DNA from: a virus
Virus record (IMG/VR): IMGVR_UViG_3300009509_000006
Coordinates: 34,059-98,058 of that record
Strand: one strand, 5' to 3'
Length of the DNA stretch: 64,000 bases
Part shown: piece after piece, positions 1 through 64,000 of the stretch
How the letters are laid out: every line of letters starts with the position of its first letter
Numbering within the stretch: position 1 is the stretch's first letter
The notes under the pieces: generated by a model
Seen by the model: the letters and a program-made list of their open reading frames with translations, nothing else
What the model was told of the DNA's origin: nothing
The model's database searches: none
Position numbers and translations under genes: made by a program

Positions 1-1514
1 GTCCACCCGGACTGGTTCCCGTCGTCGAAGTAGAGCTCCCTCGCGCCATTGAGGTGCAAGTCGTTCGCGCCAGTGGTCTCGATGTGCCCGGCAGTCACTC
101 CGATGTCGATCTCCACCCCACCGGTGTCGACCTTGATCTCGTTGGCGAAGTCCGTCGTCACGGCATCGATGTCGAACACGTCGACGTCGTTCTCTACGGC
201 GACCGTGCTCGTACCGCCTGCGGAGCCCTCCGTGATGACAAACAGGTCCGCCTCGGCGTTATCCCGGATCTTCCAGAAGATGCCCGCGGACTCGAGGTCC
301 AGCGTCGCGTTCGTGGTCAGGTCGACCGGCGTCGTGCCCTGCTGATCGTAGGCAGTCTGCCTGCTGACCGTCGTGGCTCCGGCAAGGTCCACGAAGATCC
401 CGGTCAGGAACGCCTGCTCTGGAATGTTGTCGAGGCTCGTCCGCTGCACGTAGGCATAGTTGATCGACTTCCCGCCAATGTCGGCGCCGTCTGCCGGGAT
501 CAGGTCGTCTCCCGTGCTGTTGAGCTTCACGAACGAGATCTGCACCTGGTGGTCCGAGTCGTTGAACGTGTCGCCGTCGACGACACCGCTCTCGGCCTGC
601 AAGAGGCCCCAGATGTCTCGGCCGTCCGAGCCCTCGATCGTCTCGCGAGTGCTGCCGTCCACGATCAGAACGAGGTTCTTGGGGCGGATAGCGTTCGCCC
701 CCGAGACCTCGGTGAGCGCGAAGCTTCCGACATCGCCGGAGAGCGTTGCGACAACAGCTCCCTCTGCATTCCCGGCATTGACCGCAGCCGTTTCGGTTGG
801 CACCTCCGAGCTCGCCGCGCTCAAGACAACAACGTCGCCGGCACCACCGGACAACGTCGCACCGCCCCACGACAATCGCACACCGGACGTGCTCTCCGTC
901 GTTGCGATCGTGTTCCCGTTCGTACCCTCGACCTTCGCCGTCGCATTCATGGTGTCGCCGGCCCCAGCAGAAGCCGACACCGTAGGATGCAATGTGGTAC
1001 TCAAGGCATAGACAGTTCCCGCACCGGGGCCGAGGTTGATAGCCGCAATCAGGTTGTCGATCGTATTCGAAGCCGAAACACCGTCGATCAGCACGTACCC
1101 ATCGACATCCGTCAACGAGGTGACGAAAGTGTACGTCTTCGTGTCGATCGTGACCGTGTCTCCGTTGTTCGGTTGTGAAAGGAACGTCAGCACCCCGGTT
1201 GCCGCGACTCCCGCTGGAACCGAAACATCGGTCAGAAGCTGCGTGCGGAACAGGAAGCGCTTCTCCTCGATGTCGTCGAGGTCGAAGTTCAGGTCGTAGA
1301 GACCCCTCTTCTTGGTGTTGACGGTAGGGACGTCATCGTACCAGTTGAGAGACCCGTCCGCGCGCAAGACCCTGTTGATCTGCGACCGGAGCGCATCCGC
1401 GTCGTCATTGCCCGAAGCCGCGTTGGTCTCCAGGGTAGAGCCCGCAGCCAGATTGTCCAAGTAGACCCTGGCGTTCCGGATCTGGGTGTCCTGGTTCAAG
1501 AGCGATCTGGACAT
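1..1514 (-). CDS. Tail fibre/spike-like virion structural protein, C-terminus cut by window edge
   Basis: Begins at ATG 1514 (MSRSLLNQDTQ) and reads open to the window edge, giving 504 visible residues. The N-terminal third has the pattern GDTVTIDTKTYTFV, then ASNTIDNLIAAIN, then GNTIATTESTS, a beta-sandwich unit common in phage tail fibre and baseplate-attached proteins. A related unit sits inside this phage's sheath. The last visible residues, rich in D, G and N and ending NGARELYFDDGNQSGW, look like a beta-structured fibre region. It follows the gp6/J-like wedge gene, where fibre or baseplate-periphery genes usually lie. The role is inferred from position and composition; no receptor-binding domain is visible in this part. 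Confidence 0.6.
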   Translation of the reverse strand, partial: MSRSLLNQDTQIRNARVYLDNLAAGSTLETNAASGNDDADALRSQINRVLRADGSLNWYDDVPTVNTKKRGLYDLNFDLDDIEEKRFLFRTQLLTDVSVPAGVAATGVLTFLSQPNNGDTVTIDTKTYTFVTSLTDVDGYVLIDGVSASNTIDNLIAAINLGPGAGTVYALSTTLHPTVSASAGAGDTMNATAKVEGTNGNTIATTESTSGVRLSWGGATLSGGAGDVVVLSAASSEVPTETAAVNAGNAEGAVVATLSGDVGSFALTEVSGANAIRPKNLVLIVDGSTRETIEGSDGRDIWGLLQAESGVVDGDTFNDSDHQVQISFVKLNSTGDDLIPADGADIGGKSINYAYVQRTSLDNIPEQAFLTGIFVDLAGATTVSRQTAYDQQGTTPVDLTTNATLDLESAGIFWKIRDNAEADLFVITEGSAGGTSTVAVENDVDVFDIDAVTTDFANEIKVDTGGVEIDIGVTAGHIETTGANDLHLNGARELYFDDGNQSGW

Positions 1515-1602
1515 GCAAGCCTCCGCATCGAGGGTCGTCTCCTTCGCCAATAGTAGCAGGCGACACCCTTCTTCGTCATGCCCACATTCCGAGCAGTCGA
1601 GT

Positions 1603-3774
1603 TCAGGAGGCTTCTACGGTAACTGCCGTGACAGATCCGCGGGTCACGACCTCCCCGGATTCAACGATCAGGTTGCCCTTCGCGTCGAGCTTGTCCGTCA
1701 GCGTGCTCGATCCCTCCAGGTACCCTTCGATCGTTATGTTCACGTATCTAACCCCCGCCGTGCCCTTGAACGCATTGTAGAACTCGTCCAGGTACAGGCT
1801 CGCAGCGAAGGCTCGGTCACGGAGCACACCTTCGGCAAGAGCCGTCAGAGTCGCCTTCAAGACGTCGAGTGAGTAGCCAGTCAAGATCCCGGCTCGGATC
1901 GAGACAACAGCGGGGACGAGGTAGTCTTCTCCCGAGACGACTCGAACGGACTGCGTCGTTTCCTTTCGAGCCTCGAGGTACGCTTGCAGAGAGCGCACCA
2001 GGGCGGTCGTTGGCGTCGTGTAGAAGCCCCCAGCATCCCTGGTCAGGATCGGGACGGTGATGAGATTCGATTTGCAGTCTGCCGACAAGAGCCGGTCAAT
2101 GTGGTCAAAGATCTCTTCTGTGTAGCCCTCGACGAGGCTCGAGACGTCCTGGACCGCCGTGTCTATGTCCTCGAGGTCTTCGTAGATGCCCGTTGGCGGA
2201 GGCCCGGGCTCGCCCGCTTCGGTCTCGATGAGAGTCCGCTCGGTCTCGAGTGTGTCCAGGAGCGAGTCGGCCTGAGCTACAGTCAGACCAATCGCGAAGG
2301 CCCGGTCCCGCGCCTGGCCCATCACGGTGATCTCGTTGTCGACACCCGTCCAGATCACAGCCGAAGCCGTCAGGATGTCCCCGGCCGAACCGTCGATCGA
2401 ATCGAAGTAGGCCTTGAGCGCATTCTTGTCCGCGGTGGTCAACTGTGACGTCGTCGGGTCGTCAGCGATGGCATCGACGGCTGCTTTTCCGTCCGTCACC
2501 TTACCCTGAATGTGGACCGCTCCGGCATCGACCTCGTTCGCCTTGTTCTTGACGACGCGCCCGTCTGCGATAGCGCCCTGGAGCCCCGTGTCGATCCCCG
2601 TCGTCTCCGTCGCAATGTCCGTCAAGCGGTCGGTGATCACGCCGAGCGCCGTCCGAATCAAGTCCAGAGCGGCCTCGGAGTCCGCAACGGCTTGTGTGAC
2701 TGTAGGCTCGGGCTCCTGCACCGTGTTGTTGATGTCCTGGAGCAGGCTGCGCAGCGTCAAGTCCTGCTGAGCGGACCGAGCGGACAGAGCTCGAGCGACA
2801 GCGACTCGCCCAGCCACGGGATCCGTGTAGGCGCCCGCGAGGCTCTCGTAGTCCTCTTGTGTGACCGCAACCTTCCGGCTCTTCCATACCTTCGGGGCAT
2901 TCGCCTTTGCTTGCTCCAGTGTTTCTGGGTCGTCTCCTCCCTTCGAGCCCTCCGGGTTGGTGACCGTCATAGGGATCGTTTGGAAGCCAATCACCAGAGG
3001 CGTGATTACCGCCGTGATTGTCCCGCTCGAAACCTGCCCGGCCTTGCCCCGCGAGGCCACGTAAACAGCAACGATCGTCGCATTCGTCGCCGGGATGTTT
3101 CCGGCCAGGGCGTTGCCAAACGCGAGAGTCGGGGGAGTGTCGATGTAGGCGATCTCGAACTGGTCCGAGGCCTCGAAGACCAGCACTTCGTTCTCTACCC
3201 AGGCAGCGCCATCGACGGAGACAGCGACGCCCTGGACGATGTACTTGTCCTCTGGAACCCGCCGCAGCTGAAAGACCTGGTTTGCACCACCATCGGAAAC
3301 GAAGGTCTCTGTGACGGTCTCGCCCTCGTAGGCAGGGACTACCTTGACAGTTTCGCCGGGCGAGAAGATCACCTCTTCGGCAGCTTCGAAGATCAAGCCG
3401 TCCGGGCCGAGGAACTGGAATCCCGGGTGGATAGGGACGTCGAAGGCATATGTCGAGTTCAACGTCACCTGCAGGTCCACCGAGCTCGCAATCGCGGGGC
3501 TGATCTTGTAACCCAGCTGGCGCGCCAGGAGCGTGACGGCTCTCGGTGTCCGAGCGGTCCCGATGAACATATCGGTCACGCGCCGGTCGAGATAGAAGCT
3601 CAGCGTGTCAAGCGCGAAAGCTGTGTGGTCGAACAGCAGCGTTCCCAGGCTGCCAACCGTGAAGTCGTTGAAGATCGCAGCGAATCGCACCTGCGTGCGC
3701 GCGCGGAGCTCGTCGAGATGCGAGTCGAAGTCGAAGCCGACATACGACACCCGGTTCAAGTCGGTTCTGGCCAT
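1603..3774 (-). CDS. Baseplate wedge protein, gp6 / baseplate J-like family
   Basis: About 723 residues. The N-terminus (LNRVSYVGFDFDSHLDEL, then LLFDHTAFALDTLSFYLDRR) is typical of gp6/J-like wedge proteins that build the baseplate ring around the hub. The middle (about residues 330-560) is an alanine-rich, probably coiled-coil insertion, so the protein is longer than P2 gpJ. The C-terminal region (VVSIRAGILTGYSLDVLKATLTAL and the following GVRYVNITI) matches the family's conserved beta domain. I chose ATG 3774 because GGGTGA lies about 5 nt upstream; GTG 3783, which overlaps the gp25 stop codon, is the alternative. It is translationally linked to the gp25-like gene, as in many myoviruses. 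Confidence 0.85.
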   Translation of the reverse strand: MARTDLNRVSYVGFDFDSHLDELRARTQVRFAAIFNDFTVGSLGTLLFDHTAFALDTLSFYLDRRVTDMFIGTARTPRAVTLLARQLGYKISPAIASSVDLQVTLNSTYAFDVPIHPGFQFLGPDGLIFEAAEEVIFSPGETVKVVPAYEGETVTETFVSDGGANQVFQLRRVPEDKYIVQGVAVSVDGAAWVENEVLVFEASDQFEIAYIDTPPTLAFGNALAGNIPATNATIVAVYVASRGKAGQVSSGTITAVITPLVIGFQTIPMTVTNPEGSKGGDDPETLEQAKANAPKVWKSRKVAVTQEDYESLAGAYTDPVAGRVAVARALSARSAQQDLTLRSLLQDINNTVQEPEPTVTQAVADSEAALDLIRTALGVITDRLTDIATETTGIDTGLQGAIADGRVVKNKANEVDAGAVHIQGKVTDGKAAVDAIADDPTTSQLTTADKNALKAYFDSIDGSAGDILTASAVIWTGVDNEITVMGQARDRAFAIGLTVAQADSLLDTLETERTLIETEAGEPGPPPTGIYEDLEDIDTAVQDVSSLVEGYTEEIFDHIDRLLSADCKSNLITVPILTRDAGGFYTTPTTALVRSLQAYLEARKETTQSVRVVSGEDYLVPAVVSIRAGILTGYSLDVLKATLTALAEGVLRDRAFAASLYLDEFYNAFKGTAGVRYVNITIEGYLEGSSTLTDKLDAKGNLIVESGEVVTRGSVTAVTVEAS

Positions 3775-3779
3775 GAGGC

Positions 3780-4160
3780 TCACCCGATGGGAAGTGGAAT
3801 CAGCACTTGATCGGCCTGCCCGGTAGACCGCACCGCGTAGTCGATCTGAACGATGATCTCATTATCGTACCGATCGATCGAGACGTTTCGAAGTATGACG
3901 CGAGGCTCATAGCGGCCAACGACCGTCAAGACTTCCGTTCGGATGTTCTCCGCTAGCAGCACGTCGTTGTTCTCGAACACGAACCGGAGGGACTGCGTCC
4001 CCGCGGCGCGTCGCATAACACGCTGACCTCGAGACATCCTGAACAGCCGTGTCAGGTCCACGGCGACCAAGTCGAGATCCGAAGAGGGCAAGGGGAACTG
4101 CGACCCCTCTTTCCGAAAGGGCCAAGCGAAGCCCCGCGTGATGGTAGAGTTCGTGGCCAT
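3780..4160 (-). CDS. Baseplate wedge protein, gp25-like
   Basis: 126 residues from ATG 4160, whose codon overlaps the upstream stop (TAATG). The sequence has the GPW/gp25 family layout: RGFAWPFRKE near the N-terminus, then the basic segment FRMSRGQRVMRR and the ERL-like RYEPRVILRNVSI, and a beta-rich C-terminus. In contractile tails gp25 joins wedge to sheath and starts sheath assembly. An earlier in-frame ATG at 4181 would add seven residues and lie inside the preceding gene, so 4160 is preferred. The neighbours (spike, Pro-rich repeat protein, J-like wedge) fit the standard baseplate order. Confidence 0.88.
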   Translation of the reverse strand: MATNSTITRGFAWPFRKEGSQFPLPSSDLDLVAVDLTRLFRMSRGQRVMRRAAGTQSLRFVFENNDVLLAENIRTEVLTVVGRYEPRVILRNVSIDRYDNEIIVQIDYAVRSTGQADQVLIPLPIG

Positions 4161-4531
4161 TACAAGAGGTCCAGGGGGCATAGGGGGAGTGCCGGGAGCT
4201 GCGGGAATGGGATCGTGAACGAGAACGAGAAATTCAGCGAGATGAAAGGCAGTGTGATCGTCGGCAACTGGGGCAACGGGATGTTCAGGTCAAACGAGGG
4301 AAGGGCCGGGAGCTGCGGGAATGGGATCGTGAACGAGAACGAGAGGTTCAACGATATGAACGGCAACGTGATCGTGGGCAGCTTTGGGAGCGGGATGTTC
4401 AGGTCGAAGGAAGGCAGGGCCGGCAGCTGAGGGAATGGGATCTCAAGGCTCAACGAGATGGATAGTGAGGGCAGAGCCGGCAGCTTGATCGTCGGCGGGA
4501 ACGGCGGGAATTTGCATAGCGTATCAGCCAT
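4160..4531 (-). CDS. Proline-periodic repeat protein of the baseplate region
   Basis: 123 residues from ATG 4531, which overlaps the preceding stop as TGATG. Almost the whole protein consists of a near-identical 38-residue unit (residues 31-68 and 69-106) plus a third partial copy (107-123). Each unit runs IPFPQLPALPSFDL, NIPLPxLP, TITLPFISLN, FSFSFT. Prolines fall every 3-6 residues and alternate with hydrophobic beta-forming residues; charged residues are almost absent. The N-terminal 30 residues are a degenerate version of the same pattern. No catalytic residues are visible. The position between the spike operon and gp25 suggests a baseplate or spike-tip part. I know no firm family match; function unknown. 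Confidence 0.7.
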   Translation of the reverse strand: MADTLCKFPPFPPTIKLPALPSLSISLSLEIPFPQLPALPSFDLNIPLPKLPTITLPFISLNLSFSFTIPFPQLPALPSFDLNIPLPQLPTITLPFISLNFSFSFTIPFPQLPALPLCPLDLL

Positions 4532-5022
4532 CAGATCACAGTCACAGGAGTGTTCGAAGGGAGCAGAACCATGGGGATCCCTACCGTAGCAGCATGCAAG
4601 CACGCGGCAACCCCAGCAGCTGCCGTCTCAGCTGTGTTCCCGATGTTCGCAAAGATCCCGGTGAGGCACGGCACGAGCCCAGCGACTCCAGGAACAGCCA
4701 CTGGCGCTCCAGAGTCCGCGCCCGCAGTGAACACGACAGGGGGCAAGGTCCAGAAAGTGGTCAGAGCGGTCACGAAGGCTTGCGCTGCCGTCGCCGGGCT
4801 GCCGGTCTTGGGCTCGGTCCAAGTTGCGATGAGCGTGCCACGGAAGAGCTCGGGCTCCAATCCTGTGAACAGCGGTGTCGCTGGCGTCGGCACGGTAGTA
4901 GCTTGCGCAGCGTAGTCCGCATACGCCTTCGCCCACTTGTCCGCCGTATCGAACAGGACCTTCGGGGGGTTCTGGAAAATCGATCTCAGAGCGTTCTCAA
5001 GCGTAGCTACTACCAGAGGCAT
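4531..5022 (-). CDS. Hypothetical baseplate-region structural protein
   Basis: 163 residues, starting MPLVVATLENALRSIF and ending two bases from the spike gene's stop. The first half is amphipathic-helical (KVLFDTADKWAKAYADYAAQA). The second half is rich in A, T, V, G and P and contains FRGTLIATWTEP and a long small-residue stretch ending MVLLPSNTPVTVI. There is no signal peptide or recognisable motif. It lies between the spike and the Pro-repeat gene, with the latter starting on its stop codon (TGATG), so the two products are probably made together. I infer a minor baseplate component. Confidence 0.6.
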   Translation of the reverse strand: MPLVVATLENALRSIFQNPPKVLFDTADKWAKAYADYAAQATTVPTPATPLFTGLEPELFRGTLIATWTEPKTGSPATAAQAFVTALTTFWTLPPVVFTAGADSGAPVAVPGVAGLVPCLTGIFANIGNTAETAAAGVAACLHAATVGIPMVLLPSNTPVTVI

Positions 5023-5023
5023 G

Positions 5024-5956
5024 TCACCTCGTCTTGACGGATTGGGAGAGCATAGCGGGAAGCGCGGGCTCGATCGGAGGGCCGGAGGGCCCTGTACCTG
5101 TGGGATGCTGGTGCTTGTTAAGCCAGGTCAGGAGGTCCTCTCCGAAGACGAGAGACTTGCTCGCCCCGTCACCAATCGCAACCGTGCCGCCTTTGATGTT
5201 CACGGTGGGGCCGGTCAGGTGGATATTCTTGCTCGCCGTGACTGAGCACTCGCCGTTCGCGAGCAGCACGTAGTTGCCTGCCTTGTCCACCATCTGCACG
5301 CCGGAAGAGTTCAGTGTGATCGTGTTGCCATTCTGGTCCATGATCGTGATGTTGCCGTCCGTGGCATTCATGTTGATGTTGGACCCCTCCTTGTTCACGA
5401 GCTGGATCGACCCGTCTTCGTTGAAGCTCAGGAACGAATACTCGCCCTGCGTTCGGTCTGCCGATTCCTTCGGGTCTGTGAGGGCGGGGTCTCCAGGGTC
5501 GGGCTTGTGCCACAACAGGCGAACCCGTTCGTTCCCGGGTTCGTCATTGAACACGAGCAGGTGCCCCATGCGCGTGACCATCCCACGCCGCTGCGGGACG
5601 GAGTTCGAATACTGGAACTCTACTGGGAGGTCTCTGGGGTCGTAGCCGAACCAGCCGCCGTAGTAGACATCCGGTTTCGACGGGTCACCGCACTCGAAGC
5701 ACACACGCACGGCGTCGCCAACCTCGGGCGGCCAGAAGTTCCCGCGATCGTCTCCAGCACCGGCGAAGGCTGGGTCGATCCACAGATCGAGAGCCTGATC
5801 CTGCCCAACTGCCGGGCAGACTGCCTGGATCCGGCCTCGCTCCTCTGGGTCGTCGTTGCGAGTTACTATCGCTCTGTAGTCCCCGTAGTAACGGCGGAAA
5901 GCCTCCAGGCCCGCTCGAGCGAGGCGCTCCAGGAAAGCTCCGAGTGCTGTTGCCAT
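5024..5956 (-). CDS. Baseplate spike protein, gp5/gpV-like (OB fold plus beta-helix)
   Basis: 310 residues. Residues about 25-110 (GDYRAIVTRNDDPEERGRIQ, WPPEVGDAVRVCFECGDPSKPDVYYGGW) match the OB-fold domain of phage gp5, gpV and VgrG spikes. Residues about 180-270 are short repeats with D/N, G and alternating hydrophobics (GNITIMDQNGNTITLNSSG, KNIHLTGPTVNIKGG), as in the triple beta-helix needle. There is no lysozyme domain between them, so this is a gpV-like rather than T4 gp5-like architecture. The C-terminus is polar and Pro/Gly-rich. The gene follows the hub gene by nine bases, as expected for hub and spike. Confidence 0.85.
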   Translation of the reverse strand: MATALGAFLERLARAGLEAFRRYYGDYRAIVTRNDDPEERGRIQAVCPAVGQDQALDLWIDPAFAGAGDDRGNFWPPEVGDAVRVCFECGDPSKPDVYYGGWFGYDPRDLPVEFQYSNSVPQRRGMVTRMGHLLVFNDEPGNERVRLLWHKPDPGDPALTDPKESADRTQGEYSFLSFNEDGSIQLVNKEGSNINMNATDGNITIMDQNGNTITLNSSGVQMVDKAGNYVLLANGECSVTASKNIHLTGPTVNIKGGTVAIGDGASKSLVFGEDLLTWLNKHQHPTGTGPSGPPIEPALPAMLSQSVKTR

Positions 5957-5965
5957 AGCGCACCT

Positions 5966-7405
5966 CTACCCAAGTGCAATGGGCTCGACCTCGACGTAGT
6001 CGTACTGCGTGGAGTCGAAATCTTGACTCCCGACCTTGCCCTTCGACCTGATGCTCGATGGCAGGAACTGCTCACCAAGATTCGACGTGTTACTGATACA
6101 GGACACCGTCATCTCTGCGCCGCTCGCCCCGATCGTGTAGGAGACCTTCAAAGCTCCGTACAGAGTAGCGTCGTGCCGATTCGAGATACCGATCACCTTG
6201 GCGATGTCGCCCGGAAAGAACTGCGGGTCCATCAGAGTCGTGATCTCAAGCTCGATGCCCATCCCGGATGTCATCGCGTCGTATTCGGACTTGGCCGCAT
6301 CCAAGACCCTGGACCGCTCCGGGTTGCCCGGATAGAAGTCGCCTCCGTCACCCGAGTCGCTCTCCGCCGGGTAGGAATCCGTGGCCTCGGCCTGGGTGGC
6401 GGCGTCCGCCGTCCGGCCCACCAACGCGATCGCATCGTTCACGAAGTGCTGGAGCAGCTTCCGGGACGAGGAGGTGATGTCCCTGAGCAGAACACCCCTG
6501 CAAGCTCCAGGCGCGTACACGGCGTTCGTAGGGCTGTCTACGCTGAGGATCGGGAAGACCCCCTCGACCGGCCCGACAACACCACCAGGGAAGTCGAACA
6601 GGCGGAAGGCCCGCTTGATCTCACCGGAGAAGAGCCGATTGACCGGGAAGATATGAATCGTGTTCTCCACCAGGGTCATGGTGCACCGAGCCTCGCGCAC
6701 CAGGTTCCACACGAAAGCCCAGTCCGAGAGATAGCCCTGGGCGATGCACTCCTTGTTGATCTTCAGGAGGCTGAGCGGACTGTCGGGCTGAATTCCGGCT
6801 CCGGCCTCCGCAGTCACCAAGTCCGCGTTGACCTCGAGGTTGCGCTTGATCGCCCTGTCACCCGAGGGTTGGATCGTCTCCCACGCGCCCCTTTCAATCT
6901 CGACCTCTGCGGCCAGCTGCGAGGATGTCGGGCCCTTGATCACGGTCTCGATGATCTCGAGCCGAGTCTTGTTGTTGAACGTGCGGCCAGAGTGCTGCCG
7001 CAGCGCCGAGTAGCCGCCGGTGCCCTGTGCCGTCAGCGTGATCCCGACGTCGATTCCTGTCGAGACTTCTGGGGGTAGCAGGATCCCCGTGTAGACCGGC
7101 GAGAGCACGATGCCCTCGGGCGCTCCGGCCGAGTAGCCGAACTGAACTTCCAGACTCGAGACGCCCCACTCAATGAGCGGCGAATTGATGAAGGCCTGGC
7201 CATCCCGAAACGTCGGGGAGAGCGTCGCGGTGATTCGTGGCACCTCGCCGAGCTCGAGGTCGACAGTCAAGTTCTCGAGGAAGGGCAGCGCTGGCGGCAC
7301 ATCGGGGCCGAGGTCCGGCACGTTGGTCCACAGGGGCACGCGACCGAGCGGGCTGTCGATCACGGCGATTGCAATCGGAGAGTAGTAGTCGAAGACGCCA
7401 GGCAT
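5966..7405 (-). CDS. Baseplate hub protein, gp27/gpD-like
   Basis: 479 residues. The N-terminal domain (PFLENLTVDLELGEVPRITATLSP, YSAGAPEGIVLSPVYTGIL) and the central part (KTRLEIIETVIKG, SLLKINKECIAQGYLSDWAFVW) have the layout of phage hub proteins (gp27, gpD, late-control D), which form the tail-tube-like barrels that hold the spike. The C-terminal part carries a barrel segment with PQFFPGDIAKVIGISNRHDATLYGA. The gene sits directly before the spike and after a LysM baseplate gene, the canonical order. ATG 7405 lies immediately downstream of a perfect-arm palindrome (7409-7422) and has no clear ribosome-binding site. Confidence 0.8.
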   Translation of the reverse strand: MPGVFDYYSPIAIAVIDSPLGRVPLWTNVPDLGPDVPPALPFLENLTVDLELGEVPRITATLSPTFRDGQAFINSPLIEWGVSSLEVQFGYSAGAPEGIVLSPVYTGILLPPEVSTGIDVGITLTAQGTGGYSALRQHSGRTFNNKTRLEIIETVIKGPTSSQLAAEVEIERGAWETIQPSGDRAIKRNLEVNADLVTAEAGAGIQPDSPLSLLKINKECIAQGYLSDWAFVWNLVREARCTMTLVENTIHIFPVNRLFSGEIKRAFRLFDFPGGVVGPVEGVFPILSVDSPTNAVYAPGACRGVLLRDITSSSRKLLQHFVNDAIALVGRTADAATQAEATDSYPAESDSGDGGDFYPGNPERSRVLDAAKSEYDAMTSGMGIELEITTLMDPQFFPGDIAKVIGISNRHDATLYGALKVSYTIGASGAEMTVSCISNTSNLGEQFLPSSIRSKGKVGSQDFDSTQYDYVEVEPIALG

Positions 7406-7408
7406 GTC

Positions 7409-7446
7409 CGGTACACGTACCGTTTAGTGGGTGAAATGATTGTCAA
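7409..7446 (-). promoter_or_regulatory. Palindrome and TTGACA box in front of the hub gene
   Basis: CGGTAC-AC-GTACCG (7409-7422) is an inverted repeat with perfect 6-bp arms, ending three bases before the hub ATG and replacing the expected Shine-Dalgarno. A TTGACAATC box lies at 7446-7438, the same extended -35 seen at 56676 and 60137, but there is no good -10 at 16-18 bp. It may be an operator over a weak promoter, or an mRNA hairpin controlling hub translation. The palindrome is seen directly; the function is inferred. Confidence 0.35.
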
Positions 7447-7448
7447 GG

Positions 7449-7763
7449 TCAGAACTTCGCGAACTTCTTCCTCATCTCCTGGAGCACGTATCGGGGCGAC
7501 GGGATCCGGATCGTCTCGCCCTGATTCAGGTCGGTAGGCTCGATCTCCATGCCATTGGCAGCAGCGATCACATGCTTGTAGAGCTCGGCACCGTAGTACC
7601 GGAAAGCAAGGGCGTCGAGCGTGTCGGCGGCAAGCACAACGTACTGGATGTCGTCTGGCTGATCGGGGATGTCGGGGTACTCGATCATACCCCAGAACTC
7701 GAAGCCGTCGATCTTGAAGATCTCTCCGAAGCGCAATCGGCTATCCACTCGTACCCGTGGCAT
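7449..7763 (-). CDS. LysM-domain baseplate protein (gp53/gpX-like)
   Basis: 104 residues. Residues about 40-95 form a LysM-like unit: YVVLAADTLDALAFRYYG, AELYKHVIAAANG, then LNQGETIRIP. Small LysM proteins between tape measure and hub are standard in contractile tails (P2 gpX, T4 gp53) and connect the hub to wedge or inner baseplate. The N-terminal 35 residues have the beta-strand pattern GFEFWGMIEYPDIP. The gene starts immediately after the tape measure stop. Confidence 0.8.
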   Translation of the reverse strand: MPRVRVDSRLRFGEIFKIDGFEFWGMIEYPDIPDQPDDIQYVVLAADTLDALAFRYYGAELYKHVIAAANGMEIEPTDLNQGETIRIPSPRYVLQEMRKKFAKF

Positions 7764-7764
7764 G

Positions 7765-10700
7765 TCACCCTCTTGTTCGGGTCATGTTGCCGCTCCGAGC
7801 AACCCCGGTCTCGAAAGCCCCGCTCTCTCGTGCCGTCGAAGATGCCGTCTTGAGCCGCGCGCCTTGCTTTCGGGGTGTCGCTTTCGCTCCAGAGGCCTCG
7901 ACAGCCGCGATCAGCCGCTCGAATTTGACCTTGTAGTCCTCGTACCATTTCGGGAAATGGATGGCCTGGTACATGGCCTCATCAATGCTCAAGCCATCGA
8001 GTGGAGGAACCTCGGCCGGGGTAGGCGTTACTGCCGCTTCGACACCTGCCTGGAGTTCCTGTGCGGAACTCGCGATGCGCTCCAGGGCAGCCAGGGCCAT
8101 GCGCGCCGAATCCAGGTCTGCCATGATGGCAGTGACCGCCGTGTCCGTCATGTCGAGGATGTTGCCCCACGCGGTTCCCCAGCTGACCTGGATGTCTGTC
8201 GCGAGGCCCTCGAACTTGCTCGCCATGCTGTTCGTGAAAGCGCTCGTGATACCGATCATGCCGGTCTGCCACAAGGACCAGATCTGCATGGCGGTGTTGG
8301 TATCGTCTGAGATGATCCGCGACAGAGTCGGATCCGGCTCTGACACAACGACCTGCAGGGGAACCTTGAGGGGCTCGCCCGGCGAATCCGGCGACCCGCC
8401 CATCCCGGACAGCCCGGTCGTGATGTTCGCTCTCAGCATAGCGAGGGATGCAGACATCCATGTGGTGAGTGTGGGCCAAGATTCCTGGAATCCAAGCAAG
8501 AGTTCCCCGACAAAGCCGCCGCCCACCTTGGACAGCTTGCTCAATGGACTGCTCGAGTCTTCGGGTGGCGAGCTCCAGGGCAAGTACTCCATCAAACCGT
8601 CCAACTTCTCGGTCAAGAAGTTCTTGACGTCCTCCCATTTCTTCTCGAGACCTTCCAGGAATTGGCCAATGAACCCGACCGCGGCGTTGTACATGGCTGC
8701 GCCGGCGCTGATCACGGGTGTGATGAACGTCCCCGTCACCCAGTCCCCGATTGTCGACAACGCATCGCTGATCGGTTGCACGATGTAGGCTTGGACAGAG
8801 CTCGAGACCCATTCTGGCAACGTGGCCAGCCAGTTGATGGCGTTGAAGAACGCGGTCTGGAACGACGAGGCGACATCCGTGATCAGTTCCTTCAGAGCAG
8901 TGAAGTGTGTGGAGGCGCCCTCGACCAGGGTCGTGATGATCTCGGAGAAGAAGGACAGGAAGCTGTCAAGCACCTCACCCATGAAAGCGAAGGCGCTCGC
9001 GAACCAGTCAGGGATGATCGACTCACCGAACAGCCAATTCCAGATTCCGGTCAGCCAATCGCTGAACGCCTGCCACCCCTGCTTCCATGTGTCGAGAAGC
9101 GAGTTCATGAAGTCGAAGACAAGGCCAACGCTTTCCTTCAAGCCATCCCAAGAGTCCGAAATCTTCGTGACGACATTGCGCATAACAGCGCCGACGGCGG
9201 GGAAACGCCGCTCGAACCATTCGGTGATCCCCTTGAGCACACCAATGACGAGGTCTCCGACAAGCTTGATTCCTGCCCAAGCCAATTCTGGAATCATTGC
9301 GAACAGCGAGGGGATATACTTGATCACCTTCAGGGGTGCATCGACGAACAAGAACTTCCAAGCACTGAGCGCGAAGTCGATGAGGATGGGCATGGCCGTT
9401 GGAAGAAACGACCGCAACTCATCCCCGAGGGTGTCCGCAATCCCACTCACGATGGGGCCGAGATTCCCAAAGAAGCCCAGTATGATCTCCAGAGCCTGGT
9501 TCGCCCAGATGGGGATCTGGCCGAGCAGCGACTGGACGAACGGAAGCACGGCATAGAGAGCCGAGAAAGCGACACCGATCGCCATCTCAGTGAAAGTCCC
9601 GTACAGGGCCGCCAAATCCAAGCCACCGAGGAACGCGAAGGCGCTGTTCACGAACGTGATGAGGGCCTGCCCGACCGTCCCGGCGGCACTGAGCAGCGCC
9701 ACGACCACCTTCGAGATCGCACCCTCAACAGCATCACTCAAGAGAAATCCGAGCACGCTCTCGACGGTACCGAAGGCAGTGTCGAAGATGCTCTGCCACG
9801 GGATCTTCGATACCAGTGCCTTCAACGCGCCGGATACCGTCGTGTAGTAGCTCACCACGAGCGGGAGGGCCCTCTGCACGCCATCCCCTATGAACGTCAT
9901 GAGCTGCTGGCCGGCGGACCGGAGCGCCATCCCGATCGATTCCCAGTCGATCCCTTGGAGCATCAGGCCGAAGAGCTTGAGGCCACCGTAGACGACGCCG
10001 AAGAGCGCCTTGGCGATGCCGACCCACGGCAGGTTCGCTACGAAGTTCACGAGCGTCACGAAGGCCTTCCCAAGGAAGTCCCCAATGCGCCCCATCACAG
10101 AGCCCCAGTCGAGCTTGGCGAGGCTGCGGTAGAGCCCGCCGAACACCATTCGGAAGGTCTCGACGAACAGCTCGATAGCTTTGCCGACTTTGGTCTTTGC
10201 TCCGCGCGTAGGATCGAACACCGCGAGGATCTCGTCCCACACGATAGCCATGCGCCCTGGAGCACCCTTGGCCTCGCCGACGAAGTCCGCAATCAGGTTG
10301 TCCCAGAAGTTCTCCCAACCGCCGAACACCCACTCGATAAGATAGGCCTGTCGGTACAGGTAATCCCCTAGCTCAGACAGAGCGTCGACAGCCATGTCAA
10401 AAGCCGCAACGAGCACCTCACCAACTACTCTCGCCACCTTCTTGACGTCCTCGACCATTATCTCGAGGGCCTCGGACGTCGTTTTGCCCTGTGCCTTCAG
10501 GTCCGCGAAGCGAATCAGGCCGATACCCATGACTGCCGTGAGGGCGCCCCAGGGGCTGATGAGGTCGTCGAGCTTGATGCCCATCGCACCGAGAGCAGTC
10601 AGCGCCGGCGCGATCTCCCCGACCACCCGGCCGAACAGGATCGACATGGGTTGGAGCGTCTTCGGGATGAAGGCCTGCACTCCGATCTGGTGTACCTCGG

Positions 10701-12060
10701 AAAGCTTCTCGATGAGCCCACCCATCGGGCCGCCTTCCTTGACGATCTCGGTGAGCCGCTGGTTGAACTTCTTGAACTCCTTTGCCGAGTCCCGGACGAA
10801 TTCCCGCGCGGCAGGCCGAGCGATCTTGCGGAAGCCGTGCTCGAACGATTCGATCGCGCGGTCGTAGCGCTCTTGCAGGGTCAAACCAGAGCTGTGCGCC
10901 TCCCTTCCGAGCTTCCCGAGGTCCACGGTAGCGGTCTGGATGCTGCTCATCAGGTCGAGCGTTTTGTCGTCCGCGTGCTCCAGGAACATGAGGAAGTCAC
11001 CACCAATCTCCTCACCGAAGGCCTTCTGCATTTGCGTGCGGAGGTAGTTGACTGCCCCGGGTTGATCGTGGAGCATCTGCTCCCAACCACCGGCATTCTT
11101 GACGAGCTTGTTGAGCGCGATGCCGAATTCTGCGGGACCCTGTTTTAAGGCATCCATGGCGAACTGGACGTCGCCCGTCGAGCTCGTGAGACGCGAGAGC
11201 ATCTCTGGTAGTTGCTTGCCCTCCCCAGCCAGCATGTCCTGAAACTGTTGCCGCTGCTCGGTCATCGCGTTGGCAAGGCCGAGAGCCTTCTCCCTCGCAA
11301 CGTCAGAATCCTGCGAGAACTTGAACATGCCCGCGGACAACGCCATCGTCTGCTGCGCAAACGCCTTGGCCTGCTCGGGCGAGTCGCCGAGCAGCCTGCG
11401 CTGCTGCATCAGGTCCGTGAACTCCTTCATCTGATTGAACGCAGCGCCAATGTCTCCTTGGACTACGCCCATGGCATGCAGAGAGCCTACGAACTGCGCA
11501 ACCCCCTCTTCGCTCAGACCCACCTCGCGCGTCATGCGCATTGTCTGGTTCCGGATCAGGTCTGCGGATACGCCAAAGCCTTCGGCGAACCGAGCAACGT
11601 CTTTGGCGCCCTCGAGCCCGAGGGCCCGAAGCTCGTCGCCGGCCTCTTTGAAGGCACGAAGGGACTCGGCGGCAGTCTTGACATCCGTGTTGAGCGAATA
11701 TGCCATGCCCGCGGCCTTACCGGTGAAGTCCTTGAGCTCATCCCCGGTGAAGCCGAAGTTGGCACCCATGGCGCGGGCCTCCTTGCCCATACTCGCCATC
11801 TGCGATTCTAGCGACGTCGACAGGTTGATCCCTGTTTCAGCCGAGCTCGCGATGTCGCCGATCTTGTCCTTCAGCATGCCGACCGACTGCAAGAAGGTCT
11901 GCATCTTGAGCTGCCCGAGCATTGACTTCGTGGCGTCGCCCACGCCTCGAACAGCCCTTGAAACCGCTTCGAATCCCGCGCTGATCTTGTCCTGCATCCC
12001 GAGCAGGCCCTTGTCCTTCGCACCGAAGGAGAAGCCCAATCCCATAAAATTCAGCGCCAT
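7765..12060 (-). CDS. Tail tape measure protein
   Basis: 1431 residues, the second longest gene of the window. Residues 1-440 are helical and coiled-coil rich. Many long hydrophobic or amphipathic segments with W/G-rich turns follow (for example IKLDDLISPWGALTAVMGIG and repeats of WQ/WDxLxxxVG between about 500 and 1200), typical of tape measure proteins that fill the tube and later contact the membrane. No peptidoglycan hydrolase motif was seen. By the usual 1.5 angstrom per residue rule the tail would be around 210 nm (inference). ATG 12060 has GGGAGG upstream and begins nine bases after the stop of the frameshifted chaperone, the classic arrangement. Confidence 0.9.
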   Translation of the reverse strand: MALNFMGLGFSFGAKDKGLLGMQDKISAGFEAVSRAVRGVGDATKSMLGQLKMQTFLQSVGMLKDKIGDIASSAETGINLSTSLESQMASMGKEARAMGANFGFTGDELKDFTGKAAGMAYSLNTDVKTAAESLRAFKEAGDELRALGLEGAKDVARFAEGFGVSADLIRNQTMRMTREVGLSEEGVAQFVGSLHAMGVVQGDIGAAFNQMKEFTDLMQQRRLLGDSPEQAKAFAQQTMALSAGMFKFSQDSDVAREKALGLANAMTEQRQQFQDMLAGEGKQLPEMLSRLTSSTGDVQFAMDALKQGPAEFGIALNKLVKNAGGWEQMLHDQPGAVNYLRTQMQKAFGEEIGGDFLMFLEHADDKTLDLMSSIQTATVDLGKLGREAHSSGLTLQERYDRAIESFEHGFRKIARPAAREFVRDSAKEFKKFNQRLTEIVKEGGPMGGLIEKLSEVHQIGVQAFIPKTLQPMSILFGRVVGEIAPALTALGAMGIKLDDLISPWGALTAVMGIGLIRFADLKAQGKTTSEALEIMVEDVKKVARVVGEVLVAAFDMAVDALSELGDYLYRQAYLIEWVFGGWENFWDNLIADFVGEAKGAPGRMAIVWDEILAVFDPTRGAKTKVGKAIELFVETFRMVFGGLYRSLAKLDWGSVMGRIGDFLGKAFVTLVNFVANLPWVGIAKALFGVVYGGLKLFGLMLQGIDWESIGMALRSAGQQLMTFIGDGVQRALPLVVSYYTTVSGALKALVSKIPWQSIFDTAFGTVESVLGFLLSDAVEGAISKVVVALLSAAGTVGQALITFVNSAFAFLGGLDLAALYGTFTEMAIGVAFSALYAVLPFVQSLLGQIPIWANQALEIILGFFGNLGPIVSGIADTLGDELRSFLPTAMPILIDFALSAWKFLFVDAPLKVIKYIPSLFAMIPELAWAGIKLVGDLVIGVLKGITEWFERRFPAVGAVMRNVVTKISDSWDGLKESVGLVFDFMNSLLDTWKQGWQAFSDWLTGIWNWLFGESIIPDWFASAFAFMGEVLDSFLSFFSEIITTLVEGASTHFTALKELITDVASSFQTAFFNAINWLATLPEWVSSSVQAYIVQPISDALSTIGDWVTGTFITPVISAGAAMYNAAVGFIGQFLEGLEKKWEDVKNFLTEKLDGLMEYLPWSSPPEDSSSPLSKLSKVGGGFVGELLLGFQESWPTLTTWMSASLAMLRANITTGLSGMGGSPDSPGEPLKVPLQVVVSEPDPTLSRIISDDTNTAMQIWSLWQTGMIGITSAFTNSMASKFEGLATDIQVSWGTAWGNILDMTDTAVTAIMADLDSARMALAALERIASSAQELQAGVEAAVTPTPAEVPPLDGLSIDEAMYQAIHFPKWYEDYKVKFERLIAAVEASGAKATPRKQGARLKTASSTARESGAFETGVARSGNMTRTRG

Positions 12061-12069
12061 GTGCCTCCC

Positions 12070-13049
12070 TCATCGTCGCCGGCGTCGAAGTCGTGCGCGG
12101 GACGCACGCTGCTGGTCCCGCTCTCGTTGGTCTGCCTCCACCAGAGAGCATATCAGTCTGTACCTGCGACCAGAAGGCATTCGTTTGACGGCTTCCTCTG
12201 TCTGGTTCACCCGCCCAATGAGGAAGAAGATCTCTTTTTCCAGCGAGCTTGCGACGCCGAAGGGAAGAAAAAACTCGGCTGCCCGGGATTGATGTCGAGC
12301 TCCCAGGGAATATTGCACCCCTGGCACTTGAGCTCCACCGTCGTGTCGACCCCGCCATCAACCTTGGCGAACTCGGCAGCGAGGTAGTCTCGGTCCTGCG
12401 AGTGCATGGCCTGCAGGTGCAACCGGTTGGGCGGCATGCCGTTGATGTCTGTGATCCGGAGCTGCAGCTCGACGCTGATCGGGGCCATGTCGCCGGAAAG
12501 CCGGTCCCGCTCCACCTCGGCATCCCCATCCACGCACTTGAATCGGACCAAGTCTCTCGAGTACGGCAACCTGACCTCGTAGAGGCGCTTCATAGGGTCC
12601 GCCATTGGCACCACCGGCAAAAGCCCCAGATCGTAGTTGAACGTGTTCATGTGCGAGCAGGTCGCCCTGGGGCACCTCTCGCGGAACGGGAACATATCGC
12701 CGTGCGTCACCCGGCGGATCCCGAAGAAAAGAAAGGTTCTGTCGCCAATAAGAAGCTTTCTTGTCAGCCCCTGAATCAGGCGCCTCTCCTCAATGTAGAG
12801 ACCCTGCTCCGGGTTGCCCACCCTCTCGATGCACGCACCAAGCAGCAGATCCATCTTGCGATCGGCCGGCACGTGCTTCGAAGACAGCATGTCCTCTTCC
12901 ACGCCTGTTGTTCCGCGCAGCTTCACCTCAGTGTGCAGCACATTGTTCTCGTCAATGTAGCCACACGGCATGGTGAACACCCCGATGTCCGAGGACGGCT
13001 CCTTCAATTGGCTCTCGATGAGCCCTTCTACTGCTATCGTGTCAGACAT
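12070..13049 (-). CDS. Tail assembly chaperone, -1 frameshift fusion product
   Basis: This is the predicted long product made by a -1 ribosomal frameshift at 12273-12267. It joins residues 1-261 of the zero-frame protein to a 65-residue extension from the -1 frame (LPFGVASSLEKEIFFLIGRV ... RASRARLRRRRR), 326 residues in all. The extension is strongly basic at its end and stops nine bases before the tape measure gene. This mirrors lambda G/GT and P2 E/E', where both forms chaperone the tape measure. The slip site and open -1 frame are visible; use of the shift is inferred. Confidence 0.65.
12207..13049 (-). CDS. T4 gp26-like / tail assembly chaperone-like protein (zero-frame product)
   Basis: 280 residues. 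It begins with a small beta domain (GVFTMPCGYIDENNVLHTEVKLR), followed by helices (SKHVPADRKMDLLLGACIERVG) and a probable zinc site formed by CPRATCSH (about 125-132) and KCQGCNIPWELDINPGQPSFF (about 240-262). This resembles the T4_baseplate (gp26-like) group found just before tape measure genes in many myoviruses. The zero-frame tail after the slip site (PSASQARWKKRSSSSLGG) is short and low-complexity. The ATG overlaps the end of the preceding zinc/RHH gene by eight bases. Confidence 0.65.
   Translation of the reverse strand: MSDTIAVEGLIESQLKEPSSDIGVFTMPCGYIDENNVLHTEVKLRGTTGVEEDMLSSKHVPADRKMDLLLGACIERVGNPEQGLYIEERRLIQGLTRKLLIGDRTFLFFGIRRVTHGDMFPFRERCPRATCSHMNTFNYDLGLLPVVPMADPMKRLYEVRLPYSRDLVRFKCVDGDAEVERDRLSGDMAPISVELQLRITDINGMPPNRLHLQAMHSQDRDYLAAEFAKVDGGVDTTVELKCQGCNIPWELDINPGQPSFFFPSASQARWKKRSSSSLGG
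12267..12273 (-). other. Programmed -1 frameshift slippery heptamer
   Basis: On the coding strand the sequence reads T TTT TTC in the zero frame (codons 260 and 261 of the gp26-like gene), matching the X XXY YYZ slip consensus. The -1 frame is open from here to 12070, encoding 65 residues. The downstream 60 nt are GC-rich; no pseudoknot was worked out. Confidence 0.7.
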
Positions 13050-13593
13050 TTCGCCCCCCGACCTCGTCCCAGGCTTCGAGCCACATCATGAGAAGGGCCT
13101 TGGTCGTCTCCGTCACCGTCAGGCCTTCGCCGCGCGCCAGCCCCTTGAACTGCATGTACGTGTCCTTGCCCACCCAGACGTTCACCTTCACATCCGCCTG
13201 GACATCCTGGTAGTTGACCAGGTCGCTGTACAGCTCCCGCTTGTCCACGAAGCGCACCATGAGATAGCGCACCAGGCTCGAGAGCGAGTTGTACCGGTTC
13301 TTGCCCTTCAGGACAGCGCGAAGGCGCTCGTACAACTCCCGGGACATGAAAAAATTCACAGCCCGTGACGGCTCCTTCTCGTTCGACGACAAGTCGCACG
13401 CGAAGTCGCAGGTGCGACACAGCAGAACCGAGTTCGACACAGCCACCTGGCCGCCGAGGTCCTCCGGCACAACCAGGCGCACGACCAGTCGATCCGTTTC
13501 CCCGCAGTTCACACAGCGCGACCCGTGATGGAGCCACACCGCCCGCTCGAACGGAATCCCGTTCGCCTCCAACACTTCAATTTCTTCTCTCAT
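13042..13593 (-). CDS. Zinc-ribbon (HNH-like) protein with two ribbon-helix-helix-like domains
   Basis: 183 residues. Residues about 20-66 carry HHGSRCVNCG and, about 35 residues later, LLCRTCD, an HNH-type zinc-ribbon spacing, but the usual HNH histidine is not obvious. Residues about 78-120 (VNFFMSRELYERLRAVL ... SLSSLVRYLMVRF) and about 133-176 (VKVNVWVGKDTYMQF ... TVTETTKALLMMWL) each have a beta-strand then two helices, as in ribbon-helix-helix DNA-binding proteins. This suggests a site-specific DNA-binding protein, perhaps a regulator of the late tail operon. A strong ribosome-binding site (GGAGGAGG) precedes ATG 13593, and an inverted repeat lies just upstream. Function not established. 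Confidence 0.6.
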   Translation of the reverse strand: MREEIEVLEANGIPFERAVWLHHGSRCVNCGETDRLVVRLVVPEDLGGQVAVSNSVLLCRTCDFACDLSSNEKEPSRAVNFFMSRELYERLRAVLKGKNRYNSLSSLVRYLMVRFVDKRELYSDLVNYQDVQADVKVNVWVGKDTYMQFKGLARGEGLTVTETTKALLMMWLEAWDEVGGRNV

Positions 13594-13603
13594 CGACCTC
13601 CTC

Positions 13604-13658
13604 CACGGTTACACTACCTCTGATAGATGTATATCAACCGTGAAGTAAGGTCAATTCT
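13604..13658 (-). promoter_or_regulatory. Candidate promoter/operator upstream of the zinc-RHH gene
   Basis: Reading toward the gene: TTGACC (13653-13648), then GATATACATCTATC, which contains -10-like TATACA (15-bp spacing) or TACATC (17-bp), then AACCGTG. The 7-bp arms CACGGTT and AACCGTG (13636-13642 and 13604-13610) form an inverted repeat around the -10 area. Such a layout could be an operator bound by the RHH protein it precedes. The repeat is seen; promoter activity is inferred. Confidence 0.35.
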
Positions 13659-13814
13659 CTATCGCCGCCTGCGTTTCTTGCGGGCTCGCTTCAAGCGCAT
13701 GAACACGGACATGTCGTCGGGGTCGAGGATCCACGAGTCGGGCACACTTCGCAGAGGCGGGAAAGTGGCCTTTGTGAAGTAGCCCACGTTGGCGGTCGTG
13801 GTCTGCTCGCTCAT
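13659..13814 (-). CDS. Small basic-tailed protein with a capsid-like NVGYFTK segment
   Basis: 51 residues starting MSEQTTTANVGYFTK, then FPPLRSVPDSWILDPDDMS, ending in LKRARKKRRRR. It fits between the tube gene stop (13837) and the next promoter region. Residues 1-19 resemble residues 63-81 of the phage's own major capsid protein (MNEETRAINVGYFTKFVFP): seven residues are identical in a row and the underlying DNA shares 14 consecutive bases. The C-terminus is eight basic residues out of eleven. No family is recognised; the ribosome-binding site is weak, so expression is uncertain. Confidence 0.5.
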   Translation of the reverse strand: MSEQTTTANVGYFTKATFPPLRSVPDSWILDPDDMSVFMRLKRARKKRRRR

Positions 13815-13836
13815 GCGCCAGCGTCTTCGTGCCACG

Positions 13837-14601
13837 TCAACCCCCTGCGAGCGAGACCTCGGTGAACTGCTCGACCTCGATGTCGAGCTCCATGATGCTC
13901 ACCTCGCTCGACATGGCATCGAAGTCGCTGGCGACCTTGTACCGGGTCGGAATGCAACTCTTGAGCTTCCACGCTCGAGCGGGAAGGCGATCAACCTTCG
14001 CGCCCAGGCCTCCGAAGTCGAGAGCGGCGCCCAACGCCGTAGCTGCTCCAGTGAGTGTAGGGCCGCCGAAGAGCCCCGCCAGCAGGATCCCGAATCCGAG
14101 GCCCGCGTTGCCGAGCCCGTAGTGCGCGAAAGTCTGCACGAGGAGGAGGTCTCGGCGATACGTCACGCCGCCGATCCTCGGAAACCCGAAGAGGCCGCCT
14201 ACAGAGGCAAGGGCGAGCGCAGCAGTTCCTACGTTCTCGCCAATACCCTCGCTCAAGGCGCCGCCTCCGATCGTCAACGAGAGCCCGTACTGCTTCGACT
14301 GGAAGTCCTCGGTGTCGCCAGAGACGGCAGTCTTGATCCAGCGGTAGAAGTCGGAGTCGTAGAAGAGCGCGCCCCTCTGAAGCGTCATAGTGGACACGCC
14401 TGCCGCCTTGACGACCTTCCGCGGGTAGGGCCAGTTCCCTTCCTGGATGGTCTCGAACTCGACGTAGAGCTCGGGCGCAGTGATCTCAGAGAAGCCGAAC
14501 AGGGGCGTGAATATGGGGAGCGCGAGCGCCTCGATCGGGGCCACGTCAATCAAGTAGAACGGATACACCTGCAAGTGGTCTTGCAGGGCCGATCTGGTCA
14601 T
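13837..14601 (-). CDS. Tail tube protein (gp19-like) paralogue with insert
   Basis: 254 residues. The start (LQVYPFYLIDVAP, FGFSEITAPELYVEFETIQEG) and end (KSCIPTRYKVASDFDAMSS, EVSIMELDIEVEQFTEV) follow the gp19/tube family pattern and parallel the next gene upstream (14620-15174). It is about 70 residues longer: residues about 115-200 are a Gly/Ala-rich hydrophobic insert (GTAALALASVGGLFGF, GLGFGILLAGLFGG) absent from the shorter copy. The insert could be a membrane-active or capping element, making this a candidate tube-initiator or tube-end protein rather than the main tube subunit. That division of labour is inference. Confidence 0.75.
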   Translation of the reverse strand: MTRSALQDHLQVYPFYLIDVAPIEALALPIFTPLFGFSEITAPELYVEFETIQEGNWPYPRKVVKAAGVSTMTLQRGALFYDSDFYRWIKTAVSGDTEDFQSKQYGLSLTIGGGALSEGIGENVGTAALALASVGGLFGFPRIGGVTYRRDLLLVQTFAHYGLGNAGLGFGILLAGLFGGPTLTGAATALGAALDFGGLGAKVDRLPARAWKLKSCIPTRYKVASDFDAMSSEVSIMELDIEVEQFTEVSLAGG

Positions 14602-14619
14602 GGTGACCCCTCACTGGAA

Positions 14620-15174
14620 TCAGGGAGCGTACTCGATGCTCTCGACATTCTCGTAGGCGATGTCCAGCTCCTGGATCGAGACTTCGGACGAAGTGGCGTC
14701 GAGGTCGCCACTGAACTTGTGACGTGTCGGGAAGGACTGGTGCAGGATGAACTGCCGTCCCGTCCCGGCGTCCAGGTTGAGCTTCGTCTGGTTCTCGCCC
14801 CCGGCGCCCGGGAAGCCACGGCTCAGCGTGTTCTCGCGGTGGAACTGCGTGATGAGCACCTTCGCGCGGTACTCGCCCGATCCCTCGATCACAACACGGA
14901 GCCAGTCCCAGAAGGCCGAGCTCTGTCTGGTCACACCACGGCTGAATGTGCAATCCGACATGCTCGGCTTGCCCGGATACTTGCGGGTGTAGATGTCGGT
15001 CCCTTCGGAGTACTCGGCCGGCTCGACCGTGACCTCGGGCGTGGTGATTGCCGAGAAGCCCGCCTGCGGGTAGCCGGGGATGCGCTGGAAGTACAGGCGC
15101 TCCCCGATCCCGATGGCGTCCGCGTGGAACCGGAAGCCCTGAAGGAAATCGGAAGATTCTGGTCTCGACGACAT
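14620..15174 (-). CDS. Tail tube protein (gp19-like)
   Basis: 184 residues, the usual length for a tail tube subunit. It contains GFRFHADAIGIGERLYFQRI, GFSAITTPEVTVEPAEYSEG, then SFPTRHKFSGDLDATSS and EVSIQELDIAYENVESI, the conserved gp19-family blocks that form the tube beta-barrel and inter-ring contacts. It lies two genes after the sheath, the normal order. Its shorter length relative to the paralogue at 13837 makes it the better candidate for the major tube protein. Confidence 0.82.
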   Translation of the reverse strand: MSSRPESSDFLQGFRFHADAIGIGERLYFQRIPGYPQAGFSAITTPEVTVEPAEYSEGTDIYTRKYPGKPSMSDCTFSRGVTRQSSAFWDWLRVVIEGSGEYRAKVLITQFHRENTLSRGFPGAGGENQTKLNLDAGTGRQFILHQSFPTRHKFSGDLDATSSEVSIQELDIAYENVESIEYAP

Positions 15175-15226
15175 AGTCGACCTCTTGCTTGTGCGTCAGA
15201 GAAATGGACTCCCGGCATCAGAAGGA

Positions 15227-15835
15227 TCAGGACTCACGACGGATCAGGACGAAGACTTCTCCGACCGCAGTGCTGTCGCTCCGATACACGAACAGACCCT
15301 TGGTGACTGCCGGAGTTGCCACCGCAGAGGCATTGTCCGAAGCGTCGGCACGCCCCAGGGAGGTACTGTCCATCGTGGCGAGCACATTCCCAGCACCAGC
15401 CGCCTCGTCCCGGAGCTCCCACGTGCCAGCCACCGCAGTGCTGATCTTCGCCCAGGCATCAACGACGCGGAACTTGTAGGGCAGGTTGTCGAGGGCATAG
15501 GCGACCACGTCATCAGCGCCACCACCGCCAACAGGGCAATTGATGCGAAGGAGAGCCACGCCGGAAAGCAGAGCTGCCGCGGCGACTTCCTGGAAGTCGT
15601 CACCGGTGATCGAGTTCGGCGGGGCCATCAGACCCGAGGCGAGCTCGTCGGCTGTGTACTCGATGGAAAAGGAGATGTTGCCCAGGGCGAGCTGCTCCTG
15701 AACAACGCGGAGACCGGGCACCTCGGAAGGCGACCGGTTCTCGAGCTCGAGCGTCGCGCCACCGGGGAGCGTGTAGTAGAAGTCGCCCAGGTGGATCGCG
15801 TCGCTGGTCAGGTTGACGATCGTGAACTTTGCCAT
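15227..15835 (-). CDS. Hypothetical virion protein between sheath and tube
   Basis: 202 residues starting MAKFTIVNLTSDAIHLGDFY. The first 100 residues are beta-rich with LPGGATLELENRS and GNISFSIEYTADELASG. The second half (PYKFRVVDAWAKISTAVAG, TWELRDEAAGAGNVLATMD, ending VGEVFVLIRRES) resembles jelly-roll phage surface domains. There is no signal peptide or membrane segment. The place between sheath and tube genes suggests a tail-surface or tail-end component. Good ribosome-binding site (GGAGGT) before ATG 15835. Family not firmly identified. Confidence 0.6.
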   Translation of the reverse strand: MAKFTIVNLTSDAIHLGDFYYTLPGGATLELENRSPSEVPGLRVVQEQLALGNISFSIEYTADELASGLMAPPNSITGDDFQEVAAAALLSGVALLRINCPVGGGGADDVVAYALDNLPYKFRVVDAWAKISTAVAGTWELRDEAAGAGNVLATMDSTSLGRADASDNASAVATPAVTKGLFVYRSDSTAVGEVFVLIRRES

Positions 15836-15890
15836 CTCTTGAGACCTCCATACCGGAAGGCGGAACCGGGCCCTGTGGCCCAGGCGCCTA

Positions 15891-18800
15891 TCAGGTCAAC
15901 GTCTTCTGCGTGAATCGGAACCGCACGAACTCGGCAGGCTTCTGTGGCGCCAGAGCGATGTCAATGATCACCTGGCCAGCGTCGATGCTCTCTGGAGAGT
16001 TGTTCGTGCTGTCCACCGTGACGATGAAGGCCTCGGAAGGCTGGGCGCCTGCCAGGATGCCTTCGTTGAACAGATTGAGGAAGAAGCCCTCGAGCTGCGC
16101 CTTGATCCGGGTCCACAGGGCCGGGCCGTTGTTCTCGAACACGATCCAGAACGTCGAGTTGTAGACGCTCCGCTCGGCAAACATGAACATCCGCCGCGTC
16201 GAAATGTAGCGCCAATCGCTCTGATTCGAGATCGTGCGAACGCCCCAGACAGCTCGGCCGGTCGCCGCGCTTGCGATGAGCGGGTTGATCTTGTTCGGGT
16301 AGACCGTGTTCCGCTCTTCGATGTCGGGCTCGGTCTCGAGACCCGTGACGAAGCGGAGCTGGCCGTCGACGACTCCACCGGGAGCCTTGCCGACGTTGCG
16401 GTCGTTGTCGGTCCGCGCGTAGATCCCAGCGATGTGCCCCAGAGGCGGGATCAGAAGGTCTCGGTTGTCCGATAGCGGATCCGCGATCTTCACCCACGGC
16501 CAATACAGGGCGGCCCACTTCGAGAAGCGTTGGAGCGTGTACCGGAACCAGCTGACCGCCTCTTGTGCGGTGAGCGCGGACGGAACGGCCAGGATAGCGA
16601 AGCGGTCGCCACCGTGCGGGAGCGCTTCCCGAGCGTCGCAGTAGTCGAGGATGTCGCCCGTGATCGTCGTGTCGCCGGCCCAGTCTGGCACGATCAACTG
16701 CAAGAGCTCGTCGACCTTGTTGAACGCGAAGATGCCTTCGTAGTTCGGGCTGAGAGTCGGGCTCGTGAACTGGTTTCGCCCCCACTGTGTCGTCGAAGTG
16801 AACGTCCCGTTCGTCCCTTCTGCGTAGCCCTTGGTCGTGTCGCCAAAGTCTTCGTCGTGCTGCGTCTCTTCGGGCTCGGTGTAGTAGTTCAGGACGGCGA
16901 GCGTCCCGTTCTTGATCGGGTGCCCGGCGACCACCGTCACGTCGATCAAGCCGCTCGAGTACGTGATCTCGTTCGTTCCGGCGGCATCGATGTCCCCGGT
17001 CAGATTGCCGGCCCCGTCATCGATGATCGTGCGAGTGCTGTCGTCCGTCGCCGACGTGTACGTGAGCGAGAAGGTGCGAGGCTGCACGGGGGCGTTTCCG
17101 ACATAGTCCTGGATCGTTCGACCGCCCGTTGTCTCGTCCCCGCCGACCAGAACTCGATAGCGCGGGACAGCCTGGAGCTGCCCCGGAGCCTCGTTGCCTC
17201 CGGGCTCGTTGACCACGACCAGATCCGAGAGATCGTTGACCACATCGGCGAAGAACTTGGTCGAGGTGTCGTCCGAGAAGTCGAGCTCTTCGTAGGGCTC
17301 GCTGATCGAGTAGTCCTGGAGCGAGCTGTTGTACTCCAGCACCTGGAAGTCGAAGCGGCTGAACTGCCCGGTCTCCGCAGTGTAGTAGTCGACGTTGCCC
17401 TTCACACGCAGGCGCACGTCATTGCCCCACTCTCCACGAGAGGACGGGTCGAGGTCCCAGGCGTAGATGTTGTAAGTCCACAGGATCGGGCCGCCGTTCC
17501 CGGCGCCAGTGGGGCCAATGGGTGCCGTCGAGAAGTTGAGCGTGTACGACCCGTCGTCGTAGTCGACAACAGAGGCCGCGGCAACATCCCCTGTGATGTT
17601 CCCGGCACCATCATCCGTCGCGGTCTTGGTGTCGCTCGCGAGGTCATAGTCCGCCGTCACAAGCGAGTTGGCATCGATGGCCACGGCGGTGCGCAGAGAC
17701 CACACACCGGTGCGGCAATCCATGATGGCGTACACACCCGAGGGAGGAGGTGTCGCAGCCGTCGCATAGGTCCAACGGTCGATCTTCACCGAAAGAACCG
17801 CTGTGCGAGGTGTTCCGCCTGCTTCCCACTTGAGGGTCACACTCCCACCAAGGTAGGAGAACAACGCCTCGTCGAGACCCGGACCATCGACGCCTCCGGT
17901 CGGTTGCGTCACCGTGATCGCGCCACCGGTCGTGTTCTCGGCCCACGAGGTAACGTTCCCTGCCGTTCCGGGGTTCGTGTTGTAGATGTCGACCTGGGAC
18001 AGGCTCGCGTTCTGCGTCGCGGACTTCAACGTGAGGCCGGAGGCCACACCATTGATCGCCGCACGCATGGCTTCGGCGACATCGTCTGTGGAAGCGACGG
18101 CGCTGATATCGACGGGGACGTTTCCAGCAGTCACCGAGGAATCGTCGTCGAACTCGAACACGGTCGGCGTGTTGATCCCGTCGTCCAGCGTGAACGTATC
18201 ACCATCGACGATCTGCAGAGCGCCGAACGCCGTGACGACCATGCGACCGTCGGCACCTCTGCCGTCCGGGAGCTGTCCTCCAAACTTCGTGGAAGACCCA
18301 TCCCCAACAACCGCACCAGTTCGGCCGCTCGCGTTCGACACGGCGCTCGTCGGCGACGACCCGAGCTCACGCCACCGAATCTCGACAGATTCGGGCACGA
18401 TAGGGGTGTCGCCGTCATTGACTTTCAGCCCGGTTGTGATCGCGGTCTTCGAGAATGCGGTCGTGGTCCCGTCGCCCGTCTCAGCTTCGTAGTCGTATTG
18501 CTTCGACTGAATCTTGGCCTCGGCGAGCGTCGCGTCCCCTGGCACGACACGGACAATGTAGGCGCGCCTTCCTCCGTTCGCGAAGTAGGCCGCCATGGAA
18601 TGGCCCAGGAAGCTCTCTTGCGTGAGCGCCCCGAACTTTCGGGTGTAGTCGTCGAAAGACGTCACCAGCGTTGCAAGATTCTCGGGCCCCTTGGGCGAGT
18701 AGCCGAGGCCGCCAACGGTGGAGGTCGAGACCCCCTGGATCACTTGCACCTGGGACGGCACCTCTTCGATGAAGACGCCAGCACTCAGGATCTCTGCCAC
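15891..18800 (-). CDS. Tail sheath protein with large central insert
   Basis: 969 residues from a GTG with AGGAGG upstream. The N-terminus (GVFIEEVPSQVQVIQGVSTS) and C-terminus (residues about 700-969: ALYWPWVKIADPL, PPLGHIAGIYARTDNDRNV, FEN...LWTRIKAQLEGFF, DIALAPQKPAEFVRFRF) are the conserved sheath domains that contract. T4 gp18 is about 660 residues; the extra 300 or more lie between about 110 and 640 and include beta-sandwich units such as GDTFTLDDGINTPTVFEF. These would decorate the outer sheath surface. One related unit occurs in the fibre-like protein at 1-1514. It is the main contractile subunit of the tail. Confidence 0.9.
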   Translation of the reverse strand: MAEILSAGVFIEEVPSQVQVIQGVSTSTVGGLGYSPKGPENLATLVTSFDDYTRKFGALTQESFLGHSMAAYFANGGRRAYIVRVVPGDATLAEAKIQSKQYDYEAETGDGTTTAFSKTAITTGLKVNDGDTPIVPESVEIRWRELGSSPTSAVSNASGRTGAVVGDGSSTKFGGQLPDGRGADGRMVVTAFGALQIVDGDTFTLDDGINTPTVFEFDDDSSVTAGNVPVDISAVASTDDVAEAMRAAINGVASGLTLKSATQNASLSQVDIYNTNPGTAGNVTSWAENTTGGAITVTQPTGGVDGPGLDEALFSYLGGSVTLKWEAGGTPRTAVLSVKIDRWTYATAATPPPSGVYAIMDCRTGVWSLRTAVAIDANSLVTADYDLASDTKTATDDGAGNITGDVAAASVVDYDDGSYTLNFSTAPIGPTGAGNGGPILWTYNIYAWDLDPSSRGEWGNDVRLRVKGNVDYYTAETGQFSRFDFQVLEYNSSLQDYSISEPYEELDFSDDTSTKFFADVVNDLSDLVVVNEPGGNEAPGQLQAVPRYRVLVGGDETTGGRTIQDYVGNAPVQPRTFSLTYTSATDDSTRTIIDDGAGNLTGDIDAAGTNEITYSSGLIDVTVVAGHPIKNGTLAVLNYYTEPEETQHDEDFGDTTKGYAEGTNGTFTSTTQWGRNQFTSPTLSPNYEGIFAFNKVDELLQLIVPDWAGDTTITGDILDYCDAREALPHGGDRFAILAVPSALTAQEAVSWFRYTLQRFSKWAALYWPWVKIADPLSDNRDLLIPPLGHIAGIYARTDNDRNVGKAPGGVVDGQLRFVTGLETEPDIEERNTVYPNKINPLIASAATGRAVWGVRTISNQSDWRYISTRRMFMFAERSVYNSTFWIVFENNGPALWTRIKAQLEGFFLNLFNEGILAGAQPSEAFIVTVDSTNNSPESIDAGQVIIDIALAPQKPAEFVRFRFTQKTLT

Positions 18801-18812
18801 TGTATCCTCCTA

Positions 18813-19112
18813 TCAGCCCTTCTTGCTCGTCGCCTTTTTCTTGCTTGTCGTCCTCTTCTTCGGAGCCGGCTTATCGGGCTTCGGCTCGGGCTCGACAGGA
18901 GCAGACGCCGTCGCGGGTACGGGCTCAGGCTCGGGGTCTGGTTTCGGGGCTCTCCGAGCGAGAATGCGGAGCTTGTACAGCCGCACAAGCTCCGGCGAGC
19001 CCTCGAGCTCCTCGGGCACCTCGACCCACTTCCGCGGAGGGAAGCTCTGCGAACTGCCGTCTCTCAGAGTAGCGGCACGTGGGCTCCGCGTCTTGTTGTA
19101 GTAGCTAGCCAT
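18813..19112 (-). CDS. Small protein with Pro/Glu linker and basic C-terminus
   Basis: 99 residues. The N-terminal 50 residues (RKWVEVPEELEGSPELVRLY) contain a short amphipathic helix. A Pro/Glu/Ala stretch (about 57-80) follows, then a lysine-rich tail (KKRTTSKKKATSKKG). It overlaps the upstream gene by eight bases and precedes the sheath. The tail could bind DNA or an acidic partner, but no family is recognised. It may be a neck or tail-end accessory protein. Confidence 0.6.
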   Translation of the reverse strand: MASYYNKTRSPRAATLRDGSSQSFPPRKWVEVPEELEGSPELVRLYKLRILARRAPKPDPEPEPVPATASAPVEPEPKPDKPAPKKRTTSKKKATSKKG

Positions 19113-19872
19113 CGTGGATCTCGCTCCGAATCGTCGGGATTTGCGTTACAGCACGCCTCACTTCCGGGGGATTGAGGTCGATTTCACCCTGAACGCGCAA
19201 ACTCAACCGGAACCCTATCTTCCGCGCAGTCACATCGAGGAGCTCGTCTTCCGTGTCGATACTCTCCGCATCAGCGTGGTACGTGCGGACGTCTCCTATG
19301 GTATCAACTACGCGGACGTTGCAATAGGGTTGATAGATGCTCATGACGTAGTGGAAGATCGCGCCAGCCTGGTTTCGCGGGCCTTCCACATTCACCCCAC
19401 CACGGTTGCGGGCGAGCACCTGGATGCCGTAGCTGATATCGAACGGGACCGCCTGGGGCGTGAACTCATAGGAGTCGTACCCATAGACCTTCCGACCGTC
19501 TGGGTACTCGATCACAGTCGGCAAGGCTCCCTTTGCAGGCGCGCGGTATTGCGTGTTGCCCGGATGCCACCGGTTCATTGCCCGCTCTATCCCTTCTCGC
19601 ATCACAGCGATCATGGGCATCTTCGCGTCGGCGAGCATGTCGTCCGGGTTCCCGAAGATGATGGGGATTCCGGGAAGCCCCGGAGGAGGACAGACACCGG
19701 TGATGCCCATGTCCTCGATCGTCGCGATCGTGATGTAGTAGTCAGCTCCGACCTTTGTAGGGTTCAAGGTCAGCACCACCCCGGAGTCGAAGTCCCGGAG
19801 CGTAACGCGCCCACACCGAGCGCGTCCGAGGCTCCGGTCCTCGTGATCCAGGCTAGCAACTACGTTCGGCAT
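19105..19872 (-). CDS. Putative tail terminator / sheath stabiliser (gp15-like)
   Basis: 255 residues. The C-terminal half has VPFDISYGIQVLARNR, IFHYVMSIYQPYCNVRVVDT and DELLDVTARKIGFRLSLRVQGEIDL, the strand-helix-strand pattern of T4 gp15 and related tail terminators that cap the tube and sheath. The N-terminal half (RCGRVTLRDFDSGVVLTLNP, PPPGLPGIPIIFGNP) is less characteristic. The position between neck genes and sheath agrees. The assignment rests on pattern and position, so it is tentative. Confidence 0.5.
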   Translation of the reverse strand: MPNVVASLDHEDRSLGRARCGRVTLRDFDSGVVLTLNPTKVGADYYITIATIEDMGITGVCPPPGLPGIPIIFGNPDDMLADAKMPMIAVMREGIERAMNRWHPGNTQYRAPAKGALPTVIEYPDGRKVYGYDSYEFTPQAVPFDISYGIQVLARNRGGVNVEGPRNQAGAIFHYVMSIYQPYCNVRVVDTIGDVRTYHADAESIDTEDELLDVTARKIGFRLSLRVQGEIDLNPPEVRRAVTQIPTIRSEIHDG

Positions 19873-19876
19873 GGGT

Positions 19877-20278
19877 TTACGCGCCCGCGTTCACCTGGGA
19901 TCGAGCAATCGACAGGGCACGCTCGCCGAGACCGCAAGTGGCCGCCCGAGCGATCCAGATCGCCAGGCCCTTCTGGTCGTTCGGGATTTCGAAGAGCAAA
20001 GCCTCCTCGATCATCTGGTCAATGGCCGTGCCGACGCACTGCATGGCTCCGTCCACAGTGAGCCCGTACTCGACGCCGATCGCATCGACGATGTCCTCGA
20101 TGTAGCGATCGAAGTCGTGCGTGACGCCAGTGATGTTCGTGGCCTTGCCGGTACCAGGCAGACTGCCGTGTCGATCGGTTGCGGCTTCGCCGAGCGCCTC
20201 CTTGGAGGAGTCGAACTCCATGTCGCCAATGATCTTGTCACGGATGCCTTCCAGAACGGCGTTGAATTCCGAATTCAT
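19877..20278 (-). CDS. Hypothetical neck/tail-completion protein
   Basis: 133 residues, mostly helical: MNSEFNAVLEGIRDKIIGDM, HDFDRYIEDIVDAIGVEYG, VGTAIDQMIEEALLFEI, GLAIWIARAATCGLGERAL. Acidic N-terminal half, no known motif. It lies four bases before the gp15-like gene in the tail-completion cluster, which suggests a small structural or assembly protein. Function unknown. Confidence 0.6.
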   Translation of the reverse strand: MNSEFNAVLEGIRDKIIGDMEFDSSKEALGEAATDRHGSLPGTGKATNITGVTHDFDRYIEDIVDAIGVEYGLTVDGAMQCVGTAIDQMIEEALLFEIPNDQKGLAIWIARAATCGLGERALSIARSQVNAGA

Positions 20279-20287
20279 GCTTCTCTC

Positions 20288-21100
20288 CTACGCGCGGATT
20301 CCGAGGGTCTTCTGGAACTTGAAGTAGTCCCCGAGCTGGCTTGCTGACATCCGAGTAGATGCCACCGGACGCTTCCAGCCCCGGTACATCGGATCCATCA
20401 TAGTGCGAACCCAGGCTTTCTGGGAACGAGCAATCCCCAAAAACCCCGACAGGACACGCCGGACAGCGGGGCGCCAGTGAGGTCGAGGCTTCATGCCACC
20501 GAGGCCGAGCTCCAAGCGAAGCGCTTCGAAGGCAATGTCAGGAGCAGCTCGGACCGAAGGCATCGCCTTCTTTTTCTTGTCGCCTCGCACCCCGGCTTTC
20601 GCCAATTGCGGACGCCACTCTTTCTCGTCCCTACGGCGCTGCTTGGCGACACGCTGCACCTCTCGCACATGCACACGGCGCGAGACGAGCCGCGCGTCCG
20701 CCTTCTTCGGAGCGAAGGGTAGGGTGTCCAAAGTCCAAGGGGAAAAGCGGGCCAAGATAGCGATCTCCTCTGGAAGCCTGCGTTGGCGCCGACGAGGCTC
20801 AACATACAGAACCAACTTTTGAGCGTCAACACGGCTTACCCGCTTAGAGCGAGGCGTAGCGCGGACGATCCAGCCACCCTCGTCCTTCGACAGGCCCACG
20901 ATCCGGTCGACACGAAAGGCTTTGCGGTATGCTTTCCAGTCCGTACCCTGGGGCACTTTGGAGAGCACTCGCGTCTCAACGTGCTCCGCAACGACTCGGG
21001 GCACATCGTCCAGAAGAGCTCTTGTCCGGTCCTGCCACTCCTTCAGGAGGCGCGCCAGTTGCTTGACGCTCTCGCCCGGTCTGACCCGAATTTCAATCAT
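20288..21100 (-). CDS. Basic tail-completion-like protein
   Basis: 270 residues from ATG 21100, overlapping the preceding gene by eight bases; an upstream in-frame start at 21136 would lie deeper in that gene and has no better ribosome site. The N-terminus (MIEIRVRPGESVKQLARLLK, VPRVVAEHVETRVLSKVPQG) is reminiscent of head-tail joining proteins of the HK97 gp10 type. The middle and C-terminal parts are extremely Arg/Lys-rich (RRHVHVREVQRVAKQRRR-like stretch, RGDKKKKAMP). High basicity could reflect contact with packaged DNA. Function is inferred from neighbourhood only. Confidence 0.5.
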   Translation of the reverse strand: MIEIRVRPGESVKQLARLLKEWQDRTRALLDDVPRVVAEHVETRVLSKVPQGTDWKAYRKAFRVDRIVGLSKDEGGWIVRATPRSKRVSRVDAQKLVLYVEPRRRQRRLPEEIAILARFSPWTLDTLPFAPKKADARLVSRRVHVREVQRVAKQRRRDEKEWRPQLAKAGVRGDKKKKAMPSVRAAPDIAFEALRLELGLGGMKPRPHWRPAVRRVLSGFLGIARSQKAWVRTMMDPMYRGWKRPVASTRMSASQLGDYFKFQKTLGIRA

Positions 21101-21548
21101 TCGCCTCTCTCGCCAAGGCTCGGGCGTTCTCCGCAAGGAGAGCCGAGAGAGTCTTCGGTCGGTCGCGCTCCAGTTTGTCGACTGTGAGCAGGAAGCCGTC
21201 GCGCTTCACAATGATCTCGTTCGGACGCCTCGGGCGCTCGAGGGGCTCCAGGTCTGTGAGGAAAGAGAGATGCTCTTCGCACACGCCGACCTTGCCGTCG
21301 TGTCCCTTGACGCCGACAGCGTAGGCTGTGTTGTTGCCGCACACGAAGCACCACGAGACCATAGCCTCCGGGGTCAAAGGGCCTTCGTACTCCGGGAACA
21401 CCTTGCCGCCAATCGGTCCACAGCACGACTTGCCAAGGCAGCGCTTGCCTGGGACACCCGCTTCTCGCGCTCGCCAGAACTTCGTGCACGTGGCACAGAC
21501 CATACCGAGGCCCTTGGACATCACAGCTTGGATGGCAGCGACGTTCAT
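21093..21548 (-). CDS. Cysteine-rich putative zinc-binding protein
   Basis: 151 residues with a dense set of metal-ligand candidates: CATCTKFW (18-25), CLGKSCCG (37-44), WCFVCG (66-71) and VGVCEEHL (about 88-95). This pattern fits two zinc knuckles in the first 95 residues. The C-terminus is helical (TLSALLAENARALAREAND). It overlaps the neck gene by four bases (ATGA) and the next gene by eight. No enzymatic motif; probably structural or an assembly factor. Family unknown. Confidence 0.6.
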   Translation of the reverse strand: MNVAAIQAVMSKGLGMVCATCTKFWRAREAGVPGKRCLGKSCCGPIGGKVFPEYEGPLTPEAMVSWCFVCGNNTAYAVGVKGHDGKVGVCEEHLSFLTDLEPLERPRRPNEIIVKRDGFLLTVDKLERDRPKTLSALLAENARALAREAND

Positions 21549-22168
21549 GGACAGGGGCCCTCCGGCGAATCGATGATTTTCTGCTCGGGCGTGAAGGTCG
21601 TATTCCGCCTGATGTCAAAAAGGAACCCTACAAACGCCGGTCCGTCAAACAAGTGCCCGTCGTCGGCAACCTGCGTGACATCGAAGAAGTAGCCCTCGCC
21701 ACCGGAAGCACCATCGAAGTACGGGATCCGCCAGAACTCGAGGATGTCTCCTTCGGAGGGCGCCGGACATCCCACACGCTCGAATTCACGCCTGGGGATC
21801 CACGCCTCCGTGTACCACTCGATCCGAAACCCGGTCTCCTCGGCGGTAGCGGATCCGGGCTCGTGCCCCACGAAGGCAAACATCTTGAAAGGCCCGTTCC
21901 AAGCTCGGTTGATGGGCTCGTTGTAGACGGGATCGACATCGGTGTTGTCTGCGTCGAAGCTGTAGTAGCGGATCTCGACACCGCAGATCCGGATGTGCTC
22001 GTTGGCCCACAGGTCGAAGAGGGGGAGCTCGACGTCGGTCAGGCGCAGAGTGAACGTGGCCAGTTGTTCGCCGTGGACTTCACCGACAACGTGCTTCTCT
22101 TCCTCTTCGTAGCCACCGAGGGATTGAAGGTGCCAGCGCATATCGGGGACGTCGTGCTGCCTCGGCAT
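21545..22168 (-). CDS. Neck protein, gp14-like
   Basis: 207 residues. The block ICGVEIRYYSFDADNTDVDP, then NRAWNGPFKMFAFV, then GFRIEWYTEAWIPRREF and PSEGDILEFWRIPYFDG follows the order of T4 gp14 and its relatives (RGVECYYVPRE, a helical stretch, then PKEGDLIYFP). gp14 closes the head after packaging, together with gp13. The gene directly follows the gp13-like gene. Similarity was judged by eye, so it is probable, not certain. Confidence 0.6.
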   Translation of the reverse strand: MPRQHDVPDMRWHLQSLGGYEEEEKHVVGEVHGEQLATFTLRLTDVELPLFDLWANEHIRICGVEIRYYSFDADNTDVDPVYNEPINRAWNGPFKMFAFVGHEPGSATAEETGFRIEWYTEAWIPRREFERVGCPAPSEGDILEFWRIPYFDGASGGEGYFFDVTQVADDGHLFDGPAFVGFLFDIRRNTTFTPEQKIIDSPEGPCP

Positions 22169-22171
22169 GAC

Positions 22172-22921
22172 TCACCCCGTGATGAAGGGCATTGGCATGC
22201 CCGCCTTGATGATGTCCTCGTCGAGCGTCCGCATCTCTTCCTGCCCTTCCGAGAGAATGTCGCGGCCATCGAGCTGGCGCTCGCCTTGTGCTCCAGGGAA
22301 ACCGGCGTACTTGGATCGTATCCGGCCCACGAGGATCTTCGCGTTGGCGAGCATGTGGCGCCTCACCAGCTGGTGGTCGAAGTGCCGGAGCTCAGTGAAC
22401 GCGATCGAGGCGCTGCTGTAGACGAGCATCATCTGGCCTGAGGTGCGCGGCGCCGGGCTCAGGATCACCTTGCGCGTGTACTCGTCCCAAATCCAGTTTG
22501 CATCCGCCGACATCACCCGCTTCGCCATCTCTGTGTACTGGATTGCCTGCGCCAGGCTCGAGTACAGCCCCGCCGACTCGGGGGCTGCGAAGACGTCGTA
22601 GGGGATCTTCTCGTCTGCCAGGATGTAGGGCGAGAACACCATCGTGAAGTCGTGCGGTGCCGAAGGCAAGAGCACCTCTACAACATCGTCGCAGTCGTCC
22701 GGCACATCGTACTCGACAACATTGGTAGCCACATCGATCAGTCGGTATCGCGCCACGCCCTTCTTCGAGATGAACCAGTCCTTCGCGTCCTCGACGAGGT
22801 CATCGAGGTGCGCGGGGTGTAGCTCCACTTTGAGGATTGGAGCGCCAAGACGACGGAGCACCCACTTCTGGAGTTGCTCTTCGTCCATGACAATCTGGCG
22901 AGAGCGGGCCGAATAGGTCAT
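22172..22921 (-). CDS. Neck protein, gp13-like (head-completion)
   Basis: 249 residues. The N-terminus (QKWVLRRLGAPILKVELHPA, HLDDLVEDAKDWFISKKG) and C-terminus (IRSKYAGFPGAQGERQLDGR, DILSEGQEEMRTLDEDI) are hallmarks of gp13-type neck proteins, which form the ring that binds the portal. Between them is a beta-rich segment with PDDCDDVVEVLLPS. The start overlaps the previous gene by four bases (ATGA). The gp13-gp14 order is conserved in T4-like phages. Confidence 0.75.
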   Translation of the reverse strand: MTYSARSRQIVMDEEQLQKWVLRRLGAPILKVELHPAHLDDLVEDAKDWFISKKGVARYRLIDVATNVVEYDVPDDCDDVVEVLLPSAPHDFTMVFSPYILADEKIPYDVFAAPESAGLYSSLAQAIQYTEMAKRVMSADANWIWDEYTRKVILSPAPRTSGQMMLVYSSASIAFTELRHFDHQLVRRHMLANAKILVGRIRSKYAGFPGAQGERQLDGRDILSEGQEEMRTLDEDIIKAGMPMPFITG

Positions 22922-23313
22922 GCGTCAATGGCCTCAAGCTGCTCAAGGATCGCAGCCTTCACGGTCTTGCGGTCCTTGTTCTCTTCCTCGTACTCGAGAA
23001 CCTCTCGAAGCTCCTCCGCCGTGAACTCGTACTGCTCGACGGTCTCGATGACCTCGGTCGCACGCAGGCTGTCGTAGTCCTCGATGGGGAATTCGGTCTC
23101 GACGGAGGGGTCCAGGTCATCGGGATCCGGACATCCTTCTTCGGGAGCGTCGGCCTCGGCCACCTTCGTGTCGTCGGGCTCCTGCTTTGGCGCCTCCACA
23201 TCCTCGAACAGGTGGGGCATGATCTTCGCCACTTCCTCGGAGACGAGGTCTCCGTATCGATACGCCCTACCACGATGGTAGAGTATCGAACCCTTTGTCT
23301 TCAGCCTTCTCAC
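22918..23313 (-). CDS. Acidic protein with C-terminal HeH/LEM-like domain
   Basis: 131 residues from a GTG with GGAGGT upstream. The N-terminus (ILYHRGRAYRYGDLVSEEVA, KIMPHLFE) resembles short phage beta-hairpin motifs. A Pro/Asp/Glu linker follows (about 40-75). Residues about 80-131 (RATEVIETVEQYEFTAEEL, REVLEYEEENKDRKTV, KAAILEQL) look like a helix-extended-loop-helix fold used by several phage proteins for nucleic-acid or protein contact. It lies upstream of the neck genes. Function unknown. Confidence 0.6.
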   Translation of the reverse strand: MRRLKTKGSILYHRGRAYRYGDLVSEEVAKIMPHLFEDVEAPKQEPDDTKVAEADAPEEGCPDPDDLDPSVETEFPIEDYDSLRATEVIETVEQYEFTAEELREVLEYEEENKDRKTVKAAILEQLEAIDA

Positions 23314-23322
23314 GGGGACCTC

Positions 23323-23970
23323 CTACCCCTCGAGCACAGGGCCCGAGCTCAAAATTTCCGAAGCGACGAGTTCGAGCGGGTCCACCGTGTTCCGCTTCCC
23401 GCTCGCTCGCTCCTCGTAGATATCATCGTCTTCGCCCGGCATCTCTTCGGGACCCTTGTACGGAGAGCGAATGACAGGGTCGTTGCGGTAGCCACCGCGT
23501 TCCCCCTCAAGGAGGGGGCCACGACGCAGGATCTCTTCGGCAAGCGCGTCTTCGACATCAGGGTCAAACAGGCCACCCTCCGGATCCGTAGGTGGCGCCC
23601 CTCGGACCGGACGCGGCTCACGGGCAGGAGCATGCACTGCTCCCTGCGATTCGTGGATCTCACGGCGCAGCACCCGGATGTCGGCACCAAGCTGGTCCAC
23701 ACGACCCGAGAGGTCCTCGACCAACTGGATCAGGTGCACGAGCAGTTTTGCGCTCGGTGGGATCGCAGGCCGCTCGGTATCCTCTCGGGGGTCTCGGTCG
23801 CGCCCCAGGTCTTTCGCTGGGACCGTTCGAGCCGGCGACCTGTACAGGGATTGCCTGGGCGCTCGGGAACGCTCCAGGGCCTCCTCGTCTTGTTCGCGCA
23901 TGGGGCTGATACCCATCCCTCGCAATTGCGAGAGTACGTTCTGAACTCGCTCGTCGCCTCGCCTCGGCAT
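23323..23970 (-). CDS. Head-cluster protein with repeated EIL-x-x-GP-x-LEG motif
   Basis: 215 residues. Residues about 70-110 are a short coiled coil (SAKLLVHLIQLVEDLSGRV). The motif AEEILRRGPLLEG occurs at 144-156 and ASEILSSGPVLEG at 203-215, where it forms the exact C-terminus. A similar APLLEG lies at residues 30-34 of the capsid protein, so these may be maturation-protease sites. The rest is disordered-looking (rich in R, P, D and E). Strong ribosome site (AGGAGG) before ATG 23970. No family recognised; probably a head or internal protein. Confidence 0.6.
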   Translation of the reverse strand: MPRRGDERVQNVLSQLRGMGISPMREQDEEALERSRAPRQSLYRSPARTVPAKDLGRDRDPREDTERPAIPPSAKLLVHLIQLVEDLSGRVDQLGADIRVLRREIHESQGAVHAPAREPRPVRGAPPTDPEGGLFDPDVEDALAEEILRRGPLLEGERGGYRNDPVIRSPYKGPEEMPGEDDDIYEERASGKRNTVDPLELVASEILSSGPVLEG

Positions 23971-24054
23971 CTCTTCCTCCTTCGTCTCCTTAGTCTGGGC
24001 CGAAACGACCCAGCCCGTCCAGTATAGAGACGAGACACAGGCGAAGAAAGGCGC

Positions 24055-24579
24055 CTACTTCCCAGGAAACTCCTTCTTGAGCTTCGATTCCACAGCCTTG
24101 TTCCACGACTTGAGCTTCGGGCCCTCCCACCAGCGCGACGCCGCGGCGCCGACAGCCGCAGCGCCTCCCCAGAAGGGGTCGTACCGCCCGTACAGCTGCT
24201 TCGTGTCCGAGATCTTTGCGCTGGCGTGCCCAACGAGGTGTCGAGCGTTGACGAGCTCCGGTGGAAGGATCATGAGGAGGCCTTCCTTCCTGAGCATCTC
24301 AACAGTGAAGTCCGTACCCTTGAGCATTCCTCGGGCGTCGTCCATCGCGCTTTTGCCAATGTCGAATCCCTGCTCGCGCGTCAGGTACTTGCGCCCGTAG
24401 GCAACGCCCTTCTTCCACTGGGCCTCGGCAAACTTCGATCCGGACAAGGATTTGCCGAATTTGTCCTTGTAGCCCATGAAGGGCTTCTTCCACTCTTCGT
24501 GTGGGACAGGAGGATCGGGAAATTGCGCCTCAAGCTTGCCCTCGAGCAGGTCCCGGCCCTCTTGGATGAAACGTCGCAC
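24055..24579 (-). CDS. Putative internal (capsid-targeted) head protein C
   Basis: 174 residues from GTG 24579, one base after the stop of the preceding gene. It starts MRRFIQEGRDLLEGKLEAQF; residues 1-14 match the leaders of the two genes just upstream. The body is basic and helical (KKPFMGYKDKFGKSLSGSKF, WKKGVAYGRKYLTREQG), with a Gly/Ala-rich hydrophobic stretch (WGGAAAVGAAASRWWEG) near the C-terminus that could insert into a membrane. A cut after LLE at residue 13 is plausible. Enzymatic function unknown. Confidence 0.65.
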   Translation of the reverse strand: MRRFIQEGRDLLEGKLEAQFPDPPVPHEEWKKPFMGYKDKFGKSLSGSKFAEAQWKKGVAYGRKYLTREQGFDIGKSAMDDARGMLKGTDFTVEMLRKEGLLMILPPELVNARHLVGHASAKISDTKQLYGRYDPFWGGAAAVGAAASRWWEGPKLKSWNKAVESKLKKEFPGK

Positions 24580-24580
24580 A

Positions 24581-24844
24581 TCAGCCCCCTACTTCCTTGA
24601 GCTTCGCGGCCACTTCGGGGTCCTTGCCCCAGCGCTTCCTGACAGCCGCCTTCACGGCAGGGTAGTCACTGGAGTCACCACGCTTCGCCTGGATGTAGGC
24701 GAGAGCGCGGATCGCGTGCTCCTGGTCATGGATCGGCCACCCCTTGCGCTCGGGGAAGACGAATGACGACTTTTTCATGCGCTCGCGCTTCCCTGGCGTG
24801 ATCTCGTCGAGCAGCGCACGTCCTTCTTCGATCAGGTCTCGCAT
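24581..24844 (-). CDS. Putative internal head protein B, DUF6582-like
   Basis: 87 residues from ATG 24844, which overlaps the metalloprotease stop as TGATG. The leader MRDLIEEGRALLDE matches its neighbours. Residues about 28-75 (FVFPERKGWPIHDQEHAIRA, LAYIQAKRG ... VKAAVRKRWG) fit a small domain seen in many phage and prophage proteins (DUF6582-like: F-x-FP-x-x-R-x-x-PI-x-D-x-x-HA). Its biochemical role is not known to me. Coupling to the metalloprotease gene suggests the two act together. Confidence 0.65.
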   Translation of the reverse strand: MRDLIEEGRALLDEITPGKRERMKKSSFVFPERKGWPIHDQEHAIRALAYIQAKRGDSSDYPAVKAAVRKRWGKDPEVAAKLKEVGG

Positions 24845-25791
24845 CACACAACTCCCATGTCCTGGAGCACAGTGACCACACCCTTCTTGATGCGGTTCTG
24901 GCTCTTTGGCGTGAGGTGTTTCTTGATCTCGCGCCATGTGTTGGATTGCCCGAGCAGAAACGTCACCGCCTTGCTCTGCGGCCACGCTACGAGTTTCGCT
25001 CTGTGCGCGCCAACCAGGTCCCGAACCTGCGCGGAAATCTCCTGCATGTAGGCCTTCACCTCTTCGGGCGAGTTGTAGTAGCGAGCCTGGCGCTCCTTCG
25101 CCTTGGCCTTCGCCTGAGCTCGCTGCTCTTTCGGACTGTCCGGCGGATGCAATCCCACCTTCGTGAGGGTCATCTTCAGCCGCTCAGTTGAGTCGCCGAT
25201 CCCGAGCTCTTTTCGCTTCCGGGCGATCAGTCGGTGCGAGACCTCGCCATAGCCAGCTGCCTTCAAAATCTGCGAGATCTGCCTATCCGAGAAGGGATGA
25301 ACAGGGTTCTCCTGCTGGAGCAGCGCTACGATGTGACGCTCCAGGCTCTTCTTTCGCAGCACGTCCTTGGCGTGGGTGATCTCGTGCATGAGGGCGTACT
25401 TCATGGCGCCCTGAATGCTCGACATCTCGGTCCCACGCAAGAGCGGCACGAGCTCGCCGGCACCGAGATTTCCGTTCAGCATCATGTTGATGATTCGCTC
25501 TTTCGGCGCGTAGACGGCACCCAGAAAGAGCCCGCGCACGCCGGGCCTCTTGACGCTGATCACCGAGACCGGAATCTCGCGCTTCTTGCCCTTGACATCG
25601 GACACAGTGATCTTCTCGGTGGCCCACAGCTTGTCGCCGATCGGCTTGGTCGGTTGCACCCTCGCCATGCTCTGGAGCGCGGGCACGAACTGGCCCATGA
25701 GCCGCTTGACGAGCATCGTAACGACTTGGTCAGGCAGCTTGATCGGGCGGGCTTCGAGGAGCTTGTGCCCTTCCGTGATCAGGTCTCGCAT
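24844..25791 (-). CDS. Predicted HExxH zinc metalloprotease with capsid-targeting-like leader
   Basis: 315 residues. HEITHAKD at 136-143 is a zincin motif (two His ligands and catalytic Glu). E244 or E251 in YYNSPEEVKAYMQEI (238-252) is a candidate third ligand, a layout seen in other small phage-encoded peptidases. The N-terminus MRDLITEGHKLLEA (1-14) is shared with the next two genes and resembles T4 capsid-targeting sequences (for example the start of Alt, MELITELFDE). Residues 220-237 are Lys/Ala/Arg-rich. There is no signal peptide or membrane helix, so a cytoplasmic substrate is likely. It is the first gene after the capsid terminator. Inference: packaged in the head and ejected with DNA; the substrate is unknown. 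Confidence 0.65.
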   Translation of the reverse strand: MRDLITEGHKLLEARPIKLPDQVVTMLVKRLMGQFVPALQSMARVQPTKPIGDKLWATEKITVSDVKGKKREIPVSVISVKRPGVRGLFLGAVYAPKERIINMMLNGNLGAGELVPLLRGTEMSSIQGAMKYALMHEITHAKDVLRKKSLERHIVALLQQENPVHPFSDRQISQILKAAGYGEVSHRLIARKRKELGIGDSTERLKMTLTKVGLHPPDSPKEQRAQAKAKAKERQARYYNSPEEVKAYMQEISAQVRDLVGAHRAKLVAWPQSKAVTFLLGQSNTWREIKKHLTPKSQNRIKKGVVTVLQDMGVV

Positions 25792-25800
25792 GGCTACCTC

Positions 25801-25838
25801 AAACAGAAAGGCCGCCCACCCAGATCGGGGGAGCGGCC
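25801..25838 (-). terminator. Rho-independent terminator after the capsid gene
   Basis: On the coding strand GGCCGC (25838-25833) pairs with GCGGCC (25815-25810), with inner CCC/GGG pairing, followed by TTTCTGTTT. It separates the abundant capsid transcript from the internal-protein genes. Confidence 0.8.
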
Positions 25839-25880
25839 CAGTACGACCGTGTCAATGGAACGACCCGAGACCGAGCCGCA

Positions 25881-27377
25881 TCAGATGTTGAGCACGCGGA
25901 CCTGCCCGTAGTATTCGGCCCGAAGCAGCTTCTTCGCGTAGCGGGTACGCAGACCCTTACGGAAGCTCATGTCATTCGGATCCAAAAAGGTGGGCGTCAC
26001 CTGCAACGGGACGTAGGGGGCCCAGACGAACCCGGCGTCCAAGTACGAGCCGCCCTTGAGGCCCAGCATCGCGAAGTCGGACGCGAAGAACGGGTCGACG
26101 TAGACGACCCACTTCCGCATCAGGGTGCCGGCCTTGTAGACGCCGAACTGGCCGTGCTGCGTCAGGGGGCGCGGCATGTCGGCCGGTCCGAGCGGGCTCT
26201 CGCCGCCGCTCACCCAGATCGGGCGGTAGTCGCCGTGAGTGGTCAGCTGCTCCATCAGAGCGCTGATCTCGGGCGAGGTCACAATCCAGTTCGCGGGCGC
26301 ACGCAGGGTCCGCTTGTGGATCGAGTTCGACACCTGGGACAGCACGGTGACGAGCGACCGGAGGTGATCGATCTCGGCGATGCCGCTGGGCGGGATCCGA
26401 TCGAAGGTTCCACCGCTCCCGGTCGAGGCCAGGAACAGGTCCTGGATGATCTCCCGGTCGATCTCGAGCGCCATCTCGCTCGCCGCTGCAGCGACCAGCT
26501 CCGTCTCGGCTTCGAGCCCCTGCAGGTTGCGCAGGTCCTCAGCCGCTTCCGAGCTCCAGAGAGCCTTGAGACGACGCGGGACCGCCTCGATGACGGCTTT
26601 CTTCACGTCGAGCTGCACTTCGGGCAGCTTGGTGTTGAGCTCGCCGTCGTAGCTGTAGTACATCTTGATCTGGTGGCCAGCCACGGGGTCGACGGCGAAA
26701 CGCACACCCGCCAGGGCACCATTCGAGTAGTTCAGGGTGCCGGCGGTGAGATCGGTGCTGGTGTCCGCGGCACCACTCGCCAGGAACTTGCCCTCCTGAA
26801 TCACGGACCCGGCCGCATCGAGGTCGCGGATGATCACGTCATAACCGCGATCGGTACTCGGCTTGTGCACCGGAGTGAGAGCCAGATTCACACTGATCGG
26901 CACACCACTGGGACCGTAGTCCGAGCCGGTACCGGTGGCGAGGATTTCACCATTCACGAACTCCGAGCTGTAGTAGCGGTCGAAGTCGCGCGGGAACACG
27001 TCGCCGCGAGTCGTTTCCCCCTTGGTCGTACCGTAGACATAGTCCAGGTAGAACACGGCGCCCTGCGGCGCGGTCATGGGCTGCACCGAGACGATCTCGT
27101 TCACGATCAAGTTCGGGAACACACGGCTGAGCACCGGGAACACGAATTTCGTGAAGTAGCCCACATTGATGGCCCTCGTCTCTTCGTTCATGCTACGAAG
27201 GTGACGGGCCTGGTTCTCGTAGAGCATCGCCATGCAGCCCCGAATGTAGCGCTCGTGGCGACAGCGATCCGGCATCCCTTCCAGAAGGGGTGCCCACTTC
27301 TCCACGTATGCGCCGACGAGACGGCGGTCGGCGATGGTGCCACTGCTATCTTCGATCACAACTCGACGAGCTTCCAC
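25881..27377 (-). CDS. Major capsid protein, gp23-like
   Basis: 498 residues from GTG 27377 with AGGAGG eight bases upstream. It has the gp23-type N-arm (INVGYFTKFVFPVLSRVFPN, then IVNEIVSVQPMTAPQGAVFY) and C-terminal block (GVYKAGTLMRKWVVYVDPFF, LGLKGGSYLDAGFVWAPYVP, RYAKKLLRAEYYGQVRV), the T4 version of the HK97 fold. APLLEG at 30-34 is a possible prohead protease cut that would remove a 33-residue propeptide. A terminator lies directly downstream and the protease-scaffold gene directly upstream, as in T4. Confidence 0.92.
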   Translation of the reverse strand: MEARRVVIEDSSGTIADRRLVGAYVEKWAPLLEGMPDRCRHERYIRGCMAMLYENQARHLRSMNEETRAINVGYFTKFVFPVLSRVFPNLIVNEIVSVQPMTAPQGAVFYLDYVYGTTKGETTRGDVFPRDFDRYYSSEFVNGEILATGTGSDYGPSGVPISVNLALTPVHKPSTDRGYDVIIRDLDAAGSVIQEGKFLASGAADTSTDLTAGTLNYSNGALAGVRFAVDPVAGHQIKMYYSYDGELNTKLPEVQLDVKKAVIEAVPRRLKALWSSEAAEDLRNLQGLEAETELVAAAASEMALEIDREIIQDLFLASTGSGGTFDRIPPSGIAEIDHLRSLVTVLSQVSNSIHKRTLRAPANWIVTSPEISALMEQLTTHGDYRPIWVSGGESPLGPADMPRPLTQHGQFGVYKAGTLMRKWVVYVDPFFASDFAMLGLKGGSYLDAGFVWAPYVPLQVTPTFLDPNDMSFRKGLRTRYAKKLLRAEYYGQVRVLNI

Positions 27378-27408
27378 TTCGCCGTCCTCCTACTGTTGGT
27401 TTCCGGGG

Positions 27409-28959
27409 TCAATCCGCTCCAGGCGGCATCAACTCCTTCAGGGCTCCGAGGCCAACACCGAGACCATTGAAATCGGTGTCCTCACTGAGTGCTCTCCTGA
27501 CAGGCGTATCCGGCCAGGGCTCCTCCTCGTCGAACGGTGTGTGTCCGACTCCGCCCCCCAATTGACGGCGAATCCGCGAAACCGTGGATTCGATGGCCTC
27601 CAGCGAACGCTTCGGAGGCCGGAACTGCTCGATGATCGAGTCGACGTCTTCGCGAGACGACAGGGCCGATCGGTCGAACACTTCCCTGATCTGCTTGGCC
27701 CTCGGGTGCTTGCCGATACGTCTCTCCCCGTACAGCTGAAGGCCCGTGATGTGCAGTGCTTCGGCAGACTTGTGTAGCGCGGTCTCCAGGTCGCGCACAC
27801 GGTCGTGCAGCTGCTCGAACTGAGCTTCGGCGCGCTCGGTGAGCTCGCGGTGTTGCTCCTGCGCCTGTTCCTCCTCCAGACGCAGCTCTTCGAGATGCTC
27901 TTGCACAGAGGCGAGCTTCGACTGGAAGTCCGCCTCGGATTCGAACCGCGAGAGGTCTCCGACCAGTTGCCGCACACGCTCGGCATCCGGGTTCTGGTGC
28001 AACTCTCGCTCCATGTACCAGGCGAACCCGGCCACCTGGGCCAGAGTCACCAGCTTCTCGTTCTCTTCCTCGAGTTCGGCCACGCGGGCACGCACCTTGT
28101 CTCTCGACTCTCGCAGCCGAGCGATCTCTTCGTCTCTGCGCTCCAGGGCTTCGCGGGCTTCTCCGGATCGCATGAAAGGCGCGAGAGCCTCTCGGATCAC
28201 GTGGAAGGCCTCGACCTTCTGGAGCGTCTCGTCGCTGCGCAGCTCGGCCCGGACGTCCGCCTCGACGACCGTGCGCAGCTCGGACATTCGCGTCAGGATG
28301 TCCGTGGCGATCTCGGCATTCATGTCGGGATCGCCCGAAGCGTTCTCTTCGGGAAGGAACTCGTCCCCTTCCGGGAACTCGATACCTTCGAACAGGAGCA
28401 TGCTGTCAAGGTCGACACTCTCGCCGACCATTGTCGGGTAGGCGGTCTGATCCGCGGGGTCGGCAACGAAGTCGAATGCGATGAGCTTGTAGTCCTCCTG
28501 GACCACGTTCTCGCCGAACTCGTTTGGCTTCGTCGTCCCGTAGCCTCGGGACGAGATTCCGACCTTGCCTCCCTCACGCAGGATGGCTGCGAGATCCTTG
28601 CCCGCCGCCGTACCGAGGATCTGCGCCTCGCCGTACACGACATCGTCGCGGACCTCGAGCTTCGTGATCAGGTGGCTTGCCCTGGACAGCTTCGTTTTGC
28701 CGTCTTCTGGATGATCGAGCTCGCCGTAGCACTTTCGCTCAGCAAGGCGCGGCAACAGGCGCTTGATCTCCCGCTCCCACAGAGCCTTTGGGTAGACGCG
28801 CTTATTTTCGGTCGGGATACCGGCGCGGGCGAACTCACCGCGCATGAAAAGACGCTTCGTTGCCACGTCTTCGACGAGCTCGAGCTCGGTCCCCTCGATC
28901 CACTCGATGAGATGATTGAGGTCGCCGACCTTCGTGTCTTCTGTGAGCTGCTTCGTCAT
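27409..28959 (-). CDS. Prohead core protease fused to scaffolding protein (gp21 + gp22-like)
   Basis: 516 residues from ATG 28959 (TGATG overlap with the 45-residue gene); ATG 28974 is an alternative. Residues 25-180 are a gp21/S80-type serine protease: H83 in GELDHPEDG, S136/S137 in GKVGISSRGYG, and the following FVADPADQTAYP. Residues about 240-410 are a long Glu/Arg coiled coil (LERRDEEIARLRESRDKV), as in gp22 scaffolds, and the rest is helical. LLFEGIEF at 188-195 could be a self-cleavage site between the two parts. In T4 these are separate genes; the fusion would deliver protease and core together. Confidence 0.85.
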   Translation of the reverse strand: MTKQLTEDTKVGDLNHLIEWIEGTELELVEDVATKRLFMRGEFARAGIPTENKRVYPKALWEREIKRLLPRLAERKCYGELDHPEDGKTKLSRASHLITKLEVRDDVVYGEAQILGTAAGKDLAAILREGGKVGISSRGYGTTKPNEFGENVVQEDYKLIAFDFVADPADQTAYPTMVGESVDLDSMLLFEGIEFPEGDEFLPEENASGDPDMNAEIATDILTRMSELRTVVEADVRAELRSDETLQKVEAFHVIREALAPFMRSGEAREALERRDEEIARLRESRDKVRARVAELEEENEKLVTLAQVAGFAWYMERELHQNPDAERVRQLVGDLSRFESEADFQSKLASVQEHLEELRLEEEQAQEQHRELTERAEAQFEQLHDRVRDLETALHKSAEALHITGLQLYGERRIGKHPRAKQIREVFDRSALSSREDVDSIIEQFRPPKRSLEAIESTVSRIRRQLGGGVGHTPFDEEEPWPDTPVRRALSEDTDFNGLGVGLGALKELMPPGAD

Positions 28960-29096
28960 CAGTACCGCCGCCATCGAAACTGACCCCGTAGCGGGGTCCT
29001 ATCCAGGAGACCGGGCTTCTTGCGAACAACCCGGGACTTGCGCTGTGTGGCCTTCTGGTAGTTGAAAGCGTCTCTCCTCCCACTCGAGGTGGACAC
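28959..29096 (-). CDS. Small basic prohead-core-region protein
   Basis: 45 residues from GTG 29096: MSTSSGRRDAFNYQ, then KATQRKSRVVRKKPG, ending LRGQFRWRRY. Thirteen of the 45 residues are Arg or Lys. Its TGA overlaps the protease ATG (TGATG), the same coupling used by many genes here, which supports it as real. T4 has the small core proteins gp67 and gp68 between portal and protease; this gene is in the equivalent place, but no sequence relation is claimed. GGGGA lies about eight bases before the GTG. Confidence 0.5.
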   Translation of the reverse strand: MSTSSGRRDAFNYQKATQRKSRVVRKKPGLLDRTPLRGQFRWRRY

Positions 29097-29176
29097 GCGG
29101 CGTCCCCGCGTCGAATGCGAGAGCGTAGGCCTTGTCGGTTTGATTCGCCGGCGCGCTACGATCCCGCGGTTCCGCC

Positions 29177-29923
29177 TCAGTCTTCCCCCTGGTCGTCGCC
29201 CTCCACGATGCTCTCGTACACCTCGCAGGCGTCGAGAAGAACCGAGAACTGCGATTCGAAAGCCTCTTGAAGAGCCTCGAGGTCCTCGATGTCACCCTCT
29301 TCGATGGCATCGACAACCGTGCCGGCGAGGTTCGCCAGGCCCACGCAGCTGTCCGCGAGCTCGGCGAGCTCTTCGTCCTCGTCTTCGTTCGCGAAGAAGC
29401 GGAACGCCTCGCTCAGAAGCGCCGCGATCTCCTGGATGTACCCGAAACCCTCGTGCGCTTCGGTCAGGACATCGTCACGGTCGATCTCGACCGCCTCGGG
29501 CTCGGTGTGATCGACGAGACCCTTGATCTCGCTGATCAGGTCCGTGATGCGCCCCAGGGCGACATCGTCTTCCTTGCGAGTGCCCTTTCGGAGAGCCGCA
29601 GCTGCGACCTTCTCCTTGTGGGTCTGCCACTGCGGGCGTTCGTACTTCTTCTCGCGCTTTCGAGCGGCAGCCTTTCCTTTGCCACCTCGGCGATAGCGCC
29701 GGCCACGAAGAAGCTCCTTCATGGGAGTCCTTGCCAATGTCTTTTTCGTCCCGATGCGACGCTTGATTCGGACGCGCTCTTCGAGCTCGCCGTCCTTGTC
29801 GTCGTCGTCGCCCTCGAGCTCGGGGTCCGTCGTGACCTCGTCCTCCTCGGGGAGCACGTCTTCGCTCAGGAGCCCGATCGCCTTGAGGTCCTCTTGCAGG
29901 GACCGCACTACGACGTTGTACAT
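29177..29923 (-). CDS. Charged prohead-core-like protein
   Basis: 248 residues with strong charge segregation: an acidic N-terminus (EDVLPEEDEVTTDPELEGDD), a basic centre at about 50-110 (RRYRRGGKGKAAARKREKKY), and an acidic helical C-terminus (FANEDEDEELAELADSCVGL). Good ribosome site (AGGAGG) before ATG 29923. It lies between portal and protease, where T4 encodes core proteins. Charge pattern and position suggest a prohead core component or a factor binding DNA through its centre. No domain match; function inferred. Confidence 0.6.
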   Translation of the reverse strand: MYNVVVRSLQEDLKAIGLLSEDVLPEEDEVTTDPELEGDDDDKDGELEERVRIKRRIGTKKTLARTPMKELLRGRRYRRGGKGKAAARKREKKYERPQWQTHKEKVAAAALRKGTRKEDDVALGRITDLISEIKGLVDHTEPEAVEIDRDDVLTEAHEGFGYIQEIAALLSEAFRFFANEDEDEELAELADSCVGLANLAGTVVDAIEEGDIEDLEALQEAFESQFSVLLDACEVYESIVEGDDQGED

Positions 29924-29934
29924 TCCGATTCCTC

Positions 29935-30819
29935 CTACTCGCTCAGTTTGTCTGCCACTCCCTGCAGGAAGCCCCCCGCGACCTGATACGCCGGGAATTC
30001 CAAGGCCAGTGCGTCATACAGTCTGCTCAACTGTTCGGGGCAAGAAAGCCCAAGTGTCGCATCTTCGACGAGACGCCCGAGGCCTTCGAGGTCGTCCGCA
30101 AGGTCTCTCCCGAACGAGACAAGAGCATCGCCGAGGCCATCTTCGAGCCTCGAAGTGCCTTCTGTGATGCCCTCTACAGAAGCATTCACCGAAGAGGCCA
30201 AATCGTCAAGACCTTCGGCCAGTTTCCTGACCTCTTGCCTGACGAGCAACAGGGTCTCGGCATCCGTGCCCGCGTTCTGGTGCTCCAGGAGTTCTGTGAG
30301 CCCAGGCTCGAAAGCCTCGTCGACCTCACCCGCAACCGCCTCGAATTCCGAGGACTTGGCCTCGTAGGCCTGGCGCCACGGACGAGGCCTCTTGATCGCT
30401 TCGACCATTCTGTCGACACGCTGTTCGTCAGTGAGTGGCGGGCAGTGCGGTGCGATCGCCTCGAGGAGTTCCATGGCGGCGCTCTCGTTGCCTTCGGCGA
30501 ACAAACGAACGGCACGCATGGCATCTCGGATCCGGAAATACTCGGCGTCCTCACCCCTGTAGATCGGGATCTCAAGGGGCTTGGAGTCGACAAGGTCCGA
30601 GCCGTCAAAGCTCAGATCGAGAAAGCGGCCGTCCTCGGAGGCCACGATCGCGCGGTCTTCGAAGGTACCCACGGTCCAGAAACGGACCCCGTCCTCGAAA
30701 ATGCGATCCTGGTTTCGTTCGATGGCGTGCTGAACGTCACCAATCTTGGCTTCGAACGAGCCAGAAAGGATGGGCCGAAGAGCTTCGGCAGGGACGAACG
30801 TTTCAGCCTGTTTCGACAC
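29935..30819 (-). CDS. Hypothetical head-cluster protein with coiled coil
   Basis: 294 residues from a GTG with GAGGTA upstream. The N-terminal half is a beta/alpha domain (FWTVGTFEDRAIVASEDGRF, LEIPIYRGEDAEYFRIRDAM). Residues about 190-260 are a helical, heptad-like region (EVRKLAEGLDDLASSVNASV, EGTSRLEDGLGDALVSFG). The first part recalls small phage head proteins that sit next to portal genes, but I cannot name a family. It starts four bases after the portal stop. Possible prohead assembly or core protein. Confidence 0.6.
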   Translation of the reverse strand: MSKQAETFVPAEALRPILSGSFEAKIGDVQHAIERNQDRIFEDGVRFWTVGTFEDRAIVASEDGRFLDLSFDGSDLVDSKPLEIPIYRGEDAEYFRIRDAMRAVRLFAEGNESAAMELLEAIAPHCPPLTDEQRVDRMVEAIKRPRPWRQAYEAKSSEFEAVAGEVDEAFEPGLTELLEHQNAGTDAETLLLVRQEVRKLAEGLDDLASSVNASVEGITEGTSRLEDGLGDALVSFGRDLADDLEGLGRLVEDATLGLSCPEQLSRLYDALALEFPAYQVAGGFLQGVADKLSE

Positions 30820-30823
30820 CGCT

Positions 30824-32656
30824 CTACCTCGCGTGATGCGGCCTCCGGTTTAGCTCTCGAGTGTGCATTCGAATCTCCCGGACCTGAGCAGCAATGCGAC
30901 TCTGCTCCCTGACCAGGCGCCCCCAAGGCGTGTTCGAGTACATATCCCCACGAAAGCCCATGCCAGATGGCACCCGCTCAGAGATACCATTGCCCCCCGC
31001 ACCGATCAAGTACGGTGCCCTGGGGGTGCCAGTGAACAGCCGAGGACGCCGGCCGCCGAGAAGCAGGTTTCCGTATGGGGCCCGGGACTCGAATCCGCCG
31101 CCACCTTCCTGCCCACCTTGTGCAGCCATCATAGCCTTCTGCATGAGGGCTTGCGCCTGGCCTTCGATAGCGCCCTGACGCACAGCCTCCTCGTCGCGCT
31201 GATCCATGATAGTGCGAATCTCGTCGTCCGTCAGGCCCTCACCGTGCTTCAGCGCGTATTGGAGCGATACGTGCTCGCGCATACGGCTCATCCAATCGGC
31301 CCGAGCGTTCTTCACCTCGAGCTGCGCCAGCTCGAAGATCGAGCTCGGCACCGTGAACTTCACCTCGAACTCGACGTTGTCCGGTGGGATCCCAAGAGCC
31401 GCCAGGTGCACACGGAAGACCTTCTCGAGTCCCTCGCGCAGGCACTGCTGCAGTCTCATGACCGTGCGCGCGAAACGGACGTCCTCGCTCGACAGGATCG
31501 CCCGGTTCACGCCCTCTTCCTGTGAGAAGTAGGCCTTCGGCACCTGCATCGCCGCGAACAGCTTGCGAAGGAAATATTCGATGTCTTCCATGTGCTGCCA
31601 GTTCGGACCGCCCAGCAGCTCGATTCGTGTAGCCTCGGTACCATTGATCACAGGCACGAAGAAGTCTTCGTCTTGCGCCAGTGCGTCGAAGCGCAGGTCG
31701 CGCTGATTCGTGATCGGGTTGACGAACTTCTTCTTTTTGTACTGCTGCCGGATCTTGTGCAGCATCTTGAGGGCTTCGTGCGGCGGCAGGTTGCCCGTGT
31801 CGACGTAGAAAGCGAAGCGCTCGGGAGCGCGCTGCAGCCTGTAGACCAACGCAGCGTCTTCCAGAAGGATCAGCCGCTTCCAGATCCAGCGAGCCGGCTC
31901 GAGAATGCTCCAGCCGTAGACAGAGCGGCGGTGCTTCGCGCGCATTCGAAAGTGCGCGACCTGCCAGTTCTCGAACGGGATCACTTCGTTGTAGCCGACG
32001 CTTCTCGGCGGCGTCGCCGAGAGCTCGTTCGGCTGCCCAGGGCCTTTGTACTGGAATTGGAAGCGCTTCGAGAGCAGGTCCTGGAACTCTTTCGGCGAGA
32101 ATCCGATGCGCCGCTTGAAGTCCTGGACGAAGCCGTAGAGCTCGCCACGGGGTCCCTCGATGCGCCGCACAGAGTGCGCAGGCAAGTGATTCAGCCCGAC
32201 GACGCCCTCCTCGGCAACCAGGATCTCTTCGTAGTCGTTGCCTGTCTTCGACGTCGACCGGGCGATCTCCCACAGGTCCCTATCTTCCAAGCGCAGGGTC
32301 CGGTGGAACAGATCGTTTCCGAGTTGGGCAATATCGCGGTCCGGGCTCTCCACCCAGACACGGCGCCCACCTGGTGTGTCTGGCTGCGTCGCGTCGTCGG
32401 CGTAGATGTTGAGCGCGGCGCTCACCTCCGGGTAGTCGTCCATCGTTTCGTAGTCGATGAACCGCGACATGAGGTCTTGCTCCAGCTTGAGGTAGTCCGC
32501 CACGACATCGTAGCCGTAGCTCTGGAGCATATCGTAGGCCGAGCCTGGAAGCGTAGCGGCTGTCGCTCCTTGAGCCAGGCGCAGCTGCACCTGCTCTTTG
32601 TCCCTGCCGAACCAGGAGCGGATACCACCGAACACGCGGTTCATGAAGCCAGGCAT
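30824..32656 (-). CDS. Portal protein, gp20-like
   Basis: 610 residues from ATG 32656, coupled to the previous gene as TGATG. Conserved gp20 features include SRFIDYETMDDYPEVSAALN and IYADDATQPD near residues 60-95, VARSTSKTGNDYEEILVAEE-like text about 135-155, PFENWQVAHFRMRAKHRRSV and YGWSILEPARWIWKRLILLE (about 225-270), and NWQHMEDIEYFLRKLFAAMQ with VPKAYFSQEEGVNRAILSSE (about 355-395). The C-terminus (about 490-610) is Gly/Arg-rich. It forms the twelve-subunit ring through which DNA enters and leaves. Confidence 0.92.
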   Translation of the reverse strand: MPGFMNRVFGGIRSWFGRDKEQVQLRLAQGATAATLPGSAYDMLQSYGYDVVADYLKLEQDLMSRFIDYETMDDYPEVSAALNIYADDATQPDTPGGRRVWVESPDRDIAQLGNDLFHRTLRLEDRDLWEIARSTSKTGNDYEEILVAEEGVVGLNHLPAHSVRRIEGPRGELYGFVQDFKRRIGFSPKEFQDLLSKRFQFQYKGPGQPNELSATPPRSVGYNEVIPFENWQVAHFRMRAKHRRSVYGWSILEPARWIWKRLILLEDAALVYRLQRAPERFAFYVDTGNLPPHEALKMLHKIRQQYKKKKFVNPITNQRDLRFDALAQDEDFFVPVINGTEATRIELLGGPNWQHMEDIEYFLRKLFAAMQVPKAYFSQEEGVNRAILSSEDVRFARTVMRLQQCLREGLEKVFRVHLAALGIPPDNVEFEVKFTVPSSIFELAQLEVKNARADWMSRMREHVSLQYALKHGEGLTDDEIRTIMDQRDEEAVRQGAIEGQAQALMQKAMMAAQGGQEGGGGFESRAPYGNLLLGGRRPRLFTGTPRAPYLIGAGGNGISERVPSGMGFRGDMYSNTPWGRLVREQSRIAAQVREIRMHTRELNRRPHHAR

Positions 32657-32970
32657 CAACCCCTCGCCGCCAACTGTGTGAGGAACGTCTCCTGAAAGAG
32701 ACGCGGGTCCTTTAGGTAGGCTCTCAGGCGCTTGGCCAGCGCTTCGGACAGTCCCTCGACGCCGACATAGTCTGCCGCACGGAGGCCTTGCGCTTCAAGA
32801 CCGTCCGCCAATTCCTGCGCCGCAAGGATGCCGAGGTTCTCGACTATGGGCTCCAGGGGGATGGCCTCCGCGATCTCTTTGGCCTTTTCCCGAGCGAGGC
32901 TCGACACAGAGAGCAGAGTCGACGCGAGGTCTCCCTCGAATATACGCCTCGCGGCTTCCAGTGCATTCAT
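32656..32970 (-). CDS. Small helical protein between terminase and portal
   Basis: 104 residues, nearly all helical: MNALEAARRIFEGDLASTLL, SLAREKAKEIAEAIPLEPIV, AAQELADGLEAQGLRAADYV, LRAYLKDPRLFQETFLTQLA. The N-terminus has RRIFEG at 8-13, similar in form to the LLEG/LFEG motifs of the capsid and protease, so it may carry a processing site or a targeting leader. It starts three bases after the large terminase gene and its stop overlaps the portal start. No family is known to me; possible head core or packaging accessory. Confidence 0.6.
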   Translation of the reverse strand: MNALEAARRIFEGDLASTLLSVSSLAREKAKEIAEAIPLEPIVENLGILAAQELADGLEAQGLRAADYVGVEGLSEALAKRLRAYLKDPRLFQETFLTQLAARG

Positions 32971-32973
32971 GAA

Positions 32974-35001
32974 TCACCCCACGAGGAAAGGCATGGACCC
33001 CCACTCTCTCGCTGTGTCCACCGACAACCCCATCGAGTTCAGCGCATCCCGGTGCCCAGCAGCCACTGCATGTTGTTGCTCAACCATCCAGGCCTGGCTG
33101 TCCGGGTCATCGTAGGTGCTCAGGCCCATCAGGAACGGGGTCGGCGACACGTTCCGAACGGTCTTGAGCGAGTACAGTGCCCCGGCCATCGCGTCGGAAA
33201 CATCCTTTGCACCATTGCGTGGCTTGAGCACCTTGCGCTTCTCCCAGTCGGCCTCAAGGGACTGCAACTGGTTCAACACAGGGTTGTAGGCGTAACACGA
33301 CACGCGGTCCTCGTACAAAGCCTGCTTGAGAGTCTGGTACGGATCCCACGTTCTGTCCATCGAAACTTGATCCGTCGTGAACCCCTTCTTCGACAGCGTC
33401 TGCAAGCTGTCGATGGACTGCCACTGATCCATCGTGACGTGCACGATCGGGAATCCGTGAGCCTTCAGGTCGTAGACGAGTTGGCGGTACAGCGCGAAGT
33501 CGAGGTCCCCTCCGGGAGGTGGGACGATTTCGAGGATCAGGTCGATCACATACTGCGGTGCGAGCTCCTCGTAGACCCGGAGGCTCGAGTCCATTCGCCG
33601 CACCGGCACCTGCCCACCAATGTGGGCCATGCAGAGACCGGCCGAGCAGTTGTTCAGAGCGGGGTCGATGTGCACGTGGCGCTGCGCCGACGGATTCAAG
33701 AGTGGGATCAGCTTCTGCTCGGTCTCCTTGAATCCCGTGCGAACCGCGATCGCCCGCACAAGCTTCTCCCACAGGAAGTCGCCTCCAAGCGACGGGTCGA
33801 AGACCTCCGAGGTGAAAGGGTGCTCCCGAGTCGCATCCACCATGTCGTGGATCTTGTCTCGGCGTTGAATGAACGGCGAGACTGCGGTGGTTGCAATCCC
33901 GGCCAGGTCACGAATCGAGCCCTCGAGGTCGGAGGTGAACTCCGATCGCAGGTCCTCGGGAACCTCGATGAGCACTGTGCGCTCTGGTTGGTTCTCCTTG
34001 ATCAGGACAGCTTCGTCCTCTCCCAGAATCCGGGAGCGCACCTGCTCGTTGCCGCACAGTACGTAGAAGCGCCGGGGACCATAGTCGTCTGGCTTGACAT
34101 CCCAGAGTGCGTAGTCACGGACAAAGATCGTCGAGTCGTACTTCGCCGCTTCGATTCTCTGCTGGATGAACGAATCGTGCGTCGCCTTCGAGCTCGGGAG
34201 GAAGAGCTTGCCAGCGCGTCCATATCGCGAGTGGATCCGGCGCTTGATCGAATCGTACAGGTCTTTCGCCATGTTGACCGCGCCGAAACGGTCGTTCGCC
34301 TTCTTCTTCCTGACGGGCAGGAAGTTGCCCTCGTCGATGAGGCCAGCGATCAGGTTCATGCCGAGTGCGCCACGCGGCGTTGTCGCCCTGGAGACCACCA
34401 GCACGTTGTTGGGGAACCGGATGTTCTTCTGCGTGATCTTGAAGGGGAAGTGCTCAGCGAAGTAGGGGCTCTGCGCGATCTTGCCCACAACGTTCTTGAG
34501 CGCGACCTCTTTGGCCAGCTCCTCGTTCGCGCTGAAACAAGCAATCGAGATGGGGGCCTCTTTCGAAAGACCGTAGGCCCGCTGCGGCTGATGCAAACAC
34601 GAGAGCTCGTAGAGCATCCGACAGATGCCGATCGAGCACGAGAACGTCTTGCCCGTCCCGATCGCTCCCGTGAAGATCACCTCGCTGTACTGCCCATCGA
34701 AGACCTCGATCAGGTCATCGAGCAGTTGTGGGAAGATCACGTTGCACGTCTCGCCCAGATAGTACGGGTCGAGGATGAACGTGCGCATGTCGACGGGCTC
34801 GCGGATGTACTGCGCCGTCGCGATCTGGTCGACAACCCTTCTGCCTTCGTGCTCCAGGTCTTCGCCGAGCGCCTCCGCATACATCTGGAGCACGAGCTCT
34901 TTCTCGCCAGGCGAGAGCTTGTGGAATTCAGCAGCTACCAACTCTTCGAGGTCGTCGACAGTCTGCTCGCTCCAAGATCGACCCTGCTCCTCGTGGATCA
35001 T
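32974..35001 (-). CDS. Terminase large subunit
   Basis: 675 residues. ATPase domain: Walker A in VIFTGAIGTGKTFSCSIGIC (about 108-127), Walker B/catalytic Glu in LIAGLIDEGNFLP (about 215-227), and SRATTPRGALGMN just before it. The nuclease domain starts near HVHIDPALNNCSAG (about 440-455) with later acidic residues in the DQWQSIDSLQ and KDVSDAMAGALYSL segments, the RNase H-like pattern that cuts concatemeric DNA. Length and layout fit T4 gp17-like motors. The start overlaps the small-subunit-like gene by four bases (ATGA). Confidence 0.9.
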   Translation of the reverse strand: MIHEEQGRSWSEQTVDDLEELVAAEFHKLSPGEKELVLQMYAEALGEDLEHEGRRVVDQIATAQYIREPVDMRTFILDPYYLGETCNVIFPQLLDDLIEVFDGQYSEVIFTGAIGTGKTFSCSIGICRMLYELSCLHQPQRAYGLSKEAPISIACFSANEELAKEVALKNVVGKIAQSPYFAEHFPFKITQKNIRFPNNVLVVSRATTPRGALGMNLIAGLIDEGNFLPVRKKKANDRFGAVNMAKDLYDSIKRRIHSRYGRAGKLFLPSSKATHDSFIQQRIEAAKYDSTIFVRDYALWDVKPDDYGPRRFYVLCGNEQVRSRILGEDEAVLIKENQPERTVLIEVPEDLRSEFTSDLEGSIRDLAGIATTAVSPFIQRRDKIHDMVDATREHPFTSEVFDPSLGGDFLWEKLVRAIAVRTGFKETEQKLIPLLNPSAQRHVHIDPALNNCSAGLCMAHIGGQVPVRRMDSSLRVYEELAPQYVIDLILEIVPPPGGDLDFALYRQLVYDLKAHGFPIVHVTMDQWQSIDSLQTLSKKGFTTDQVSMDRTWDPYQTLKQALYEDRVSCYAYNPVLNQLQSLEADWEKRKVLKPRNGAKDVSDAMAGALYSLKTVRNVSPTPFLMGLSTYDDPDSQAWMVEQQHAVAAGHRDALNSMGLSVDTAREWGSMPFLVG

Positions 35002-35699
35002 GACGCCTCCGCTACGTCTGCTGCCTCATCTTCTTCGGCCTTCTTAGCAGCGAGTGCAAGCATCCGGTGGACAAGCCCGAGCGCCTTCTGTCGGCTCTTC
35101 GGGCTCTCGGCGACCTCGGCGAAGGCCGGCGCCGCCTGCGCAAAGCTGAGCGAGATCTGAGGACCCTGCTGGTCCACCTCGAGCACACCAAGATTCCTCT
35201 TCGTGATACCGAAGTCCATCTGGACCTGGGCGTAGGCTTGCAGGATCGCCCGTGCTTCTTTGACCTCGCGAACCGTACTCTTGAACAGCTTGTTGATGTT
35301 CTTCTCAGTCGTCGCGTCTATCTGGATTCGTTTCTGCTGCAGCCGGAACAATTCCTCGAGCTCCCTGAGCACATCGAGGCCCTCGGTGATCTGTGTCACT
35401 GCCTTCGTGTGCGTCGAGGGGGCAACCGAGCGAACCATCTGGGATGGCGGGATCTCCTTCGCGTACTCTGAGATCGCCCGGGCAACCGTCGCAGGCTTCG
35501 CATCCGTGTACTCGCCCTTCTCCTCCTGGATGAACCGAACGACGTCAGTGGTACGCCAGCCATTGACGATCCGCTCGTGGACCTGTTCGAAGCAGTCGAG
35601 CCCCTTCAGCCTGCTCGTGAAGTTCGGCTTCTTCTTCTTCTTGCGAGTCCTTCTCTTGCGACTCTGGGGCGAAATGGCGGGATTCGTGCGTGATTCCAT
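34998..35699 (-). CDS. Putative terminase small subunit
   Basis: 233 residues. A basic N-terminal stretch (RKRRTRKKKKKPNF, about 14-27) is followed by a probable helix-turn-helix (ERIVNGWRTTDVVRFIQEEK, PATVARAISEYAKEI, about 42-85) and a central coiled coil (about 105-180). This is the usual plan of small terminases: DNA recognition, then an oligomerisation core. It lies directly upstream of, and overlapping, the large subunit. Sequence family membership was not confirmed. A palindrome-containing candidate promoter precedes it. Confidence 0.55.
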   Translation of the reverse strand: MESRTNPAISPQSRKRRTRKKKKKPNFTSRLKGLDCFEQVHERIVNGWRTTDVVRFIQEEKGEYTDAKPATVARAISEYAKEIPPSQMVRSVAPSTHTKAVTQITEGLDVLRELEELFRLQQKRIQIDATTEKNINKLFKSTVREVKEARAILQAYAQVQMDFGITKRNLGVLEVDQQGPQISLSFAQAAPAFAEVAESPKSRQKALGLVHRMLALAAKKAEEDEAADVAEAS

Positions 35700-35714
35700 G
35701 GGAAGCCTCGCTTT

Positions 35715-35743
35715 ACTATCGCCAGTCTAGGCGATACAGCGAA
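35715..35743 (-). promoter_or_regulatory. Candidate promoter with embedded palindrome before the packaging operon
   Basis: TATCGCC (35717-35723) and GGCGATA (35730-35736) form a 7-bp inverted repeat around AGTCTA. GATAGT (35720-35715), one mismatch from TATAGT, is placed as a -10 with a poor -35 (TTCGCT) 17 bp upstream. The overlap of the palindrome with the -10 suggests an operator, possibly bound by the HTH of the small terminase or another regulator. No T-run follows, so it is not a terminator. Activity is inferred. Confidence 0.4.
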
Positions 35744-35760
35744 GCATGTCGAATCGCGCC

Positions 35761-37542
35761 TTATTTCGCCTCGGCCCACGAGTAGCCCGAGTTCGCATCC
35801 ACTTCGCAGGGCACGTCAGGGATGAGCGGCGCCATCCCCTCGCGCATTCCGTCTTCCAGGTCGGCCTTCACCGACGAGATCAATTCGGGGTCGTCCCGGC
35901 ACTCACACACGATCTCGTCGTGCACCATGTGGACCATCTTGACGTCGTCGCCGTACTTGCGCATCCGGTGGTAGACACACCAGAGCGCCGCCTTGAGCCC
36001 GTCGGCTCCCGCGCCCTGGATCGGCGTGTTGAAAAACTCGTTCCGTGCGGTGTCCTTGTCGAGGTAGCGCAAGCGTCCCGCAGGCGTGTACGAGCGACCG
36101 GTCGCCTGCCCCTGCGCGAGCACGAGGTCCTGCCAGTACCGAATGAAGGGGTACCCTTCGAAGAACTTGCGCACGAACGTTCGGGCCTCGCGGAAGCTCA
36201 TCGCGACGCCGTAGTTCTTCTGGGCATAGATGACGAGCTTCTTTGCGCCGAGCCCGTATAGCAGCCCGAAGTTAAGCGGCTTCGCCTCCTGCCGCTGGTC
36301 GTCCGTGACCTTCTCATACGCCACACTCGAGACTATGCCGCCGGTCTTGCGATGCGGGTCGAGCCCACTGCGGAAGACCTCGAGCAGCGTCGGGTCCTGC
36401 GTGAGCTGCGCGGCAAGCCGGAGTTCGATCTGACCGTAGTCGGCCAGCACAAGAATCCACCCTGGCAAGGTTCGGAAGCAATCCCGAAAGGCCTTCAGCC
36501 GCGGGATCTGCTGCAGGTTCGGATTCGAGCTCGAGTAGCGCCCTGCGCCCGTGTACGGGTAGAAGCTCGTGTGGATCCGTCCCGTGACCGGATTGATGTG
36601 CTCCAGGTAGTCGGGCCCGAAGCTACTGATACGCTTCGAAGCCTTCTTGTAGTCGATGATCTTCTGCACGATCGGGTGCTCGCCAGCGAGCATCGCGAGC
36701 ACTTCTTCCTTCGTCGAGTCGACATCGATGTCGAGGCGCGCCAGGGACTGCTGGAGCTGCTCTGTGGAATTCAGGTTCCACACCGTGCCCATGTCTCCGA
36801 ACAGGCCGAGCTGCCCCCTCGGATGGGGCAACTCCCGGAGCAAGACGTCCTGGAGCAGCTTGAACTCGGCCTCATTCTTCTTCGCAAGCTTGAGCCACGA
36901 TGCCTTGTCGAGCCGGAATCCGTTCAACTCGATCGAGCTCTCCGGGAGGATCGCCTGAAACTCGAGCAGCGCAATCCGGTTCAGGCCAAGACTGGCGAGC
37001 TTTGGCTTGAGCTCATCGCGCAATGGCATGAGGTGCTGGACGTCTTCAGCAGCGTAGTCGAGCTGCACCTGTGAGAGCTCCTTGCGCGACCAGTCCGACG
37101 CTCCCATCGGGGGAGCGTCGACCGAGATCCCGAGGTCACGGATGCACAGGGACTCCAGGTCGTGGGGCTTGTTGCGCCCGTTGTGGATCAGGTAGCTGGC
37201 GCGCATCGTGTCGAAGACCGGCCACATCAAGGTATCGTAATGCCGCAGCAGCATCTTCTGGTCGAATTTCAGGTTGTGCCCGACGACAACCGGGTGTCCT
37301 TTGCCGACCTTGCATTCCGGGTTGTGCAGCGCGTCTCGAATCGGACCGAGCGTCTTCGTCCGAGCCATGTCGACGACGTTGACGCTCTTGCCCGTGTTGA
37401 TCTGGAACAAGCGGACACCGCCCTTGTGCGGATCCAGGCTCAGAGTCTCGGTGTCCAAGGCGACAACGGGAGCCTGATCGATCTCGTTCGCAATGCGCCC
37501 AAGGTCTTCGGCGTCGGTGACGTATTCGTAGTCTGGTATCAT
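35761..37542 (-). CDS. DNA polymerase, family A (with 3'-5' exonuclease)
   Basis: 593 residues. The exonuclease domain has D30/E32 in VVALDTETLSLD, N90-D94 in VVGHNLKFDQKM and YAAEDVQHL (about 163-171). The polymerase domain has GRYSSSNPNLQQIPRL (about 334-349), motif A LVLADYGQIELRLAA (D367), the O-helix RQEAKPLNFGLLYGLG (about 416-431) and motif C MVHMVHDEIVCEC (D541). No 5'-nuclease domain, so it is a replicative phage-type Pol I. The T4-like virion set with a family A polymerase shows that the replication and structural modules have different relatives. Confidence 0.95.
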   Translation of the reverse strand: MIPDYEYVTDAEDLGRIANEIDQAPVVALDTETLSLDPHKGGVRLFQINTGKSVNVVDMARTKTLGPIRDALHNPECKVGKGHPVVVGHNLKFDQKMLLRHYDTLMWPVFDTMRASYLIHNGRNKPHDLESLCIRDLGISVDAPPMGASDWSRKELSQVQLDYAAEDVQHLMPLRDELKPKLASLGLNRIALLEFQAILPESSIELNGFRLDKASWLKLAKKNEAEFKLLQDVLLRELPHPRGQLGLFGDMGTVWNLNSTEQLQQSLARLDIDVDSTKEEVLAMLAGEHPIVQKIIDYKKASKRISSFGPDYLEHINPVTGRIHTSFYPYTGAGRYSSSNPNLQQIPRLKAFRDCFRTLPGWILVLADYGQIELRLAAQLTQDPTLLEVFRSGLDPHRKTGGIVSSVAYEKVTDDQRQEAKPLNFGLLYGLGAKKLVIYAQKNYGVAMSFREARTFVRKFFEGYPFIRYWQDLVLAQGQATGRSYTPAGRLRYLDKDTARNEFFNTPIQGAGADGLKAALWCVYHRMRKYGDDVKMVHMVHDEIVCECRDDPELISSVKADLEDGMREGMAPLIPDVPCEVDANSGYSWAEAK

Positions 37543-37559
37543 GGTATGTCCCCTACAGG

Positions 37560-37588
37560 ACTATACCACGTTAGGAGATGTATGGTAA
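37560..37588 (-). promoter_or_regulatory. Candidate promoter for the DNA polymerase gene
   Basis: TTACCA (37588-37583), 17-bp spacer ending in GG, then TATAGT (37565-37560). The GG-TATA junction matches the stronger promoters at 50339, 56648 and 60108. The predicted transcript would start about ten bases before ATG 37542. The -35 is weak. Confidence 0.5.
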
Positions 37589-38056
37589 AGATCCGGGTGG
37601 CAGCGAAGTGGCACCTGCGGCCTTTCGGAGAAGAGCCCGGTTGTGCTCGCGATCCCAGTAACCGTCCGGGTCGAAGTCCTGCCAGAGCATCTCGATCATC
37701 TGCTCGCGGTCCTGGACAGTATCAATCATCTCGTCGCTCGCCCACGTCATGCGCCATCGGTCAAGCGACATCGGGATGAAGTGCAGCTCCGATCCTTCGG
37801 GGTAGTTCGGGTCGAAAGTCTCTACGACGATCGTACCGTCCTTGCGCTCCTCCCGAATATGTCCGAACACGCCCCGGTACGATTTCCCGGTGTAGTCAGG
37901 CGCCACGGGGATGAGGAACAGAAACTCGGATACGTTGTGACTGGGCTCGGGCCCGTGCGCTTCGAATGCTCCGAGCGCCATGTCCTCCGTGTCCAAGTCG
38001 ACGACGCCCTCTTTGTAGAGGACAGTCCGGTAGATTTCTCGATACTGGAGAGGCAT
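37571..38056 (-). CDS. Hypothetical protein coupled to the giant kinase-like gene
   Basis: 161 residues from ATG 38056, which overlaps the giant gene's stop as TGATG. Acidic, beta-rich N-terminal half (REIYRTVLYKEGVVDLDTED, SEFLFLIPVAPDYTGKSY, GTIVVETFDPNYPEGSEL) and a helical C-terminal half (DEMIDTVQDREQMIEMLWQD). No signal or membrane segment. The tight coupling suggests a partner, chaperone or immunity-type role for the giant protein, but nothing in the sequence proves it. The end overlaps the candidate polymerase promoter. Confidence 0.6.
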   Translation of the reverse strand: MPLQYREIYRTVLYKEGVVDLDTEDMALGAFEAHGPEPSHNVSEFLFLIPVAPDYTGKSYRGVFGHIREERKDGTIVVETFDPNYPEGSELHFIPMSLDRWRMTWASDEMIDTVQDREQMIEMLWQDFDPDGYWDREHNRALLRKAAGATSLPPGSLPYIS

Positions 38057-41000
38057 CACGTCACCAACGGTTTGATGAAGTCCTCGTAGACCTCTTGGGC
38101 TTTGATGTTCGGCTTGTAGACAACGAATTCCTCGATGGGCACTCCGTTGTATTCGGTCAGGCCGCGCTGTGCGCACAGCTGCAAAAGGTTGGTCCTCGCG
38201 GCAGGGGAGCCACAGACGATTCGGGCCAGGCGCTGAATACTGACGCCCTTTCGGAAGCTCCACTCCATCTTATTCTTGTGGGTGACATTCTGGCTCTCAG
38301 CCAGTTTGTCCACGGAATCCCGCGTGTCGAAGGAACTGCCTTCGTCACAATGCCCGAACGAGTCACAGGGGTATCCGTAGAGGTCGAGCCGGTCGGCCAC
38401 ATCGGGCGTGAACACCTGCGCATACGCCGAAGGCTGCCACGTGCCACTGAACAATTCCTTGCCCGGAGCGGTCCCAGCCTGGGCAAAAGGCGTGAGCAGA
38501 ATACCATCTGCCGAACCGGAGTCGATGTCCGATTGCGGACTGATCCCGTAAGTCTCGGTCATTCCCAAGCCCAGTCGCTCATTGATACCGCCGGTTCCCT
38601 GGAGCATTACACCAAGCGGGCCGAGCGGATTGCCGGACACCGAGGTGAAAAATCGCAGGTTGCCGCCGGCGAGCTTCTTCCACCGGCCCTCTTGCACGTG
38701 CGTGACGTGCTCGTCCGTCTTGACGACCTTGATGTCGTCGATGTCTTTTTGAGAGTAGCCGAGCTCGGCGAGCCGTGCCTTGACCTTGTTGTAGTCGTTC
38801 AGGTCCGCATCGGACATCCGATACTTGTACTGCCCTGCCTTCGGGTGTCCATGCGGATACTTCGTTGGATTCGTCACAGAGTCTGGGTCGATGCACCAGA
38901 GCAGCCGGCGAGCCTTCATCATGCGCTCTTCCTTCTGCGTCGGCGGTCGGAACACCGTGTCCGACAAGCCGGGCTTGACCTTCTCGAGGCATCGGCGGAG
39001 CGCTTGGCCAGGCGTCTCTCCGGGCTTCGGGCGAATCTTTGCGTTCACCATGCCCATCAGGGACCAGCGACTCTTCTTCGTGGACAGGTAGACTTGCGAG
39101 CCCTGATCGCTCCACTTCGGGCCCTCTGTCGCAACCTTGGAAGAACGTCCGCATTCCTTGGCTTGGACGAAGCCGGCCTTCTCCTTGTACGTCCCAGTGT
39201 TCTCGTCATAGTCGGCTACAGGCCACTGGAACGACCCGTTCTGGTTGCTCGACAAGCCCTGCCACACCTCTTTCCTCAACTTGAAGTTGAAGTGGTAGTA
39301 GGTGTTTCCGTTCGTGTCGACAATCTTGCGGCACCTGGAAGCCATGCCTTCCACATCACCGCCGTCGCTGTAGAAGCCGTACCCCTTCGGCGTGTAATCG
39401 AGACCCTCGAGGTTCTCGAGGTCGTCGATATTGGCCTCCTGCTCGAGGTCATCCCAGGAAGCAAGAGTTGGGAGCTTGATTCCCTTTCCGGGCTCGGGCT
39501 TCGGGTAGGAACTCCCAGTTGTGACGGACGGTGGAGGAGCCGGCGGAGTGACATTGTAGTCCGGGTTCGGCATCTTGAGCTTGATCTTGCTCGTATCGAT
39601 ATGTCCGACCTCTGTCGCTCCAGGCGTCATGTCCGCGATCTTGACCTTGACCATGTTGTACGCGGACCCAGCGACGGGGCCCTCGTAGGGCACACCCGAG
39701 TCGTCCAGGATCTTCTGGAGATCGCCGAGCGACATACTGCCCGAAGGAACTTTGAGCATGGCCTTTCCAGGAATGTCTCCGGGCTGCGCGAACTGCGCCT
39801 TGATCTCCGTGAACTTGCCACCAGTCTGCGCAAACAGAGCCGAGACGTTCGAGTCGATCGTCATCGGGACTGCAGAGGGCGCCGGGGTCGGCGGGGGTAG
39901 GGGCGGCTCGGCCGTTTCGGGCGCAGCTGTCGATTCCCAGCCACCGGCGAACGTGAACTTGCCCTTCTTTGCAAACGGGTTGCCGAAGTGCCGCTTGTTG
40001 TAGGCCTGCGTGAGAAAGGCCTCCATGTCGGCCTTGAGATTCGCCTTGCGCGTGACACACGCTGACAAGAAAGCGTCGCGCCTCTTCTTGTTCGCCTTGC
40101 CCTGCATCTCAGGAACCGTGTTCGCGTAAGCCATGCACTGCGACTGGTACTCCTTCATGGGGATCGCATCGATGGCGTTGATCCGCGCCTCGAGCTTCTT
40201 CGGGTCGAAGTTGATGTTCCCGTTCGTCCAGGCATCCCAGAAGCTGTTGTAGTAGGGAGGGGCGCCGTTCGCGGCGTTCGGACCCGAGGAGGGGTCGAAC
40301 ATCTTCCAATGGCCGCCCTTCTTCTTCCATCCAAGGTAGTCAGTCAGGGAACTCTTCGTCCCCTTGTAGTCCATGAAGCGCCAGCCTTGCTCCTTGTCGA
40401 TGCCCACGATCTTGCCATTCGAGAGCATCATCAAGTTGCCCGCGTAGCTGTCATGCTGGCTCATCATCCAGTCCATGACATGCTCCTCGGCCACATTGAG
40501 CTGCTGGTCCTCTGTGAGAGAGCTGGGAGACACGCCTCCGAGCGTCTTCGAACCGGACAGCCATGGCTGAAGCGTTCCAGGTTCTCCGTTGGGGAGCGTG
40601 ACGTGCCGAACTGGAATGGCGTCGGGGTCTACCTTTCGAGCCATCACGGAGAATGACTGCTGGGCAGCAGCGGCGAAGGGCTTGTTGGCCATTGCCCCGA
40701 ACTTCTCCTTCGCCGACTTGTACAGGTAGATCTGTCCGTCCGGGCCCTTGTAGAAAGCCTTCGCCCCTGCTCCCGCGAGCGCCCCGGCCGTCTTCCCTTC
40801 GATCTTGTGGCTCGAGGGCAGCTTGGCCAAGTCCTCGAGTTTCGGGACGGTAGCGATCTCTGGGATCGGCTTCTTCTTCTTCGGTGCCGGCGGCGCCTCG
40901 AACTTGAACGGCCCTTCCACACCGGCGGCGTTCTGCACTGTCGTGAAGAACTTCTCGAAGTCAGCCCGGATGTTCTGTTTGCGCTGTAGCGCTTTCTGCA

Positions 41001-44000
41001 GGGCGCCCTCGTACTGCGCTCCGGGGGCGGCCAAGCTCATGTAGGGCTTGATCAGCGCCTCGTAGTCCTCATCCGAAAGAGCCTCGATCTTCTTGATTAC
41101 GGACGCTGCCGCATCGAAATCGAGATCAATGCTGCCGTCCCTGTGCGCCTGGTACAGTGCGGCGTAGACCGGGGGAGTAGCATTCTTCTGTTGCGCTCCA
41201 GACAGTTCGGCATCGATGCTCGTCGGCTCACCGCCCTGCACCATGAACTTGAAGGCCTGCTCCTTGTCGATCCCGACGATGCCGCCAGCCTTCGTGCGCA
41301 GGAAGTTGTCGCCCTTCGTATCATGCGAGCCCACCAGCCAGTCGAGCACGTGCTCTCGCAACAGATCGTTCCGCTGCTTCGAGGTCAGCGCCTTGATCTT
41401 CGACATCGGGACCTGGGTTCCGCCCTTGCCATAGCCAGGAGCGATCGTCCCGTTGTTCTCGATCATCGGTTGGATCGAGCCATAGCCCTGAGACGTCTGC
41501 ATCGCCTTGACGGGCACGTATCCGCCCGCGGGCATAATTGCCGCAGCCACTGCAGATACGACTTGCGCGGCCCGAGCCGCCTGCTTGGCTCCGCCACTCG
41601 CTCCAGGTTTGAACAGGTATATTCCGCCCTCGAGGTCCTCGAAGTAGCTCTTCGGCTTGATTCCCCCAAGCTCGGCCTGCGCCTCGCCAACGAACACGAG
41701 CTGGTTTCCAGACGTCGGCATATCGCTCGCGAGCGGCGGCACCGACCACTTCTTCTTTTTCTTGTTCTTCTCCTTCTCGTACTTTTCCTCCCAGTCCGCA
41801 CCAAGCGCCGCCGTCAGCAGCATCTTCTGGACCGGGGTCAGGCCGTCCGGGCCCATCACGCCCGCTTCCTTGAGTGTATCGACGACCTTCTTGTGAACCT
41901 GCTCCTGAGATAAAAGGCTCGGGTCTAGGGAAGGCGGGGCGGAAACAGCAGCCATGATAGCCGCTTCGTCGATGTCCGGGTCGGGCTTGTGGTACGGAGC
42001 GTACAGGCCCACCGCCTTGTGGGTCTGCTTCTTGAGCGTGTTGAACGTCGACGACTTGGCCAGCGAGTGCGCGGCCTTCAGGAGCTCGTAGGCCTCGTCC
42101 GCGAGCATCCCGAGGTCTTTCTCAACGGCCGACCCCGGGTATTCTTTCTTGATCCACTTGGCCTTCTGGAGCTTGTACGTCCCTGGAGGCCAGGCGTTCA
42201 CCATCTTTGCCAGGGCTTTCATGGCACCGTAGTGCACGGGCCAGATCTTCGGTCCGTACTGACTGCCCGGGAACGACCCTCCCTGCCCGAAGTATGTAAG
42301 TCCCCACGTTTCGCCGGAAGCCTTGAAGCTCTTGACCGCATTGAAAAACTTCTTGAATGCGGCAGAGCCCATTTTATTGACGTCGATCTCAGTCCATGGG
42401 GCCTCTGGCACTGTTGTCTCTGGAGCTTCCGTATCGAAGAAGCCGAGGAACTCGTCGATCTTGCCGTCCGCGAGGTCGCCCATGGCACCGACGAACTCGT
42501 CCTCGGACATCCCGAAGTGCTCGCCCACATCGGTCATATCGGCAGTGATGCCGAGCTCGGTGACAGCGTGAGCGAACTGGAGCGCCTTGTACTTCGCCTT
42601 CCAATCGTTTCCGGCGAGCTTGACGACGGCCTTCCCGAACGGCGTCTCCATGTCCACCGCGCTGATACCACCGATCGAATCGAGAGCGTCGCCGAAGTGC
42701 CCATACTTTGACGGGAACATGCCCAGCACTTCGCTCTTCTTCTTCGTCAGGTTGCCGAGCAGCGCCGCAACATCGGGCTCGGGCTCGAGCTCGGTAGCGA
42801 GCTCTTCGGGCTCTGGCTCAGGTGGCGGCGGAGGCGGAGGCGGGGTCTCGGCGTCCACGGGGGCAGCAGTCCCGATGCCATGGTTGAAATACGTGTAGAA
42901 CTGCTTCAGCGCCTCTTCCTTCGCTTCCCCTGGCGCTGCCGTCTTGACCTTGTTGGCGTGGAAGAATGCCAGCACGGTTCCTTGGTAGCTATTGAATCCG
43001 AACGCCTCCTTCAACTTGTTCAGAGTCGGCTCGCTATCCTCTGCGCTACCCTCCGGGTCAATATTGTGCAGGGCATAGGCGGCGAACTGGAGCGCCTTGG
43101 CCTTCTTCTTCCAGTCCGTCCCATGCTTTTCCTTGAACGTGCTCTGTGCTCCGGGGGACAACGTGTCGAGCCCGGCCTCGTAGACCGAATTCGCGAGCAC
43201 GCCGAGCGCCTTCGGGTGTGGCGGGAATCCGTTCAGGGCCTCGGCAGTCTGATTCGACGACATGGTGGGGAAGGCCGGCGCGGGCGGCACCGGGTCCTCA
43301 ACGGGCTCGGACACGAAGTCGAAGTCTTCCCACTCCTCCTCGGGCTCCGGCTCCGGGGGCGCAAGACCAGTCGCCTGGTGGTAGGCATCGTACATATCGT
43401 CGAGGGCATCCGCCTTCATGCCCTCGGGCTCGCCACCAAGGGTGCCCGCGATCGCCGCGAACTTCACGAAGTCGACCTCGTCGACACCCCCCATGCCCGC
43501 AGCATTCTGTGCCTTCACCCAGTTCTCACCAGAATCGTCGGGGAGCCCCGGCCCGCCCATGTTGTGGATGACCACGGCAGCCGCCGCCATAGCGTCCGCT
43601 TTCGTCATCCAGTCCGGGCCAATCGAGTTCGCGAGTGCGGTAGCAACAGGCGCCGGGAGATTCTCCGGGCCGCCGTTCGTCACGACAGCCACGCCGAGAC
43701 TCTTGTCCGGCTCGGGGTATCCCGCGAGAGCTGCCTTCGCCTGGTTTGCCGAGATCCCGTAGGGGGCCACGGGCTGATCGAACGGGTCGGGTTCGGGCTC
43801 CGGCTCGGGCTCCGGCTCGGGCTCCGGGGGCGGCGGCGCGGGAGTGGGCTCAGGCTCGGGCTCCGGCTCGGGCGGGGCGGGCTCTGGTTCTGGCTCGGGC
43901 TCTGGGGGAGACGGGGGTGGCGGGGGCTCCGGCGCCACGAGGGCAGCCGGAGTCGCCTTGGCGTACTGGTCCGCCCAGTCGTCGCCATAGTGCGCTTTCA

Positions 44001-44427
44001 TAGTGCCCGCGATCTTGTCGTCGCCCTGGAGCTCACCGAGATTCATGCCCTCGAGCTCCATGATCTTCTTCATGATCTCGATCGTGGGCATCTTGCCGGC
44101 CTTCTTCATCGCAGCCAGCTGCTTGCCGATCGTGCCTGGGTGGTCCTTCTGGATCTCGACGTCTGCCGGGATGTCCGTGACGTCCTTGTGTCCCGACTTG
44201 AGCGTGCCGATCACCTTCGCCGCCGCTGCGCTTCCCTCCGGCGGATCCATCAGCATCGGGAAGACCGTCTGAATCTTCCAGTGGGGAAACATGTTCGGCT
44301 GCGGCTTCTTCGGATCCTTCTTCTGCGGCGTCCACGTGTACACGAGGAGCGGCGTCATCTTGTAGAACGAGGCTTCGCACAGCGCGCTCAGCGGGACGAG
44401 AGAACCGTGCTTCTTCGGGCCAGGCAT
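38056..44427 (-). CDS. Giant multidomain protein with two kinase-like domains
   Basis: 2123 residues from ATG 44427 (GGAGG five bases upstream; the longer in-frame start at 44487 lacks one). Layout: basic N-terminal domain 1-160; Pro/Glu linker 165-215; three helical repeats at about 224-355, 393-520 and 565-668, each with a (D/G)W-x-x-K-x-x-A motif; helical domain 690-815. Kinase-like domain 1 is about 905-1165 (K940, H1035-D1036, N1041, D1054). Kinase-like domain 2 is about 1205-1480 (K1237, H1325-D1326, N1331, D1344). The D-N-D spacing is identical in both and matches the HipA / PI4-kinase / actin-fragmin-kinase type loop. A C-terminal domain, about 1922-2105, has LQGTGG and VPIEEFVVY, loosely like ADP-ribosyltransferases. 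Substrate unknown; possibly a virion-carried effector. Confidence 0.75.
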   Translation of the reverse strand: MPGPKKHGSLVPLSALCEASFYKMTPLLVYTWTPQKKDPKKPQPNMFPHWKIQTVFPMLMDPPEGSAAAAKVIGTLKSGHKDVTDIPADVEIQKDHPGTIGKQLAAMKKAGKMPTIEIMKKIMELEGMNLGELQGDDKIAGTMKAHYGDDWADQYAKATPAALVAPEPPPPPSPPEPEPEPEPAPPEPEPEPEPTPAPPPPEPEPEPEPEPEPDPFDQPVAPYGISANQAKAALAGYPEPDKSLGVAVVTNGGPENLPAPVATALANSIGPDWMTKADAMAAAAVVIHNMGGPGLPDDSGENWVKAQNAAGMGGVDEVDFVKFAAIAGTLGGEPEGMKADALDDMYDAYHQATGLAPPEPEPEEEWEDFDFVSEPVEDPVPPAPAFPTMSSNQTAEALNGFPPHPKALGVLANSVYEAGLDTLSPGAQSTFKEKHGTDWKKKAKALQFAAYALHNIDPEGSAEDSEPTLNKLKEAFGFNSYQGTVLAFFHANKVKTAAPGEAKEEALKQFYTYFNHGIGTAAPVDAETPPPPPPPPEPEPEELATELEPEPDVAALLGNLTKKKSEVLGMFPSKYGHFGDALDSIGGISAVDMETPFGKAVVKLAGNDWKAKYKALQFAHAVTELGITADMTDVGEHFGMSEDEFVGAMGDLADGKIDEFLGFFDTEAPETTVPEAPWTEIDVNKMGSAAFKKFFNAVKSFKASGETWGLTYFGQGGSFPGSQYGPKIWPVHYGAMKALAKMVNAWPPGTYKLQKAKWIKKEYPGSAVEKDLGMLADEAYELLKAAHSLAKSSTFNTLKKQTHKAVGLYAPYHKPDPDIDEAAIMAAVSAPPSLDPSLLSQEQVHKKVVDTLKEAGVMGPDGLTPVQKMLLTAALGADWEEKYEKEKNKKKKKWSVPPLASDMPTSGNQLVFVGEAQAELGGIKPKSYFEDLEGGIYLFKPGASGGAKQAARAAQVVSAVAAAIMPAGGYVPVKAMQTSQGYGSIQPMIENNGTIAPGYGKGGTQVPMSKIKALTSKQRNDLLREHVLDWLVGSHDTKGDNFLRTKAGGIVGIDKEQAFKFMVQGGEPTSIDAELSGAQQKNATPPVYAALYQAHRDGSIDLDFDAAASVIKKIEALSDEDYEALIKPYMSLAAPGAQYEGALQKALQRKQNIRADFEKFFTTVQNAAGVEGPFKFEAPPAPKKKKPIPEIATVPKLEDLAKLPSSHKIEGKTAGALAGAGAKAFYKGPDGQIYLYKSAKEKFGAMANKPFAAAAQQSFSVMARKVDPDAIPVRHVTLPNGEPGTLQPWLSGSKTLGGVSPSSLTEDQQLNVAEEHVMDWMMSQHDSYAGNLMMLSNGKIVGIDKEQGWRFMDYKGTKSSLTDYLGWKKKGGHWKMFDPSSGPNAANGAPPYYNSFWDAWTNGNINFDPKKLEARINAIDAIPMKEYQSQCMAYANTVPEMQGKANKKRRDAFLSACVTRKANLKADMEAFLTQAYNKRHFGNPFAKKGKFTFAGGWESTAAPETAEPPLPPPTPAPSAVPMTIDSNVSALFAQTGGKFTEIKAQFAQPGDIPGKAMLKVPSGSMSLGDLQKILDDSGVPYEGPVAGSAYNMVKVKIADMTPGATEVGHIDTSKIKLKMPNPDYNVTPPAPPPSVTTGSSYPKPEPGKGIKLPTLASWDDLEQEANIDDLENLEGLDYTPKGYGFYSDGGDVEGMASRCRKIVDTNGNTYYHFNFKLRKEVWQGLSSNQNGSFQWPVADYDENTGTYKEKAGFVQAKECGRSSKVATEGPKWSDQGSQVYLSTKKSRWSLMGMVNAKIRPKPGETPGQALRRCLEKVKPGLSDTVFRPPTQKEERMMKARRLLWCIDPDSVTNPTKYPHGHPKAGQYKYRMSDADLNDYNKVKARLAELGYSQKDIDDIKVVKTDEHVTHVQEGRWKKLAGGNLRFFTSVSGNPLGPLGVMLQGTGGINERLGLGMTETYGISPQSDIDSGSADGILLTPFAQAGTAPGKELFSGTWQPSAYAQVFTPDVADRLDLYGYPCDSFGHCDEGSSFDTRDSVDKLAESQNVTHKNKMEWSFRKGVSIQRLARIVCGSPAARTNLLQLCAQRGLTEYNGVPIEEFVVYKPNIKAQEVYEDFIKPLVT

Positions 44428-44457
44428 GGACACCTCCGACGCTTGCAATCCTCGTAG

Positions 44458-44487
44458 AGAATGGCGTTTCCACGGGATCCGTGTCAA
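44458..44487 (-). promoter_or_regulatory. Candidate promoter for the giant kinase-like gene
   Basis: A perfect TTGACA (44487-44482), 18-bp spacer, then CATTCT (44463-44458), a weak -10. The leader to ATG 44427 would be about 25 nt and contains a good GGAGGT site. It lies in the 93-bp divergent gap shared with the plus-strand epimerase gene. Confidence 0.45.
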
Positions 44488-44520
44488 CCTCTACCCCGGT
44501 CCTTAGAGAAGGAGACGAAG

Positions 44521-45465
44521 ATGGACAGAATCCTTGTTGTGGGCGGCGCTGGCTACATCGGCGGCGCCGTCACCGATCTGCTGCTCGCAAACCATCTCGA
44601 GTTTCGGGTGCTCGACACCCTCCTCTACGAGGAGGTCTATCGCAAACCGGTAGCGTTCTACAATGTCGACGTCCGGGATCACGCGGCGCTCCTGCAGCAT
44701 CTGCCCTGGGCAGACATCGTGATCTGGCTCGCCGCCTTGGTAGGTGACGGCGCCTGTGCCATTCATCCGGGTATCACGAAGGCAATCAACCAGGATTCCG
44801 TGCAGTTCCTTGCGGACAACTTCGATGGCCGGATCGTATTCCCGTCTACCGCCAGCGTGTACGGTGTCCAGGACGACTTCGTAGACGAGAGCTCGCCGAC
44901 GAACCCCCTGTCGGTCTACGCCGAGACCAAGCTCGAGTGCGAGCGAATACTCGCCCGGAAAGACGCACTGATTCTGCGACTCGGGACGCTGTTCGGACTC
45001 GGGGACCTGTTCTCACGTATTCGCCTGGACCTCGTCGTCAACACAATGAGTGTGAAAGCGCAACTGCATGGGGCGCTCCAGGTGTTCGGGGGCCGGCAAT
45101 ACAGACCTGTCCTCCATGTCCGAGACGCCGCCCTCGCCATGTTTGCCTGTATGAACACCGGGTACTCTGGTGTGTTCGATCTGGTGCACGAGAACGTTCG
45201 GATCGGAGAGCTCGGACGGCGGATCGCGAAAGCAATCCCGGGAACGCGAGTCGAAGTCATCCCATGGGACAAAGCCGATACGCGCTCCTACCGGGTTCGT
45301 GGCGAGAAGGCCAAGGCGTTGCCTTTCAATTCCAGTCTGGGCATCGAGGTTGGTATCCAGGAGCTATCGGGCTTGGTGAGCTATGGGAGACTGCCGGACC
45401 CAGACAACCCGCGCTTCACGAACCAGCGCTACCTCTCGGCGTTCAACGACCGTTTGCAGCGGTGA
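44521..45465 (+). CDS. NAD-dependent epimerase/dehydratase (extended SDR)
   Basis: 314 residues from ATG 44521 with GAAGGAG upstream; the only convincing plus-strand gene. It has the Rossmann motif VVGGAGYIGG at residues 6-15, acidic D64-type segment VDVRDHAALL, STASVYG (about 108-114) and the catalytic pair YAETK (Y-x-x-x-K, about 131-135), all diagnostic of extended SDR sugar-nucleotide enzymes such as GalE and RmlB relatives. The substrate cannot be set from sequence; 4-epimerisation or 4,6-dehydration of an NDP-sugar is likely. Its 3' end overlaps the RmlD-like gene tail to tail by 23 bases. Confidence 0.85.
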   Translation: MDRILVVGGAGYIGGAVTDLLLANHLEFRVLDTLLYEEVYRKPVAFYNVDVRDHAALLQHLPWADIVIWLAALVGDGACAIHPGITKAINQDSVQFLADNFDGRIVFPSTASVYGVQDDFVDESSPTNPLSVYAETKLECERILARKDALILRLGTLFGLGDLFSRIRLDLVVNTMSVKAQLHGALQVFGGRQYRPVLHVRDAALAMFACMNTGYSGVFDLVHENVRIGELGRRIAKAIPGTRVEVIPWDKADTRSYRVRGEKAKALPFNSSLGIEVGIQELSGLVSYGRLPDPDNPRFTNQRYLSAFNDRLQR

Positions 45466-46333
45466 ACGCAGCGAGCTCCTCGAGCATCTCCAGGATCGTT
45501 GGCGGCTCCGAGTAGCCGGCTGCGAGCCATAGCGCTTCGTTCACGTCGGGACGCTCCGTACTCAGGATCCGGGATACCGGCTTTCCAGAGGGCTTCGGCG
45601 TGATCTCGATCTCGTGGTCGAAGGAGTGAGCAATGCGCGCCAGGAGCTCGTACTTGTCGACCTCGTCGGCGGGGACGATGTGCTGCCTTCGGGGCAGCGT
45701 CGTGATGCCCGACCGGATGATCCCGACACAGATCTTCGCGAACTGGAGCGTGGTCATCCCGTTCCACAGGTGATCCGTGAAGCCGAAGGCCTTCTCCTGC
45801 GACAGCAGCCACTCAAGCAAGAAGTGCTTTCGCCCTCTCTCCGGTCCGATTACAGAGGTGCGGAGATGCGAGACACTTGGCAGATTGACTTCGCCGAGGC
45901 TCTTCGTCTTTCCGTAGACATCGGGCGCGTCGTGCGGCGTACTCTCCGGGATCTCTTCGCAGTGGTTGCCGAATACGCAGTCCGTCGCGATCTGGAGGAT
46001 GTGCGTACCGGTCTTGCACGCCGCGTCCGCGAGCAGGTGTGGGAAGACCACGTTGACGTGATTCGCGACGAACACATCCTTTGCCGATTCCTCCTGGATG
46101 TGCGGCTTCGTGATACCGATCGCGTTGATTGCCCACTTGTGCCCCTGGAGGATCTCGTGGACAGCATCTGGGTTGAAAGCGTCGAACAGCTGCCACGACA
46201 CGCCCGGCGTCGGGGGCGGCGGGCATCGCTTCATGTCGCGGAATGTCGCGAGCACCTGGTAGTCGGCCTGGCGCAGGATCTCGACGCACATCGAGCCAAG
46301 CATGCCGGTTCCGCCAAACACTACAACAGCCAT
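45443..46333 (-). CDS. RmlD-like dTDP-4-dehydrorhamnose reductase (SDR)
   Basis: 296 residues. VVVFGGTGMLGSM at 3-15 is the NADPH-binding motif; AINAIGITKP (about 68-77), QIATDCVFG (about 113-121) and VYGKTKSLGE (Y-x-x-x-K, about 138-147) are SDR active-site blocks typical of RmlD-type reductases. RmlD makes dTDP-rhamnose from the 4-keto sugar. It follows a cupin epimerase gene, which supports a deoxysugar pathway. No separate RmlA homologue is in the window, so the phage probably draws on host precursors. Confidence 0.75.
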   Translation of the reverse strand: MAVVVFGGTGMLGSMCVEILRQADYQVLATFRDMKRCPPPPTPGVSWQLFDAFNPDAVHEILQGHKWAINAIGITKPHIQEESAKDVFVANHVNVVFPHLLADAACKTGTHILQIATDCVFGNHCEEIPESTPHDAPDVYGKTKSLGEVNLPSVSHLRTSVIGPERGRKHFLLEWLLSQEKAFGFTDHLWNGMTTLQFAKICVGIIRSGITTLPRRQHIVPADEVDKYELLARIAHSFDHEIEITPKPSGKPVSRILSTERPDVNEALWLAAGYSEPPTILEMLEELAAFTAANGR

Positions 46334-46334
46334 G

Positions 46335-46817
46335 TCATCGCTCCTCGATGTGCCAGGGATCCCAGAAGTCGAACGGGAGCCTGTAGTCGTCCTGCTTTGA
46401 TTCCTCGAGCGTCGCCGTCGAGAAGAACATGAGGCGGCAGTCGGGGGTCAGCGTCCTGAAGCCGTTCGCGTAGCCAGCCGGAATGCGCAAGACCGAGGGC
46501 TTCATGTCCGAAAGCACGAAACGCTCGGGGTCGACGTCCTGCATCTCCATCTGCTTCATGGGATCGACGTCGTCAATATGGTTCCACGTGAAGTCCAGGA
46601 TCGGAACGATGGCGATCAGCGCAGACCCGCACACGGCGATCACGTACTTGGTCTCGTGGCGGTGGGCATGCCAGGCCCGGATGAAGCCTTGCCGATGATT
46701 CGCCACCATGTAGAAGCGGCGAACCCCGGCGTCGAATGGATCGAAGTCGTTCACGTACCAGAGCGGGCCGCGGTCATCCACGTGCAGCCCGCCCGGTCGG
46801 TTCAAGAGTTGGGGCAT
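46335..46817 (-). CDS. RmlC-like cupin sugar epimerase/isomerase
   Basis: 160 residues. RAWHAHRHETKYVIAVCGSA (about 48-67) and SVLRIPAGYANGFRTL (about 108-123) are the two cupin/RmlC strand motifs. The first carries the His-x-His pair, and the second the P-x-G-x-x-x-G-F turn used for the active site. RmlC-type enzymes do 3,5-epimerisation of dTDP-4-keto-6-deoxyglucose; related WxcM/FdtA-type proteins isomerise. The overlap with the glycosyltransferase gene (16 bases) and the RmlD-like gene two bases downstream show one expression unit. Confidence 0.75.
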   Translation of the reverse strand: MPQLLNRPGGLHVDDRGPLWYVNDFDPFDAGVRRFYMVANHRQGFIRAWHAHRHETKYVIAVCGSALIAIVPILDFTWNHIDDVDPMKQMEMQDVDPERFVLSDMKPSVLRIPAGYANGFRTLTPDCRLMFFSTATLEESKQDDYRLPFDFWDPWHIEER

Positions 46818-48268
46818 GAGTCTCCGTCTCCTCTCTGCTTTCGCATTCTCAGCTCAGGTCCATCGCAGGTGTCTCTGAATCCGCGAAGGCGAGCTGACGC
46901 AATGAAGTCGTTCCGCGAGCGTCCACGATAGGAATGCTTGCGGATCGACAAGGGCGTGTCCGGGTACTTTTTCAGCCAGGCCTCGAACTCAGACAGCGTG
47001 AACTCGTCCGGGTCGCCAGCGCGCTCCAGGGTCGAGTCCACGATCTCGATCACGCTCGGATCGGGGTCTGGCCGGTGGTCCGCCTCGGCCTGCCGGATCA
47101 GCGCAGCCAGACCATCCGCGAACGCATCGGGCTCCCATTTCGCCCGGACCTTCCTGGAGGCCTCCTCGAGCTTCTCCTGCACGTCGTCGTCCCAGTAGTG
47201 GTCGGCAAGCCACGCGAGCAGCCCTCGGAGCTCGTCCTGCGTGTCGAAGCGGAAGGGGTAGTCAGGCAAGAGGTCGTCCCATACGGGAACGCGCGGGATC
47301 GCGAGCGCGACGCGCATGTACGCCATCTCTCTCGGGACCGCCATCGGGCCTCCCTGCTCGATCAGGAAGGCGCTGAGGTGCGCTTGCCAGGCCTTCTTGT
47401 AGAACAGCTGTTGGGGGCACGGGCACAAGAGCTCGTAAGGCATGGACCCGGCTTGCAGGCGCTTGATCGTTTCCTTCACGGGAGCACCATACGCCGACTT
47501 GGAGGGCGAAGTGATCACGAGCTCGACAGGTCGCCCGGTCATGTACAGGATCTCGGCCTCGCGCAGGATCTCGCCTGGATGATAGTGCGACGCCAGCCTG
47601 GACCCGAAGTGGAAGATGATCTTGTCGCGCGGCTTGGGCTTCCGGTTGGCGTCAATGCGCCCGAAGTCGAGCGCCGCGGGGCCCACCATGTACGGTCGCT
47701 CCAGGAAGAGCTTCAGGGCTCTACCGGAGGCGTACTTGCGAACCACCTTGGCGCAGAAGTCGCGGTCGTATTCCGAAAGGAAGACGTTGTAGCCGAAAAG
47801 CCACCCGATGACCTGGGCGGCCTCGAGCTCCTTCGTGCACTGGTGCCTGCCCTCCTGCGAGATCGGGTACTGCATGATGTTGATCACGGGCGAGGGGGCC
47901 TTCCAGTTGCGCACGTTCGAGTTCAGGAGGGTGTGGGCCCAGAGCGAGATGTAGTGCTTGTCGCAGATCAGCACGTCGAAGTGGTGCGTGCCGAATATCT
48001 TGTGGAACATCCTGATGTAGATGTCTGGCAGGTAGGTGACCTCCTCGGACTGCATCGGGAGGGCCGGCACTCGGAACACATGAATGCGGGGGTGCTCCAG
48101 GTACTCGTGGGCATCGCCGATGTCGAAGGGATCCTCGGGCAGCGGGTAGTAGAGGTACATGTCGGGGTTCCGGTCCACCATGGTACGCAGAAGCGTCTTC
48201 ATGTTGTTGTAGACCGAGCATCCCTCGACGTTCTTGTTCGTGAAGAATGGGACGTAGAGGAGTCGCAT
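46802..48268 (-). CDS. Glycosyltransferase, GT-B-like
   Basis: 488 residues. N-terminal domain: LLYVPFFTNKNVEGCSVYNN, HHFDVLICDKHYISLWAHTL, INIMQYPISQEG. C-terminal domain: KIIFHFGSRLASHYHPGEIL, ELVITSPSK, then AFLIEQGGPMAVPREMAYMR (about 335-354), which sits where GT-B enzymes keep the nucleotide-sugar binding E-x7-E-like site. A C-terminal helical extension (about 405-488) is unusual. The start overlaps the ParB-like gene stop as TGATG. It probably uses the sugar made by the adjacent Rml-like enzymes, on DNA, a virion protein or a host glycan; which one is not visible. Confidence 0.65.
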   Translation of the reverse strand: MRLLYVPFFTNKNVEGCSVYNNMKTLLRTMVDRNPDMYLYYPLPEDPFDIGDAHEYLEHPRIHVFRVPALPMQSEEVTYLPDIYIRMFHKIFGTHHFDVLICDKHYISLWAHTLLNSNVRNWKAPSPVINIMQYPISQEGRHQCTKELEAAQVIGWLFGYNVFLSEYDRDFCAKVVRKYASGRALKLFLERPYMVGPAALDFGRIDANRKPKPRDKIIFHFGSRLASHYHPGEILREAEILYMTGRPVELVITSPSKSAYGAPVKETIKRLQAGSMPYELLCPCPQQLFYKKAWQAHLSAFLIEQGGPMAVPREMAYMRVALAIPRVPVWDDLLPDYPFRFDTQDELRGLLAWLADHYWDDDVQEKLEEASRKVRAKWEPDAFADGLAALIRQAEADHRPDPDPSVIEIVDSTLERAGDPDEFTLSEFEAWLKKYPDTPLSIRKHSYRGRSRNDFIASARLRGFRDTCDGPELRMRKQRGDGDSCPNS

Positions 48269-49089
48269 CAGAAGTCCACGTCGTCGTCTTTCCTGGCCTC
48301 GGCGAGCTTCTGCTCCAGCTCTTTGGCGCAGCGTTTCACGATCGGCGCCATCACCTCGTTGATGTCCTTGCCAGCGACCCGGCAGTAGTCCATCACTTGC
48401 GTCATCGCCCGCTTCATCTTGCGGTCCATCGAGACGTAGATGTGCTCGAACTTTCCGAAGGTGAAGATCATGAACGAGAGCTGCACGGTGTCGCCGTACT
48501 TGTCGAACATCTCCCGGATGATCCTGTCGAGGTCTTCGACCGTGCGGGCGTCTTTCGCAGCGGCATCGAATTCATCGTGCATGCTTTTCGGCAAGGCCTC
48601 CTTCATGCCCTCCTTGACACCGGCGACGAGCTTGTTGAAAGCATGCTTGTCTGTGAAAGCGAAGAGGTCCTGCAACGGCTCCTTGCCGTACTTGCCGGCC
48701 ATCTCCTCGTAGAGCCTGATGAATTTCTCGCCGTCGATCTTGCCGCTCAAGACGTTGAGACGCACTGTGATGAACTTCTGCTTGTCCTCGTCCCAGGCGC
48801 CGTCCGGATCCTGCACGATCAGACAGGGGATCTCCTCGTAGCCGAGGGACTGGGCTGCGCGCCAGCGGTGCTCACCACCAATGATTCGGTACTTCGCCCC
48901 GAACTCACTCTCGTCCTCGTCCTCGATCTCGATCACGGTGATCGCGTTGATGAAGCCTTCTGCGGCGATCTCGTCAACCAGGCGCTCGAAGGTCTCCGGC
49001 TCCATGTGCTGCGGGTTCCACTTGTTCGGAACGAGCGAGTCGATCGGGAGGTAGCGGAGATCGTGTTGTTCGTTGTCCATGTCCATCAT
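48268..49089 (-). CDS. ParB/Srx-domain protein
   Basis: 273 residues from ATG 49089 (a TTG at 49104 is possible). The ParB-type N-terminal domain is clear: YLPIDSLVPNKWNPQHMEPE, TFERLVDEIAAEGFINAITV, and the nucleotide motif YRIIGGEHRWRAAQSLGYEE (about 68-87), which in ParB binds CTP and in relatives acts as nuclease or phosphotransferase. The rest is helical with a heavily charged end (EQKLAEARKDDDVDF). No HTH partner or ParA was found, so partitioning is unlikely; a role in DNA modification or gene control fits better. Confidence 0.75.
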   Translation of the reverse strand: MMDMDNEQHDLRYLPIDSLVPNKWNPQHMEPETFERLVDEIAAEGFINAITVIEIEDEDESEFGAKYRIIGGEHRWRAAQSLGYEEIPCLIVQDPDGAWDEDKQKFITVRLNVLSGKIDGEKFIRLYEEMAGKYGKEPLQDLFAFTDKHAFNKLVAGVKEGMKEALPKSMHDEFDAAAKDARTVEDLDRIIREMFDKYGDTVQLSFMIFTFGKFEHIYVSMDRKMKRAMTQVMDYCRVAGKDINEVMAPIVKRCAKELEQKLAEARKDDDVDF

Positions 49090-49109
49090 GACGATGGCCC
49101 CCAAGTACG

Positions 49110-49131
49110 AAAGCCGGAGTCGAGCCCCGGC
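49110..49131 (-). terminator. Possible terminator upstream of the ParB-like gene
   Basis: On the minus strand GCCGGGG-CTCGA-CTCCGGC (49131-49113) forms a 7-bp stem with one G-T pair, followed by TTTCGTACTT. The T-run is short, so termination may be partial. Confidence 0.5.
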
Positions 49132-49151
49132 GCGGTCACAGTAGAGTTCGC

Positions 49152-50312
49152 CTATTCAGGCAGCTTCGGGTATCGGTGCTCCAGGCCTGCACGTCGGATC
49201 AGCTTGCGGTAGAAGAAGGCATCCATCAGGTCGGCCAGGCCGAACAGCCCCTCCGGGATCTCGACGTCTTCCCACTTCAGGTTTTGCCAGCCGTCGCCGT
49301 GCGTGCGAGCCGCGATCTCGCGCCACAACACGCCACGGATCAGACCACTGAACCGAGTGTCCATGAATGGCGGCTCCGGTTTGCCAGGCTGGATCTCGAG
49401 CAGGCGCTTGGCGTAGCGCGCCAGGCCAACGCGAGTGTGGTTGTCGTAGATGTAGTAGGCCAACTGGGGCATCGTCGGGAGCTCGTCATAGAGCTCGACG
49501 TTTCGATTCGGGTGAAACTCGTTCGCCTCGTTCGACCAGAAGCCGCCGAGCATCTCGATGAACATGAGAGGCGCGTAGAATGTGTGCTGACTCCACTTCG
49601 TCAGCGCCAGGTCGTGGGCAGGGCAGACCTCGAGCCTCCGGCCACGACCGATCAAGAGCTCGCGCATATCGGATTCGCGTCCCAGCAGGCGAGCCGTCCA
49701 TAAGGCCTCGAGCAACGTCCCGAAGTCAGACTCGACTTCGAGGACAGCGTACAGATCCTGGAAGGAAGACAACGGCTCAGGGCGTCCGTCCTTGGTCTCG
49801 AAACTCGAGCCGAGTGCTATAGGGTACGCCATGAGGTACTGGACGAAAGCTCCGTAGCGGCACCGGAGCTCGCACTTCTTCTTGGAGGCGGCAAGGTCTC
49901 GAACCATGCTCTCCAAGCTTCGGCCTCGGAGACTCTGCCACACGTTCACGAGATACAGGTTTCGCGTCTCCTCGAGCAGGATGTTGCGGCAGTAGGCCTT
50001 CGCCTTCGACGGGCTCGAAGCCGCCGCAATCCAGGAAGCCCAGCGGAGCGCATCGACGACGTCGCAGCGGCGAACGGCCTTGTGGAGTCCTGAACGCCCG
50101 ATAAACGAGGCTTCACGAGCGTTGCAGGCAACGTGCAGAGCGCGCATCAGGTCCGGCCTCGGGCCCTTCGCTCCAACGTAGGCGCTTCTCCGGGCGCTCG
50201 CCAGATAGCGCCCCCCATCGCTCGCAAAGAAGTAGAACTCGTCCAGGTCGGCGACCTTGAAAGCAGGAATCGCCGCCTTCGTGGGCTGTTCGGCAAACAG
50301 GCTGGATTGCAT
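49152..50312 (-). CDS. RarA/MgsA C-terminal-domain-like protein without ATPase
   Basis: 386 residues. GLHKAVRRCDVVDALRWASW (about 76-95) and AYCRNILLEETRNLYLVNVW (about 107-126) parallel the conserved helices of the RarA/MgsA C-terminal region (KAIRRGD-x-x-AL-x-WA, then RRL-x-I-x-x-ED). PQLAYYIYDNHTRVGLARYA (about 286-305) parallels its DKHT-x-x-G segment. There is no Walker A or B, so only the tetramerisation/DNA-fork part is represented. It is the first gene after a strong promoter. Possible replication-fork accessory; the family call is by eye. Confidence 0.5.
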   Translation of the reverse strand: MQSSLFAEQPTKAAIPAFKVADLDEFYFFASDGGRYLASARRSAYVGAKGPRPDLMRALHVACNAREASFIGRSGLHKAVRRCDVVDALRWASWIAAASSPSKAKAYCRNILLEETRNLYLVNVWQSLRGRSLESMVRDLAASKKKCELRCRYGAFVQYLMAYPIALGSSFETKDGRPEPLSSFQDLYAVLEVESDFGTLLEALWTARLLGRESDMRELLIGRGRRLEVCPAHDLALTKWSQHTFYAPLMFIEMLGGFWSNEANEFHPNRNVELYDELPTMPQLAYYIYDNHTRVGLARYAKRLLEIQPGKPEPPFMDTRFSGLIRGVLWREIAARTHGDGWQNLKWEDVEIPEGLFGLADLMDAFFYRKLIRRAGLEHRYPKLPE

Positions 50313-50338
50313 CTCGACCTCCGTGTTCTGTCCGCCCA

Positions 50339-50367
50339 GCTATACCAAGTACGAAGACGATAGTCAA
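50339..50367 (-). promoter_or_regulatory. Promoter (sigma-70-like) for the RarA-like/ParB/sugar operon
   Basis: TTGACT (50367-50362), 17-bp spacer beginning ATCG and ending GG, then TATAGC (50344-50339). The leader is about 20 nt. It shares TTGACWATCG and GGTATA with the sites at 56648 and 60108. Confidence 0.75.
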
Positions 50368-50368
50368 G

Positions 50369-50620
50369 CTACAGGTGCTCTTCGAGAACCGTAGCGAGCG
50401 CGTCGCACTGAAGCGATACGAGCTTGAGCTCGGCGACTAGTTTGCGCACGAAGTCGTCCATCTCACTTGGGTCCTCCGGGTTGTAGTCCTCACCGGGGAC
50501 GCCCCTGTCTTTGATGACCTCGATCCATGATTCGAGTATCCAGTGCGCCTGGGAGACATAGCCGAGGATGATCTCTCGTCGGATTGGCAAGGAGGGCAAC
50601 CGCAGAGCATCAGTCGTCAT
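50369..50620 (-). CDS. Small hypothetical helical protein
   Basis: 83 residues, overlapping the upstream gene by eleven bases and ending two bases from a promoter. It has helical content throughout (IRREIILGYVSQAHWILESW, DDFVRKLVAELKLVSLQCDA) with an acidic loop (PGEDYNPEDPSEM). No motif or membrane segment is recognised. Its place at the end of the recombination operon does not define a role. Confidence 0.5.
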   Translation of the reverse strand: MTTDALRLPSLPIRREIILGYVSQAHWILESWIEVIKDRGVPGEDYNPEDPSEMDDFVRKLVAELKLVSLQCDALATVLEEHL

Positions 50621-51539
50621 CGTCTTCGTCCTTCTTGTGCTTCTCGATGTGCTCGATCAGGTCCACCATGTTCTTCGTGCCCCAGAGAAGCTCGGGCACT
50701 GGGTCGACGCTGTCCTTATCGATGGCGATCAGCTTGACGTCGAGGACCTTCTCGAGCGTCGCCATGTAGTGCTTGAAAGCGCTGTGGCCAGAGAAGACGC
50801 CCGCGTGGCCGGCCAGGAAGTCGGCACAGATCAGACAGAAGAGGTGCCCATTGTGGCCTTTCCGTGGAACCTCGGCTACGAGGGCGGCAGCGTCGAGGGC
50901 GTGCTCTATGATCTCATGCTGGTCCGGGAACGCATGGATCTTGGTCAGCTTCAGAGACCGGATATCAGCATCTTCCTCCTCGGTCGGAACAGGATACTTC
51001 TCTTCGTCGTCCGGGTCGTAGTCCTCATCCGCCTCGAGAGCCTTCTGGCGCTCCAGGGCCTCCTGCTTATCTCGCAGGTCCTTGTAGGCACCGATTATAG
51101 CGATGAGGTCGGCGACACTGGTGTTCTCGGCCACGTCGACCCAGTAGGCCGCGTTGGCAGATGTCAACACGGACACGAGATGGCGGCACTTCGAGATCCC
51201 GAGGTCGTAGACCCGAGCCTTTATCGCAGGGTCAATGTCGTGCCGGACCTCGATCACCCAGTAGATCTTGCGCAGGAATCTGGTCTTCGAGGGCGCATAT
51301 CCCAACTCCGCCAGAGCCCACTCCTCATCGGTATCGTAGCCCCACAGCGTGACGATACTGTCGTTGTCAGGGTCGTTATCGATCGGGGTGTCGTAGACCA
51401 GGTACAGGAGCCTGGCCATGTCGACGTAGCTGCGCTCGATCTGACGCACCAGAGAGACAGCCTCTTTCCGGATCTGCGCAGCCCATTCCTTCGACCCGAT
51501 CTTGGGACCATCAACAACGGAGTCCAGTTCGGCATTCAT
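50610..51539 (-). CDS. Hypothetical acidic protein of the recombination operon
   Basis: 309 residues from ATG 51539, three bases after the RuvC-like stop; GTG 51545 is an alternative. The N-terminal 130 residues are helical with conserved-looking aromatics (AQIRKEAVSLVRQIERSYVD, MARLLYLVYDTPIDND, WALAELGYAPSKTRFLRKIY). A Glu/Asp/Pro linker follows (about 165-190). Then comes GHNGHLFCLICADFLAGHAG (about 235-254), with two Cys and two His that could bind zinc. The C-terminus is a D/E/K-rich tail. Function unknown. Confidence 0.6.
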   Translation of the reverse strand: MNAELDSVVDGPKIGSKEWAAQIRKEAVSLVRQIERSYVDMARLLYLVYDTPIDNDPDNDSIVTLWGYDTDEEWALAELGYAPSKTRFLRKIYWVIEVRHDIDPAIKARVYDLGISKCRHLVSVLTSANAAYWVDVAENTSVADLIAIIGAYKDLRDKQEALERQKALEADEDYDPDDEEKYPVPTEEEDADIRSLKLTKIHAFPDQHEIIEHALDAAALVAEVPRKGHNGHLFCLICADFLAGHAGVFSGHSAFKHYMATLEKVLDVKLIAIDKDSVDPVPELLWGTKNMVDLIEHIEKHKKDEDDDD

Positions 51540-51541
51540 GC

Positions 51542-52129
51542 TCACACCCCGCACAGGCGCTTTACGCTCAAGAACCCCTGGGAGTGCCGCTGCGCCCAGA
51601 TAGCGGCTCCCGCGTCGTACATATGCTCGCGATGCGTCTTCGCGATCTTCAGTATCATCCCGTGCACAGATTCTGGAAGCCGCGAGGCCTCCACGAAGGC
51701 GTCCGCGACCTCTTGCTTCGAAGCGCTCTGCTTGCCGCACATCACGATCTTCAGCCGCTGAGGCGTGATCTCGTACACGGGGAGCTCGTGCGTCTCTGCC
51801 CACGATCCAACTGCGCCCCAGGCGAGGCCGAGCAAAGACGCCGACCGAGCGCTCTGCGAGCCCGCCGGGGCTTCTGGAAACACCGCACGAATCCCGGACC
51901 ACTCGGCCAGGATCTGGTTGAGCTCGCGCGTGATGAACTGAACTCCCTCGAGGTTCTTGCGCGCAACGCTGGCATTCGGGGCAAGGTCCTTGTGGTTCCG
52001 GATCAACCCGAAGGCCTCATAGTGCAGAGCGTTGCGCCCCAGGCGAGCTACACACCAGCCGAACTTGCGGTAGGCGGGGTCGAGGCCGAGCAAGCGGACG
52101 GGGCTATCGGAACCGGGCACGGATAGCAT
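51542..52129 (-). CDS. RuvC-like Holliday junction resolvase
   Basis: 195 residues from ATG 52129, which lies 26 bases inside the preceding gene. RLLGLDPAYRKFGWCVARL (about 12-30) holds the first catalytic Asp. AVFPEAPAGSQSARSASLLG (about 81-100) holds the catalytic Glu followed by the RuvC-type helix. VYEITPQRLKIVMCGKQSAS-KQEV (about 117-140) and the HMYDAGAAIWAQ block near the end supply the last Asp. Substrate branched DNA during recombination or packaging is expected. Confidence 0.75.
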   Translation of the reverse strand: MLSVPGSDSPVRLLGLDPAYRKFGWCVARLGRNALHYEAFGLIRNHKDLAPNASVARKNLEGVQFITRELNQILAEWSGIRAVFPEAPAGSQSARSASLLGLAWGAVGSWAETHELPVYEITPQRLKIVMCGKQSASKQEVADAFVEASRLPESVHGMILKIAKTHREHMYDAGAAIWAQRHSQGFLSVKRLCGV

Positions 52130-52445
52130 CTTCGTCCTCGAACTTGCGGGAGGTAATCGCCAGGCCGAGCAAGAGCTGGTCGGCGTCCTTGATCGAAGCG
52201 AGCTTGCCGTCCGCGTTCTGCCGGAGCGGCTCGCCCCGCTCGTCACCTACGTCGGCGATGAAGTCCAGGAATTCGGGCTTGTGCCCGATCCCAGACACGT
52301 CGTAGAGGTAGCACCACGAGCAGACATAGCCCTTCGGGTCCTGCACACGGAACCGGGCCAGGACCTCGTGGCAATGGTCGCACTCGAACGGCGCGGGTAG
52401 GGGGGTCAACTCGACGGGCAGGAGGATCGGTTTACGGAGTCGCAA
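52104..52445 (-). CDS. Small zinc-knuckle protein
   Basis: 113 residues from TTG 52445, chosen because GGAGG lies six bases upstream; earlier in-frame starts fall deep inside the nuclease gene. FECDHCHEVLARF (about 20-32) and YVCSWCYLYDVSG (about 38-50) give a CxxC...CxxC zinc site. The rest is acidic and helical (FLDFIADVGDERG, KDADQLLLGLAITSRKFEDE). It overlaps both neighbours. Perhaps a nuclease accessory factor; no family named. Confidence 0.5.
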   Translation of the reverse strand: MRLRKPILLPVELTPLPAPFECDHCHEVLARFRVQDPKGYVCSWCYLYDVSGIGHKPEFLDFIADVGDERGEPLRQNADGKLASIKDADQLLLGLAITSRKFEDEDAIRARFR

Positions 52446-53382
52446 AGCACACCTCCGAAGATGCGCAGTCCTTGGCAAGATTGCACGTTGGATTCGCACA
52501 GACACGCTTCGGGAGCCCCTCACCACTATGCAGGTGCTCGCGCATCTGGCGCAGAGATTCCCAGCGGCGCTCGGTCAATGCCTCGTCGAACTCGATCTCC
52601 TGCGCGTGCAAGGCCTTCAGGCCGTTTGCGCCCTTGTTCCAATACAGGATCAGAGCCCACGAAGTGCCAGTCAGGCGCATGTAGCAGTTGGCCTGGATCA
52701 CGTGCTCGACCTTCGGGCGATGGCGCACCTTCCAGAAGCCGAGGTCCGAGATCGATTTGACCTCAAGAATGCCCCAGCCCTTGCGCCAGGGGAGGTAGAT
52801 GAGTCCATCGGGGTGTCCGCCAATCATGATCTCGGCATCACCGTACCAGGACTCCTTGTACGTGAAGGCCGGGGCGCCACTCGGTCCAGGCTCCTTGCCG
52901 CACTGCTCACATTGGAGCGGGCAGGTGCGCAAGGAAGTCAGGCGCACAGCCATGAGACGCTCCAGCTCCTGTTGGAGATCCGGGGATCCCGCCACCTTTC
53001 GCACATTGCGGATCAAGCGGATCTGGCGTCGTCCCTCGAGGTTGAGGCCGCCGTGTCGATGCCCACAACGATTGCACTTCCAGATTCCGTAGAGGCAGCC
53101 GGCACTGGCAAGGATCACATTCTGGACAGCCCAATGCAGCGCAGTGCCATGCAGGAAGATCAGCGAGAGGTCCGCACCCGCGGTGCCTGGGACGAGATTC
53201 CCATCCCGAACACCAATCACGTGCTGGCGTGCGCACAGGTACGGCAGGGACGAGACACGCAGCCATTCCGTACCCGTCATGGGCGTGATATCGCGAGCAC
53301 GGCTCTCAAGCAGGGCTCGGCCGACTAGCTCTTCGAAAGAGCTCGGCGACGTCGCCGCCGTGAGAAGATCCTTCGTATCCAT
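52432..53382 (-). CDS. PD-(D/E)XK exonuclease, Cas4/RecB-like
   Basis: 316 residues from ATG 53382 (GGAG six bases upstream; GTG/ATG at 53388 is close by). The nuclease core has HGTALHWAVQNVI (His), IGGHPDGLIYL (Asp, about 190-200), WGILEVKSIS (E-x-K, about 207-216) and VIQANCYMRLTG (Gln-motif). An insertion with CNRCGHRHG and CPLQCEQCG adds zinc knuckles. The C-terminus has C-x5-C-x5-C-x5-C spacing (VCANPTCNLAKDCASSEVC), reminiscent of the Cas4/AddB iron-sulfur cluster. No CRISPR array or cas genes are present, so it serves phage recombination or DNA end processing. Confidence 0.75.
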   Translation of the reverse strand: MDTKDLLTAATSPSSFEELVGRALLESRARDITPMTGTEWLRVSSLPYLCARQHVIGVRDGNLVPGTAGADLSLIFLHGTALHWAVQNVILASAGCLYGIWKCNRCGHRHGGLNLEGRRQIRLIRNVRKVAGSPDLQQELERLMAVRLTSLRTCPLQCEQCGKEPGPSGAPAFTYKESWYGDAEIMIGGHPDGLIYLPWRKGWGILEVKSISDLGFWKVRHRPKVEHVIQANCYMRLTGTSWALILYWNKGANGLKALHAQEIEFDEALTERRWESLRQMREHLHSGEGLPKRVCANPTCNLAKDCASSEVCFATP

Positions 53383-53669
53383 CCCCATCTCCGTCTCTTT
53401 GGCCCGATCACCTCAATGGCGTGCTGCATGACCTCCACCCCGGCCCGCAACAATTGCACAGCATGCGTCTTGGTGAGCAGGACCCCGCAATTATAGCACA
53501 CCCAGGCGGCTTCCTCCCAGGACAACGTGTCACCGCAAGCCTCGCAAACGAAGCAAACACGTAGCTTTCCGTCTTTCTCGTACAGGTGGGGGCGGCAATT
53601 CGGAGCCGAGCCAGGCGGATTGACACCATTCATCAGCTCGGCGATCGTCGGGCGGCGCCTCTCATTCAT
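53325..53669 (-). CDS. Zinc-ribbon protein with arginine-rich tail
   Basis: 114 residues. CFVCEACGDTLSWEEAAWVC (about 39-58) followed by YNCG forms a zinc ribbon. A helical part is followed by a strongly basic end (PKRRRWGWIRRIFSRRRRRR). The 3' end overlaps the Cas4-like start by 58 bases and the 5' end overlaps its upstream neighbour by eight, so the basic tail is encoded in an overlap. Possibly nucleic-acid binding; function unknown. Confidence 0.55.
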   Translation of the reverse strand: MNERRRPTIAELMNGVNPPGSAPNCRPHLYEKDGKLRVCFVCEACGDTLSWEEAAWVCYNCGVLLTKTHAVQLLRAGVEVMQHAIEVIGPKRRRWGWIRRIFSRRRRRRALSKS

Positions 53670-54177
53670 AGCTCACCTTGCCACAACGACGGCAAACGAC
53701 CGCCCAGTTACCAGGCATGCCCCGGACTTCCAGCGCGTGCTCGCATTCGTCTTCGGAGTCCTCTGTGCCAAAGTCAACAGCCCCGAGGGGGAGAAGGATC
53801 CAATCGGAATCGCCCATGTCCCGTTCGAACGTGATACCCACCGCTGGAATCTTGCCCTCCCGTTTGGCCGCACGAGTTACCTTCTTGAGCCAAGCGTACT
53901 TGATCGAGATCGACTCGCGCGTCGTCGATTTGTGCTCCAGGTGCAGTGTGTCGCTGGTCACGTCTGCACCCGCAGTCTCCTCGGGCGCACCGAATGTCTT
54001 CGCGCGGGGGCGAACACGGGGGTAGTTGCGGTGTGGCAACTCGATGACCGCACCGGAGGCCTTGAGCGTGTGGCCACCGGTCTTCTTCGCGAAGCGCTCC
54101 TCATGATGGCGCGTGTCCCGAATGAGCTTCGCCTGCAGCCACTTCGGAATCGCCGAGTCGTCAGACTTCCTTGACAT
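53662..54177 (-). CDS. Putative PD-(D/E)XK Holliday-junction resolvase-like protein
   Basis: 171 residues from ATG 54177; the longer start at 54234 falls inside two upstream genes. LHLEHKSTTRESISIKYAWL (about 81-100) and KKVTRAAKREGKIPAVGITF (about 101-120) match a common phage resolvase-like nuclease pattern in which an (E/Q)-x-K motif is followed by SIS/SFS, a helix and REGK-x-P-x-x-x-x-x-F. The C-terminus has CEHALEV...VVCRRCG, a possible zinc site. Substrate branched or replicative DNA is likely; this would be the second resolvase in the operon. Confidence 0.55.
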   Translation of the reverse strand: MSRKSDDSAIPKWLQAKLIRDTRHHEERFAKKTGGHTLKASGAVIELPHRNYPRVRPRAKTFGAPEETAGADVTSDTLHLEHKSTTRESISIKYAWLKKVTRAAKREGKIPAVGITFERDMGDSDWILLPLGAVDFGTEDSEDECEHALEVRGMPGNWAVVCRRCGKVSYE

Positions 54178-54343
54178 GGCTCGCTTTGCACTTCGGGCAG
54201 GTGTAGCGCCACAGCACGGGGGTAGCCCAGACACTCTCTGGGTCGGGCTCGCCGAACATCGGGACTTGGCACTTCGAGCAGAGTTCGCTGTCTGGGCAGT
54301 TCAGGCTCTCCCCAACTCTATCAGGTCCACCCTCACCTGCCAT
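54161..54343 (-). CDS. Small zinc-ribbon protein
   Basis: 60 residues from ATG 54343 (GGAG five bases upstream). LNCPDSELCSKCQVPMFG (about 15-32) and WRYTCPKCKASHVKEV at the end give CxxC pairs of a zinc ribbon. The first 43 bases overlap the end of the recombinase gene and the last 17 the resolvase start. Such tiny ribbons are common in phage replication clusters; function unknown. Confidence 0.5.
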   Translation of the reverse strand: MAGEGGPDRVGESLNCPDSELCSKCQVPMFGEPDPESVWATPVLWRYTCPKCKASHVKEV

Positions 54344-55563
54344 TTCAACTCCGGGTCCGCCTCCAACGCCTCCTTCACCGAATTCATGTTCGGGAACTCT
54401 CGCTCGCGGTACACCCAGGGGCTCGATTTGTTGTCCGGGTTCTTCTTCGCGATCAATCCGAACTTCCTGGCCTTCGAGAACATCCATGCTTCGTCCCCCA
54501 CATCTCCCATCTTCTTGTGTTGGGTGTCGTAGAACACGATGTCGAACGAGCCTTTCGCCCTGGGCCGGTTCGTCTTGTTCTTCGTCACCCGGAAGTTAGC
54601 CGTGCAGAATGGCGCAAAATCGAACGTCTCCTCGCTGTACTTATCCGGGTACGTGACTTTCGAATACCGGACCTCGGTGCAGGCAGCATACTGCGCCATC
54701 TTGCCTCCAACCTTGTCCTCAGGATTGCCGTAAGTCTGGCCGATCTTCACACGGGTCTGATTCGAGCAGAGCAGCGTCGGCAAGCGGGAACCCTTTCGCC
54801 GAATCGCCAGCATGCCCGACAGGAACTTGCGCGTACCCCTCGAGATCAGCTTCGCCTGGAGCGCCACCTCGTCCTTGCCGACCGAGACGTCGGTCTCCTT
54901 GTCCGGCACGAGCAGAGCCAGCGAGTCGATCACCACAAGGTCCACATGCCCCGTGCGGAGGAACAGGTCGCTCGCATCGACGCCCAACTCCCCGATCTCG
55001 GGCTCCATGAGCATCAGATTCTCGAGGTCGACACCGCACCGGGCTGCCCATGTGGGATCCCAGTCATTCTCGACAGTGATCAGAGCGACCACCGCGCCTC
55101 TCGAGGCCGAACACGCGCAGTATTTCAGGGGCTGACAGCAGATGGAGCAACACTGTTGCACCGAAGCAATAGAGTGGAGCAGCGTGTAGGTCTTCGCCGC
55201 GCCGGGGTCCCCGTACACAACGTGAAGCTTGCCAGCTTCCCAACCACCCTCGAGGGCGAAGTCGAGCGGAACGATGCCCGAAGGCCAACGAAGACGATGC
55301 GTCGCGGTAACATCACTGGCGATGTGCACGACATTCTTGCCGTAGGCCGGTTTGAGCGTCTTCGCCACGCCCTGGACGATATCACGGGGGCTCGCAGCCT
55401 CCAGCTTGGGCTCGTCCTTCTTGGACTTCTTCTTGGCCTTGGGTTTGGCCTTGGCCTTCGGTTTCGCCTTGGCCTTCTTTGTCTTCTTGGGCTCCTCGAC
55501 CTCTTCGAGCTCAGAAAGGCTTTCGGCCTTTGGCGAATCGTCTGATTTCTTTGACTTCGGCAT
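54301..55563 (-). CDS. RecA/UvsX-like recombinase
   Basis: 420 residues. Walker A GDPGAAKT at 118-125, catalytic-type E165 in LITVENDWDP, and Walker B VDLVVIDSLALL (about 207-218), then a RecA-like L1/L2 core (SNQTRVKIGQTYGNPEDKVG). Two oddities: the N-terminus (26-50) is a lysine/alanine/proline repeat (KKAKAKPKAKAKPKAKKKSK), and a seven-Cys insert (CCSICCQPLKYCAC, 138-151) lies between Walker A and E165. The Cys cluster may bind metal. It should form filaments on single-stranded DNA for recombination-dependent replication. Confidence 0.85.
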   Translation of the reverse strand: MPKSKKSDDSPKAESLSELEEVEEPKKTKKAKAKPKAKAKPKAKKKSKKDEPKLEAASPRDIVQGVAKTLKPAYGKNVVHIASDVTATHRLRWPSGIVPLDFALEGGWEAGKLHVVYGDPGAAKTYTLLHSIASVQQCCSICCQPLKYCACSASRGAVVALITVENDWDPTWAARCGVDLENLMLMEPEIGELGVDASDLFLRTGHVDLVVIDSLALLVPDKETDVSVGKDEVALQAKLISRGTRKFLSGMLAIRRKGSRLPTLLCSNQTRVKIGQTYGNPEDKVGGKMAQYAACTEVRYSKVTYPDKYSEETFDFAPFCTANFRVTKNKTNRPRAKGSFDIVFYDTQHKKMGDVGDEAWMFSKARKFGLIAKKNPDNKSSPWVYREREFPNMNSVKEALEADPELKWQVRVDLIELGRA

Positions 55564-55834
55564 CCAGCCGCTCCTTGACGATATTCTTCACGAATGCGAA
55601 CACCTCGGCGTGCTCTTCTGGGTAGCAGGGCATCTCGATCCCGACGAGCACGCGAACGCTCTCGTACTGCCCGATCCCGAATGTACCGCCGAGCTCGAGC
55701 TTCACCCGGGCAGGCTCGCTCTGAAACACGGAGACCTCGAGCGGCTCCTGAGACACCTCCTGCTTCTGCGTCTTCCCGTATCGGGTCAACGTGCGCTCCA
55801 CGAGCAGAGTTGACGATTCTCGTTTCTCACCCAT
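55511..55834 (-). CDS. Conserved hypothetical phage protein of the recombination operon
   Basis: 107 residues from ATG 55834 (TGATG with the HTH gene; AGGAGG upstream). The core VKLELGGTFGIGQYESVRVL and VGIEMPCYPEEHAEVFAFVK (about 42-81) follows a pattern seen in small proteins beside phage replication genes (beta strands with N-x-G-x-YES-x-x-I/V, then a helix with x-x-V-x-x-x-L). Its last 53 bases overlap the recombinase start. Biochemical role unknown to me. Confidence 0.6.
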   Translation of the reverse strand: MGEKRESSTLLVERTLTRYGKTQKQEVSQEPLEVSVFQSEPARVKLELGGTFGIGQYESVRVLVGIEMPCYPEEHAEVFAFVKNIVKERLDAEVKEIRRFAKGRKPF

Positions 55835-56628
55835 CATTCCTCCTTGGAGGCGACCACCGAGGCCCCCCAGACCTGCAGCTGCCCCCATCTTTCGTGAATG
55901 TCCTCGTAGAGCGACTGCCACTTCGCCTCTCCTCGAATGCAGTCGCCCTTCTCCTCGAAGGCCGTCTTTGCGGCCAGAATCATCTTCGACGTGTACAGGC
56001 GCTGCCCACCACCAGATCGGAGCGGAGTCGTCGGGATGCGCTGCTGCATCTCGAGCGCGATCACAGCATCCCGGGTACGGTTGAGCGCCTCAGCGAACAT
56101 TCGGATCCGGAACAAGCGCTCGGCCTTCACCGTCCCGTCCGCGTACCGGACACGCACCAGTGCGACTGGCGTGCGTGTCTTTCGACGTGTGTTCGAGGGC
56201 GGCGTGAACGTGCGGACGATCGATTCCACCATGTCAGGGGTGTAGACCCGATCGCCACGGCGTGATCGCAGCGGCGTGCTCTTGATCCGACCCTCCCGTA
56301 TCCAGGCACGAACGGACTGGATCGAGCGGCCGAGCACCGCGGCGAGCACCCCGACCGTATAAGCGGGGCCTTTGACCTCGCGACCGTCCGGGTAGAAGGC
56401 CACGTCCACTACCTTCCATCCCCGGTTCTTCGTGCTCACCAAGGAAGCCTGGCGCTGTTTCGTGCGCTCCACCCGTGCCGAGTCTTTGCGCCTCTTGCGG
56501 GAGTCACGATTGCGCTTGAGCACCTTCGCCCTATACGCCGGGTCGCTCTGGTACCTATCCCGGCGCTCGCGATTGAAGCCATCACGATGGCGCTCGTACC
56601 AAACTGCAAATGTCCAATCCGAAGACAT
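55834..56628 (-). CDS. Double MerR-like helix-turn-helix DNA-binding protein
   Basis: 264 residues from ATG 56628, just after a strong promoter. The N-terminus is very basic (RERRDRYQSDPAYRAKVLKR, RDSRKRRKDSARVERTK). Two similar winged-HTH units follow: YTVGVLAAVLGRSIQSVRAW-IREGRIKSTPLRS...RVYTPDM (about 89-140) and FRIRMFAEALNRTRDAVIAL-EMQQRIPTTPLRS...RLYTSKM (about 175-225). The shared (I/R)-x-x-TPLRS-x-x-G-x-R-x-YT wing shows internal duplication. A transcription regulator or origin-binding protein is likely; as first gene of the recombination operon it may control it. Confidence 0.7.
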   Translation of the reverse strand: MSSDWTFAVWYERHRDGFNRERRDRYQSDPAYRAKVLKRNRDSRKRRKDSARVERTKQRQASLVSTKNRGWKVVDVAFYPDGREVKGPAYTVGVLAAVLGRSIQSVRAWIREGRIKSTPLRSRRGDRVYTPDMVESIVRTFTPPSNTRRKTRTPVALVRVRYADGTVKAERLFRIRMFAEALNRTRDAVIALEMQQRIPTTPLRSGGGQRLYTSKMILAAKTAFEEKGDCIRGEAKWQSLYEDIHERWGQLQVWGASVVASKEE

Positions 56629-56647
56629 ATCGTGACCCCTCACCCCT

Positions 56648-56676
56648 GTTATACCGCGTAGAGACGCGATTGTCAA
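56648..56676 (-). promoter_or_regulatory. Promoter (strong sigma-70-like) for the recombination operon
   Basis: Perfect TTGACA (56676-56671), 17-bp spacer beginning ATCG and ending GG, then TATAAC (56653-56648). It overlaps the last codon and stop of the helicase gene. The leader to ATG 56628 is about 13 nt. Confidence 0.85.
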
Positions 56677-58013
56677 GCGGCGATGCGTTCGTAGAGGCGC
56701 TCCCGATTCAGCGCCCAGCGGTAGAAGAGCGGGACGGCGTCATCGCGGAAGTCGACGACGATCGGGACCTTCTTGCCCTCATACTCGCGGAGGATTCGAC
56801 CGACAGCCTGTTCGGCGTCGGAGGTCGGCATCACAAGGAACAAGGTGTCGAGTGGCGGCACGTCGAAGCCCTCAGCGGCGAACTGGTATGTGGCGAATAT
56901 GACCTGAGCCTCTTTCGCCTCGTCGAGCTTGGCGCCTTTCACTCCGCCGACGCAACGCCCCAGGCTGGGGATGTCTGCGATGTCGTTGTCCTGCTTCCAC
57001 ACGTGGACGAACAGGTTCTCAAGGATGTCGAGGTGCTTGAGCCGCTTCGACAGGATCAAGATGCGACGGCCAGCCTTCACAGCATCGAGCAGAGTGTTGA
57101 CGATCAGGAGGTTGCGCGCACTATTGTGCATCATCCATCGAAAGAGCAGCGAGTCGCTGACGTCTTCGGGGTCGATGCCGCTCCCCAAGACCCGAAACCG
57201 TGTGTAGATGCGCTTGATGTACGGCTTGAGCTTTGCCAAGTCGCCCGCGTGAATCATCGGGCCGATGTGGTACAGGAAAGCGTCGTCCGCTCCATCCTTG
57301 CGCTTCGGCGTCGCGGAGAGCCCCACCCGCCAGCGTGCGGGGAACCGCCCGGGGATCGTCGAGAACGTCGGGGCGCCCACCCGATGGACCTCATCGAAGA
57401 AGAGTAGTCCTGGCCACGCAAACAGGGTTGGAGGATAGTCGTGGTCGTAGAACGACTGCATCATCGCGACGGCAATGTGCTTGCCCGAGAACTCGCACCT
57501 GGGGCCCTGGATCACGCCGTACTCGGCTTGGGGCAAGAACTTCTCGAAGGCCTTGATCCATTGCGACATCAGGTTGTCGCGCTGCACGAAGACGATCGCA
57601 GGGACACCGAGGTCTGCGAAGAGCGCACAGGCGAAGACAGTCTTCCCCCATCCAGTCGCCGCCTTGACGATTCCGCCAAGCTTGCGGTCCAGGATCGGAC
57701 GGACTCGTTGGAATGCGAGCCGCTGTCCGGGGCGGAGCTGGCCGACGAACTTGATGTCGCCAGGCCACATGCTCGAGAGCCCCTCGGTGACGAAGAGCTC
57801 GACGTTGTGATTCAGCTGAGCATTGCCGAAGAAGTATTCACGCGGGACTCCGAACTCGGTCTTCGTCTCGGTCCAGAGCCGTAGCGTGTGCGCTTCCGCC
57901 TTCGGGTGTGTCGCACGGGTCGTGACCGTCAGGGCGAGCTTCAGGCGCCGGATCTTCTCGTAGCCGAGCTGCCGCTTCTCGAACCAGGCCCACGAGTCGA
58001 CACGTATGTCCAT
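56673..58013 (-). CDS. SF2 DNA/RNA helicase, UvsW/Res-III-like
   Basis: 446 residues. GIVKAATGWGKTVFACALFA (motif I, about 134-153), FFDEVHR (DEVH motif II, about 224-231), VGLSATPKRKDG (motif III, about 251-262), and DAEQAVGRILREYEGKK (motif VI, about 404-420) define superfamily 2. The N-terminal 110 residues (SWAWFEKRQLGYEKIRRLKL) are a separate domain comparable to UvsW's DNA-binding part. It would act on branched intermediates or R-loops. Its start overlaps the preceding stop as TGATG. Confidence 0.85.
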   Translation of the reverse strand: MDIRVDSWAWFEKRQLGYEKIRRLKLALTVTTRATHPKAEAHTLRLWTETKTEFGVPREYFFGNAQLNHNVELFVTEGLSSMWPGDIKFVGQLRPGQRLAFQRVRPILDRKLGGIVKAATGWGKTVFACALFADLGVPAIVFVQRDNLMSQWIKAFEKFLPQAEYGVIQGPRCEFSGKHIAVAMMQSFYDHDYPPTLFAWPGLLFFDEVHRVGAPTFSTIPGRFPARWRVGLSATPKRKDGADDAFLYHIGPMIHAGDLAKLKPYIKRIYTRFRVLGSGIDPEDVSDSLLFRWMMHNSARNLLIVNTLLDAVKAGRRILILSKRLKHLDILENLFVHVWKQDNDIADIPSLGRCVGGVKGAKLDEAKEAQVIFATYQFAAEGFDVPPLDTLFLVMPTSDAEQAVGRILREYEGKKVPIVVDFRDDAVPLFYRWALNRERLYERIAA

Positions 58014-58651
58014 CAGAAGGCCAGGTCTTTGTCTTTCCGCTTCGAGCGCATGCCGAGGATGCCGTACCCAGCGATGTCAGCCCAGGGGTCCTCGTCGAAA
58101 GCCCCCTTGTCGTTGGCGATCCGGAACATCTTGTCGATGAGCCGCACGAGCGCGAGCATGTCGAGATACTGATCGGGCTTCACCCCGTCGGGGTAGAGGA
58201 TCTCGAGGAGCTTGCAGGCCTTCTCGAACGAGTCGCCGTAGGCCTTGTTCTTGCGCTCGACCAGCTGGCCGATCATGAGCCCGAGCTCTTCGAAGGCGCC
58301 GAGCTCAACGTTGTCGATCAGATCCTCGGCAGTCCAAGGAAGCTCCTTGTCAATCGGCTTGCCGCCTTCGTGCTCCAGGTGTTCGGTGCCGGAAGGCTCA
58401 GTGTCGTCGGGAAACGGCATTCCTCTGGTCTCGGGCTCTGTTCCCATACTGCTCATTCTTCGTCTCCTCATTTCGTCGCGCTTTGCTTTGACGTCGGCGA
58501 GGCTGATCTCGGCCCAGGACTGCACAGAGCCCCCAGGGGGCACGTGCACGTGATCCGGAGCGCCAAACACGAGAATCTGCCCGGGCTTCATCTCGTCGTC
58601 CACGTAGACGTCCCACTTGCCGGCGAGCTTGCCCGCGTACCGAATCGTCAC
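58013..58651 (-). CDS. Protein with DUF1599 / nucleotide-modification-associated-like C-terminus
   Basis: 212 residues from a GTG overlapping the upstream stop (GTGA). The C-terminal part, VERKNKAYGDSFEKACKLLE, then KPDQYLDMLALVRLIDKMFR, IANDKGAFDEDPWADIAGYG (about 128-200), fits the small helical domain annotated as DUF1599/Nmad1 in phages that carry modified bases. The N-terminal part (VPPGGSVQSWAEISLADVKA, KRDEMRRRRMSSM) is unrelated. Whether this phage has modified DNA cannot be told; no hypermodification enzyme set was seen. Confidence 0.6.
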   Translation of the reverse strand: MTIRYAGKLAGKWDVYVDDEMKPGQILVFGAPDHVHVPPGGSVQSWAEISLADVKAKRDEMRRRRMSSMGTEPETRGMPFPDDTEPSGTEHLEHEGGKPIDKELPWTAEDLIDNVELGAFEELGLMIGQLVERKNKAYGDSFEKACKLLEILYPDGVKPDQYLDMLALVRLIDKMFRIANDKGAFDEDPWADIAGYGILGMRSKRKDKDLAF

Positions 58652-58854
58652 AGCGTCGGCCTCCCCTCGGCCTTCTTCTTCTCTTCCGTGATCACGAAGT
58701 CGACCTCACCGAATGCGGCCCGGGCCCACCCCCGGGGCACCCGGTTGTGCTTGTCGAAAGCACGGACCTCCACCTCACGCACGATCCCGTCATTCTCAAC
58801 GTTCACGAGCAGACGGCCCGTCCCCAGAAACAGGGTCGAGTTGATCAGTCGCAT
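58648..58854 (-). CDS. Small hypothetical protein (overlapping gene pair)
   Basis: 68 residues from ATG 58854 with GAGGAGACG upstream. Beta-rich: LFLGTGRLLVNVENDGIVRE, VEVRAFDKHNRVPRGWARAA, FGEVDFVITEEKKK. Its first 59 bases overlap the zinc protein gene in another frame. The ribosome site supports a real gene. Function unknown. Confidence 0.5.
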   Translation of the reverse strand: MRLINSTLFLGTGRLLVNVENDGIVREVEVRAFDKHNRVPRGWARAAFGEVDFVITEEKKKAEGRPTL

Positions 58855-59086
58855 CGTCTCCTCCTCGCTTGTCGAAACAGGCTTGGCACAGGACGGCGTG
58901 CCCCGTGCTCTCTTCGCGATACCATCCCTTGGGGAGGTCCTCGGTGGTGAGCAGGATCTCCGGCGGCAGCTCAGCGAACAGCATGCCCATCGGGGATCTC
59001 GGTGGGGCTATGCTACGCTCGAAGCGCTCCACAACGCCACAGCCATCGCATCGAGCGACGAAGACCTTGATCTCATGTATGGGCAC
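58796..59086 (-). CDS. Small zinc-binding protein
   Basis: 96 residues from GTG 59086. RCDGCGVVERFE (about 12-23) and AVLCQACFDKRGG (about 64-76) give two CxxC pairs about 50 residues apart, with LPKGWYREE between them. This is a layout of short phage zinc proteins often seen beside SSB genes. The last 59 bases overlap the next gene. Confidence 0.5.
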   Translation of the reverse strand: MPIHEIKVFVARCDGCGVVERFERSIAPPRSPMGMLFAELPPEILLTTEDLPKGWYREESTGHAVLCQACFDKRGGDDATDQLDPVSGDGPSARER

Positions 59087-59104
59087 GGTCTTCTCCTGTA
59101 CGCG

Positions 59105-59137
59105 AAAGGGGGAGCCAGGTCAGTGCCCGGCTCCCCC
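59105..59137 (-). terminator. Rho-independent terminator after the SSB gene
   Basis: On the coding strand GGGGGAGCC (59137-59129) pairs perfectly with GGCTCCCCC (59116-59108) around a 12-nt loop, followed by TTT. The T-run is short but the 9-bp GC stem is strong. Confidence 0.7.
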
Positions 59138-59177
59138 ATCCCCCGAGCCCTTGCTCGGTGCCTCACACCACCGGGGT

Positions 59178-60008
59178 TCAGAATGGGATGTCGTCCGCAT
59201 CCGCGTCGCTCGCGTCGAACGCGCCTCCGCCTCCATTGCTGACTTCCGAACTGCTCGTGCTGTCACCAGTCGGTCCGAAGCCGATGATCTCGTCCAGGAG
59301 GTCTTCGGGCGGCGGCGCCAGCACCTTCTCATAGTTGAAGGGCACCACCTTGCGGAGCAATCTCTTGCCATCCGACTCCGGGTCGAACTCGACCTGGAAC
59401 AGGTCCTTGAGCGCCTGCATCTTCTTCTCGTCGGCCTCGGCCTCGTCCCACATCCTCGACAGCGGCTTCCCGGCGTAGTTGGCGACCTGGAACACCTCGA
59501 AGAGGTCGACCGCCCGCTTGCGCTCGTGCTCGCTGCCGACCGAGGGCGACTTGTCATCGCCGTACCGGCGCGCGATGACTATACTTCCGGCCCAGGTCTC
59601 ACCCTCCTCCTTCAGCTCGAGCCTCTTGCGAATGATGGTGTCGTTCGTTCGGAACTTCGCGGGGAAGAGCTTCATCTCGTATTGGCGCTCCTTGCCTGAG
59701 CGATCCGTCCACTTCTGGCAGTCGACGACCGTGTAGGCATAGACCGAGTTGCGCCTCGAGGTCTTCGTCCGAGACCGGCCCAGTCGCACGCAGCACTTGG
59801 GAGTCTGAACTCGAGTGTCGCAGGTGATCCGCGTCCACCCATTCGGCCCCTTGAACTCGTGCTCGTAGTAGCCGTCCCCGGCTTCGTCGACCGTGACGAT
59901 CTCGCGCTTCTCCCCGTTCTTCATCCGAAAGCGATCAGGCCCGAAAAGCAGTGCTCGCCGGGCCTGTTCCTCCTTCGCCATCTGCTCCGCACTTTTCAAC
60001 CAACTCAT
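59178..60008 (-). CDS. Single-stranded DNA-binding protein
   Basis: 276 residues. The core (ARRALLFGPDRFRMKNGEKR, GWTRITCDTRVQTPKCCVRL, YAYTVVDCQKWTDRSGKERQ, YEMKLFPAKFRTNDTIIRK) resembles phage gp32/SSB-like OB folds, with CC and C residues that might bind zinc. The C-terminus is a long acidic/Ser/Gly tail ending DADADDIPF, the classic SSB tip that recruits partner proteins. It has its own promoter (60108-60137), a 93-nt leader, an AAGGAGG site and a terminator, fitting high expression. Confidence 0.8.
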   Translation of the reverse strand: MSWLKSAEQMAKEEQARRALLFGPDRFRMKNGEKREIVTVDEAGDGYYEHEFKGPNGWTRITCDTRVQTPKCCVRLGRSRTKTSRRNSVYAYTVVDCQKWTDRSGKERQYEMKLFPAKFRTNDTIIRKRLELKEEGETWAGSIVIARRYGDDKSPSVGSEHERKRAVDLFEVFQVANYAGKPLSRMWDEAEADEKKMQALKDLFQVEFDPESDGKRLLRKVVPFNYEKVLAPPPEDLLDEIIGFGPTGDSTSSSEVSNGGGGAFDASDADADDIPF

Positions 60009-60107
60009 CGATCCCTCCTTATCCCTTCGTTTCCCGCAGGATCCCTCGACTTCGGAGGCCCGCCCGCTTCAATACGACTCCCGCGTAGCGACCTCCCAGC
60101 GAAGGTC

Positions 60108-60137
60108 ACTATACCGGGTAGCAGCCCCGATTGTCAA
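60108..60137 (-). promoter_or_regulatory. Promoter (strong sigma-70-like) for the SSB gene
   Basis: Perfect TTGACA (60137-60132), 18-bp spacer beginning ATCG and ending GG, then TATAGT (60113-60108). It overlaps the end of the PrimPol gene and leaves a leader of about 93 nt. Confidence 0.85.
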
Positions 60138-61093
60138 GAGCGGAGATAGCCACCTTGTCTTTCTTTTGGACCGACCGCGAAGGCGTCATCGGGATTCCAT
60201 TTATTCTCTCTGGCCATCCGAAAGATAGTACCGAGGCCCCGGCCGCCCGCGGACTTCTTGAAGCTCTTCCACTTGGTCTCGAGCTCTTTGATGCCGGGGT
60301 ACTTCGAAGACCGCTGCGACCACTCGTCCCACATCTGGAATCCCTGGCCATTGCCGTCTCCCATGGCGTCCCAGGACTGGAGCGCAAACCCGACGTGGAG
60401 CCAGACGTCGTAGTCCTCGGGCTCGATGTGCGCCAGGGCTGCTCTGACCGTCGCCGCGTCCCGCGAGTACGGGTCGAGGTAACAATTGCTCGGCCGTGAC
60501 CCGCCTTCGGACAAGAAGCCTTCCCGGGGGAAGAGGCGGCGCGTCCAGTAAGGTGCTCCAGGGGGGCGCTTCTCAGGGTACTTGCGCCAGGTGTAGACGC
60601 GCCCACTCGCGTGTATCGAGGGTGGGCTGACCACGTAGCCGCGGCTCAGCACGTCAATCCCTCGGGATGTTCCACGCTGTGTCATCCGTCCGATCGGGTA
60701 GTCGTCTTCTCGGTGATAGTAGTAATGCCAGCCTTTTCCCGTCGACACGGACACAGTCCTGATAATGCCGCGCTCCATGGCTTCGACGAGAGCGGCCTGG
60801 CTGTCGAGATCGAGAACGACGAGATTCGAGGGCTCAAGCAGGATGCCGACGTTGGCCTTCGGGTTCCTGGACCAGAAGTCTCGCACCTCGTCGGCACCGA
60901 GGCGCAGCTTGTGATAGCCGAACCCCGTGATCGGCGCCTTGCCGACCTCCCTGGGCTTGTGGTCCTTGCCACACGCGCACTTGCCGAAGGAATCCGGGTA
61001 GCAGAGCGGGATCGGATACCAGCCGAGCGCCACGTAGCGCAGCGCGTCGGCCATCGGGTTCGTCAATACCAGGCTGCGGTCGTGCATGTTCAT
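60134..61093 (-). CDS. Primase-polymerase (PrimPol, AEP superfamily)
   Basis: 319 residues. The AEP core has ADALRYVALGWYPIPL (about 15-30), the DxD motif NLVVLDLDSQAAL (about 89-101), STGKGWHYYYHRE (about 116-128) and RGIDVLSRGYVVSPPSIHAS (about 143-162). C-terminal residues about 225-300 (DYDVWLHVGFALQSWDAMGD, GFQMWDEWSQRSSKYPG) form a PriCT-2-type domain. CACGK near residue 38 adds Cys residues. It would make primers for the replisome encoded next to it. Confidence 0.85.
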   Translation of the reverse strand: MNMHDRSLVLTNPMADALRYVALGWYPIPLCYPDSFGKCACGKDHKPREVGKAPITGFGYHKLRLGADEVRDFWSRNPKANVGILLEPSNLVVLDLDSQAALVEAMERGIIRTVSVSTGKGWHYYYHREDDYPIGRMTQRGTSRGIDVLSRGYVVSPPSIHASGRVYTWRKYPEKRPPGAPYWTRRLFPREGFLSEGGSRPSNCYLDPYSRDAATVRAALAHIEPEDYDVWLHVGFALQSWDAMGDGNGQGFQMWDEWSQRSSKYPGIKELETKWKSFKKSAGGRGLGTIFRMARENKWNPDDAFAVGPKERQGGYLRS

Positions 61094-62370
61094 CAGAAGA
61101 TCGGGTCCTCTTCGACATCGTCCGGCGTGCCATGCTCGTCTGCGTCACCGCCGCCGTAGGGGTTCTGATCGCCGAAGTGCATCGTGTCGAAGTCCCAGTT
61201 GCTATCGAAATCCGGGATCACACTCTCGCGGGCCTTCATCGTGTGCACGGTCATGATGCCGTCCTGGCGCTGCTTCTCGTCCTGCACGAGAGCGAAGGCC
61301 AGATCAGCATTCTGCCCACCCACGTCCGAGAGCCCGATGTTGTCGATCGAGCTCGACGTGACGCTTCCGACCTTGGCCTCGCGGTTGAACTGTGCCGAGA
61401 CTGCGATCGGGATCCCGTACTTCTTCTTGAGACGCGCCAGGCCGTTGTAGGCCTCGGCCATGCGCTCGTTCCGCGTGCGGCCTGGAACACGCAGAAGGTA
61501 GGCGCCGTCCAGCACGCAGAGCTCGGGCTCGCACTCGCCGATCGAGGCGTCTACCGCATCCATTGAGAAGTCGAAGTCGCCGCCGACGATCAGGAGACGG
61601 TTGTCGTCATCGAAGGCCTGAGCGGCTTTGTACAGGCGCGGCTCCGAGTAGATGTCGAGGTCGCCGCGACGCATCGCGCGGTACGGGAGCTTCTCGTACA
61701 TGGCGAGGAAGCGCTGCACGATCGTGCGGCGGGCCATCTCGGTCGAGATGAACAGCACCTTCCGGTTGTCCTTCCACGCAGTCAACGTGATCAAGATCAA
61801 TGCCCAGGTCTTGCCCACCGAGGTTCGAGCCACGAACAGAACAAGGTCCTCGGGCCACATGCCGAAGGTCTCGATGTTCAGAGTCTTCCAGGGGAAGGGG
61901 ATCCCGCGAAGGCCTCCCTTGATCGCCTCGTAGTGGCTGATCACATCGGGCACGATGTCGGCGAAGCGATGCACCCGTAGGGTGGCCAAGCGCTCAGCCC
62001 TGATGTCCTCGACGGCAGCCAGTGTGCGCTCCCACGCCTTCTCCGGGGCGTGGCCCTGCAGCAACCCCTGGATTTCCGACCGATGCGCGTCGAGCTTGAA
62101 GTGCAGCCGGATCCTCTTGACGGAGTCGATCCAGACCTCGAGCTTCTGGCCGTCGGAAGCCGGGACGTCGATGTCGGTGAAGCCTGCGATGTGCTCGCGC
62201 GTGGGCAGCACGCTGTACTTCGCCGCGTGGTCGAGGATGAAACGATAGGCGTCGGCGGCCTCGGGGTCCTGCAGGTGCGATGGCGTGATGCCCTCTGCCA
62301 CAGCGAGCCGCAGTCCGGGCGGCCCGGCATCGAGAACAGCGGAAACGAGACTCATGAAAGGGTCAGGCAT
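61093..62370 (-). CDS. Replicative DNA helicase, DnaB-like
   Basis: 425 residues from ATG 62370 (GGAG six bases upstream; ATG 62376 is close by). The N-terminal domain (about 5-110) is a short DnaB-N-like helical region. The RecA-like core has Walker A FVARTSVGKTWALILI (about 176-191), STEMARRTIVQRFLAMYEKL (about 207-226), Walker B PELCVLDGAYLL (about 289-300) and VSAQFNREAKVGS with the GGQNADLAFAL strand. The C-terminal tail is acidic. It overlaps the loader and PrimPol genes, forming a compact primosome block. Confidence 0.88.
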   Translation of the reverse strand: MPDPFMSLVSAVLDAGPPGLRLAVAEGITPSHLQDPEAADAYRFILDHAAKYSVLPTREHIAGFTDIDVPASDGQKLEVWIDSVKRIRLHFKLDAHRSEIQGLLQGHAPEKAWERTLAAVEDIRAERLATLRVHRFADIVPDVISHYEAIKGGLRGIPFPWKTLNIETFGMWPEDLVLFVARTSVGKTWALILITLTAWKDNRKVLFISTEMARRTIVQRFLAMYEKLPYRAMRRGDLDIYSEPRLYKAAQAFDDDNRLLIVGGDFDFSMDAVDASIGECEPELCVLDGAYLLRVPGRTRNERMAEAYNGLARLKKKYGIPIAVSAQFNREAKVGSVTSSSIDNIGLSDVGGQNADLAFALVQDEKQRQDGIMTVHTMKARESVIPDFDSNWDFDTMHFGDQNPYGGGDADEHGTPDDVEEDPIF

Positions 62371-63040
62371 CGTCATCTCCCCCGAAGAGCTCGTCACAGA
62401 GAGCGTCCTGGCGCCGCTCTCGATAGTTCTCGCCGATAACGGGCACGGGAACGATGGAAGTGACGCCACCCAGAAAGTCGGAAAGGTCCTCCTCCGGGTT
62501 CAGGCGCGTCGTAATGATCGTGACCTTGCGATTCTCCGCTCGTCTGCGCGCAAGATGCAGGAACTCCGGCCTGCCATAGAACTTGTCCTCGAGGTCGAAA
62601 TCCGTGAGGTCGTCGATCACCAGGCAAATCACATCGAGGCAACGCTGGCGCATCGAGAACTCGTCGCTGTAGCGCTCATTGCGCCGAAGCGCCTCGCGAT
62701 ACTCGGCCGCCGACAACCACAGCACATCGAAGCACTTGAGATAGGCGGCCTTCGCCAGCACGCTCGCGATGCTCGACTTGCCCACCCCGGCAGCGCCCCA
62801 GAAGAAGAGCGCGAGGCCCATGCGAAGGAACTCTTCGAGACGCTCCTGGATACGCGACACCGGGGTCTTCGCCGACTCGGGAATCGCCTTGTCGTGAGCT
62901 CGCCAGAGCAGCTTCGGAACGCCCATGCTCTGCAAGTCGGTCTTCGTGATCTTGCGAGGCGGCTTCGGCGGAGACGGTGGCGATTGCGCCGCCTCCTCTG
63001 CCGCCAGCCGCGCAAACATCTCTTGATTCGATTCACCCAT
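62363..63040 (-). CDS. Helicase loader ATPase, DnaC/IstB-like
   Basis: 225 residues. A Pro-rich N-terminus (about 20-30) is followed by the AAA+ core: FFWGAAGVGKSSIASVLAKA (Walker A, about 83-102), CLDVICLVIDDLTDFDLEDK (Walker B, about 140-159) and KVTIITTRLNPEEDLSDFLG (sensor 1 region). The size and context next to DnaB define it as a loader rather than a transposase partner. Good ribosome site (GGAGACGAAG) before ATG 63040. Confidence 0.8.
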   Translation of the reverse strand: MGESNQEMFARLAAEEAAQSPPSPPKPPRKITKTDLQSMGVPKLLWRAHDKAIPESAKTPVSRIQERLEEFLRMGLALFFWGAAGVGKSSIASVLAKAAYLKCFDVLWLSAAEYREALRRNERYSDEFSMRQRCLDVICLVIDDLTDFDLEDKFYGRPEFLHLARRRAENRKVTIITTRLNPEEDLSDFLGGVTSIVPVPVIGENYRERRQDALCDELFGGDDDA

Positions 63041-63055
63041 CTTCGTCTCCTATGT

Positions 63056-63111
63056 AGTGACCGAGTGACCAAGTGACCAAGTGACCAAGTGACCAAGCGA
63101 CCAAGTGATCA
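63056..63111 (-). repeat. Seven tandem 8-bp repeats (AGTGACCA)
   Basis: Seven head-to-tail copies: one AGTGACCG, four perfect AGTGACCA, one AGCGACCA, one AGTGATCA. The block lies between the putative initiator stop and the helicase loader start and overlaps the stop codon. It could be an origin-type repeat or a protein-binding array. Confidence 0.75.
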
Positions 63112-63978
63112 AGCCAAGCCGATCGCCTCAAGCTTCGGCTTCGCCGCCGCATAGTCCTTCTTGAGATCCTTCGGCATGCTACGCCCCATGAGGTGCGGCT
63201 TCTCACGCAGCTTGTCTTTCCACGCGCGATACGCCTCGAGCGTCGGCTGCACCGACAGCCATACCTGGCCGTCATTGACCAAGGTCTCGTGGAACGTGTG
63301 CAGCGCACTCAGGCTCGGATAGGCGCCCTTGCGCTTCCACCGATCGCGCAGGGGCTCCCAGTTCCTGATCAGGAAGCTCGCCGCTACTTGCACAGCCTCG
63401 AGACCGTAGTTGTCAACGAGCCAAGTGATCTGCCCCCTTGCCGCCTTGCTCAAGGCCCCGGGCGTGGCGTCCGGGTAGATCTCCTTTAGCTCCGCCGTCC
63501 AGTGCTTGTGCAGCGCCGTGACCTGCTTCGGGATGGGCTTGCCCTTGAACACCTCCGCCTTCATCGAGCGGCTGTCGGAATCGCTGCGAAGCCTCTGCGC
63601 CGCTTCCCTCTGCGTCGCCCTCAAACGCTCCCTCGCCTCCCGTTGAACACGAGCGTCCAGCTGTGAGAGTAGCTCTCCCTTTGTGGGAGATGTAGTTGCG
63701 GCGAAATTCTCTTCTTGCTCCAGTGCCCTCAGCGAAGCTGTCTGGGGTGCTCCAGCGAGCGGAGCGAGATGGTGCTCCAGGGGGTTAGAATTGCGCTCGC
63801 TCGGAAGACCCCGAGCTCCCCGGAGCGAGGGCAAAGCCCCTGGGGCACAAGCCCCGGGGGAGTCTTCTATTTCTCTTCTCTCTATTTCTTTCTCTCTATT
63901 TGATCTCTCTATTCTGGGGGACTCTGTGTCCCACCCCCTGCGTCCTGGTGTCCCACCCCCTGCGTCCTGGTGTCCCAC
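63109..63978 (-). CDS. Putative replication initiator / replisome organiser, 5' end uncertain
   Basis: 289 residues if the GTG at 63978 is used; the frame stays open to the window edge, so the protein may be longer. The N-terminal 130 residues are low-complexity (Arg/Glu/Pro-rich) and their first part is encoded by 22-bp repeats. The C-terminal 150 residues (KQVTALHKHWTAELKEIYPD, LSKAARGQITWLVDNYGLEA, FLIRNWEPLRDRWKRKGAYP) resemble helical ends of phage replisome organisers. Position before the DnaC-like loader and DnaB-like helicase fits an O-like initiator that recruits the loader. Confidence 0.5.
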   Translation of the reverse strand: MGHQDAGGGTPGRRGWDTESPRIERSNREKEIERREIEDSPGACAPGALPSLRGARGLPSERNSNPLEHHLAPLAGAPQTASLRALEQEENFAATTSPTKGELLSQLDARVQREARERLRATQREAAQRLRSDSDSRSMKAEVFKGKPIPKQVTALHKHWTAELKEIYPDATPGALSKAARGQITWLVDNYGLEAVQVAASFLIRNWEPLRDRWKRKGAYPSLSALHTFHETLVNDGQVWLSVQPTLEAYRAWKDKLREKPHLMGRSMPKDLKKDYAAAKPKLEAIGLA

Positions 63979-64000
63979 CCCCTGCGTCCTGGTGTCCCAC
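63927..64000. repeat. 22-bp direct repeats at the window edge
   Basis: Unit TGTCCCACCCCCTGCGTCCT-GG occurs three times without mismatch (63927-63948, 63949-63970, 63971-63992) and a fourth begins at 63993. Because 22 is not a multiple of three, the repeats are read in shifting frames. Length and spacing fit iterons, but such repeats at a sequence end can also be an assembly effect. Confidence 0.7.

Follow-up and report, generated by a model that had tools for sequence, protein, structure and literature searches.

Capsid-targeting leaders as such are known from T-even phages. The proteins packaged in T-even heads are injected counter-defences, the internal proteins have little in common except their leader, and ip genes have been located by leader search (PMC9026906, PMC3012670, PMC12373910); in IPIII the first ten residues are sufficient for packaging, and T4 gp21 cleaves after L/I-x-E (PMC9026906). 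The head propeptides of phiKZ and SPN3US, for which a role in targeting ejection proteins has been proposed, are removed by a gp21-related protease (PMC5694885), and an N-terminal region sends the P1 counter-defence protein DarB into the head (PMC9024508). Polyvalent proteins (Iyer et al. 2017, PMC5512222) join many domains in one polypeptide, and the ART, zincin peptidase, RelA/SpoT and 2H domains found among them are known parts of proteins that accompany invading DNA into the cell (PMC5512222). Phage-injected proteins are hard to recognise from sequence because they evolve fast.

We analyzed a stretch of 64,000 nucleotides (the window) of an uncultured T4-type virus, corresponding to bases 34059-98058 of a viral record of 98,058 bp. 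The leaders MRDLITEGHKLLEA, MRDLIEEGRALLDE and MRRFIQEGRDLLEG open three consecutive minus-strand genes (genes 1-3; Table 1) that follow a gp23-type capsid gene, and their first 13-14 residues agree at M-R-x-x-I-x-E-G-x-x-L-L-(E/D). We consider it quite probable that this common leader is a capsid-targeting sequence that works like the CTS of the T4 internal proteins, in a divergent and lineage-specific form. A single short, removable-looking peptide carried by several unrelated genes, with a separate version in each related virus on its own host-attack proteins, is probably an address label for loading into the head and injection into the host. The likeness to the T4 CTS (IPI, IPII, IPIII, Alt) lies in a short N-terminal leader on unrelated, non-essential proteins, and extends to a gp21-type protease, a gp23 capsid protein, a gp20 portal and sites of the (L/I)-x-E↓A type (↓, cut). 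The present tags differ from it in measuring 13-30 residues, in often carrying two (L/I)-x-E motifs, in varying between related phages and in lacking a convincing alignment with the T4 CTS MKTYQEFIAE. The phiKZ and SPN3US propeptides mostly exceed 100 residues, whereas the present leaders stay well short of ~100; the DarB signal belongs to one large protein, whereas here a short peptide is common to many genes.

Table 1. Features of the window (positions counted from its first base; ↓, predicted cut).
Feature	Position	Strand	Description
Gene 1	25791..24844	-	315 aa, start MRDLITEGHKLLEARPI
Gene 2	24844..24581	-	87 aa, start MRDLIEEGRALLDEITP
Gene 3	24579..24055	-	174 aa, GTG start, MRRFIQEGRDLLEGKLE
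Leader (tag), gene 1	25753..25791	-	MRDLITEGHKLLE; predicted cut after E13 (LLE↓ARPI)
Leader (tag), gene 2	24803..24844	-	MRDLIEEGRALLDE; predicted cut after E14 (LDE↓I) or E7 (IEE↓G)
Leader (tag), gene 3	24541..24579	-	MRRFIQEGRDLLE; predicted cut after E13 (LLE↓G) or E7 (IQE↓G)
Body, gene 1	24844..25752	-	probable gluzincin-like metallopeptidase with RpoN-box-like HTH insert
Body, gene 2	24581..24802	-	DUF6582-like domain; phrog_16160 5e-08
Body, gene 3	24055..24540	-	no match in Pfam or PHROGs, no relatives in IMG/VR
Major capsid protein, gp23 family	25881..27377	-	Gp23 6e-64
gp21-type prohead protease (S77)	27409..28974	-	Peptidase_S77 5.7e-16; phrog_207 1.8e-45
Probable core/scaffold protein	29177..29923	-	assigned by gene order; related proteins in 6 of the records compared
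Second protein between portal and protease	29935..30819	-	conserved in group
Portal protein, gp20 family	30824..32659	-	Portal_T4 1.1e-60
133-aa protein	19877..20278	-	counterparts in G002, G004, G005, G012 of like position, size and sequence

The first-pass annotation had claimed a common N-terminal leader on three consecutive genes with unrelated bodies, which gene reading together with Pfam and PHROGs confirmed, and had placed them after the capsid gene; the upstream gene is indeed gp23 (6e-64). Stop and start codons of genes 1-3 overlap or are adjacent, and the ribosome-binding sites are plausible: the gene 2 ATG overlaps the gene 1 stop (TGATG) and has GGGAG upstream, a longer GTG ORF reaching 24985 being unnecessary, and the GTG start of gene 3 is preceded by AGGGGG. 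The gene 1 leader holds a second candidate cut site after ITE7↓G. The three bodies are mutually unrelated, that of gene 2 matching DUF6582 at 1.8e-4, below the Pfam cutoff. Searches by tblastn with genes 1 and 2 against named phages yielded no relatives, and the AlphaFold model of gene 3 alone was poor (pLDDT 40).

Upstream of gene 1, a same-strand series comprises the gp20 portal, two core-like proteins, the S77 protease and gp23, for comparison with the T4 order 20-67-68-21-22-23, and homologues of the protease and capsid protein are present in 15 related records. The presumed core protein probably occupies the place of T4 gp67/gp68 or gp22. The N-terminal arm of the window gp23 (VGAYVEKWAPLLEG) resembles that of T4 gp23 (ELLNKWKPLLEG), and the S77 protease carries a long scaffold-like C-terminal extension and an N-terminal QLTED that fits (L/I)-x-E. 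The 133-aa protein has an N-terminus (MNSEFNAVLEGIR) that resembles the tag type of two relatives (G002/G008, below) and an LGE↓A site at residues ~30-33; these features are suggestive, and it is possible that this protein is packaged or is the source of that tag type. In the interval that separates the capsid gene from gene 1, a stem-loop at 25790-25845 (minus strand; -23.3 kcal/mol, z -1.4) precedes a U-rich stretch and could conceivably be an attenuator.

For comparison, we selected 15 related records by way of the capsid gene, in one capsid-protein search, took each of them in full or nearly in full, and made simple codon-usage gene calls for this analysis. Gene starts were compared within each genome, and pairs with similar bodies were left out. 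In the 16 related genomes, 63 N-terminal pairs of body-unrelated genes scored at least 45, whereas internal segments of these genes gave 2 such pairs; at a score of at least 50, the numbers were 42 and 0. In the record that contains the window, the leader start was found on 5 of the 102 called genes, namely genes 1-3 and two genes outside the window (record 1706..1389, MRNMIQEGRLLLEGKDP; 4848..4423, MRDLIDEAQLLLAREQ), both located ~53-58 kb from the window cluster. The fifth leader gene (L004 4848) does not have the second LLE motif.

The search of related genomes with the motif, which had been proposed as a check, was run with an out-of-sample profile, built solely from the three leaders of the window and applied to the called genes of 14 related genomes. 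It gave 16 new matches of at least 14 bits, of which 12 were at gene starts, that is, began within six residues of the start codon, against an expected 3.65% (binomial p = 9e-15). Within the phages' own protease or capsid protein, no tag signature above 11 bits was seen. A start-anchored DNA form of the leader motif had no match in 2.9 million viral contigs (IMG/VR, own record excluded), so that the exact window tag is not spread. The unanchored pattern gave 39 matches; among the 14 inspected, 11 were members of a single prophage protein family, in which the motif is internal, the remaining 3 were a 25-residue open frame, and none was the gene start of a long frame. Thus, the motif is meaningful at gene starts only.

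Leaders in the related phages are common to genes within one genome and differ from genome to genome, taking forms such as MSxLSEAVERGRELLxEA, MNKRINRLLEGIRRELGEA, MKIVEGLELDP...LSEA and IRxxAGLxEA. G001 and G003 carry MSKLSEAVERGRELLSE, MSRLSEAVDRGRELFDE, MSQLSEVIEKGRGLLGE, MSISETIERGRELLDE and MKRLIEEGRKILQE, and G008 and G009 carry MNRELNRLLEDIRRELGEA and similar starts. In G005, MKIxEGLELDPxEF opens eight genes, and around residue 28 most of them have LSE↓A, LTE↓A or MTE↓A as a gp21-like site; IRxxAGLxE(A/S) is found on four genes of G017, and LGE(A/S) or MGES on two genes of G018. By eye, the leader types align to an archetype, (L/I)(L/I)-x-E/D-x-R-x-x-L-x-E-A. Not every phage of the group has the arrangement: G006, G007, G013 and G015 showed no convincing multi-gene leader. 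In G017 (IMGVR_UViG_3300029258_001212, 21-38 kb, L132 and neighbours), ~20 genes lie upstream of the portal, several with copies of the phage's own tag at the start or internally, plus LxE(A/S) sites; some have a polyprotein-like layout, and the prohead protease would divide these. Possibly also a polyprotein is the product of L004 1721-3280 (minus strand), which has 519 aa, repeated modules and an internal tag-like SSDLLERARALIEA.

Gene 1 allowed leader and body to be followed separately. Its product carries an HEITH motif, and H136-E137, H140 and E244 are invariant across the family alignment. Between HExxH and the Glu ligand (residues ~140-204) sits an RpoN-box-like HTH (Pfam Sigma54_DBD, 2.6e-08), present in two of five family members only, gene 1 and its G003 homologue. 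Foldseek gave sigma-54 RpoN domains as top matches (prob 0.96-0.98, with weak E values of 0.4-0.5), only the RpoN-box part being matched. The gene 1 product is probably a metallopeptidase into which an RpoN-box-like DNA-binding element is inserted; for an injected protease, binding to sigma-54-type promoter DNA would be unusual.

The G003 homologue is 66-67% identical in its body and starts with MSISETIERGRELLDEA, which scores 21 against the gene 1 leader and 31-58 (mean 45) against the other G003 leaders; the gene 1 leader in turn scores 34-43 (mean 38) against other leaders of its own genome, all these local-leader figures being somewhat optimistic because the tag lists are partly similarity-selected. 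More distant family members begin with MLQHLIDKGRKLLEA (G003), MPSLKVLIEQGRALLEA (G001) and MRESINSILSRIRLELGEG (G008). In all five family members x-R-P-I directly follows the predicted cut, and in an untagged Actinomycetota MAG polyprotein the gene 1 domain starts at ARPI. The AlphaFold model gives a pLDDT below 50 for residues 1-16, of which 2-12 form a detached helix, and ~90 for the body from residue 21. The domain start and the detachment indicate that the leader of gene 1 is an addition to the body and ends where cleavage is predicted. Such separation of the leader from a folded body that starts at the site was found for gene 1 only.

Across the tagged genes, [LIVMF]-x-E-[AGS] occurs in the first 34 residues of 36 of 40, versus 331 of 2104 (16%) other genes, and the leaders form amphipathic helices, with double the amphipathicity of other N-termini (p = 4e-13), with the same optimism in both figures from the partly similarity-selected lists, which do not affect the profile, the N-terminal pair counts and the G002 codon results. 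Compared with T4 IPI-III, Alt and gp24, the leaders scored 6-24 and gave no convincing alignment; as a yardstick, the T4 leader of IPI scores 25 against that of IPII and 27 against that of IPIII, and pairs among the five leaders of the record score 21-50. We therefore describe them as CTS-like in working, rather than homologous. Amphipathic helices are generic protein-binding elements, and the leader could instead be a retained docking helix that serves no packaging purpose and binds a common partner, not the prohead core but, for example, the tail, host RNA polymerase or a phage hub protein. We regard this as unlikely, given the gp21-like sites in most leaders, the gene 1 body that begins just past such a site, at the residue where the untagged relative starts, the head and tail genes that surround the clusters of G002, G003 and the window, and a cargo that looks like injected effectors.

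A still less probable explanation is that the common start is a functionless relic of recent duplication, or a recombination handle, with the 5' end of a gene having been copied. Identical leaders on adjacent genes do resemble copied ends, and in G002 MNKRINRLLEGIRRELGEA opens three adjacent genes with 19 identical residues (three further starts are more divergent). However, each pair of these leaders differs by 3-4 synonymous and no nonsynonymous codon changes, and their flanks (50 nt upstream, 60 nt downstream) are at background identity; from its codons, the leader peptide can be shown to be under purifying selection. Leaders are also retained on genes tens of kb apart, and homologous bodies in different genomes bear different, locally matching leaders, both of which speak against a relic.

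The high hydrophobic moment of the leaders would suit a membrane-binding helix that takes proteins to the host inner membrane, but their mean net charge is near zero with many acidic residues, and the L/I-x-E↓A ends and the lineage-specific replacement would be left unexplained, which makes this reading very improbable. A DNA- or RNA-level signal for translation or transcription, in spite of the location of the similarity exactly at translation starts, is the least credible of all, as synonymous changes are tolerated while amino acids are retained and the similarity covers 13-19 codons and not the ribosome-binding region. A signal peptide was set aside, as by eye there is no hydrophobic core.

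In the capsid-targeting mechanism that we propose, the amphipathic leader helix of 13-19 residues would bind the core or scaffold of the assembling prohead and bring its protein inside. The phage's own gp21-type S77 protease would then cut after (L/I)-x-E within or at the end of the leader, and the body (for gene 1, from ARPI onward) would stay in the head, to be injected with the DNA and to act in the host before phage gene expression. Each phage lineage would have its own tag version and cargo set, and a cargo gene moving between lineages would have its tag swapped for the local one. Since leader replacement is lineage-specific, we infer that each tag is recognised by the cognate core. A wider proposal is more tentative: lineage-specific address codes may exist, in which the core accepts its own tag only, tag and core receptor co-diversify, cargo needs the local tag, and in G017 polyproteins internal tags let one gene deliver several cargo domains released by the prohead protease. 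Taken together, these points are possible rather than probable.

These results also bear on the use of the leader as a tag and as a search key, both put forward in the first-pass annotation. The targeting role is supported, at the level of sequence, by the sites, the domain boundary, the gp23, gp21 and gp20 genes, the recurrence of leaders and the injected-effector types that carry equivalent leaders in the relatives, but the exact motif is not group-wide. Confined to one phage whose relatives have their own leaders, it serves as a search key inside that genome only; outside it, only the archetype holds. Conserved bodies without the conserved leader had been named as evidence against a tag. 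The leader does differ, but conserved bodies bear the leader of the local genome, which supports a tag and does not refute it.

The cargo in other genomes includes a RelA_SpoT domain in tagged G001 and G003 genes (7.5e-16), ART-PolyVal in a tagged G005 gene (5.4e-10), a LigT/2H phosphoesterase in a tagged G012 gene (5.6e-9; leader LIAEGRALLCE) and HExxH proteins (zincins) in several. One RelA/SpoT-domain protein with N-terminal tag MKRLIEEGRKILQE (L073 16896-17753, minus strand) is a candidate injected alarmone synthetase. Zincins, RelA/SpoT, 2H and ART-PolyVal domains set this putative cargo apart from that of the T4 CTS, as do the internal tag copies of some G017 polyproteins. The same domains recall polyvalent proteins, which have many per polypeptide, whereas here a gene mostly encodes a single domain and has a tag of its own. 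Genes 1-3 each have at most one recognised enzymatic domain, as opposed to several effector domains. A polyprotein of more than 1000 aa (L166, RFZO01000102.1, 2-3223, plus strand) fuses a gene 1-type zincin and a G005-type ART in polyvalent style, together with a superoxide-dismutase-like domain (by eye); RTAS/RTAA motifs recur around its domain junctions and are perhaps sites of another protease.

In the literature searched, we found no description of the lineage-specific variant, its cargo range or the internal tag copies. By comparing gene starts within a genome, candidates for injection can be listed directly in uncultured T4-type phages; the present list holds ~40 genes from eight phages, almost none of them annotated. 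It also becomes testable whether capsid targeting is a general system of exchangeable addresses in co-evolution with the scaffold.

Three further observations concern the neighbourhood of the head genes in the relatives. An apparent LAGLIDADG-type homing endonuclease (by eye; L002 1319-2161, plus strand) lies just after the capsid gene and before the tagged genes. Among the tagged genes of G003, a 158-aa gene (33223-33699, plus strand) resembles part of the capsid protein (5.6e-22) as a stand-alone fragment. Finally, portal open frames measure 1032-1476 aa in G007, G008, G009, G011 and G013, versus about 600 in the others, and an intein-like end (VVHNS) in L019/L020 suggests inteins in the long portal frames.
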